Of a DNA stretch of 33,889 nucleotides, positions 1 through 33,889 are shown one piece after another; position 1 is the first letter of the stretch; every line of letters starts with the position of its first letter. Below the pieces are notes generated by a model. The model did no database searches and was not told the origin of the DNA. It was given only the letters and a program-made list of their open reading frames with translations. The stretch is from contig SXKJ01000106.1 of assembly GCA_005778115.1 (NCBI GenBank), forward strand, positions 1 through 33,889, written 5' to 3'. The DNA comes from Planctomyces sp. (GTDB lineage: Bacteria > Planctomycetota > Planctomycetia > Planctomycetales > Planctomycetaceae). A program made the translations under genes and the position numbers.

Positions 1-67
1 AGTACCGCGACCGTCAGGGAGTGGTCTGCGACGTCGACTCAGGCGGCTTCCTGACGGTCGCGGTACT
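1..67. repeat. Palindromic doublet element, GTAC-foot family, copy 1
   Basis: The first 20 bases (AGTACCGCGACCGTCAGGGA) return as an inverted copy at 48-67 with one mismatch. The same arm recurs at 3466-3536 and, shortened, at 17040-17068, so this is a dispersed family. Each arm can fold alone: CCGC and CC pair with GG and G(C/T)GG around a GTCA loop, with facing GA/GA steps. The element may extend left of the window. It resembles a REP doublet but has GTAC where the commoner local elements have GTAG. Confidence 0.75.
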
Positions 68-138
68 GCCTCGCGAGTCGTCCGGTCGCGGGGGTTCTGC
101 GGGTCGCGCAAGGGTTGTGCGGTGCAGAAAACCGCTCG

Positions 139-167
139 TTGACATTTCGGAAAGTCACAACTAACCT
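139..167 (+). promoter_or_regulatory. Possible sigma70-like promoter
   Basis: A perfect TTGACA at 139-144 is followed after 17 bases by TAACCT, a weak match to the -10 consensus (3 of 6). It lies 229 bases upstream of the DUF1573 start and points toward it. Planctomycete promoters are poorly defined. The rest of 68-395 shows no convincing gene, only short hairpins. Confidence 0.22.
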
Positions 168-312
168 CGCGCGGCAAGATCTGCCGATGGGGACAGGCAT
201 CGAGGACGTCCGAGCCTGGAACCGATTCCAGGCGGCCGCCGTTGGCGATGCTCCCCCCACCCTCCGTTTGGGTTTCGTACCGTCTCTCCCTCGTGCGAGG
301 GTCGTCGTTTCT

Positions 313-337
313 GGCTCACGAGGAGGTTGCGTGAGCC
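313..337 (+). promoter_or_regulatory. Hairpin presenting AGGAGG in its loop, upstream of DUF1573 gene
   Basis: GGCTCACG (313-320) pairs perfectly with CGTGAGCC (330-337). The nine-base loop starts with AGGAGG, a perfect Shine-Dalgarno sequence. A GTG at 331 opens a 19-codon frame that ends with TGA at 388-390, five bases before the DUF1573 ATG at 396. The hairpin would sequester the GTG, and a short leader peptide could couple translation to the main gene. This is inference. The hairpin itself is plain in the sequence. Confidence 0.35.
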
Positions 338-395
338 GAATTCTCTGCGTGACGCTGGGCTGGACCAGGTCACACACAACGAGCGAGTGACCATT

Positions 396-1415
396 ATGTT
401 GAATTCCCATTTGCCCCGCGTTTGTCTTGGCTTGATCGTTGGTTTGTATTGCGCCGCTTCGGCGTCGGCTCAGCAGCAGCAATTGAGCTGGTCCGAGCAG
501 ATGTTCGATCAACGAAATATCGACTTTGGCGTCGTGGCCCGCGGTTCGGACGCGATTGCTCGCGTGAAGATCACGAACAAGTGGAATCGGGCAATCCACA
601 TCGCCGACGTCCGCACGACCTGCGGTTGCTCGGCCGGTAAGCCGACCAAGACTTCGCTGGAACCGCTTGAAGAAGGCTACATCGAAGTCACGATGGACAC
701 CAAAAAGTTCACGCGACGCAAGGACTCCAACGTCATCATCGTGTTCGATACGCCGTGGGCTGCGGAAGTTCGCATCCCGATCACCGCCTACATTCGGACC
801 GACGTGGTGTTCGATCCTGGTTCGGTGAACTTCGGAGCGGTCGATTTCGGCAAAGAGGCGACTCGCACCGTCAAGCTGCAATACGCTGGGCGCAATGATT
901 GGCAAATCAAAGAGATCAAGAGCCGCTCGGAATCTGTTGTCGCCAAGACGGTCGAAACGGCTCGCGGGAACGGCCGAGTCGATTACGACATTCAAGTGAC
1001 GCTTGCCCCGAACGCTCCGCCAGGGAGCATTCGCGAGCAACTGACGATCGTTACCGACGACCAGACCAGCCCGCATGTACCGCTGCTCGTTGAAGCGAAT
1101 GTGGAAGCGGATGTGGTCGTCACCCCCGCCATCGTGTCGCTGGGAGTGCTGAAGCCGGGCGAGGCGAAGCAATTCAACATCGTCATCAAGGGTCGGCAAC
1201 CGTTCCAGATCGACAAGATCGAATGCGATTCGGACACCGGGTTATTCAAAGTTCGCTTGCCGCAGAATGCCGCTCAGGTGCATGTGCTTCCGATGACGAT
1301 CACCGCGCCGGATAAGCCGGGCAATCTCTCGGAAGAATTTACCGTGACCGTCAATGGCCGGCCGGCCCCGGTGACGTTCAAAGCCATCGGCAAAATCAGC
1401 GAGCCGAACGGCTGA
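396..1415 (+). CDS. DUF1573 domain exported protein
   Basis: This is a 339-residue exported protein. A signal peptide (hydrophobic stretch about residues 10-20) ends near ASASA at residue 25. Three Ig-like segments follow, each opening with the DUF1573 strand signature: FGVVARG (44-50), then FGAVDFG, then LGVLKPG. The motif TTCGCS (C76, C78) after the first segment is characteristic of the family. DUF1573 domains are ASH/Ig-like folds common in planctomycete and Bacteroidetes secretomes, with no established biochemical role. I chose ATG 396 because it gives a clean signal peptide. An in-frame upstream TTG at 327 would add 23 residues that look like untranslated leader. The ribosome binding site is weak. 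The gene is monocistronic, ending at a terminator shared with the convergent PQQ gene. Confidence 0.9.
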   Translation: MLNSHLPRVCLGLIVGLYCAASASAQQQQLSWSEQMFDQRNIDFGVVARGSDAIARVKITNKWNRAIHIADVRTTCGCSAGKPTKTSLEPLEEGYIEVTMDTKKFTRRKDSNVIIVFDTPWAAEVRIPITAYIRTDVVFDPGSVNFGAVDFGKEATRTVKLQYAGRNDWQIKEIKSRSESVVAKTVETARGNGRVDYDIQVTLAPNAPPGSIREQLTIVTDDQTSPHVPLLVEANVEADVVVTPAIVSLGVLKPGEAKQFNIVIKGRQPFQIDKIECDSDTGLFKVRLPQNAAQVHVLPMTITAPDKPGNLSEEFTVTVNGRPAPVTFKAIGKISEPNG

Positions 1416-1446
1416 GGTTTTGTAGCCGAGCGATCTCACGAAACAA

Positions 1447-1478
1447 GAAACCCCCGGTCAAATCGACTGGTTTTTTTT
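1447..1478. terminator. Intrinsic terminator between convergent genes
   Basis: AAACCCCCGGTC can pair with GACTGGTTTTTT around a short AAATC loop, with one G-T pair, and the plus-strand 3' side runs into eight T residues (1471-1478). It sits between the DUF1573 stop (1415) and the PQQ gene stop (1497). The opposite strand also forms the stem but has only a broken T tract, so it is best for the plus strand. Confidence 0.6.
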
Positions 1479-1496
1479 CGTTGCACCATGAGCGAA

Positions 1497-2732
1497 CTAC
1501 TTTCCGACTTGCAGGCACTTGAGCGTGCGCGAGTCGCGGACCAAGAGCCGTCCGTTCGACAGAGCCGGGAGCGCTCGAGTGGTTGTGCGGAACACGCGGG
1601 CGCGGGCGAGTTCCTGATAGCGCTTCGCATCGGGCTTCCACAGAATCAATTCGCCGTCGGTCGTTTGCATCAGCATCTTGCCATCAGCGGCGATCATTGT
1701 TCCGAAGCCGAAGCCGGGCTTCGACCACAGCACTTTCTGCGAGCGTGGGTCGAGACAACGCAGTTCGGATTCCTCGACTCGTTCCTGGCCGTGGATGCCG
1801 AAGAGCAAACCCTCGTGAACCAACGGTGTCATGTATTGGCTGGAGATCAGGTCGTCGCTGTTCCAAGTTTCGTCGGCCGATGTCGCACCAATCTTGGCGA
1901 AGACTGCGCCGACTCCGTAGTGGGCCGAGACAAACAGATTTCCATCCAACACGATTGGCGAGGCACCATTGACCGTCGGACCGCGCTTGCCAAACGGAAA
2001 CTCGAAACGGACCTTGCCGGTGTCGGGATCGAGCGACACGGTCTTCAATCGCGTGACAAAGATCGCGTGCTTGGTGTTGGTCACCGTTGCGAGCACCGGT
2101 GAGGAATAGCTGGCGTCGTCATTGACGGCTTGCCAAATGGTTTTTCCGGTCGCCAATTCAAACGCGACGATCCCCGCACCGGCTCGGCCGGCTCCGACGT
2201 TGACGAGCAGCTTGTCACCAATCGCGATCGGCGTGCTCCCCGCGCCGAAATAACCTTCGGGAGCTTTGAACTCGGTATGCGTGTCTCGCTTCCAGATTCG
2301 TTTTCCGGTTTTCAAATCGAGACAGCGCAGCGTCCCTTGAGCGCCGTACACGAAGACTCGATCGCCCTGAATGACTGGCACACAACGCGGGCCTTGGTCA
2401 TCGGAGAAGCCGGTGGAAAACTTGGTTGGACTGCCGTCCTTCCATTTCGTCTTGCCAGTCGTTGTGTCGATCGCTTCGGCAACCTCGTCGTCATCGACGC
2501 GATGAAACAACACCGCCGTATTGCCAGCGACTGCCAATCCGGAGAACCCTCCGCCGACCTCACGCTGCCACAGAACGGGCGGGCCGTCCTTCGGCCACGA
2601 ATCGGCGAGTTTTTCGTCTGCTGCGGCGAGGCCGTCGCGGTTGGGGCCGAGAATCTGCGGCCAATTGCCGGCCAGAAGCGTGTTTGTTGAGAAGGCGAGG
2701 ACGGACAACGCTAATAAGAACTGATTGCGCAC
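1497..2732 (-). CDS. PQQ-like beta-propeller exported protein
   Basis: This is a 411-residue protein. A signal peptide (LLALSVLAF core, cleavage near LLAG) is followed by NWPQILGPNRDG, the usual opening of planctomycete PQQ-repeat proteins. Repeated blades carry the DxxTGKxxW signature: DTTTGKTKW, DLKTGKRIW, ELATGKTIW, DPDTGKVRF. The fold is an eight-bladed BamB/quinoprotein-type propeller, probably binding or scaffolding in the periplasm. No quinone dehydrogenase catalytic domain is visible. The start is GTG at 2730-2732, because GGAG lies seven bases upstream and the signal peptide begins there. The frame is open to 2990, but that extension runs through a palindromic repeat and antisense to the DJ-1 gene. 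It follows the DJ-1/PfpI gene on the same strand, 77 bases away. Confidence 0.88.
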   Translation of the reverse strand: MRNQFLLALSVLAFSTNTLLAGNWPQILGPNRDGLAAADEKLADSWPKDGPPVLWQREVGGGFSGLAVAGNTAVLFHRVDDDEVAEAIDTTTGKTKWKDGSPTKFSTGFSDDQGPRCVPVIQGDRVFVYGAQGTLRCLDLKTGKRIWKRDTHTEFKAPEGYFGAGSTPIAIGDKLLVNVGAGRAGAGIVAFELATGKTIWQAVNDDASYSSPVLATVTNTKHAIFVTRLKTVSLDPDTGKVRFEFPFGKRGPTVNGASPIVLDGNLFVSAHYGVGAVFAKIGATSADETWNSDDLISSQYMTPLVHEGLLFGIHGQERVEESELRCLDPRSQKVLWSKPGFGFGTMIAADGKMLMQTTDGELILWKPDAKRYQELARARVFRTTTRALPALSNGRLLVRDSRTLKCLQVGK

Positions 2733-2749
2733 GAGCGGACTCCATTGTT

Positions 2750-2808
2750 CGTGGGGCAGGTTTTCAACCTGCCAGGGGAAGACGGGCAGGTTGAAAACCT
2801 GCCCCACG
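2750..2808. repeat. Palindromic doublet element with GTGG foot
   Basis: Two identical 24-base arms (left starts CGTGGGGCAGGTTTTCAACC) face each other across about 11 bases. Each arm folds alone into an eight-base stem, GGCAGGTT with AACCTGCC, around TTC. It fills most of the gap between the DJ-1 stop (2810) and the PQQ start (2732), so a co-transcript would carry a stable intercistronic hairpin. Confidence 0.85.
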
Positions 2809-2809
2809 A

Positions 2810-3370
2810 TTACTGGGCTGCCTTCAGCAGCTTGATGAATTCTTTGACGAACGGCGTGTTGTCCATCCAGACGCGAGCCGTCACGAAATTGCCATCGACC
2901 ACGACTTGCTGATTGACGTACTTGCCGCCGACTTGCGTGATGTCGAGCGCACACTTCGCGACGGTCGTGGCCGTGCGGCCCTTCAGACAATCGGCGGCGG
3001 CAGCGATCTCGATGCCGTGGCAGACTGAGGCGACTGGCTTGTTCTTTTCGAAGAAGTGCCGCGTGATCTTCAGCAGGTCTTGATCGTAGCGCAGGTATTC
3101 GGGGGCTCGGCCGCCGGAGAGGAACAGGCCGGCGTATTCGTCCGGGTTCACATCGCGAAAGGCGATGTCGGCTTTCAAGTGATAGCCGGCGGTCTCTTGC
3201 GTGATGTCCCAGGTCGAGCCCGGCGGGACTTCGTGCAGCACCATGTGGTAAAGCTTCTTCTCCGGTCCTGCGACGACGACCTCAAAGCCATCTTCGGGCA
3301 GTCGGAAAAACGGGTACATCGTGTCGAGGACTTCGGTCGCGTCGCCGATGACGAGCAGAACCTTGGGCAT
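2810..3370 (-). CDS. DJ-1/PfpI family protein
   Basis: This 186-residue protein has the class I glutamine amidotransferase-like fold of the DJ-1/PfpI family. It opens with MPKVLLVIGDATE. The nucleophile elbow ASVCHGIE puts the catalytic cysteine at C117 followed by H118, and LSGGRAPEYL (84-93) is the family's conserved glycine loop before it. Family members are cysteine proteases, deglycases, hydratases or chaperones, and the substrate cannot be told from sequence. The start is ATG 3370 because AGGAGAG lies about seven bases upstream. An earlier in-frame start at 3466 would add 32 unlikely residues. It is first in a two-gene minus-strand unit with the PQQ propeller gene. Confidence 0.9.
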   Translation of the reverse strand: MPKVLLVIGDATEVLDTMYPFFRLPEDGFEVVVAGPEKKLYHMVLHEVPPGSTWDITQETAGYHLKADIAFRDVNPDEYAGLFLSGGRAPEYLRYDQDLLKITRHFFEKNKPVASVCHGIEIAAAADCLKGRTATTVAKCALDITQVGGKYVNQQVVVDGNFVTARVWMDNTPFVKEFIKLLKAAQ

Positions 3371-3465
3371 GAGTGAACTCTCCTGAGTAGTTGGGGAACC
3401 GAGGCGGACGAAGCATATCAGGCACGGCCAAAGATGGGAGTTCGGCCGAAAGCTCCGAGAGATCA

Positions 3466-3536
3466 CCGTACCGCGACCGTCAGGGAGCGGCCTGTCGTCA
3501 CCTGAGCGTGGCCGCTCCCTAACGGTCGCGGTACGG
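3466..3536. repeat. Palindromic doublet element, GTAC-foot family, copy 2
   Basis: CCGTACCGCGACCGTCAGGG continues into AGCGGCC on the left and is inverted at the right end with a single mismatch (about 26 of 27 positions pair). It shares its core arm with 1-67. It lies between the divergent DJ-1 and EVE genes, 64 bases before the EVE start, so it may also be in the EVE leader. Confidence 0.85.
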
Positions 3537-3599
3537 AGATCGAATTGTCGCTAGAGCAAACTCATCAACGCCGCCAGAATCTCGCCGAAGGAAACATTC

Positions 3600-4112
3600 A
3601 TGGCGACCAAAAAGAAACCTGCTCCGATCGCGCGACAGTATTGGCTCTTCAAGTCCGAGCCGGAGGCGTACTCGATTGCCGATCTGGCGCGCGAGCCGAC
3701 GAAGACGACGTTCTGGGACGGTGTCCGCAATTATCAGGCTCGGAACTTTCTCCGCGACACAATCCAACGGGGCGATCGAGTGCTGTTCTATCACAGCAAT
3801 GCCGAGCCGATGGCGATTGTCGGCACGGCGGAAGTCGTGCGGACCGGCTATCCAGATCACACGGCGTTCGATCCTCACGATCATCACTTCGATCCGAAGA
3901 GCAAACCCGATCAGCCGACGTGGTTCATGGTGGATATCAAGCTGCGGCAAGTCTTCTCGAAGCCGGTGACGCGGGACGATCTCAAAGCGTGCCCCGCTTT
4001 GAATGACATGATGGTACTGCGTCGGGGAGCCAGGCTGTCGATTCAACCGGTAACCGCGGCGGAATGGCAGGCGGTGCATCGACTCGCTGGAGTGAAAGAA
4101 CAATCGATATGA
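3600..4112 (+). CDS. EVE domain protein
   Basis: This 170-residue protein is essentially one EVE domain (PUA-like superfamily, related to thymocyte nuclear protein 1). It has YWLFKSEP (14-21), the FWDGVRNYQARNFLRD core (38-53), the strand VLFYHSN (61-67) and IVGTAEVV (73-80). EVE domains bind modified bases in DNA or RNA, and standalone bacterial members are thought to act in nucleic-acid modification sensing or tRNA-related functions. The ATG at 3600 has GAAGGAAA about seven bases upstream. The stop overlaps the start of the next gene (ATGA, 4109-4112), implying translational coupling to the rhomboid-like membrane protein. Confidence 0.92.
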   Translation: MATKKKPAPIARQYWLFKSEPEAYSIADLAREPTKTTFWDGVRNYQARNFLRDTIQRGDRVLFYHSNAEPMAIVGTAEVVRTGYPDHTAFDPHDHHFDPKSKPDQPTWFMVDIKLRQVFSKPVTRDDLKACPALNDMMVLRRGARLSIQPVTAAEWQAVHRLAGVKEQSI

Positions 4113-4921
4113 AGTTGCTGGATCAACTCGAACGACGCCTGCGGAGATATGCGATCCCGAACCTCACGGGATATCTCGCAGGGTTTCAGGCGGCCCTGTG
4201 GGTGCTGTCGATGCTCATGCCGCCTCGGCAAGGGGTTGGACTGGTTCTCGATGGATTCCTATTGGACCCCGCGAAAGTGATGGAAGGTGAAGTTTGGCGG
4301 CTGGTGACGTTTGTGTTCCTGCCGCCGGGCTATGGCATCTTGGCGATCTTCGGTATCTACCTGTTCTGGCTGATGGGCACCGCGCTCGAAGGGCAGTGGG
4401 GGACGCTGCGGTACAACTTTTATGTGCTGATTGCCGTGATCGCGACCATTGTGGCGGCGTTATTGCTGCCGAACGGCGGGCCGGCGACGAACATGTTTAT
4501 TGACTCGTCCGTCTTTCTGGCGTTCGCCTACCTGTTTCCGAATTTCACGCTCTCGATTTACTTCATCTTGCCGGTGCGGATTAAGTGGTTCGCTCTGCTG
4601 ACTTGGCTGAGCTATGCGTTGATCCTCATTGCGGGAGGTTGGTCGGCTCGCGCTTACGTCTTAGCGTCGATCTTTAACTTTCTGCTCTTCTTTGGTGGCG
4701 ACATCTGGCGACGGATGCGATCCAACAAGTTTCAAATGGAGGCGGCGATTCGCAAGTCGGCGATTGGAGACAAGCCGTTTCACAACTGCGTCATCTGCGG
4801 CCTGACCGAACATGACGAGCCGAACGAAGATTTTCGGATTTGTTCCAAATGCGACGCCGGCACATTCGAGTATTGCTCTCAGCACCTTCGCAACCACGAG
4901 CATCGAGTGAGCGAGTCGTAG
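4109..4921 (+). CDS. Derlin/rhomboid-like membrane protein with C-terminal zinc ribbon
   Basis: This is a 270-residue protein. About six membrane segments lie between residues 20 and 200. EVWRLVTFVF (61-70) has the WR motif of the rhomboid/derlin superfamily, and LMGTALEGQWGTLRYNFY (88-105) matches the post-TM2 region. The rhomboid protease GxSG serine motif is absent (IDSSVFLAFAYLFP at its expected place), and the last segment has no catalytic histidine, so it is probably a pseudoprotease. The soluble tail has a zinc ribbon: C227-C230 and C245-C248, plus C256 and several histidines. The start overlaps the EVE stop. The stop codon TAG is part of a GTAG-foot hairpin (4918-4940). Function is unknown. 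Confidence 0.8.
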   Translation: MKLLDQLERRLRRYAIPNLTGYLAGFQAALWVLSMLMPPRQGVGLVLDGFLLDPAKVMEGEVWRLVTFVFLPPGYGILAIFGIYLFWLMGTALEGQWGTLRYNFYVLIAVIATIVAALLLPNGGPATNMFIDSSVFLAFAYLFPNFTLSIYFILPVRIKWFALLTWLSYALILIAGGWSARAYVLASIFNFLLFFGGDIWRRMRSNKFQMEAAIRKSAIGDKPFHNCVICGLTEHDEPNEDFRICSKCDAGTFEYCSQHLRNHEHRVSES

Positions 4922-4940
4922 CGCACGCGGTTCGCGTGCG
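4918..4940 (+). repeat. Solo REP-like hairpin with GTAG foot
   Basis: GTAG at 4918-4921 is followed directly by a perfect eight-base stem, CGCACGCG and CGCGTGCG, around a GTT loop. This is the layout of single REP units of the SMAG type. The TAG of the foot is the stop codon of the upstream membrane protein. The next gene starts 20 bases later. Confidence 0.7.
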
Positions 4941-4960
4941 TTCCATTCTGAGAAAGTCCT

Positions 4961-5998
4961 ATGCGAGTCTTCGTATCCGAATACGTCTGCGGCGGAGCAT
5001 GGCCGCAGAAGCAGCTTGAGACCTCGCTGGCTCGCGAAGGCCGAGCGATGCTGGCCGCGCTGACGGAAGACATCGCGCGGGTTCCCGGCTGCGAAGTGGT
5101 GACGACTTGGGATGCTCGGCTGGGGCCGTGTCCGCTGAGAGATTGCGAAGTGCGGATCGTTGATACGGCTTCGGATGAGCTGTCGTTGTTCCGCGAACTG
5201 ATTCGTGACAGCGATGCCGTGTGGGTCATCGCGCCGGAGACCAACGGCGAATTGCTCAAGCGGGCGTTGCAGGTTCAACTCGTGAATGACACCGAGCCTC
5301 CGCGATCATCACCTCGCCGATTCCTGGGAGCGTCCGATCGAGCGATCCTTCTGACCTCGGACAAGCTGCCGCTCGCGACATGGCTTCAAGAGCGAGGCAT
5401 TTCGACACCGGAAACATTGCCGTTCAATCCGGCGGATCGACAAGCGGTGCGCTGGCCCGAACCGACCGTCATCAAGCGACGCGATGGTGCCGGCTCGCAA
5501 GATATGTTTTTGGTGCGAGACGGGTTTGATCTTTGGAATGCTCGCCACGAGTTAGGTCGCTTGAACGAGCCTGAGACGTTCATCCAACAGACCTACATTT
5601 CCGGCCGAGCACTCTCTGTCGCCCTGCTGATCTCCGAGGACGGCTCTGTCCTGGAGGTCTTTCCCGTGGCCGAGCAGCATTTGAGCGACGATGGCCATTT
5701 CAAATATCAGGGCGGTCGCATTCCCGCCGAAATCTCTCCAGAGGCGACACTCGCCGTGCAACAACTGGCCGAGCGAGCCTGCCGCGCGATTCCTGGCCTG
5801 ACGGGTTATGTCGGCTGCGATCTCGTGCTGCCCGATGCATTGCCACCAGAACCAATTCTGATCGAGATCAACCCGCGACTGACGAGCAGCTATCTTGGCT
5901 ATCGCCAACTGACGGACGACAACATCCCGGCGCGATTGCTCGATGCGAACACACAACCCTTGCGGTGGAAGTCGAACCCAGTCACGTTTACGGTGTGA
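4961..5998 (+). CDS. ATP-grasp ligase (MfnD-like)
   Basis: This is a 345-residue ATP-grasp protein. The N-terminal domain opens with MRVFVSEYVCGGAW, seen in a family that includes tyramine-glutamate ligase MfnD of methanofuran synthesis. The ATP-grasp core spans about 130-325: a lysine strand PTVIKRRDGAGSQDMFLV, then GYVGCDLVL, and the metal-binding strand LIEINPRLTSSY with E302 and N304. Such enzymes form amide bonds through acyl-phosphate intermediates. Some planctomycetes have tetrahydromethanopterin-linked C1 genes, so an MfnD-like role is possible, but no other C1 gene is nearby. The ATG follows GAGAAAG. Substrate is uncertain, family membership is secure. Confidence 0.85.
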   Translation: MRVFVSEYVCGGAWPQKQLETSLAREGRAMLAALTEDIARVPGCEVVTTWDARLGPCPLRDCEVRIVDTASDELSLFRELIRDSDAVWVIAPETNGELLKRALQVQLVNDTEPPRSSPRRFLGASDRAILLTSDKLPLATWLQERGISTPETLPFNPADRQAVRWPEPTVIKRRDGAGSQDMFLVRDGFDLWNARHELGRLNEPETFIQQTYISGRALSVALLISEDGSVLEVFPVAEQHLSDDGHFKYQGGRIPAEISPEATLAVQQLAERACRAIPGLTGYVGCDLVLPDALPPEPILIEINPRLTSSYLGYRQLTDDNIPARLLDANTQPLRWKSNPVTFTV

Positions 5999-6020
5999 GT
6001 TCCTGACAGATTCAGGCGAG

Positions 6021-6080
6021 CGGGGCGGCGTCAGCTCCCCGCTGAATTCGCAACAGGACCGGGGGGCTGACGCCGCCCCG
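6021..6080. repeat. GC-rich palindromic doublet element
   Basis: CGGGGCGGCGTCAGCTCCCC (6021-6040) is inverted at 6061-6080 with one mismatch. Each arm can also close on itself through GGGG and CCCC. It lies 23 bases after the ATP-grasp stop and could help end or stabilise that transcript. It has no GTAG foot. Confidence 0.8.
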
Positions 6081-6151
6081 CGCGCCCGTCTCAATCTTGG
6101 TCCTGCGGAACCTATTCACTGTGGAATACGAACGCCCTTGAGAAAACCCCC

Positions 6152-7654
6152 ATGAGCCTTGCTTCCGACAACTCAGCTCTTCTTAATCGTCGCGGCTTCT
6201 TCTCATGGACGAAGACCGGCCTCGGGGGTGCGGCGTTGGCGAGTCTCCTTATGCGGAGCGGCGATGCTCGCGCGGCGGTCGTGCCGGGTGAGGCAAGCGA
6301 TCCCCCTCCGCATTTTGCGGCGAAGGCGAAGCGTGTGATTCACATCGTGGCGTGCGGTGGAGTCAGTCAGATCGACACGCTGGATTACAAGCCTGAGTTG
6401 GCCAAGCGGCATGGCCAGACGCTCGGTGGCGATGAGCGGCCGGATGTGTTCTTTGGACAGGTCGGCTTGCTGCGGAAGAACGATTGGGAGTTTCGGCAGC
6501 GCGGTGAGAGCGGCTTGTGGGTCTCGGAGTTGTTGCCGTACCTCGCGACGGTTGCGGATGAACTGACGGTGGTTCGCTCGATGTGGGCCGAGACCAGCAA
6601 TCACACGCCGGCCACGTTTCAGGAGCAATCGGGTTTTCGCTTGAATGGCTTCCCGACGATGGGGGCATGGCTGTCGTATGGACTCGGCAACGACACCGAC
6701 AATTTGCCAACCTATGTGGTGATCCCGGACACTCGCGGCTTGCCGGCGGGTGGGTCGATCAATTGGTCGAATGGTTTTTTGCCGGCGAGACATCAAGGGG
6801 TTGTGATCCGCAGCCGAGGAACTCCGATCGACGACCTGCAACCGGCTCGGCCGATTGACTCGCGGACAGAGTTGGCATCGCGGGCCTTGCTGCGGCAACT
6901 CAATGAAAGGCATTTGCGGCGGACGGCACCGGCCGGGCTCAGCGATGTCGCGGAAGAAGAGTTGGCCAAAGTTCCCGGACATGATGCGCTCGTCGCGCGG
7001 ATTCGCAGCTATGAGTTGGCCGCGAAGATGCAGCTCACCGTTCCGGAAGTCGCCGACTTGGCGGCCGAGACCGCCGCGACACAAGATGCCTACGGCCTGA
7101 ACGACAAGACGACTGTCGACTTCGGCCGCGGTTGTTTGCTTGCTCGGCGGTTGCTCGAACGGGGCGTGCGTTTCATTCAGATGATGTCCGGCGGAGCGTT
7201 CGGCTCGCCGCGTATCAATTGGGACGGCCACGAAGACATGCGCGAGAACCACGCTCGCGAGGCGGGCCGCATCGACCAGCCGATTGCCGCATTGATTCGC
7301 GATCTCAAGTTGCGCGGAATGCTGGACGACACGCTGGTGCTATTCACCTCCGAATTCGGCCGCACGCCGTTCTCGCAGTCGGCTGCCGGGGTCATTGGAG
7401 CCGGTCGCGATCACAATCAATACGGCTTCAGCGTGTGGATGTGCGGAGCGGGCCTCAAGCCAGGGCTCGCGTATGGCGCGACGGATGACGTCGGTTGGAA
7501 GGCGGTCGAGAACCGCGTCTCGTGGCACGACTTCCATGCGACGGTCCTGCATCTGCTAGGTATCGAACACGAGCGGCTGACGTATTACCACAACGGCATC
7601 CAACGCCGACTGACCAACGTGCATGGCGAGTTGATCGACGGCATCCTGGCTTAA
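6152..7654 (+). CDS. DUF1501 protein, Tat-exported
   Basis: This 500-residue protein belongs to the DUF1501 family, whose fold is related to the alkaline phosphatase/sulfatase superfamily. A twin-arginine signal (LNRRGFFSWTKTGLGGAALA, 11-30) marks Tat export. Family landmarks are HIVACGGVSQIDTLDYKP near 65-82, ELLPYLATVADELTVVRSM, FIQMMSGGAFGSPRINWDGH, LVLFTSEFGRTPFSQ and the late GRDHNQYGFSVWMCGAGLK, with His/Asp residues placed as metal ligands. In planctomycetes DUF1501 genes usually pair with DUF1549/DUF1553 genes. Here the nearest partner is about 10 kb away on the other strand. The biochemical activity of the family is not established. The RBS is weak (TTGAGAAAA). Confidence 0.93.
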   Translation: MSLASDNSALLNRRGFFSWTKTGLGGAALASLLMRSGDARAAVVPGEASDPPPHFAAKAKRVIHIVACGGVSQIDTLDYKPELAKRHGQTLGGDERPDVFFGQVGLLRKNDWEFRQRGESGLWVSELLPYLATVADELTVVRSMWAETSNHTPATFQEQSGFRLNGFPTMGAWLSYGLGNDTDNLPTYVVIPDTRGLPAGGSINWSNGFLPARHQGVVIRSRGTPIDDLQPARPIDSRTELASRALLRQLNERHLRRTAPAGLSDVAEEELAKVPGHDALVARIRSYELAAKMQLTVPEVADLAAETAATQDAYGLNDKTTVDFGRGCLLARRLLERGVRFIQMMSGGAFGSPRINWDGHEDMRENHAREAGRIDQPIAALIRDLKLRGMLDDTLVLFTSEFGRTPFSQSAAGVIGAGRDHNQYGFSVWMCGAGLKPGLAYGATDDVGWKAVENRVSWHDFHATVLHLLGIEHERLTYYHNGIQRRLTNVHGELIDGILA

Positions 7655-7708
7655 CACCGACCACAACTTTCAAGTAGCGATCTGGATGACTTCATTTTTT
7701 GCCCTTCA

Positions 7709-7753
7709 TTTTCCGCCAGCCTTCGGTCCAAATTCGGGAGAGCTGGCGAAAAA
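7709..7753. repeat. Inverted repeat between DUF1501 and sialidase genes
   Basis: TTTTCCGCCAGC (7709-7720) pairs with GCTGGCGAAAAA (7742-7753) in 11 of 12 positions around a 21-base loop. On both strands the 3' side ends in A rather than T residues, so it does not look like an intrinsic terminator. It may be another extragenic palindrome. Confidence 0.5.
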
Positions 7754-7803
7754 CAACGACTGCTTGCGAGTCTCTCGGCCCGATTTTGAAAGCTTGATTC
7801 GTG

Positions 7804-10053
7804 ATGAAACGTGCCTTCGGATTTTGCATTGTCCGTGTCCTGTTCTCGCTGGTGAGCATTGTCGCGTCTGGGCTAAACGTTGATGGTGCGGAGCCCGCCG
7901 CGATCGTGCTGACTGCTCCCAAAGCAAATCAAGTTGTTCAACGTGTCGGGTTTGATCTCGCCACAGCGCAGAAGAAACCTGAGACGGCTGCGTTGGGATT
8001 CGCAGACGTCGCGGTGCGCGGCAACCTGCCGAACGGAACAGAGCGAGCGATGTGGGAGTACCGCATCGTCCCCTCGAAAGAGTCGACTGGCCGAGAAACC
8101 GATTGGGCCAAGCTGGAGATCCGGGTGGCGGACGCAAAATTTGAAGCGACCGCGCGCATTGCGGCCGGCGGTTGGTATCGGTTGGAGATTCGAGGCCGAT
8201 CGAACAACGATGTAATCGCCCGCGGTGCGGTGGAGCCGATCGGTGTTGGCGAAGTGTTCGTCGTGGCGGGGCAGTCGTATGCGACCAACTGCAATGACGA
8301 GCGGTTCAAGGTGGCCGATCCGCTCGGCCGAGTCGTCGCGTTCGATTCGGCGAAAGAATCCTGGGGCGTTGCGAACGATCCGCAACCGGCTCCGGATGGC
8401 AGCGATGGCGGTTCGATCTGGCCTCCGCTCGGCGATGCTTTGCTGAAAGAGTTTCAGGTGCCGATCGGTTTCGCAAACGTCGCGGTCGGAGCGACCTCCT
8501 CCCTGCAATGGATGCCGGAGGGAACCTTGCATCCGCGATTGGTTCAAGCGGGAAAGTCGCTCGGCCGCTTCCGCGCGGTCCTCTGGCAGCAGGGAGAATC
8601 GGACGTAATCGCCAAGACGACGGCGGAAACCTACGTCGCGAACCTCAAGACGATCCGCGAGACCGCTGCAAAAGCATGGGGCTTCGAGCCACCGTGGTTG
8701 CTGGCGAAATCGACGCTGCATCCGACCGTCTACAACGACCCGGCCGGCGAGAGCCGCATTCGCGGTGCCATTGACGAACTGGTCAAACTGCCGGGCTTTC
8801 GAGCCGGTCCTGATACCGACACGCTCACCGGCGAGAACCGTGGCGATGCGAAGTCACGCCGGCACTTCAGCGGGATCGGCCAGCGTCGCGCGGCGGAGAT
8901 GTGGTTCGCGGTGCTCAAACGCGAACTCGTCACGCCACAGCGTGACGCGGCGATGTCGGGCACACGCTCGACGCAGGCGTTGTTTGTTTCCAATGACGGC
9001 AGCTTCAAACGGTATCGCATTCCGTCGCTGCTGGTGACAAAAAAAGGAACGCTGCTGGCGATCTGCGAAGGACGAGTCGATGGCGGTGGGCTGACCGGAA
9101 ACATCGACCTTGTGCTGCGGCGAAGCCTCGATGCGGGTCTCACCTGGCAGCCGTTGCAGAAGATCGCGGACCTCGGCGATGACACGCTGGGGAATCCGTG
9201 TCCGGTCGTGGACCGCGAGACCGGCACGATCTGGCTGCCGTTCACACGCAGTCCCGGCAAATTCAACGAAGCGCAAATCGTTGCCGGTCAGAGCAGCGGA
9301 CCAACGGCCGTGTGGGTGACTCGCAGCGATGATGACGGAGCGACGTGGTCCGAGCCGCGCGATATCTCAGTGACCACTCGGCAAGAGAAGTGGGGCTGGT
9401 ACGGCACGGGACCGGGCATTGGCATTCAGCTCGCCAACGGCCGGTTGCTGATTCCGAGCTATCACACGGAACCCGGCTCCGGGATGTACCGCAGCCACGC
9501 GATCTTCAGCGACGATCGCGGGGCAACGTGGAAGCTCGGTGAGACCGTCGGTGAACACACGGCCGAGTGTCAGGCGATTGAGCGACACGACGGAGCGGTC
9601 GTGCTCAACATGCGCGGGACGAACAAACAATTCTTTCGCTCGATCGCGATCAGCCGTGACGGCGGGCAATCGTGGAGCGAACCGCAACTCGATCGGAACT
9701 TGCCGGAGCCGGCGTGCCAGGCGTCGCTGCTCGCGGAGGACAACGGCGGACGGGTTGGAAACTCATCCTACTGGCTGTTCTGCAATCCGCCCGGCGCGAC
9801 ACGTCGCAATCTGACGCTGCGTGTCAGCCGCGATGAAGGGCAGTCCTGGCCAATCGCAAAGCTGATCGATGCCGGGCCGACCGAGTATTCGAGCTTGGTG
9901 TGGCTGCCGGATGGTCAAATCGGTTTATTGTACGAGCTATCGCGCGCGGGGCAGACATATCGGCCGGAGCTACACTTCGCCCGCGTTCCGATCAGTTGGC
10001 TGGCCGATTCCACTTCGCCTGAACCGTTCGTGCCGAATTTCAACGCTCGCTGA
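7804..10053 (+). CDS. Sialate O-acetylesterase / exo-alpha-sialidase fusion
   Basis: This 749-residue exported protein has two enzyme domains. After a signal peptide (cleavage near VDGA, residue 29), residues about 30-375 form a SASA/SGNH sialate O-acetylesterase: FVVAGQSYATN with nucleophile S158, WQQGESD (261-267), and a late His at 354 in RRHFSGIG. Residues about 390-745 form a six-bladed sialidase: KRYRIPSLL with the first substrate arginine R405, then five Asp boxes, SLDAGLTW, SDDDGATW, SDDRGATW, SRDGGQSW and SRDEGQSW. The pairing would de-O-acetylate and release sialic acid from glycans in one polypeptide. GTG 7801 directly precedes ATG 7804, and either could initiate. No strong ribosome binding site is visible. 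A glycosidase-like propeller gene follows. Confidence 0.92.
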   Translation: MKRAFGFCIVRVLFSLVSIVASGLNVDGAEPAAIVLTAPKANQVVQRVGFDLATAQKKPETAALGFADVAVRGNLPNGTERAMWEYRIVPSKESTGRETDWAKLEIRVADAKFEATARIAAGGWYRLEIRGRSNNDVIARGAVEPIGVGEVFVVAGQSYATNCNDERFKVADPLGRVVAFDSAKESWGVANDPQPAPDGSDGGSIWPPLGDALLKEFQVPIGFANVAVGATSSLQWMPEGTLHPRLVQAGKSLGRFRAVLWQQGESDVIAKTTAETYVANLKTIRETAAKAWGFEPPWLLAKSTLHPTVYNDPAGESRIRGAIDELVKLPGFRAGPDTDTLTGENRGDAKSRRHFSGIGQRRAAEMWFAVLKRELVTPQRDAAMSGTRSTQALFVSNDGSFKRYRIPSLLVTKKGTLLAICEGRVDGGGLTGNIDLVLRRSLDAGLTWQPLQKIADLGDDTLGNPCPVVDRETGTIWLPFTRSPGKFNEAQIVAGQSSGPTAVWVTRSDDDGATWSEPRDISVTTRQEKWGWYGTGPGIGIQLANGRLLIPSYHTEPGSGMYRSHAIFSDDRGATWKLGETVGEHTAECQAIERHDGAVVLNMRGTNKQFFRSIAISRDGGQSWSEPQLDRNLPEPACQASLLAEDNGGRVGNSSYWLFCNPPGATRRNLTLRVSRDEGQSWPIAKLIDAGPTEYSSLVWLPDGQIGLLYELSRAGQTYRPELHFARVPISWLADSTSPEPFVPNFNAR

Positions 10054-10081
10054 GTTAATAGTTCGACTGTCTGAATCTACC

Positions 10082-10181
10082 GTAGGGTGGGACAAGCGGC
10101 GCTTCGCCGCGCCGGCCCACCAGGTATTTTCAGCGGGCGTTCTGGTGGGCGGGCCCTCGAAGCGAGCTTGTCCCACCCTAC
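10082..10181. repeat. GTAG-foot REP doublet (REPIN-like), 100 bp
   Basis: GTAGGGTGGGACAAG (10082-10096) is inverted exactly at 10167-10181. Inside each arm a tip hairpin forms with a different sequence: GCGGCG-CTT-CGCCGC on the left, and CTCG-CTT-CGAG on the right when read from its own foot. The outer sequence is shared but the tips differ while staying self-complementary. It fills the gap between the sialidase and propeller genes. Confidence 0.85.
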
Positions 10182-10258
10182 CTCGTCGCAAGTCAGACTG
10201 TCGAAATAAAGCTGATTGCCCTGTCCTCGTTTTTCTCATCAAGAATGGCACTCATGTG

Positions 10259-11335
10259 ATGATCGACAACCCAAATTCTCGGCGAGCGTTTTTGGTGACC
10301 TTGGCAGCGTCCGCCTATTCGCTGCCGCGCGTAAGCCTTGCCGACGACTCCGCACCGCCGCCGTTTCGAGTTCATGCTTGGCAACGCGACGCTCGCAATC
10401 CTGTGCTGCCTCCGGGTGGCGGTGAGTTCGACAAGTCCTGTTGCATGAATCCGTTCGTCGTGACTCGTGAGGGGGAGTACTGGTTGTTCTACGCCGGAGG
10501 CGACGCGAAGGGGCGGCGACGAATCTGTCTCGCGACTTGTCCGATCGAGGATGTCACGAAGTGGGATCGACGCGGGACACTGTTTGATCTTGGCGACAAA
10601 GGGAGCTTCGACGAAACGTGGTGCGTGCTGCCGTGCGTGCATCGCATCGGAGGCAAGTGGCATCTGTACTACACCGGCCGGAGCGCTCAAAGCGGTGTCG
10701 GTCTGCAAGGCTTCTGGGGAATGGGACTCGCCACCAGCGACGACTTGCTGAATTGGACGAAGCACTCGTCCGATCCGATTCTGACGGGCGACGGCTTCGC
10801 CGACTGGCCAAAGAATCGCGGCATCGCGGGAGGTGGTCCGATCGAAGAACTGCCGCAGCCCGACGGCCACACGCTGTACCGGATGCACTACACGCTCCCG
10901 ACTGGCACGCCGAGCAAAGATTTGCTCGTCGATCAGGCCAAGCAATCGGTCGTCGCGCATTCGTTCGATGGGCTGACGTGGTTCGACAAGCGCGTCGAAC
11001 TCCGCCCACGTCGTGAGGCGGACTACGAGAACGCCGCGACGATCGCGCTCAACGTGTGGAGAACCAAATCCGGCTATCGCGCGATCTACGCCGGGATCGG
11101 CACGACGTTCGGAGCGTATTCGATCTGCGAAGCCGCCAGTTCCGATGGTGTCAACTGGCAGCGCGGCGCTCCGGGAGAAAACCTTGCATTGCCGCCGACC
11201 GGCAAAGGTTGGGAAAGCAAGATGACTGAATATCCTCACGTCGTCCGCGAGGGAGACCATCTGCGGTTGTTCTACTGCGGCAACGGCTATGGAGCGACAG
11301 GGATCGGCACAGCGATCGCGGCTCCCCTATTGTGA
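10259..11335 (+). CDS. Tat-exported five-bladed propeller glycosidase-like protein
   Basis: This is a 358-residue protein. A twin-arginine signal (NSRRAFLVTLAASAYSLP, 5-22) is followed by a five-bladed beta-propeller of the type shared by GH32, GH43, GH62 and GH130 enzymes: NPVLPPGG, EYWLFYAGGD, KWHLYYTGRS, LATSDDLLNWTKH, YRAIYAGIG and LRLFYCGNGY are the repeated strands. The acidic catalytic residues cannot be assigned confidently by eye, so it may be a lyase, hydrolase or binding protein. It lies 205 bases downstream of the sialidase on the same strand and may act on related glycans. Start is ATG 10259. A GTG immediately precedes it. Confidence 0.85.
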   Translation: MIDNPNSRRAFLVTLAASAYSLPRVSLADDSAPPPFRVHAWQRDARNPVLPPGGGEFDKSCCMNPFVVTREGEYWLFYAGGDAKGRRRICLATCPIEDVTKWDRRGTLFDLGDKGSFDETWCVLPCVHRIGGKWHLYYTGRSAQSGVGLQGFWGMGLATSDDLLNWTKHSSDPILTGDGFADWPKNRGIAGGGPIEELPQPDGHTLYRMHYTLPTGTPSKDLLVDQAKQSVVAHSFDGLTWFDKRVELRPRREADYENAATIALNVWRTKSGYRAIYAGIGTTFGAYSICEAASSDGVNWQRGAPGENLALPPTGKGWESKMTEYPHVVREGDHLRLFYCGNGYGATGIGTAIAAPLL

Positions 11336-11404
11336 TCGGGCTTCCGAAGATGGCGTTCGCGCCGCGCCGGAATTACCGTGAGCAAAGGAGCCGGGCAGGA
11401 ATTC

Positions 11405-11467
11405 GTTCGTAGTTCCGCCTTTAGGCGGCATCGGCTTCCGGGACCGCCTAAAGGCGGAACTACGAAC
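11405..11467. repeat. GTAG-foot REP doublet, TTCCGCC family, copy 1
   Basis: GTTCGTAGTTCCGCC and its inverse at 11453-11467 enclose two identical arms, each GTAG-TT-CCGCC-TTTA-GGCGG. The same arm recurs at 19809-19866 inside a coding region. It is between the propeller gene and a small membrane protein gene. Confidence 0.88.
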
Positions 11468-11532
11468 TTGTTTAACCTCGCCTCCAAGTGACGCGCTTCA
11501 GACTTTGACAGACAGATTCGGCTGGGATCCTC

Positions 11533-12129
11533 ATGCTGTGGTTGAAACGACTGCTGACTCCGCCGTTGATTGTGCTCGCGGCGCTCCTGATGTGGATCGA
11601 GGAGTTGCTGTGGGAGCAACTGAAAGTTCTCACGGCTTGGGTCGCCAAGTTCCCCTTGTTCAAGTGGGCCGAGCGGCTCATTCAGCGTCTGCCCCCCTAT
11701 CCGACGATGGCGGTGTTCCTGTTGCCGGGAGCCGTGCTCTTTCCGGTGAAGCTGGGGGCGGTGTGGCTGATGACTCACGGTCATGTGCTGCCGGGAATCG
11801 GCGTGATCGTGGCGGCGAAAGTCATCGGGACGGCGGTGGTCGCGCGGTTGTATGTGATCTGCCAACCCAAGCTGATGACGATCGGTTGGTTCGCACGGCT
11901 GCATGACTGGCTGACGAGGACGCGCGATCGGCTGTATTCGGCGATTCGAGCGATGCCGCTGTATCAGGCGACGCGGGCCAGGCTGTCGGCGATCAAGCAA
12001 ACGGTCAAACGTATGCTGCATGTGATGCGCGGACGGCGCGGAATCGGTGCTCGCTGGCGAGCAATTCGGCGATGGCTCCGGCGGCGGCGGCACCTTCGCC
12101 GACTACGTAGGTCAGCCTTTCCAGGCTGA
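11533..12129 (+). CDS. Small conserved membrane protein with Arg-rich tail
   Basis: This is a 198-residue protein. It has an N-terminal hydrophobic segment (5-25), the core PYPTMAVFLLPGAVLFPVKL (55-74) with two more membrane segments, and VIVAAKVIGTAVVARLYVIC leading into PKLMTIGWFARLHDWL. I recognise this pattern from uncharacterised bacterial membrane proteins of similar length, without known function. The C-terminus is strongly basic (RRWLRRRRHLRRLRR). The last residues and the TGA stop lie inside a GTAG-foot palindrome (12107-12204), so the original C-terminus may have been altered by its insertion. The RBS is a modest GGGA. Confidence 0.75.
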   Translation: MLWLKRLLTPPLIVLAALLMWIEELLWEQLKVLTAWVAKFPLFKWAERLIQRLPPYPTMAVFLLPGAVLFPVKLGAVWLMTHGHVLPGIGVIVAAKVIGTAVVARLYVICQPKLMTIGWFARLHDWLTRTRDRLYSAIRAMPLYQATRARLSAIKQTVKRMLHVMRGRRGIGARWRAIRRWLRRRRHLRRLRRSAFPG

Positions 12130-12204
12130 CTGTCTTCGCCAACGACGCAGATCGAAGACTCACGCCGCCAGCATCGTCGGGTCAGGCTGGAAAGCCTGAC
12201 CTAC
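12107..12204. repeat. GTAG-foot REP doublet supplying stop codons of two convergent genes
   Basis: The left arm is GTAG then stem GTCAGCCT-TTCC-AGGCTGAC. The right arm read from its own foot is GTAG then GTCAGGCT-TTCC-AGCCTGAC. The arms differ only by a swapped C-G pair, so both stems are perfect. The TGA of the plus-strand membrane protein (12127-12129) is in the left arm. The TAG of the minus-strand MBL gene (12201-12203) is the right-hand CTAC. Confidence 0.9.
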
Positions 12205-12986
12205 TTTGGCACGACCCCTTTGACGATCTCGGCTTCCCATTCGTCGAGCAGCGGCCAGTCGATCGCGCAGGTGCCGAAGTCGGCCATGTGCTGGTACTGA
12301 TCGAGCCGGTCAATCGCCTTTTGCAGCAGCTTCGGATCCTTGCGGAAAGTGGGACCGTGACTGGGGAGCAGCCATTCGACGTCACTGGTTTGGATGCGTT
12401 TCAGCGAGTCGATGAAATCCGGGATGTCGCTGCCGTGGTGTGCGTCGATGTGCCCGACGCAGCCGTCCCGATAAATGTTGTCGCCAGAGAACAGCAGATT
12501 TCCCAACCGAAACGACAATTGGCTGTTCGTGTGGCCGGGAGTGTGCCAGACCTCCAGCGTCAGATCGCCGACAATCAGCACGTCCCCTTCGTTGATGGCT
12601 CGGTCGATGGTGATGTTTGGCAAGTCGATCGAAATGCCTTGGGCGCTGACCTCGGCGTAGGTTCGCACTCGGTCGCCAGCCGCGAGCAGTTGCTGGCATT
12701 CGGGATGCCCGACCGTCTCGGCATTTGGGAATAGCTCGCGAGCCCGCTTCAGCCCCTGGATGTGGTCCACGTCGGCGTGAGTCGCAATCAGCGTTTTGCA
12801 GTTAGCCAGCGGGAAATCCATCTGGCGGATCAGTTCGACGATCTCGTCGGTGGTGTCGGCATAGCCGATGTCGACCAGCAGCCACTCGCGGGTATCTCCG
12901 ACCAAATAGACACAGCATCCCAGCCGCCGACGGGCTTGGTGGTTCATCTCGATGACGTGGGGAAACAACTCTCGCCGAGGCAACAT
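12201..12986 (-). CDS. MBL-fold metallo-hydrolase
   Basis: This 261-residue metallo-beta-lactamase-fold hydrolase has the motifs in order. The first is THADVDH (69-75), where the usual HxHxDH reads H70-x-D72-x-D74-H75. HTPGHTNSQ follows with H152, then [10 protein letters not shown] with D169, and LLPSHGP with H210. The second metal-ligand histidine is therefore replaced by aspartate, which could change metal preference. Family members include glyoxalase II-like thiolesterases and many uncharacterised hydrolases. Substrate is unknown. The ATG at 12986 has AGGAGAA about eight bases upstream. An open extension to 13106 lacks a better start. The gene is divergent from RNase D across a 226-base gap. 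Confidence 0.9.
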
Positions 12987-13061
12987 GCCGGCGTTCTCCT
13001 GACAATTCTGAAGGGATCGAAACGACGTGACTCGGCTCTTCCCAGCGGCCGAGCGGAACGT

Positions 13062-13097
13062 CCTGTAAGCTAACGGCTGAGGCGGACAGGCTACAGG
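13062..13097. repeat. Possible REP-like hairpin in divergent intergenic region
   Basis: CCTGTAAGC (13062-13070) pairs with GCTACAGG (13090-13097) apart from one bulge, around a loop of about 19 bases. A CTAC (GTAG on the minus strand) falls at the right-hand foot. It is a single copy in this window, so the assignment to the REP group is weak. Confidence 0.35.
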
Positions 13098-13212
13098 GAA
13101 CGCCACGAGAAACAGGACTGCCCGTCACAATTGAGAGACAGTTTCAACGCTTCGTCGCCCTTGCCAGTGACTGCCGCTCCGGTACCATGACGCCCCAACG
13201 GAGTGGCCGCGA

Positions 13213-14427
13213 ATGTCCGGGACGACAACCTCATTGCTGATCAACAACCAAGCTCAGTTCGACGAACTGTGCGAGCATATTCGCACCGCCGGGATCGTGG
13301 CGTTCGATACCGAGTTCGTCTCCGAGCACACCTATCTGCCGGAGCTTTGCCTGCTGCAACTGGCCACTCCGGAACGAGCCGTCGCCGTCGATCCGTTCGG
13401 CGTTCCCGACTTGTCCGCCTGGTGGAAAATCATGGCGGACGACGCGACCACGGTCATCGTCCATGCCGGCCGCGAGGAAATCCGCTTTTGCTTGCACTTG
13501 GGAGGATGCCGACCGCAACGGGTGTTCGACACGCAACTCGCCGAGGGATTGCGGTCCACGACTTACCCGGTCGGATATGAATCGCTCGTCACCCGCGTGC
13601 TCGGCGAACGCCTGGGGCATCATGCCACTCGCACCGAATGGCGGCATCGACCGCTCACGCCGGAGCAATTGGAGTACGCGGTCGACGATGTGCGGTATCT
13701 CATCGACGTCTGGAAGAAGCAGCACTCGTCGCTGAAGCGAGTCAAACGGCTCGACTGGGCGGAGACCGAATTCACACGCCTGATCGACGAACTAGAACAC
13801 GAGCGAAACGAAGACAGTTGGCGACGCTTCGGCGGCCTGCAAAAGATGAAACCACGGCAGCTCGTCGTCGCGCGCGAGCTGTTCCAATGGCGAGAAAAAG
13901 TTGCCACCGAACGGAATCAACCGCTCCGCCGCATCCTGCGAGACGACTTGATCGTGGACCTCGCGATGCGGCAGCCGAAGACAGCCGAAGCCGTGTTGGC
14001 GACGCGCGACATGAACCGTCCCGGCTACAAGAAACATGCTGCTGAGCTGGCAGCTTGCATCGTGCGCGGTGCCGCTCTGCCGGAATCGCAATGGCCCAAG
14101 CCCGCACCGATGCCGGATTCCAATTCCGAAGATCACATCCTCAGCAAGCTGTTGCAGATTGTCTTGGCCAACCGCTGCGCTGAGATGAAAGTCGCGCTCG
14201 GCCTGGTGGGGACGTCCGCCGATTTGAAGAACCTTGTGCGCTGGCATGGCAAGAAGAACTCGAAGCAACCGCCGCCGCGACTGGCTCAAGGCTGGCGTGC
14301 CGAAGTCTGTGGCGACTTGCTCGCCGATGTGCTCGATGGCAAAGTCCGTTTCCGTGTCGGCGACCGCGACAGCGAACACCCGCTGGTGTTCGAATCGATT
14401 GCCGAGTCATCGCCGGTCGCCGAATGA
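13213..14427 (+). CDS. rnd: Ribonuclease D
   Basis: This 404-residue 3'-5' exoribonuclease of the DEDDy group would trim tRNA and other small RNA 3' ends. Exo I is VAFDTEFV with D32 and E34. Exo II is VIVHAGREEIRFC, with glutamate where E. coli has aspartate (HAGSEDLEVF), a conservative change. Then VFDTQLA, and Exo III is YAVDDVRYL with Y155 and D159. An HRDC-type helical region follows (about 210-290; WREKVATERNQPLRRILRDD). The C-terminal about 90 residues are a further helical region. The ATG follows GGAGTGG. It is probably first in a plus-strand series with the oxidoreductase gene, with a REP doublet between them. Confidence 0.93.
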   Translation: MSGTTTSLLINNQAQFDELCEHIRTAGIVAFDTEFVSEHTYLPELCLLQLATPERAVAVDPFGVPDLSAWWKIMADDATTVIVHAGREEIRFCLHLGGCRPQRVFDTQLAEGLRSTTYPVGYESLVTRVLGERLGHHATRTEWRHRPLTPEQLEYAVDDVRYLIDVWKKQHSSLKRVKRLDWAETEFTRLIDELEHERNEDSWRRFGGLQKMKPRQLVVARELFQWREKVATERNQPLRRILRDDLIVDLAMRQPKTAEAVLATRDMNRPGYKKHAAELAACIVRGAALPESQWPKPAPMPDSNSEDHILSKLLQIVLANRCAEMKVALGLVGTSADLKNLVRWHGKKNSKQPPPRLAQGWRAEVCGDLLADVLDGKVRFRVGDRDSEHPLVFESIAESSPVAE

Positions 14428-14429
14428 TC

Positions 14430-14483
14430 GTAGACGAGTCACTCCGTGACTCGAACCTTCCGGTCACGGAGTGACCGGTCTAC
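14430..14483. repeat. GTAG-foot REP doublet with compensatory stem changes
   Basis: The left arm is GTAG-A then CGAGTCAC-TCC-GTGACTCG. The right arm from its own foot is GTAG-A then CCGGTCAC-TCC-GTGACCGG. Two stem positions differ and both are compensated on the opposite side, so each is a perfect eight-base stem. The spacer AACCTT also occurs in the spacer at 22924-22985. It begins two bases after the rnd stop. Confidence 0.92.
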
Positions 14484-14496
14484 ATGGGAGCCTGCC

Positions 14497-15651
14497 ATGC
14501 CCTCCAAGCGTTACCGCGTCGCCGTCATCGGAGCGACCGGCCAAGGGGATTACGGCCATGGAATCGACACTGCCTTTCGAGATCTCCAACGGGCCGAGAT
14601 CGTCGCGGTGACTGACAGTAACGCAGCAGGATTAAAGCTCGCGGCGCAACGATTAAAGGTCGATGCGACGTTCGCCGACTATCGCGAGATGCTCGACCGC
14701 GTGAAGCCGGAGGTGGTCTGTATCTGCCCACGTTGGGTGACCGATCGCGCGGCGATGTTGCAAGCGGTCGCGAAGGTGGGCTGTCATGTCTACTGCGAGA
14801 AACCGTTCGTCGCGGACCTCGCGTCGGCCGATGGGATTGCCGCTGCATTTCAAACTCATCGTGTGAGACTGGCGATGGCTCATCAGTGGCGAGCCTTGCC
14901 GCCGGTGCAACGCGCGTTGACCGACATTCGATCCGGGAAATACGGCCGCGTATTGCGAATGCGTGCTCGGCCGAAGGATGACGCTCGCGGCGGTGGTGAA
15001 GAGCTGCTGGTTCACGGCACGCACTGGTTCGACTTGATGATCGCGATCGCTGGATCTCCGCGCTGGGTCAGCGGTCATCTGCGCGTCAAAGGCCGCGACG
15101 CGACGAGAGCCGATCGGCGCGAAGGCTCGGAGCCGGTCGGGCCGACCTGTGGTGACTCGATACTGGCCGTCTTCGGTTTCGAGGACGGAGTGCTCGGCAC
15201 GTTCGATTCCACGGCCAACACGTCCCCCAGTTCGCGGCGGCCGACCAATAGCGATCAGCCGAAACCAGTGTGGGACAGCGTCTACGGCCTGACGATCGAG
15301 TGCGAAGAGGCCGTCCTGCAACTCCGCCAGCCAGGAGATGTCTACGTTTATCCGGCCAACGGAGTGCTCCCCGACTTCGAGCAGCTTCAATGGAAGAAGC
15401 TGTGGGTCGAGGATTGGCACTTCACTCCAGAGCATCAGCCACGCCCTATCCGCCAAGAGTGGTTATCGCTGGGCAACCGCACGCTGGCAAACGATCTGCT
15501 CGACGCGATCGAGCAGAACCGCGAACCGCTCTCGCCAATCCGACACGCGCAGCTCATCACGGAAATGGTTCAGGGCACCTACGCCTCACACTTTGCCGAC
15601 GGTAGCCGTCTGCCGATTCCGCTGTCCGAGCGACATCATCCGCTGGCCTGA
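14497..15651 (+). CDS. Gfo/Idh/MocA family oxidoreductase
   Basis: This is a 384-residue NAD(P)-dependent oxidoreductase. The N-terminal Rossmann domain has RVAVIGATGQGDYGHG (7-22) and an acidic residue D40 after the second strand. The family EKP motif is at 101-103 (YCEKPFVADLASADG). The substrate-side motif GTHWFDL has H176 and D179, matching the usual catalytic H-x-x-D arrangement. The C-terminal domain is the alpha/beta dimerisation fold. Family members oxidise or reduce sugars, inositols and related compounds, and planctomycetes carry dozens of them. There is no signal peptide, so it is probably cytoplasmic. ATG 14497 has GGGAG eight bases upstream. Substrate is unknown. Confidence 0.9.
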   Translation: MPSKRYRVAVIGATGQGDYGHGIDTAFRDLQRAEIVAVTDSNAAGLKLAAQRLKVDATFADYREMLDRVKPEVVCICPRWVTDRAAMLQAVAKVGCHVYCEKPFVADLASADGIAAAFQTHRVRLAMAHQWRALPPVQRALTDIRSGKYGRVLRMRARPKDDARGGGEELLVHGTHWFDLMIAIAGSPRWVSGHLRVKGRDATRADRREGSEPVGPTCGDSILAVFGFEDGVLGTFDSTANTSPSSRRPTNSDQPKPVWDSVYGLTIECEEAVLQLRQPGDVYVYPANGVLPDFEQLQWKKLWVEDWHFTPEHQPRPIRQEWLSLGNRTLANDLLDAIEQNREPLSPIRHAQLITEMVQGTYASHFADGSRLPIPLSERHHPLA

Positions 15652-15717
15652 TTCATTCCTTTGGCTCCATTCCTCTGCCAAGGGACTTTGGAAGAGGAAT
15701 GGGGTCAGAGGAATGAA
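15652..15717. repeat. Palindromic element with GGGGTCAGAGGAATGAA arm
   Basis: TTCATTCCTTTGGCTCCATT continues to CCTCT and is inverted, with about 21 of 24 matches, as AGAGGAATGGGGTCAGAGGA ending in ATGAA. GGGGTCAGAG-type arms are widespread in bacterial repeats. I recall them near Y1 transposases, but cannot check this here. It starts immediately after the oxidoreductase stop. Confidence 0.75.
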
Positions 15718-15725
15718 CTCTGAAA

Positions 15726-15760
15726 GATCGGCGTTTTCAGGCATCGCCGATTTGATCTAC
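15726..15760 (-). repeat. REP-like hairpin with GTAG foot on the minus strand
   Basis: ATCGGCG (15727-15733) pairs with CGCCGAT (15745-15751). CTAC at 15757-15760 is a GTAG when read on the minus strand, five bases from the stem. The longer loop (11 bases) makes this less certain than the doublets. Confidence 0.4.
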
Positions 15761-15771
15761 AAGACCGCCGC

Positions 15772-15793
15772 CCGACTCGGAGAGTCGGATTAC
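15772..15793 (-). repeat. REP-like hairpin with GTAA foot upstream of rodA-like gene
   Basis: CCGACTC and GAGTCGG form a perfect seven-base stem with a three-base loop (15772-15788). On the minus strand the loop reads TCC, as in the 14430-14483 element, and the foot reads GTAAT. It ends just before the likely Shine-Dalgarno of the SEDS gene, so it could affect translation initiation. Confidence 0.5.
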
Positions 15794-15809
15794 CTGAGGA
15801 ATGGAATCC

Positions 15810-17036
15810 ATGTGGCGTCGTGTGCCGTGGTTGGTGATTGTCTGCTCGGTCCTGCTGATGGGACTGGGGCTGACCGGTATTGCGCGCGGGGATGAGCTGT
15901 TTAGCCGGGGCGTCTTCTTTTGTTTTCCTCGGCAATTGATGTGGGTCTGCTTATCGCTGCCGGCGATGGGACTGGCGATGGTCGTGCCGTATCGCTCGCT
16001 GCGGTCGCTGAGCTATCCGGCATTTGCCGGCAGTCTGCTGTTGCTGGTCGTCGTGCTGCTGATGCCGAGCGTCAATGGGGCTCGCTGCTGGATACCGCTG
16101 GGCTTCATGAACTTTCAGCCGTCCGAGTTGGCGAAGCTGGTCTATGTGCTGGCGCTCGCGCACTACTTGATGTACCGCGACAACTTTCGCCGGTTGACCG
16201 GACTGCTCGTGCCGTTCGTGCTGACGCTGATTCCGGTCGCCCTGATCCTGCGCGAACCGGATTTGGGGACCGCATTGCTCTTCATTCCGACGCTGTTCGC
16301 GATGCTCTTTGCGGCGGGCGCACGGCCTCGGCACTTGGCGATGATCGTGACGCTGGGGATGCTCGCATCACCGGGCTTATGGCTGGCAATGAATGCCGAG
16401 CAGAAGTCGCGCATCGTGTCTCTGTTCCAACAGCGGGACAGCGGCGAGGCACCGCGCGGCGATGCTTACCAACAACATCAGGCCAAGCGAGTCCTCGCGC
16501 GCGGCGGCATCTGGGGAAGCGAACTGACTGGCGAGTCATTCGAGATCGTCGCGTGTCCGCATTGCGCGAGTCACTTTGGAGTGAAAACCGATTTCGGTCT
16601 CGGTCAGTCGGCCACTTGTCCGAGTTGCCAGAAGGTTGCGCCGTTGCCCGATCATTCTGAGTACACGCTGCCGGAATCGCGTACCGATTTCATCTTCTGC
16701 CTGATCGGCGAACGCTGGGGCTTCGTCGGCTGCGGACTGACGCTGCTGTTGTATGTGCTGCTGGTTGCTCGCGGCCTGATGATCGCTCACTCCACGCGCG
16801 AGCCGTTCGGCCGACTGTTGGCGGTCGGCATCGTCACGCTGCTGGCTTCGCAGACGATCATCAACACCGGCATGACCTGCGGTCTGATGCCTGTCACGGG
16901 CATCACGCTGCCTCTGGCCAGTTACGGCGGATCGAGTTTGCTGATGACAGCGGTCGGAATTGGCCTGCTGCTGAATGTTGGAATGCGTCCCGGATATGAA
17001 GTAACCGGCGAACCGTTTCGTTGGCGAGCGGCGTGA
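15810..17036 (+). CDS. FtsW/RodA/SpoVE (SEDS) protein with inserted zinc ribbon
   Basis: This 408-residue polytopic membrane protein is a SEDS peptidoglycan glycosyltransferase. It has about ten membrane segments. Landmarks are [19 protein letters not shown] (99-117), [11 protein letters not shown] (148-158), [19 protein letters not shown] and the extracytoplasmic [15 protein letters not shown] (287-301), whose aspartate D293 corresponds to the SEDS catalytic residue, then [20 protein letters not shown]. Between [11 protein letters not shown] and LPESRTDF lies an insert with two CPxC pairs, C249-C252 and C270-C273, a zinc-ribbon pattern not usual in RodA. I chose ATG 15810 because GAGGA lies at a normal distance. 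ATG 15801 is too close to it. The gene stands apart from any cell-wall cluster. Confidence 0.92.
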
Positions 17037-17039
17037 ACT

Positions 17040-17068
17040 GTACAGCGACCGTTAGCACGACGCGGTAC
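17040..17068. repeat. Shortened GTAC-foot palindrome, copy 3
   Basis: GTACAGCGACCGTTAG (17040-17055) matches the arm GTACCGCGACCGTTAG at 3466-3536 except for one base, and GCGGTAC at 17062-17068 matches the closing foot. The middle is missing, as if the doublet had lost its centre. It lies between the convergent SEDS and DUF1549 genes. Confidence 0.55.
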
Positions 17069-17075
17069 GGCTGAG

Positions 17076-20000
17076 TCATTCCTTCGAGATCGTCTCGTCC
17101 AAGTTGAGCAGCAACGACGCCAGGCTGGTGAACGCCGCGAGGTCCGCCGGCTTGAGCTTGTCGTTGGCCTTCGATTCGCCGACAGCGATCAGCTTCTTGG
17201 CTGCAGCGTCATCTGCCGTGAACAATGCGCGGAGTGACTGCAAGCGGCGCGACAAAATTGCCAGCTCATTCGGAGTTGGAGCGCGAGACGTGCAACGACG
17301 GAAGGCTTCGCTCAGCCGCGACTCGTCATCGGCCGCGGGGCCGAGCAGCACTCGTTGAGCGAGCGAGCGTGCGGCTTCGACGAACGTGACATCGTTGAGC
17401 GTCACCAGCGCATGCAGCGGCGTGTTGGTCCGCGCGACTTTGACTTGGCAAGTCTGGCGAGTGGCGACATCAAAGAAGAGCGTCGGGCCGACGATGCGTC
17501 GCCAGAATTGGTAGAGGCTGCGGCGATACAACGCCTCGCCGGTGTCTTGCTGATAGCCGATCCGGCCGAAGGTCGCTTCCTCCCAGATGCCGGGAGGCTG
17601 ATAGCCCTTCACCGGCGGGCCTCCTTGTTTCTCGACCAACAGGCCGCTGATGGCGAGCGCTTGATCCCGAATCATCCAGCTTGGCAGCCGGTATCGCGGC
17701 CCGCGCGCGAGCAGGCGGTTGTCGGGATCACGCTCAGAGGCATTCGTAGGATGGGCACTCTTGCCCGTTCGCGTGTCGTCGTTGGCGTTTGCCGCAGCCT
17801 CGTCGGATGGACGGGCAAGAGTGCTCATCCTACTCGCCTGCCGATACGTCGCGCTGGTCACGATCAAGCGGATCAGTCGTTTGACGTTCCAACGCGGGTT
17901 CGCCAACTGAACGGCGAGGTTGGGATCGGGGCTTTCGGCCAACGGCTCTCGGCTTTCGGCGAACTCCGTGGCCAGCCAGTCGAGCAATTCGGGGTGTGCG
18001 GGCTTCTCGCCTTGAACACCAAAGTCCTCAGTCGTCTTCACGAGCCCTATGCCGAAGAACGTCTGCCAGTACCGATTGACGGTGACGCGCGCGGTCAGCG
18101 GATGATCGGGCGACATCAGCCAGCGAGCGAGAGCCAAACGATTCGTGGCGGGCTCGACCGGTTGCGGCAGGACGGCGGGTAAGCCGTGTGTGACCTTGTC
18201 GGCGTACTTGTCGTATGCGCCGCGAACGAGGATGAACGTGTCTCGCGGCTGTGCTCGTTCGCGCATCACCATTGTGCGCGGCAGTCCGCGTTCAAATCCC
18301 TCGCGAGCTTTCTTGGCATCGTCGGCCGTTCGCCGAGCTGTCAGCAGCGTTGGTTCGTTGTTGAGATAGAACTCGGAGACCGCTTTCTTTTGGGCGTCAT
18401 TCCGTTTGTCGGCGGCGATCTTGAGTGCCTCGCGGACCGCGGCCGGCATCGGTCGCAAAGACGCGACTGGCGATGTCGTTAGCGACAATCGGAATCGGCC
18501 GAGCACATGCGCGACGTGGATTGATTGAAACTCCAAGCGGATGCGAATCGTTGTCTCAGCGTCATTCGCGGCAATGAGTGCGCGCGGTTCGAAGAGGGCG
18601 ACATGAGGCTTGCCGAACTCGTTGGCGATGGCCCAGCCGGTGTCGTTGCGGCCGTCAACGGCGTTGGCGGGCGGGAAGGTGGGTTGCTCGTAGTCGGCTC
18701 GGATCGCGGACAACTCGACCGGCTTGTCGTTGAGGAATAGTTTCAGTTCGGACAGTACGAAATTGCCGTTGTCGGCTCGGCCGGGGCCTTTGTTGACCAG
18801 CGAGTCATCGGGCAGGGCTTCGAGTTGAATCCCGGTCAGCCCGCTCAGTTTTGTTTTCAAAGACAGCTCGAATGCATCCTTCGCGGGGTTGTCGCCACTC
18901 GCGAGCAAGCTGTTGTCCTCCAGCTTCTTGAGCGTTGCACCCCCTTCAGACTTCAAGGACTCAATGTCCAGCACCGTCCATATCGGCTCGGCCACGCTGC
19001 CGGAGGCGACGAGCGACTTTTCCCATTCGGCTTGCGACTCGCGCAGCTTGCGGTCGAGTTCGTCGCGTGATGTGTTCGCGGCAGTCTCGGAGGCGCGAAG
19101 TTCGTCGAGCTTCTTCTGCTGTTCCGGTCCAGCGAACGTGATGATCGGATTCGCGAGTCCGCCAGCGTCGTTTGCGCCGCTCTCTTCGATCGAGTTGAAG
19201 AATGCCGAAAGCTGGTAGTACTCCTTCTGAGCAAGCGGATCGAATTTGTGGTCGTGGCAGCGACAGCAGTTAAACGTCAGCCCCATCCAGATGGTGCCTG
19301 TGGTCTCGACGCGGTCTTGGACGTAATCGACACGCGACTCTTCGGCGATGCGGCCTCCTTCGCCGTTGATCATGTGGTTGCGATGAAAGCCGGTCGCGAT
19401 GAGTTGGGGCTGTGTGGGATTCGGCAACTGATCACCGGCCAGTTGCTCGATCGTGAATTGGTCGAACGGCAGGTTGTTGTTGAGCGCGTCGATGACCCAG
19501 TCGCGCCAGAAATACATCGTGCGGGTGGGGTCGCCCTGATAGCCATTCGTGTCGGCGTAGCGGGCAGCGTCGAGCCATTCCCAAACCATCCGCTCGCCAA
19601 AACGCGGCGATTTGAGCAGGCGATCGACCACTCTCTCATAGGCGTCCGGCGATTGATCGGCGTGAAAAGCCTCGAGTTCCTCCAACGTCGGCGGCAGGCC
19701 GGTCAGATCGAGCGTGACGCGGCGCAGCAACGTTTGCTTGGCTGCTTCCGGCGAAGGCGCGAGTCCTTCTTTCTCCAAACGCGTACGGACGAAGGCGTCG
19801 ATGGGATTGTTCGTAGTTCCGCCTTTCGGCGGTGCTTTCGAACCGCCTAAAGGCGGAACTACGAACTGCGGCACCGCTGGTCGGCGGATTGGTTCGAACG
19901 CCCAGTGCTTGCCCCATTTCGCTCCGCTGTCGATCCAGGCGGCGAGCAATTCCCTTTGCTTTGACGTCAACTTGCGTCCCGACTTCGGCGGCGGCATCAC

Positions 20001-20324
20001 CGCATCTGGATCGGTTGAGAGGATGCGTTTCATCAACTCACTGTCGCCGCTCTTGCCCGGCAGAATGATCGGCTTCTCGGTCCGCAGTGCGCTCTCTTGC
20101 TGATCGAGCCGTAAGTCCGCCTCGCGCGACTTCGCGTCCGGGCCGTGACAGGCAAAACAAGTGTCCGACAGGATTGGCAGAATGTCCCGTGAGAAGTTCG
20201 GCGGCTCGGCGGCGGGGAGTGTCGACAGAATCATGTGACACAAAATCATAAAAGCCAAAACCGCCGCGGATCGTTTTCGTCGCCGGCGACTGATTCCGTC
20301 TGTTTTCATGATTTTGTGAAACAT
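17076..20324 (-). CDS. PSC1-DUF1549-DUF1553 planctomycete haem-domain protein
   Basis: This is a 1,082-residue exported protein. Residues 1-39 are a signal peptide (RRRRKR at 13-18, then a hydrophobic AAVLAFMILCHMIL). The PSC1 cytochrome-type domain follows with DTCFACHG (haem motif C56-x-x-C59-H60) and VMPPPKSGRKLT. DUF1549 spans about 173-380 (NPIDAFVRTRLE, RRVTLDLTGLPPT, and a second CxxCH at 353-357 in NCCRCHDHKFDP). A variable central region precedes DUF1553 (about 735-1005; LARWLMSPDHPLTARVTVNR, DNRLLARGPRYRLPSWMIRD). Roles in complex carbohydrate or redox metabolism are suspected, not proven. Three palindromic elements lie inside the gene: in the signal peptide, at about 153-172 and at about 831-860. 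The start is 9 bases after the upstream PQQ gene stop. Confidence 0.92.
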   Translation of the reverse strand: MFHKIMKTDGISRRRRKRSAAVLAFMILCHMILSTLPAAEPPNFSRDILPILSDTCFACHGPDAKSREADLRLDQQESALRTEKPIILPGKSGDSELMKRILSTDPDAVMPPPKSGRKLTSKQRELLAAWIDSGAKWGKHWAFEPIRRPAVPQFVVPPLGGSKAPPKGGTTNNPIDAFVRTRLEKEGLAPSPEAAKQTLLRRVTLDLTGLPPTLEELEAFHADQSPDAYERVVDRLLKSPRFGERMVWEWLDAARYADTNGYQGDPTRTMYFWRDWVIDALNNNLPFDQFTIEQLAGDQLPNPTQPQLIATGFHRNHMINGEGGRIAEESRVDYVQDRVETTGTIWMGLTFNCCRCHDHKFDPLAQKEYYQLSAFFNSIEESGANDAGGLANPIITFAGPEQQKKLDELRASETAANTSRDELDRKLRESQAEWEKSLVASGSVAEPIWTVLDIESLKSEGGATLKKLEDNSLLASGDNPAKDAFELSLKTKLSGLTGIQLEALPDDSLVNKGPGRADNGNFVLSELKLFLNDKPVELSAIRADYEQPTFPPANAVDGRNDTGWAIANEFGKPHVALFEPRALIAANDAETTIRIRLEFQSIHVAHVLGRFRLSLTTSPVASLRPMPAAVREALKIAADKRNDAQKKAVSEFYLNNEPTLLTARRTADDAKKAREGFERGLPRTMVMRERAQPRDTFILVRGAYDKYADKVTHGLPAVLPQPVEPATNRLALARWLMSPDHPLTARVTVNRYWQTFFGIGLVKTTEDFGVQGEKPAHPELLDWLATEFAESREPLAESPDPNLAVQLANPRWNVKRLIRLIVTSATYRQASRMSTLARPSDEAAANANDDTRTGKSAHPTNASERDPDNRLLARGPRYRLPSWMIRDQALAISGLLVEKQGGPPVKGYQPPGIWEEATFGRIGYQQDTGEALYRRSLYQFWRRIVGPTLFFDVATRQTCQVKVARTNTPLHALVTLNDVTFVEAARSLAQRVLLGPAADDESRLSEAFRRCTSRAPTPNELAILSRRLQSLRALFTADDAAAKKLIAVGESKANDKLKPADLAAFTSLASLLLNLDETISKE
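17746..17833. repeat. GTAG-foot REP doublet inside the DUF1549/DUF1553 gene
   Basis: GTAGGATGGGCACTCTTGCC (17746-17765) is inverted at the right end (17812-17833) with one mismatch. The short stem is GGGCA with TGCCC around CTCT. The spacer is about 44 bases. Read on the minus strand it encodes about residues 831-860 without a stop, in the variable segment just before the conserved DNRLLARGPR motif. Confidence 0.85.
19809..19866. repeat. GTAG-foot REP doublet, TTCCGCC family, copy 2, inside the DUF1549 gene
   Basis: GTTCGTAGTTCCGCC is inverted at 19852-19866, the same family as 11405-11467. Arms fold as CCGCC-TTTC-GGCGG and CCGCC-TTTA-GGCGG. On the minus strand it encodes FVVPPLGGSKAPPKGGTTN, filling the linker between the PSC1 domain and the NPIDAF start of DUF1549. 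The spacer TGCTTTCGAA resembles that at 22924-22985. Confidence 0.9.
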
Positions 20325-20332
20325 GATTTTCT
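20221..20332. repeat. 112-bp palindrome that encodes a start codon and signal peptide
   Basis: Left arm 20221-20252 (GTCGACAGAATCATGTGACA then CAAAATCATAAA) is inverted at 20303-20332 (TTTTCATGATTTTGTGAAAC and on). A second copy of equal length is at 27369-27480. On the minus strand the right arm encodes MFHKIMK, the core encodes the arginine-rich stretch, and the left arm encodes FMILCHMILST of the DUF1549 protein. The left arm differs from the usual arm by TT to GA, which turns an in-frame TGA into TGT. Confidence 0.88.
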
Positions 20333-20333
20333 C

Positions 20334-23300
20334 TTACTTGATCCCTTCAAACGTCAGCCGGTGCAGGTCGCGTTCAATTTGGACGTCGATGGTTTTGTCG
20401 GCGAAGTTCGGGCGAATGTCGGCGTAGTTGTTGCGATCGGGACGGAGGCCAGTCTCCAGCGGCAGGACTCGTCCGTTGCGTTTGTCCAAGACCGAGACAT
20501 GGAACTTCGCGACATCTCCCGGCCGCTGTTCCAGTCCGACGAAGTTATGCACACGCGCGGCGAGCAGAAGGGCCGGCGAATCCGCTGGCTGAGCGGCTTG
20601 GACTCCCTGCCATTCGAGCTTCGTCGTCCACAACTGTTTTCCCGTCGCGCGGTCGAAGGCGAAGGCGGGGCCATGCACGCTCCACTGGTCGAGATACAGC
20701 ACACTGATGCGAGGCCGTGATTTGTCCGGCGCGAGCGGTTCGTCGGTGTGTGTCAGCAGCAGCCAACGCTCGCGGTCGCGGAGCACCACGAAATGCGTGA
20801 CGTGTTCGATCGGCGGCAGGTTTTGTTCGAGCAACCGTTCTCCGTTGCGCAGCGACCACAGCGTGAAGCGGCCGTTCGGTTCGAGCACCGCGACGATGTC
20901 GCCCAGCGACACACACGGCAGCGAGCCGCGCGGGAAGCGTTGCGTCAGCAAGTCTGTGTTGAGTAACGGATCAAACAGCCGGAGCTGGCGATCCTCTTCG
21001 AGCGGCGTCCATGTCAGCATCAGTCGGCCGACGGTTGCGATCTGCGTGGCGGCGGCTCCCGCCTGACGCGACAGCAGCCGGCCGTCGAGCGCGCTGAGTA
21101 CATAGACGTCGCGAGTGTCCTGGCTGGTTGCGATCACGGCACGATCATCGCCAGACAACTCGCAGCCCAAGGGCAATCCGTCGAATATCCAGTGCGGCTC
21201 GCCAGTCGCGAGTTCGGAGGCGATCAAGCGATGACCGGCTTGATGGCAGACAACATCGTGGCCAATGAACGCGACGCGGCCGAAGGGGCGATCGGAAGAA
21301 TCTTTTATACGGAACTGATCCGGCATCCCCGGTATCGGCACCGGATAACGGCGTGCTCCGGGCGCGACCTGCGATTCGAGCCGGCGGTCAAAGAGCACGT
21401 TTTGCCACATCAGTCGCGGCTCGAGCGGTTCAGTTGCGTCTGATTTTTCGGCGGACGAATTCTTTTCGTTCTCCTTCCCCGGCGCCGGCGGCACGGTGTC
21501 GAGCACCAGGAATCGCTCGCCAAGGTTCAGCACCAGCCAGCGACCATGCCATGCGGCCGACATTCCCAGGACCAATTGGGTCGAGTGGTTCTCGAACGGC
21601 AGTTTCGTTCGCCATTGCTCGCGGCCGAAGCTGTCGCGAGCGACTAATGCTCGGCCGACCGCGTCGCGCCACAACTGCCAGTTCTCGTGAGCCGCATCGA
21701 GAGGCGCGGACCATTCCCAATGAGCCCACGCATTCAATGGTTCGTTGGTCCCGACCCGTTCGGATGTCAGCGGCTGAGCGGGCCAGTCGGTGGCCAAGCG
21801 ATCGGAGAATTCCGCGCGCCATTGAGCGGCCAACTCGCGCCCGGTCTTTCCGTCAAGGCACGGTTCGGCGGCGAAGCGAGTCGCCAGCGAGTCGAGCAAC
21901 GGCCGAGCCATCTCGACTTGTCCCAGCGACAACCATTGCTGAGCCAGCCGTGCGGTTCCGAATGCTCCGCCTTCCGTCAGCAGCAGCGACTCGAATTTAT
22001 GCCGATGTCTGCGCGGATCAATCCGCCCGATAAGCGATTGCCGCGCGGCACTCGCCGAGTTGCTCCAGCCAAACAACGCGAGGAAATCGCGCAAGCGTGC
22101 GGGACCGGAACTCTCCAGCGCGATGCGCAAGCGTGATTCGATTTCCTTTCGCAAGATGTCGCGGTCTTTGTCCGGCATCGCGGCGTGCAGTTCGAGTAGC
22201 TCGGCCGCGATCCAGCGATCCTGGCGAGCGGACGTCGCGCCGTTGTCGATTTCCAATTCGCTCGACGGTTCCCACGCATCGGCGAGCTTGAGCAGTTCGC
22301 GAGCCCCCAACAGCCACTCGCCACGACGTTGAAAGCTGGCCGCTCGCAGCCGAGCAAACAACAGTCGTTGCTTCGGATCATCCAGCAGCGATTCCAATTC
22401 GCGGATCGTCGATTCGAGATGGGTCGCTTGTCCGAATCGGACTTCTTCCAGCAGGATGCCGGCCAGCGCCTGTTTGGCTTCCGAGGTCGGGCTGATCGCG
22501 ATGGCGCGACGCAAGTCTTCCAGGCCACGCGATCGCAGCCCCAGATGCAAATTCATCCGCCCCCGTTCTTCCAAGGCTCGCGCGTTGTCCGGGTTCTTCA
22601 GCAGGTCGGCGGCAAGGGCCCGCTGCTGCTTGCTCAATTCGGGAAACGCGGCGACGTGCGTGGCGGATTGCGACACCAGCCGGCCATTCGCGGCGATCAG
22701 GTTGCCGAGCAGCTCTTTGACGGCGACCTCGCGCCGCGCCAATGTGCGGCCGGTGGCAGCCTCGATGCTCACCACTTCGCCGTTGAGTTGCGGCAGGTGC
22801 AGCACCCCGTCCATCATCACGCCGTGTCCCAACGGAGCCGCGATCGACACTGTTCGCGGCCAGGCGGGTTTGCCATCCGACAGTCGCACCGCGCGGACTT
22901 CATTGGGGCCGACGATCAAGACCGTAGCCACAGGCGGCTCGCCTGTGGCTTTCGAACCTTCGACAGGCGAGCCGCCTGTCGCTACGTCGGCGATCCCCGC
23001 CAGAAACAATCCTTCGTCACGCGGTTGTTGCCACAGCACATGGCCGTCGCGTGCGTCGAGACACAGCAGCACGTCCGCATCGGGCGGAGCGACCAGCAAG
23101 TGATCTCGAACCGCCACCAACACGCTTTGATGCCACGACGACTCGAAAGCCATAGCCGGCGGTTGAAACGGTGAGAATTGGATTTGGGGGCGAGGGAATG
23201 GATTCCGAGGGAGTCGCTCGACCGGGTCACGATGCACGCTCTGCCAACGCAACTCGCGCCGCATGGGATCAACGGCGACGATGGTTCCCGCTCCGGTCGG

Positions 23301-25028
23301 GCAGATCACGCAGTCGCCAGCAATCGTTGGACTCAGCCCGACATCATGCACCAAGCCGCTCCAGATCGGGTCGCTGGGGGCGAGCGTTTGCATCCACAAC
23401 AGCTTGCCGTCGCGCGGATCGAGCACCGCCAATCGCAAGTCGATGCCGTCGTCCGTCAGCACATACAACCGTCCGCGCCACGGCAACGGCGGGCCGAGAA
23501 AGAATGCTCCCGAACCGAGCAGTTCATAGTCGCCGCGCGGTCCACCAATCTCCCAGCGGAGTCGCCCGGTCGCCGCTTCGATGGCGATCAACTTGTTGAA
23601 CTCGCGCGTCACGAACATGCCCCGCCACGCCGCCTGCGGGGCACGCAAGCTGGCTTCTCGTTCTTGCAGCGCGAAGACCAACTCACCGTTACTGCTGAGC
23701 GTTCCGTTACCGACATCTTCCCACACCCGCTCGTGCAGCCAGCTTTCCAGTTCCGACGAGATCTTTCGGGATGTTCGGCCGCGACGACTGTCGGTCAGCA
23801 TCTCCGCCAACTCAGGCTCGACCATCGCCGAATGCCACAGCGGTTGACCGTCCGAAAGGCGGAAGGCTCGCAACTGCGAAAGCGTCCGCACGACGACCGT
23901 ATCGCCGACGACGATCGGCTGCGCGGCGATGATCGCTGGCCGTTCCATCTGCCGACGCCGTTCAATCTCCGAACGAACTTCGGTGCGAGCATGCCCCCAC
24001 GCGCCCCGCAGCAGCGTTGGCGAACGATCCGAATTCAGTTCGTTGGGGGTGTCCGTGCTCTCTTCCGCCGACGGTTCGTCGTCGTCATCCAGCAACATGT
24101 GCGACCATGCGACATGCTCGGCCGGGACTGCCGCCGCCGCGAGCGCGTTTCGCGCCGCGTTGCCGGCAACGAGCGGCCACTCATCACGCCGTTCGCCGGT
24201 GGCTCGCAGCGGACGGACGGGGACTCCGGCCCAGCGATCGAACCAATCCAACGCCTCGGCATCGCTCTTGAAGAGTGTCAGTTCGCCACCATCACGCCGC
24301 TCGACTGATCGCTCGCCGAGTGACTTCTTCAACTCGATCAGCACCGAGCGGCAGCGCTCGTCTTGCCCCGCCAATCTCCAAGCCAGTGCGAGACGCAGTG
24401 ACAACAACGGCTCACGCACCGCACGCGAGTGCGGCCAATCGCGGACTTCCTGAAATCGTGACGCCGCCGCCAGCGGTTCGCCGAGATCCAGTTCGCGCAG
24501 CCCCAACGTGATCGTCGCGTCGTAACCGGCTGACGTGTGAAAGAACCGCCGCGCGACTTCTTCGACTTCCAGCCAATCGGCGTCAGCGACCGCGGCGCTC
24601 AATTGCACTCGCGCCCCTTTTCCGACCAGCACCTCGTAGGCTTGCCGACCTTGAGCCGACATCCCACCGATCAACCGCCGAGCTTCCCCTTTTAAGCTGT
24701 GTCCCACAACACGCCGCTCGCCAGCAGGGGGCTCTAAGAAGACATCGTCGGTTTCCGGAGCGTCCTCGGTTTCCGATCCATCATCGAGCAACGATTGCAG
24801 AAGCCGCAGTGCCTGCGACTCATCCGGCTTGTCATTCGGTTCGCGCGGGGCCAGCAGTTGCCTTGCCTGTTCGAGTCTCTGCACCAACCGCCGCTCGCGC
24901 GCGGGGCCGGGATTGTCGGCCTCGCTAATCGGAGGAGCCGGTGCCTGAGCCGACACATCCAGCGCAGCGGTCAACGCCAGCATCAGGACGAGCAGATTCA
25001 GCATCCGTGCCGATTGGGAACTCTGCAT
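20334..25028 (-). CDS. Giant PQQ-propeller/TPR exported protein
   Basis: This is a 1,564-residue protein. A signal peptide (LNLLVLMLALTAAL, ending near DVSA at 27) precedes a helical region to about 260. PQQ-type blades follow to about 800 (ATGRLRWEIGG, DPRDGKLLWMQTL, DARDGHVLWQQPRD, AATGRTLARREV). A TPR-like helical region covers about 800-960 (NARALEERGRMNLHLGLR, GLEDLRRAIAISP). A second propeller follows to the end (LATGEPHWIFDG, ALDGRLLSRQA, DRATGKQLWTTKLEW). No catalytic domain is visible, so a periplasmic scaffold or sensor is likely. ATG 25028 has AGGAAG eight bases upstream, preferred over the in-frame start at 25055. A palindromic element is in frame at about residues 682-702. The DUF1549 gene follows 9 bases downstream. 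Confidence 0.88.
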   Translation of the reverse strand: MQSSQSARMLNLLVLMLALTAALDVSAQAPAPPISEADNPGPARERRLVQRLEQARQLLAPREPNDKPDESQALRLLQSLLDDGSETEDAPETDDVFLEPPAGERRVVGHSLKGEARRLIGGMSAQGRQAYEVLVGKGARVQLSAAVADADWLEVEEVARRFFHTSAGYDATITLGLRELDLGEPLAAASRFQEVRDWPHSRAVREPLLSLRLALAWRLAGQDERCRSVLIELKKSLGERSVERRDGGELTLFKSDAEALDWFDRWAGVPVRPLRATGERRDEWPLVAGNAARNALAAAAVPAEHVAWSHMLLDDDDEPSAEESTDTPNELNSDRSPTLLRGAWGHARTEVRSEIERRRQMERPAIIAAQPIVVGDTVVVRTLSQLRAFRLSDGQPLWHSAMVEPELAEMLTDSRRGRTSRKISSELESWLHERVWEDVGNGTLSSNGELVFALQEREASLRAPQAAWRGMFVTREFNKLIAIEAATGRLRWEIGGPRGDYELLGSGAFFLGPPLPWRGRLYVLTDDGIDLRLAVLDPRDGKLLWMQTLAPSDPIWSGLVHDVGLSPTIAGDCVICPTGAGTIVAVDPMRRELRWQSVHRDPVERLPRNPFPRPQIQFSPFQPPAMAFESSWHQSVLVAVRDHLLVAPPDADVLLCLDARDGHVLWQQPRDEGLFLAGIADVATGGSPVEGSKATGEPPVATVLIVGPNEVRAVRLSDGKPAWPRTVSIAAPLGHGVMMDGVLHLPQLNGEVVSIEAATGRTLARREVAVKELLGNLIAANGRLVSQSATHVAAFPELSKQQRALAADLLKNPDNARALEERGRMNLHLGLRSRGLEDLRRAIAISPTSEAKQALAGILLEEVRFGQATHLESTIRELESLLDDPKQRLLFARLRAASFQRRGEWLLGARELLKLADAWEPSSELEIDNGATSARQDRWIAAELLELHAAMPDKDRDILRKEIESRLRIALESSGPARLRDFLALFGWSNSASAARQSLIGRIDPRRHRHKFESLLLTEGGAFGTARLAQQWLSLGQVEMARPLLDSLATRFAAEPCLDGKTGRELAAQWRAEFSDRLATDWPAQPLTSERVGTNEPLNAWAHWEWSAPLDAAHENWQLWRDAVGRALVARDSFGREQWRTKLPFENHSTQLVLGMSAAWHGRWLVLNLGERFLVLDTVPPAPGKENEKNSSAEKSDATEPLEPRLMWQNVLFDRRLESQVAPGARRYPVPIPGMPDQFRIKDSSDRPFGRVAFIGHDVVCHQAGHRLIASELATGEPHWIFDGLPLGCELSGDDRAVIATSQDTRDVYVLSALDGRLLSRQAGAAATQIATVGRLMLTWTPLEEDRQLRLFDPLLNTDLLTQRFPRGSLPCVSLGDIVAVLEPNGRFTLWSLRNGERLLEQNLPPIEHVTHFVVLRDRERWLLLTHTDEPLAPDKSRPRISVLYLDQWSVHGPAFAFDRATGKQLWTTKLEWQGVQAAQPADSPALLLAARVHNFVGLEQRPGDVAKFHVSVLDKRNGRVLPLETGLRPDRNNYADIRPNFADKTIDVQIERDLHRLTFEGIK
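22924..22985. repeat. GTAG-foot REP doublet inside the giant PQQ gene
   Basis: The left arm is GTAG then CCACAGGCG-GCT-CGCCTGTGG. The right arm from its foot is GTAG then CGACAGGCG-GCT-CGCCTGTCG. Both are perfect nine-base stems that differ by one swapped C-G pair. The spacer is CTTTCGAACCTT. On the minus strand it reads DVATGGSPVEGSKATGEPPV, in frame within the PQQ protein. Confidence 0.92.
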
Positions 25029-25107
25029 GATCCGCTTCCTGTCGTCGAGAACCACGAACGCACGGAGACCGCCGTGTCACCGTGATCTTACGCGGCGCGG
25101 ACGAGTG

Positions 25108-26628
25108 TTACGACAGCTCTTCTTGCGGAGGCTCCGGCAGCCAGAACGAGGCGATGAATCCGGCCAAATAGACTCCGAAACCAACCGCCGCCGCGGTGTA
25201 AGCCAGTTTGAGCGGCGCATTCGCGATGTCGTCGGTCGCTGCTAGCGTCGCTGTGACCCAGGCGAACGAAGTGCCGATCAAACGGCCTCCGATGTTGGCG
25301 GCGAAACTCTCACCGGTGCCTCGCAAGTGCAGCGGGTACACACGAGGCAGGTAGTTCCCCCAGAAGCTGAACTGAGCCACGGTCACAAACCCCGCAAGAA
25401 ACAATCCGATGTAGGTCAGCGACAGACTGGTCGTCGCGAAGTAGGCAAAGATGATCGGCATCAAAATCAAACCGGGAACTTGGAAGATACGCAGCAACTT
25501 GCGCCGGCCGACAATCACCAGCGCCAACGCCGCCAGAGCAAATCGTCCCAGCAGTCCACCGACCTCTTGGACTTTCGTGACGCTGGAGGCGACCTCTTGC
25601 GTCACTTTCCCTTTCACGGGGCCTTCGATCTTCCCCTTCTCGGCCGCCAGGATCTTCTTCTGCTCGGCCTCAGACTTGTCCTTGAGCTTGTCTTGAACTT
25701 CCGCCGATGCCAGCCGTTTGGCGACTTTCTCCGCGATCGCTGGAGCCTCCAGCGCGACTTTGATCTTCTCTTTCGTTTCGGGCAATCCGGGAATGATCCG
25801 TTGAATGTGCTGAATCGCTCCGAACGCGCCGCCGAAACTGCACGCGAACATGATTGTGGTGACGATCGTCGTCCGGCGAAGGTCCGGTGCAAACAGTTGA
25901 GCAATGCTCGGCCGCTTGAGCGTTCCGGATTCTTTCTTCTGAGCCCAAACGGGAGACTCCGGCAGGAACGGGCGAATGCAGATCAAGGGAATCGCGGGGA
26001 TCACGCCCGACATCAACGTGTACCGCCAAGCGGCGTGAGCGTTCTCGTCGGTGATCACGCCGCCGAAGATGGCGTGAATCGCTGGCAACTTGGAGCCATA
26101 CGCGAGCGCCAACCCATTGGCAACGGCAACGAGCAGTCCGCCGACCGAAGAAAACGCCTGCGTGTAGCCCAACACTTTCTCACGCTGATGTGGATCGGCG
26201 AAGAGTTCTGCCAGCCACGCGACGGCCGCAACGAACTCGACGCACACGCCGATGAAAACGAAGCAGCGAAACGTCAGCAGCATCCACACATTGGTCGAGA
26301 ACCCCGCCGCCAACGCCGCGAAGGCGTAAATCAAAATCGACCACGTCAGCACGCGACGACGGCCTAAGCGATCCGTCAAATAGCCGCCAACCAAACCAAA
26401 GACGCCTCCCGCAATGGCGGGGATGTAGAACAGTCGTCCGACCCAGGTGTTGAACTCTGGTGATCCCGGCGCGGCTCCGATGAGTTCCTGCAACGCAGGC
26501 CCGACGATCAGCGGTAACATCAGCAATTCATAGATATCGAACGCAAAGCCGATCGACGCGATCACGCAAATCAGCCATTGAGTTGAGGTGAGTTTGAACG
26601 AGGCGGGCGGGGCGGAGGCTTCCGACAT
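25108..26628 (-). CDS. MFS transporter with long charged TM7-TM8 loop
   Basis: This is a 506-residue major facilitator superfamily transporter with 12 predicted membrane segments. The N-terminal half has FAFDIYELLMLPLIV (28-42) and the MFS motif A region GGYLTDRLGRRRV (81-93). FLPESPVW (221-228) marks the central loop of sugar/organic-acid type MFS proteins. Between TM7 (about 254-272) and TM8 (about 358-373) lies an unusual stretch of about 75 residues rich in Lys, Glu and Ala, likely helical, where MFS proteins normally have a short periplasmic loop. The substrate is not evident. ATG 26628 has AAGGAA at proper spacing. It is on the same strand as pyrophosphatase, 91 bases downstream of it. 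Confidence 0.9.
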   Translation of the reverse strand: MSEASAPPASFKLTSTQWLICVIASIGFAFDIYELLMLPLIVGPALQELIGAAPGSPEFNTWVGRLFYIPAIAGGVFGLVGGYLTDRLGRRRVLTWSILIYAFAALAAGFSTNVWMLLTFRCFVFIGVCVEFVAAVAWLAELFADPHQREKVLGYTQAFSSVGGLLVAVANGLALAYGSKLPAIHAIFGGVITDENAHAAWRYTLMSGVIPAIPLICIRPFLPESPVWAQKKESGTLKRPSIAQLFAPDLRRTTIVTTIMFACSFGGAFGAIQHIQRIIPGLPETKEKIKVALEAPAIAEKVAKRLASAEVQDKLKDKSEAEQKKILAAEKGKIEGPVKGKVTQEVASSVTKVQEVGGLLGRFALAALALVIVGRRKLLRIFQVPGLILMPIIFAYFATTSLSLTYIGLFLAGFVTVAQFSFWGNYLPRVYPLHLRGTGESFAANIGGRLIGTSFAWVTATLAATDDIANAPLKLAYTAAAVGFGVYLAGFIASFWLPEPPQEELS

Positions 26629-26719
26629 AAGGGTTCCTTGAGGTTGGAGTCATCGGGCGGGGCCGGGATTCTATCTGGGCAGCCGTCGAATCAAACCCTC
26701 GGGCGTCCCAACCTACGCC

Positions 26720-27259
26720 CTATCGAAACCCTCGGCGGCGCTTCTTGGTGTAGCGTTCCAGTGCCTCTTCGATGACTCGCGCCGACGCTTCGCAGGGCTG
26801 AATATCATCGACCTCGACCGACTTGCCTTCGAGCAGCTTGTAGTCCTGGAAAAATCGGCGAACCATCGTCAGGCGATGCACCGGTAGCTCCGCCGCTTCT
26901 TGGAAGCTGGCGTATTCGGGATCGTCCATCGCGACGGCGATGACTTTGTGATCCTTCTTGCCACTATCGACCATCGTCATCAGCCCAATGGCTCGCGCCC
27001 GAACCAGCGTCAGCGGCGCGACCGGCTCCTGGCAGAGCACCAGCACATCGAGCGGGTCGTCATCCTCGGCCAGCGTCTGCGGGATGAAGCCGTAGCTCGC
27101 CGGGTAATACACGGCCGAGTACAGAATCCTGTCGAGCTTCAACAGCCCGGTCGCTTTGTCGAGTTCGTACTTCACGCTCGACCCCATCGGGATTTCAATG
27201 ACCGTGATGAATTCGCGCGGCAGGTGTTCGCCAGGCGTCACGTCGTGCCAACAGTGCAT
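26720..27259 (-). CDS. ppa: Inorganic pyrophosphatase, family I
   Basis: This 179-residue soluble pyrophosphatase would hydrolyse PPi to phosphate, driving biosynthesis. Family I residues are present: KYELDKATG (30-38), YYPASYGFIPQT (51-62), the metal-binding EDDDPLDVLVL (65-75), and DSGKKDHKVIAV (98-109). Length fits the family (about 175-180). I chose ATG 27259 because GGAG lies nine bases upstream. A TTG at 27274 would add METKE-type residues and would leave the GGAG inside the coding sequence. A small hairpin lies 23 bases upstream in the leader (27282-27301). Confidence 0.95.
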   Translation of the reverse strand: MHCWHDVTPGEHLPREFITVIEIPMGSSVKYELDKATGLLKLDRILYSAVYYPASYGFIPQTLAEDDDPLDVLVLCQEPVAPLTLVRARAIGLMTMVDSGKKDHKVIAVAMDDPEYASFQEAAELPVHRLTMVRRFFQDYKLLEGKSVEVDDIQPCEASARVIEEALERYTKKRRRGFR

Positions 27260-27281
27260 TTCTTTCGTCTCCAATTGATGG

Positions 27282-27301
27282 CGTTGGCAGCATCGCCAAC
27301 G
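27282..27301. repeat. Small perfect hairpin in the ppa leader
   Basis: CGTTGGC and GCCAACG pair perfectly around AGCATC. Half of it, CCGTTGGCGATGCT on the minus strand, recurs at 239-252 on the plus strand, so it may belong to another dispersed palindrome family. Confidence 0.4.
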
Positions 27302-27368
27302 GAAGGCGACTTGTAGTGCCTGCCTTGGCGCGGTGAAAGCACTCCGTTTGGAATGACAGAATCAGCAA

Positions 27369-27480
27369 GTCGACAGAATCATGTTTCACAAAATCATGAA
27401 GGCAGAGGGAGCTGATTCTCGACGTTATCCTCGATTGGCCCAAGCCTGCGTTTTCATGATTCTTTGAAACATGATTCTGT
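27369..27480. repeat. 112-bp palindrome, second copy
   Basis: GTCGACAGAATCATGTTTCA continues to CAAAATCATGAA and is inverted at 27451-27480 with two or three mismatches. Length equals that of 20221-20332. Its plus strand reads MFHKIMKAEGADSRR and, 28 residues on, ends at TGA in the right arm, which the other copy has lost. It lies between the divergent ppa and macrodomain genes. Confidence 0.88.
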
Positions 27481-27521
27481 TTTCCACCCAACTTTCGCAA
27501 CCAGTCGCCGGAGATTGCACC

Positions 27522-28061
27522 ATGCAAGTTCAATTTGGATCGTGTCGCATTGAACTCGCTCAAGGGGACATCACGTCACAGCGAGTGGATGCGATCGTGA
27601 ACGCGGCGAATTCACGCTTGGGTGGTGGAGGTGGCGTGGACGGTGCGATTCATCGTGCCGCCGGACCGATGCTGATGGAGGTGAGTCGCGTCAAATATCC
27701 GGAGGGCTGTCCGACCGGCTCGGCCGTCGCGACATCGGCCGGGCGACTCTCTGCGAAGTTTGTCTTTCACGCGGTCGGCCCGATCTGGCGCGGTGGCGTG
27801 GCGGGTGAAGCGGACTTGTTGGCAGGGGCCTATCACCGCTGTCTGGAGTTGGCCGTCGAACAGGCATGCCGCAGCATCGCATTTCCCGCGATCAGCACCG
27901 GTGTCTACGGCTATCCGATGGACTTGGCTGCCGAACGTTCGCTGGCAACCGTTCGTGGGTTCTTATTGCAACATCAGCAGCCGGAACTCGTCCGCTTTGT
28001 CCTGTTCGACGGTGGTAGCTTCGGAGCCTTCGCCCGCGCGCTGGAAGCGATGGCGGAATAA
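27522..28061 (+). CDS. Macrodomain protein (ADP-ribose binding/hydrolysing)
   Basis: This 179-residue protein is a single macrodomain of the YmdB/MacroD class. It has GDIT (15-18), [20 protein letters not shown] (24-43), with N27, N30 and D40 in the positions used for ADP-ribose binding and deacetylation, HAVGPIW (83-89) and [11 protein letters not shown] (122-132). Members remove O-acetyl from ADP-ribose or reverse ADP-ribosylation. ATG 27522 has CGGAGA about seven bases upstream. An in-frame ATG at 27471 lies in the right arm of the 112-bp palindrome and would give a hydrophobic extension unlike the family. It is cytoplasmic, with no partner gene adjacent. Confidence 0.93.
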
Positions 28062-28246
28062 GCACGTGCGTGTGGCGATGACGACCGAGATCGAACGCCC
28101 GATGTTGATTGTCGAAAAGTCGCACTTGCGTGACATCAAGCTGCCCGATTAACTCACGACGCATTTCTCAACAGGTCCATTGTTTCGCGTATCGCAAGAT
28201 GCGACCTCCCACGAGTTGGCGTTAACTGCTGTCAAAAGGCGATCAA

Positions 28247-31200
28247 GTGCAACTGACCAACTGGCTCCAGCGGGTGTTTCTCCGGAATCCTGACTCGCGC
28301 ATCCGTAAAGCATGTTTGGTGACTCGACGTGGCAGATTCGCGTTGGCATCTCGTCAACATTGGCTGGAGTGCTTGGAGACGAGAGAGCTACTCACGACTG
28401 TGGTGATCGACTACTCGTTGGACACCAACAATTTCTTTGACACTCAGGCCAAGAAGGATCTGCTGCAAACCGCAGCCGATTCTTTGGGCAACCGGCTGAA
28501 TGACAATCTGCTGGCGATCTCGCTGGGGCAATCTGGTAACACTTGGGTCGCGATTTTCGATCATCCCGGCACGGGAGACGAAGAGACTTTTGAGAACATG
28601 ATGGTGCCAGCGGATACAATCATCATCTACGCCGGCGGTCGTGATCTGCCGGGATCGACTGTCGGACAGGGCGGCCCTGGTGGCTTCAGCGCTTCGGGTA
28701 CGACCGAGTTCGTCAACACGGTCGCCGCGCGCGGTCAGGCCGGTGCGCTGTTGGCGACGGAAACAGACTTCAGTCTTTGGGGCGGTACGATCACCTTCGA
28801 TACCGACACCGACTGGCACTTCGGGCTGACGATCGACGGCCTGGACTCGGACGAGACCGACTTTCTCTCGGTCGCTCAGCATGAGATCGGACATCTGCTG
28901 GGTATCGGCACCTCGAGTTCTTGGCAGAATCAGGTGGCCGGCAGCAACTTCACGGGAGCGGCCTCCGTGGCCTCGTTCGGCGGCAATGTTCCGCTCTTCG
29001 GTGATTTGTCGCATTGGGACGACGACACCATGTCGAACGGTCAGGTCGCCGCGATGAATCCGATTCTGTTGAACGGCACACGCGCGCTGTTCACGAGCTT
29101 GGATGATGCCGCGCTGAGCGACGTCGGTTGGGAAGTCGAATCGTCAGGTCCGACTCTTATGCTGGCTAACGCGATTGAAGATCAAAACGCCACGGAAGAT
29201 TCGGCGTTTGCGTTTGCCTTCGCCGAGAACACGTTTGTGAATGCGGCAGGTTCGCTGAGCTATACGGCGACGAAGTCAGACGGCAGCGCGCTGCCAAGCT
29301 GGCTGACGTTCACTTCGGCGACGCGCACTTTCTCTGGCACGCCGTTGAACGCAAACGTTGGCACACTGTCGATCATTGTCACCGCGACAGACACGAGCAA
29401 CTCGGCGACCGACACGTTTGACATCATCGTGGCCAACACCAACGACACGCCGACGGTGGCCAACCCGATTCCCGATCGGAACGCGAGGGTCGATACGGCG
29501 TTCACGTTTCAGTTTGCGGCGAACACGTTCGCCGATGAGGATGTCGGAGATTCGCTGGCCTTCACTGCAACGAGATCGAATGGGTCTGCGTTGCCAAGCT
29601 GGCTGACGTTCACGGCGCAGACACGCACGTTTTCTGGCACTCCACTCATCGCCGACCTCGGAACTTTGTCGATCCGTGTCACGGCGACGGACGGCAGCAG
29701 CGCCACCGTGAGCGACACCTTCGACCTTGTCGTGACCGACACCAATTCCGCACCGACGCTGGCCAATCCCATCGCCGATCAGAGCGCGACCGAGAACTTG
29801 GCGTTTTCATTCCAGGTTCCCGCGAACGCGTTCGAGGATGTCGATGCAGGCGACACGCTGACATTCACGACGGGAACATTGCCAAGCTGGCTGACGTTTT
29901 CGGCGACGACGCGGACATTCGCCGGCACGCCGTCTGACAACGATGTCGGCCCTTTCGACATTCAGGTCACGGCGACGGACGTTGGCCTGGCGGCCGTCAG
30001 CGATACGTTTCGGATCAGTATCCTGCCGGTCAACGATGCGCCGAGTTTCACGAAAGGGCCGAATGTCGTCACGCTTGGTGACGGAGTGCAAAAGACGTTC
30101 GCCGGTTGGGCCACGAACATCAGCGCCGGCCCGGAGAACGAAGCGGGGCAGGGGATCGACTTCCAGATTACCAACGTAACCAATGCCGCGCTGTTTACCG
30201 TGGCACCGACCGTCTCCTCCAACGGCACTTTGATCTACACGCCCAAGGCGGGAGCGCCGGGGACCGGTTCCTCGACCGTGACCGTTCGTGTCCACGACAG
30301 CGGTGGCGTCGAGCGCAACGGAGTGGATCGCAGCGAGCCGCAGACTTTCACGATCACCCTGACCGGCTTGAACAAGGCTCCGAGTTTCACCAAGGGGCCG
30401 AATCAACCCGCGCCCGGCCAGCCTCTTGTGCTCGAAGATTCTGGACTGCGCACCGTCACGAATTGGGCAACCGCCATCAGTCCGGGAATCGGCGAAGCGA
30501 CAATCGGCCAAGTGCTCACTTTCGCGGTGGCGAACAACAACAACTCGTTGTTCACAGCTCAGGGACGGCCGGCGGTCTCAGCCGAGGGAACTCTGACTTA
30601 CACGCTCGCCGATAATGCCAACGGCGCGGCGACCGTGACGGTCATCCTGCGCGACAATGGCCTTAGACTGGGCGGGGCCGCAGCCAGGGAAAGCAGCACG
30701 CCTCAGACCTTTCAGATTACGGCCACTCCAGTCAACGACGCTCCCAGTTTCACGAAGGGAGCCGATCAAACCGTTTTGGAAGATGCCGCCGCTCAGTCGG
30801 TCACGAACTGGGCCACGTCCATCAACAGAGGTGCGGCGAATGAGTCGAGCCAGACGCTTACGTTTGTGGTCACGAACAACAACAACAGCCTATTTGCCAC
30901 TCAGCCGACAATCTCAGCGGCTGGAGTGCTGACCTACAGGCCCGCCGCGAATGCCAATGGCTCGGCGCTCGTGACGGTGTGTCTGCAGGACAACGGTGGC
31001 ATCGCCAACGGCGGCAGCAATACCAGCGCGGACCAGACTTTTACCATCAACGTGACCGCGGTGAACGACGCTCCGACGATCACCGTTCCCAGAGTCCAGA
31101 TAACGAACGAGGACACCATCAAACTGATCCCGGCAATCGTCGTGGCGGATCTCGACGCGACGACGCTGAACGTCACGTTGGCTGTGGCTCAAGGTCGGAT

Positions 31201-32737
31201 CACTTTGGGCACCGTCACCGGACTGACTTTCCAAAATGGCACGACCAACGGCAGCGCGACGGTCGAGGTTCAAGGGAGCAAAGCGGATTTGAACGCCGCG
31301 CTGGCCACCATCAATTACTTGCCGGACCAGAATTTCAACGGCAGCGATACCTTGACCGCGACGGTTTCCGATCTCGGAGCCACAGGAACCGGCAACGTTT
31401 TGACGGCGAGCAAGACGGTTGCGATCACGGTCAGATCGGTCAACGACGTTCCTAGCTTCACCAAAGGTGCCGATCAAATTGTGGACGACAACGATGGCGT
31501 GCTGGCCATCACCAATTGGGCCACGCTCCTCAATCCCGTAGCCGCGAATGAGTCGAGCCAGACGCTCAGATTTATGGTGACGGCAGACAACCGGGCTTTG
31601 TTCGCCACTCAACCTGCGATCTCTGCGAACGGAACGCTGACATTCAGGCCGAATCTAGAAGTCGCGGGCATCGCAACGGTGACCGTGAGGCTCAGTGACA
31701 ACGGCGGAAAGGCCAACGGCGGAATCGACACCAGCGCCGCTCAAACCTTCACGATCACGGTGACCGATCAGTCGTTTGACCTCACTGCCGCGTTGCTGGA
31801 CAGCGGTGATTCCGTGACCGTGCTGCGCGACGGCAACAATCTCGTTGTGCGGCGTGGCAGCACCGACCTTGTTCCGCCGACCAGAGTGGAAGATGTCGGC
31901 ACGCTGACCATCAACGGTGGCAGCGGCGGGGACTCGGTGATTTTGGATGCCTCGTTGAATACGTCCGGCCCGGCGAGATTCCGTTTCAATGGCCACATCC
32001 AGTTCAACGGCAACGCCGGCTTCGATTCCTTCGACGCCAGCAAATACATCGGCACCGCCGCCAAGATCGGCGTGACGTTTGACGGCGGCGACGGAGACGA
32101 CTTGGTTCAAGGGAGCGGCGGAAACGACACGCTGACGGGCGCTGCTGGCAATGATCAACTCAGCGGTGCGAAAGGAAACGACACCTATCGCTTCGTAGAC
32201 CTGAGCACGGATGCCACCGACGAAATCGACACGCTCATCGAAAAGGGAAGCGAGGGGACGGACACACTCGATTTCGGAGAGTTGACCACCGCGGTCGTCG
32301 TCGATCTCAATAGCGAGACGCTGCTGGCGACGCACGCTCATCGCACCATCAAGACCGGCGGGACCATCGCGGCCAAGCAAGCTCCCAACTTCGAAAATGT
32401 CATCGGTGGTTCAGCGGGAGACGCCATCACTGGCAACGCGGCCGGCAACGGTTTGTCCGGACGCGGCGGCGGCGACATGATCTTCGGGCGCGGCGGATCA
32501 GACACGATCATCGGCGGTGAGGGAAATGACCTCCTGCGCGGCGGAGACCTCAGCGACACCGTCATTGGCGGTGCCGGTGAAGACAATGTGGACGGCGAAG
32601 GGGGGACAGACAAAGTCCTCGGTGGCCAAGGCAACGCGGCGCGCGGAGGCAACAGCCTGAGCGATCCGGGCGATGTCATTGCCGGCCTTCAGACCGAGAT
32701 TGTCGAGGCATTCAGCACGCTGTTTCCGTTCGAATGA
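28247..32737 (+). CDS. Giant surface protein: metalloprotease-like, cadherin-like, RTX
   Basis: This is a 1,496-residue protein with a GTG start (AAAAGG upstream). Residues 40-50, LECLETRELLT, resemble the LEPR-XLL-type motif near the N-terminus of large planctomycete surface proteins. A zincin-like domain follows with QHEIGHLLGIGTSSSW (H212, E213, H216). The third ligand expected three residues after G219 is T222, so metal binding is uncertain. Next are three Ig/cadherin-like modules with LPSWLTF and TRTFSGTP (about 300-595), then at least four NDxPSFTKG modules (about 595-1185). The C-terminus carries RTX calcium-binding nonapeptides (GGDGDDLVQG, GGNDTLTG, about 1279-1315, and GRGGSDTIIGGEGNDLLRGG, about 1394-1465). 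It is probably secreted or surface-attached, in adhesion or proteolysis. Confidence 0.88.
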   Translation: MQLTNWLQRVFLRNPDSRIRKACLVTRRGRFALASRQHWLECLETRELLTTVVIDYSLDTNNFFDTQAKKDLLQTAADSLGNRLNDNLLAISLGQSGNTWVAIFDHPGTGDEETFENMMVPADTIIIYAGGRDLPGSTVGQGGPGGFSASGTTEFVNTVAARGQAGALLATETDFSLWGGTITFDTDTDWHFGLTIDGLDSDETDFLSVAQHEIGHLLGIGTSSSWQNQVAGSNFTGAASVASFGGNVPLFGDLSHWDDDTMSNGQVAAMNPILLNGTRALFTSLDDAALSDVGWEVESSGPTLMLANAIEDQNATEDSAFAFAFAENTFVNAAGSLSYTATKSDGSALPSWLTFTSATRTFSGTPLNANVGTLSIIVTATDTSNSATDTFDIIVANTNDTPTVANPIPDRNARVDTAFTFQFAANTFADEDVGDSLAFTATRSNGSALPSWLTFTAQTRTFSGTPLIADLGTLSIRVTATDGSSATVSDTFDLVVTDTNSAPTLANPIADQSATENLAFSFQVPANAFEDVDAGDTLTFTTGTLPSWLTFSATTRTFAGTPSDNDVGPFDIQVTATDVGLAAVSDTFRISILPVNDAPSFTKGPNVVTLGDGVQKTFAGWATNISAGPENEAGQGIDFQITNVTNAALFTVAPTVSSNGTLIYTPKAGAPGTGSSTVTVRVHDSGGVERNGVDRSEPQTFTITLTGLNKAPSFTKGPNQPAPGQPLVLEDSGLRTVTNWATAISPGIGEATIGQVLTFAVANNNNSLFTAQGRPAVSAEGTLTYTLADNANGAATVTVILRDNGLRLGGAAARESSTPQTFQITATPVNDAPSFTKGADQTVLEDAAAQSVTNWATSINRGAANESSQTLTFVVTNNNNSLFATQPTISAAGVLTYRPAANANGSALVTVCLQDNGGIANGGSNTSADQTFTINVTAVNDAPTITVPRVQITNEDTIKLIPAIVVADLDATTLNVTLAVAQGRITLGTVTGLTFQNGTTNGSATVEVQGSKADLNAALATINYLPDQNFNGSDTLTATVSDLGATGTGNVLTASKTVAITVRSVNDVPSFTKGADQIVDDNDGVLAITNWATLLNPVAANESSQTLRFMVTADNRALFATQPAISANGTLTFRPNLEVAGIATVTVRLSDNGGKANGGIDTSAAQTFTITVTDQSFDLTAALLDSGDSVTVLRDGNNLVVRRGSTDLVPPTRVEDVGTLTINGGSGGDSVILDASLNTSGPARFRFNGHIQFNGNAGFDSFDASKYIGTAAKIGVTFDGGDGDDLVQGSGGNDTLTGAAGNDQLSGAKGNDTYRFVDLSTDATDEIDTLIEKGSEGTDTLDFGELTTAVVVDLNSETLLATHAHRTIKTGGTIAAKQAPNFENVIGGSAGDAITGNAAGNGLSGRGGGDMIFGRGGSDTIIGGEGNDLLRGGDLSDTVIGGAGEDNVDGEGGTDKVLGGQGNAARGGNSLSDPGDVIAGLQTEIVEAFSTLFPFE
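29160..30045 (+). repeat. Three tandem cadherin-like modules with near-identical DNA blocks
   Basis: Within the giant gene, GCCAAGCTGGCTGACGTT is found three times (near 29293, 29593 and 29881), each followed by a TTTTCTGGCAC-like or related block. Nucleotide identity this high across codons suggests recent tandem duplication or gene conversion. Confidence 0.7.
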
Positions 32738-32806
32738 CGGGGACCGGCCGTCGTGATGACGTCCTCGCTGACGCTTCGAGTGACGAACGTGACTCTGCCA
32801 TGTTAC

Positions 32807-33703
32807 CTAAATCATGTAGGTAATCAGCCCAGTGAGAATCAGGACTGTAATGGTCATCATCAATAAAAAGGCAATAATGATCCAGAAGAAGGCTCGCGAG
32901 CGATGGAAGGCACTGTCCCGAGCGAATCGCTTCAGTATCGGAAGCAACGTGTGCGGCGCGAGATGACGTGCTCTCGGTACCAGAAGGACCGGGTTCCAAG
33001 CAGGTTCTGAGAGAAAATAGACGAAGTAGGATCGGTTGATCTTCTCCGGGAATTTGACTGGAAAACACGACTGCGCCCATGACAGAAACGATTGGTACAT
33101 CGCCTCTCGCTTGCGGGCATTTACTAGGTGGAATGGCAGAAACAATAAAATCCGCGAAGGGTCGAGGCTGCTGACCACTTTACTGAATTCCCATTTCAAT
33201 CCAGCGCTTTGCCCGGCTTGCAGGACGACTGCACCGGACTTATCCACCAAGTCTTCGACGACGGCTTGCCAATCATCGTCACTGACATACATCCTCGCGG
33301 CTCCCAGCTCCGCGAGCTGTTCGCCGGGGCGACCGATAGCGACTAATGGTCCCAACTTGCTGAGCACTTTGCACAATCGCTGTTCCTTGGATTTGCGAGT
33401 AAGCGCTCGGAACGCGTCAGCCAATTCGTACCCGACTCCTTCGCCTTCCAATTGTTTGCCGTCGTCCTCAAAGGAACGCAGATAGACGACTGGTGGCCGA
33501 GGATCTTGAGCCAGCGCTTCATCCACGGACTGAGCGGACATCCGCTTGGCGATTGACCAGCAGACGATGCCGGAAATGATGCCGTCGAAGCCGTTGAGGA
33601 GAAGAGTGAATACCAGCGAAAACTCATTGGAGGTTTTCATTTCGATCACCGCGCGACCGGTCGGTCCCAGAAAATTGAATGCCACGAACAAGATTCCGGC
33701 CAC
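32807..33703 (-). CDS. Membrane-anchored protein with TIR/deoxyribosyltransferase-like domain, probably 5'-truncated
   Basis: At least 298 residues are visible. Two N-terminal membrane segments (about 1-19 and 27-52) precede an alpha/beta domain: PPVVYLRSFEDDG (70-82), GPLVAIGRPGE (118-128), GAARMYVSDDDWQ (134-146), AGAVVLQAGQ-type strand then SAGLKWEFSKV with E172. A C-terminal membrane segment spans 272-296. I recognise the LRSFxDD/GRPGE/GAARxYVxDDDW pattern from uncharacterised bacterial proteins. The WE after the glycine-rich turn resembles the catalytic glutamate of TIR NADases or deoxyribosyltransferases, but this is inference. No ATG is available: GTG 33703 is the best start. The frame stays open and protein-like upstream (APWNYVVPKHLWRVAG) to a likely IS boundary near 33751. 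Confidence 0.7.
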   Translation of the reverse strand: MAGILFVAFNFLGPTGRAVIEMKTSNEFSLVFTLLLNGFDGIISGIVCWSIAKRMSAQSVDEALAQDPRPPVVYLRSFEDDGKQLEGEGVGYELADAFRALTRKSKEQRLCKVLSKLGPLVAIGRPGEQLAELGAARMYVSDDDWQAVVEDLVDKSGAVVLQAGQSAGLKWEFSKVVSSLDPSRILLFLPFHLVNARKREAMYQSFLSWAQSCFPVKFPEKINRSYFVYFLSEPAWNPVLLVPRARHLAPHTLLPILKRFARDSAFHRSRAFFWIIIAFLLMMTITVLILTGLITYMI

Positions 33704-33750
33704 ACGCCACAGGTGTTTGGGAACGACATAGTTCCAAGGTGCCTGTGCCC

Positions 33751-33889
33751 GTAATCGTTCACGGAGTCTAAAAACGATCTCGCGTCATTTGGGTTTTTCT
33801 GCGATCAGTGTGTGATGTCGTCGGTCGTCACGGAAGAACTGATTGCGAGACAATCGCCTGAAGCGCAGGCGATCATTCGGTTGTTGCTG
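33751..33889 (+). mobile_element. Possible left end of an IS66-type insertion sequence
   Basis: GTAATCGTTCACGG at 33751-33764 begins with GTAA as IS66-family terminal repeats do, and 51 bases later a frame opens (33815) whose product resembles the IS66 transposase N-terminus. The right end is beyond the window, so the terminal repeat and target duplication cannot be checked. Confidence 0.35.
33815..33889 (+). CDS. IS66-type transposase N-terminus, partial
   Basis: ATG 33815 opens 25 codons cut by the window end. The product reads MSSVVTEELIARQSPEAQAI then IRLLL. This matches my memory of IS66 transposase N-termini in planctomycetes (RQxPEAQAIIRxLL before a coiled coil and a QNSSxPPS motif). 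The short distance from the presumed IS end fits the compact IS66 type that has only the transposase gene. With 25 residues the assignment is provisional. Confidence 0.5.
   Translation, partial: MSSVVTEELIARQSPEAQAIIRLLL

Follow-up and report, generated by a model that had tools for sequence, protein, structure and literature searches.

In-frame GTAG-type REP doublet in a surface turn of a planctomycete PQQ-propeller protein, with different palindromes at the same protein loops across the genus

A 62-bp segment at positions 22924-22985 of the analysed stretch of planctomycete DNA (33,889 nucleotides, hereafter the window) is a GTAG-type REP doublet, i.e., a BIME-like inverted pair, read in frame inside the gene of a large PQQ-propeller protein. 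Comparison with close orthologues identifies it as an insertion, and structure models place it in a surface turn joining two strands of a BamB-like propeller, not in a core strand. The turn, as well as loops in a DUF1549/DUF1553 protein and in MutS, holds different palindromes in different genomes of the genus, so that repeat DNA has landed time and again in certain protein loops. Overall, we consider it probable that the doublet entered a tolerant loop in frame, by RAYT movement or copying combined with loop tolerance, and that repeat families were exchanged at such loops.

The repeat, its host gene and the neighbouring gene

The segment reads GTAGCCACAGGCGGCTCGCCTGTGGCTTTCGAACCTTCGACAGGCGAGCCGCCTGTCGCTAC (GTAG...CTAC), with the GTAG heads forming the outer ends of the inverted pair. 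The first half (22924-22947, plus strand) consists of a GTAGC head and the hairpin CACAGGCG-GCT-CGCCTGTG, the inverted second half (22962-22985, minus strand) of a GTAGC head and the hairpin GACAGGCG-GCT-CGCCTGTC, the head being followed in each by an 8-bp perfect stem with a 3-nt loop. The arms of the doublet (24 nt each, 16 nt between) are 96% complementary. A C is favoured at the -1 flank of GTAG, and the doublet boundary is compatible with 62 or 64 bp. Compared with shuffled sequences, the folding of a single half gave z = -4.0 and that of the whole doublet (minus strand) z = -9.4. A detector of GTAG...CTAC pairs returned 6 doublets in the window and 0 in the reversed-sequence control, and the 7.4-Mb genome contains the stem family 'ACAGGCGGCTCGCCTGT' (family E below) in about 30 places (41 matches on the two strands together, E ≤ 0.001), so the doublet is not a product of chance. 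Four features of GTAG-type REPs and BIMEs were found, namely GTAG directly 5' of a hairpin, dispersed copies, inverted pairing, and mostly intergenic placement (of the doublets of all families taken together), along with the features of RPE-like elements, a preserved frame without stop and absence from close orthologues. The first-pass annotation had reported a REP doublet at exactly this position.

The host gene (20334-25055, minus strand) encodes a PQQ_2/BamB-like beta-propeller protein of 1,573 aa with a helical middle part. On the minus strand the segment is read in frame as VATGGSPVEGSKATGEPPVAT, more precisely as V-ATGGSPVEGSKATGEPPVAT, i.e., the 20-residue peptide of the first-pass annotation preceded by one V. 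The adjoining gene (17076-20324, minus strand; 1,082 aa; PSCyt1, PSCyt2 (DUF1549) and PSD1 (DUF1553) domains) contains the two further in-frame doublets that had been proposed for it, both on the minus strand, and both genes of the pair are therefore hit. One of these (17746-17833; family D, GTAGGATGGGCACTCTTGCCCG) lies in the DUF1553 loop between SATYRQ and DPDNRLLARG, the other (19813-19862; a third family, GTAGTTCCGCCTTTAGGCGG) in an N-terminal loop, which in the orthologues is mostly occupied by AAATCTC-type tandem repeats. Such repeats fill this DUF1549 loop in frame in L091, L097, and L090, where the window has the REP doublet.

Other repeats were also observed in the window. Two copies of a longer inverted repeat with ACAGAATCATGTTTCACAAAATCATGAA arms lie at 20224-20333 and 27373-27480, one of which extends across the boundary between the PQQ and DUF1549 genes and supplies the initial residues of the called DUF1549 ORF. 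More inverted repeats (GTACCGCGACCGTCAGGGAG..., GGCAGGTTGAAAACCTGCC...) are located at 1-67, 2742-2816, and 3461-3541, with similar stems inside the DUF1553 paralogues L168 and L228. At 12107-12204, a putative gene (ORF 11533-12129, plus strand) enters a GTAG doublet and ends there, and the repeat may supply the end of the frame.

Filled and empty turns in the propeller gene

Close PQQ orthologues were recovered from 11 of the 12 genomes of the genus, G006 having distant paralogues only. In the following, G000 is the genome of the window, and the loci L090-L099 were paired with the genomes by match length and ORF length. The orthologue in G010 (L061, 89% identical protein) carries the same insert as the window, spacer included, while those in G007 (L062, 90% identical) and G008 (L063, 88%) have a short turn and no insert. 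The site reads ..GGGATC-(T/G)CCCAC-GACGAGGC-GG.. in G007 and G008 and ..GGGATCGCCGAC-(62 bp)-GG.. in the window, which corresponds to a net gain of 54 bp (62 bp in, about 8 bp of target replaced) with the frame kept. As filled and empty states are found among orthologues that are 88-90% identical, the segment is an insertion into the propeller gene.

Outside the genus, all 25 sampled orthologues (from other genera of the family) have a turn of 1-3 residues. When the variable N-terminus and the indels of the two most distant orthologues are set aside, the large core inserts in the alignment of the 11 orthologues, three in number and each of them palindromic, are virtually confined to this turn. 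The turn is occupied in G002 (L066) by a 65-bp doublet of another GTAG family (GTAGCCACGCTCGCCAGAGCGTGG) and in G009 (L065) by a palindrome of a non-GTAG kind. A second kind of palindrome without GTAG head (GGCGAGCGGGGCGGCGTCAGC...) is present in the window at 6015-6086, and palindromes related to it were seen inside the PQQ and DUF1553 loops of other genomes of the genus (L065, L093).

The model of an insert-free orthologue (L091), whose best structural matches are BamB propellers, has two strands (311-316 and 321-325) with four residues between them. The model with the insert, that of the window protein, shows strands at 310-315 and 338-342 (residues 683-688 and 711-715) with coil of a pLDDT of about 31 between them; this model, covering 1,200 aa, is of low overall confidence (pLDDT 47, pTM 0.33), and its local strand pattern alone was used. 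The surface loop suggested by the first-pass annotation is thus what the models point to, and structure and orthologues together indicate that the segment does not belong to a conserved core strand present in all orthologues.

Recurrent filling of shared loops

In order to see how often doublets fall inside genes, we used a census of 1.15 Mb of contigs (80 stretches, half taken at regular contig numbers and half being long contigs known from earlier hits). With all families counted, it yielded 81 doublets, and the reversed control gave 19 at the census threshold. These are mostly intergenic, and 11 of them lie inside open, coding-like frames. The arbitrarily chosen half had none of its 27 doublets in genes and the long-contig half 11 of 54, a share that may be inflated by the choice of contigs. 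In-frame doublets are strongly enriched in DUF1549/DUF1553 genes: 5 of the 11 fall within 17 such ORFs (43.5 kb; binomial P about 5e-5), and the 20 DUF1553 loci ranked 31-50 by profile score, a few of which overlap long census contigs, hold 9 in-frame doublets in 8 genes. A profile-HMM insertion map of the DUF1553 paralogues placed different REP families at the same few loops, notably at model positions 158, 297, 480, 550, and 574. With 121 PF07587 matches in the genome, these paralogues (L141-L170, L218-L237, L049) were seen to carry many in-frame GTAG doublets of several families at few shared loops.

Other in-frame hosts are MutS, a GH2 protein, an IMS-type polymerase, a DUF2126 protein, a ketoacyl synthase, an M81 peptidase, and a cytochrome c protein. 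The idea of the first-pass annotation that long exported proteins tolerate such inserts agrees with the enrichment in DUF1549/DUF1553 genes, but MutS, the IMS-type polymerase, the ketoacyl synthase and the DUF2126 amidoligase proteins, all expected to be cytosolic, are hit too; export is therefore not required and accounts for only part of the pattern.

The length is divisible by three in 5 of the 27 distinct in-gene doublets of this genome, so changes in the flanks would generally have preserved the frame, in the way seen in the PQQ gene with 62 bp in and 8 bp out. In each of the six clear gene cases, the first arm of family E is translated as TGGSP or SGGSP, even though heads of different length shift the GTAG phase; in this small sample, the uniform reading suggests selection at the peptide level.

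Two further loops could be followed through the genus. Four genomes (G000, G008, G009, G011) have family D (GTAGGATGGGCACTCTTGCCCG) in the DUF1553 loop between SATYRQ and DPENRLLARG, and two (G007, G010) have family B (GTAGGTCAGGCTTTCCAGCCTGAC). The loop of G002 holds a non-GTAG palindrome, those of G001 and G003 hold tandem-like sequence. In the MutS gene of G000 (L034, 1988-2053), a doublet of family E, the same family as at 22924-22985, lies just upstream of Walker A. Among the MutS orthologues (L304-L313), the loop of G008 has family E, as in G000, those of G007 and G010 have family B, and that of G011 has a further GTAG family; other palindromic or tandem sequence occupies it in G001, G003, G004, G005, and G009, and G006 has almost no insert.

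The concatenated nucleotide tree (FastTree) was (G000,(G008,(G007,G010))), with supports of 0.998 and 0.997. On this tree, MutS family E and DUF1553 family D are likely ancestral to the four genomes, with B having replaced both on the G007/G010 branch; the replacement is likely rather than proven, since single-gene trees disagree and the four lineages are nearly equidistant, close to a star. The PQQ insert, present in G000 and G010 and absent from G007 and G008, does not fit the tree as a single gain, so a loss or an exchange between lineages must be added. No recombination tract that would explain the insert common to G000 and G010 was seen in 150-bp windows.

According to the explanation we favour, REP units would be moved as single-stranded hairpins by RAYT/TnpA-REP transposases, or copied from other REPs. 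In the propeller gene, the doublet would have taken the place of about 8 bp at the turn linking two strands, a net gain of 54 bp that left the frame intact. Most landings inside genes presumably break them and are lost, while those in tolerant surface loops that keep the frame could persist as nearly neutral, flexible extensions rich in Gly, Ser, Pro, and Thr. A few loops may be so tolerant that successive lineages would hold different palindromes in them, one family being exchanged for another.

Sixteen Y1_Tnp matches were found in this genome. RAYT genes with REP doublets alongside are present here and in relatives (L024 with family F; L020 and L198 with family B; L212, L215, L217), and family B has a RAYT flanked by B doublets in G007 (L198). 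We also observed that REP doublets or hairpins adjoin the RAYT loci L024, L020, L009, L180, L198, L212, L213, L215, and L217, on one side or on both, with a stem sequence particular to each locus. The REPtron arrangement, in which REPs of one family flank a Y1_Tnp gene, was thus found for other families, but neither this genome nor the RAYT loci examined in relatives yielded a RAYT flanked by the family 'ACAGGCGGCTCGCCTGT' hairpin (the assemblies are incomplete). For this reason RAYT-driven movement is an indirect, though preferred, explanation for this family. GTAG together with its hairpin is recognised by TnpA-REP enzymes, which cut close by, mainly at CT, and the mechanism of REP movement is still called poorly understood (PMC8266576).

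The same observations might be explained more simply if the loops were weakly constrained regions of variable length that gather any DNA, REPs being frequent there merely due to their abundance in the genome, with no need for site preference or exchange. Extra residues are expected to be tolerated in loops, and several lineages have tandem repeats without GTAG hairpins in the same loops; we rate this reading somewhat below an even chance. The PQQ turn, however, is not freely variable, as it always has 1-3 residues in the sample from outside the genus, and the confinement of large core inserts to this turn, all three of them palindromic, also argues against indiscriminate filling. A slightly less probable reading, which goes beyond tolerance, is that a resident hairpin attracts RAYT cleavage or recombination and is replaced in place, the loops being exchange sites for REP families. 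It would account for the DUF1553 and MutS loops, where the G007/G010 branch has B in place of the D or E that the tree implies as ancestral, and where the D and E doublets of G000 and G008 would be common by descent, spacers included; the flanking of a family B RAYT by B doublets in G007 is in keeping with it. Loss followed by fresh insertion would nevertheless give the same pattern, no intermediate was seen, and the near-star relations of the four genomes and the conflict among single-gene trees count against it. That certain loops in proteins of this planctomycete genus serve as lasting exchange sites, with PQQ, DUF1553, and even MutS loops being rewritten from a pool of mobile palindromes, is accordingly put forward tentatively.

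That each family tends to keep a single reading frame in genes that are not related (TGGSP...TGEPP in the case of family E) could also mean that the palindromes are kept for a role at the RNA or protein level, such as translation pausing or a functional linker. We find this improbable, as purifying selection alone can give a choice of frame and homologous loops hold other families, tandem repeats, or nothing. An assembly or binning artefact might be suspected in a draft metagenome-assembled genome of 515 contigs whose close relatives are themselves recorded as MAGs, but the insert is found in a separate assembly (G010; L061/L090) in diverged sequence and with an open frame, and such an origin is highly improbable. 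The preferred reading is still entry in frame into a tolerant loop, with families exchanged. If it is true, bacterial proteins, a core protein of mismatch repair among them, repeatedly gain new loop sequence from mobile repeat DNA, and REP movement could be studied by comparing such loops when filled, empty, or swapped.

Comparison with known systems

Several elements of this picture are already published. Intragenic GTAG/CGTC REPs have been described as GTAG-headed palindromes, often inverted dimers, that encode 20-30 aa and are in many cases located in DNA-repair genes, with loops and linkers proposed as tolerated sites, and in one recorded case the recB genes of two Xanthomonas species have different REPs in nearly the same position (Di Nocera et al. 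2013, PMC3733652). New here are the empty-site comparison with its net length, the recurrent filling of the same loops with families that vary within a single genus, the exchange deduced from the tree, and the concentration in DUF1549/DUF1553 genes; no paper linking these genes to REPs was found in the open-access literature.

The elements of Di Nocera et al. resemble ours in being GTAG-headed inverted dimers inside ORFs, with a DNA-repair gene among the hosts. In contrast to that study, the insertion is defined here by empty and filled orthologues, three loops have different palindromes by lineage, a family of DUF1549/DUF1553 paralogues is preferentially hit, and exchange of families is inferred on a tree. 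Rickettsia palindromic elements (RPEs) are likewise palindromic repeats found in frame in genes of unrelated function (PMC3733652), but those of R. conorii considered in that paper terminate in CGTC, whereas the doublets reported here are GTAG-headed and inverted, and the genome has RAYTs. With REPtrons, represented by the group 3 REP of S. maltophilia (PMC8266576), the doublet shares the GTAG head, the 8-bp perfect stem, and the 3-nt loop; it differs from them in that no cognate RAYT was found for its family and in that the copy at 22924-22985 lies inside a gene. As in REP/RAYT systems, this genome has RAYTs bordered by REP doublets, in this case those of other families.
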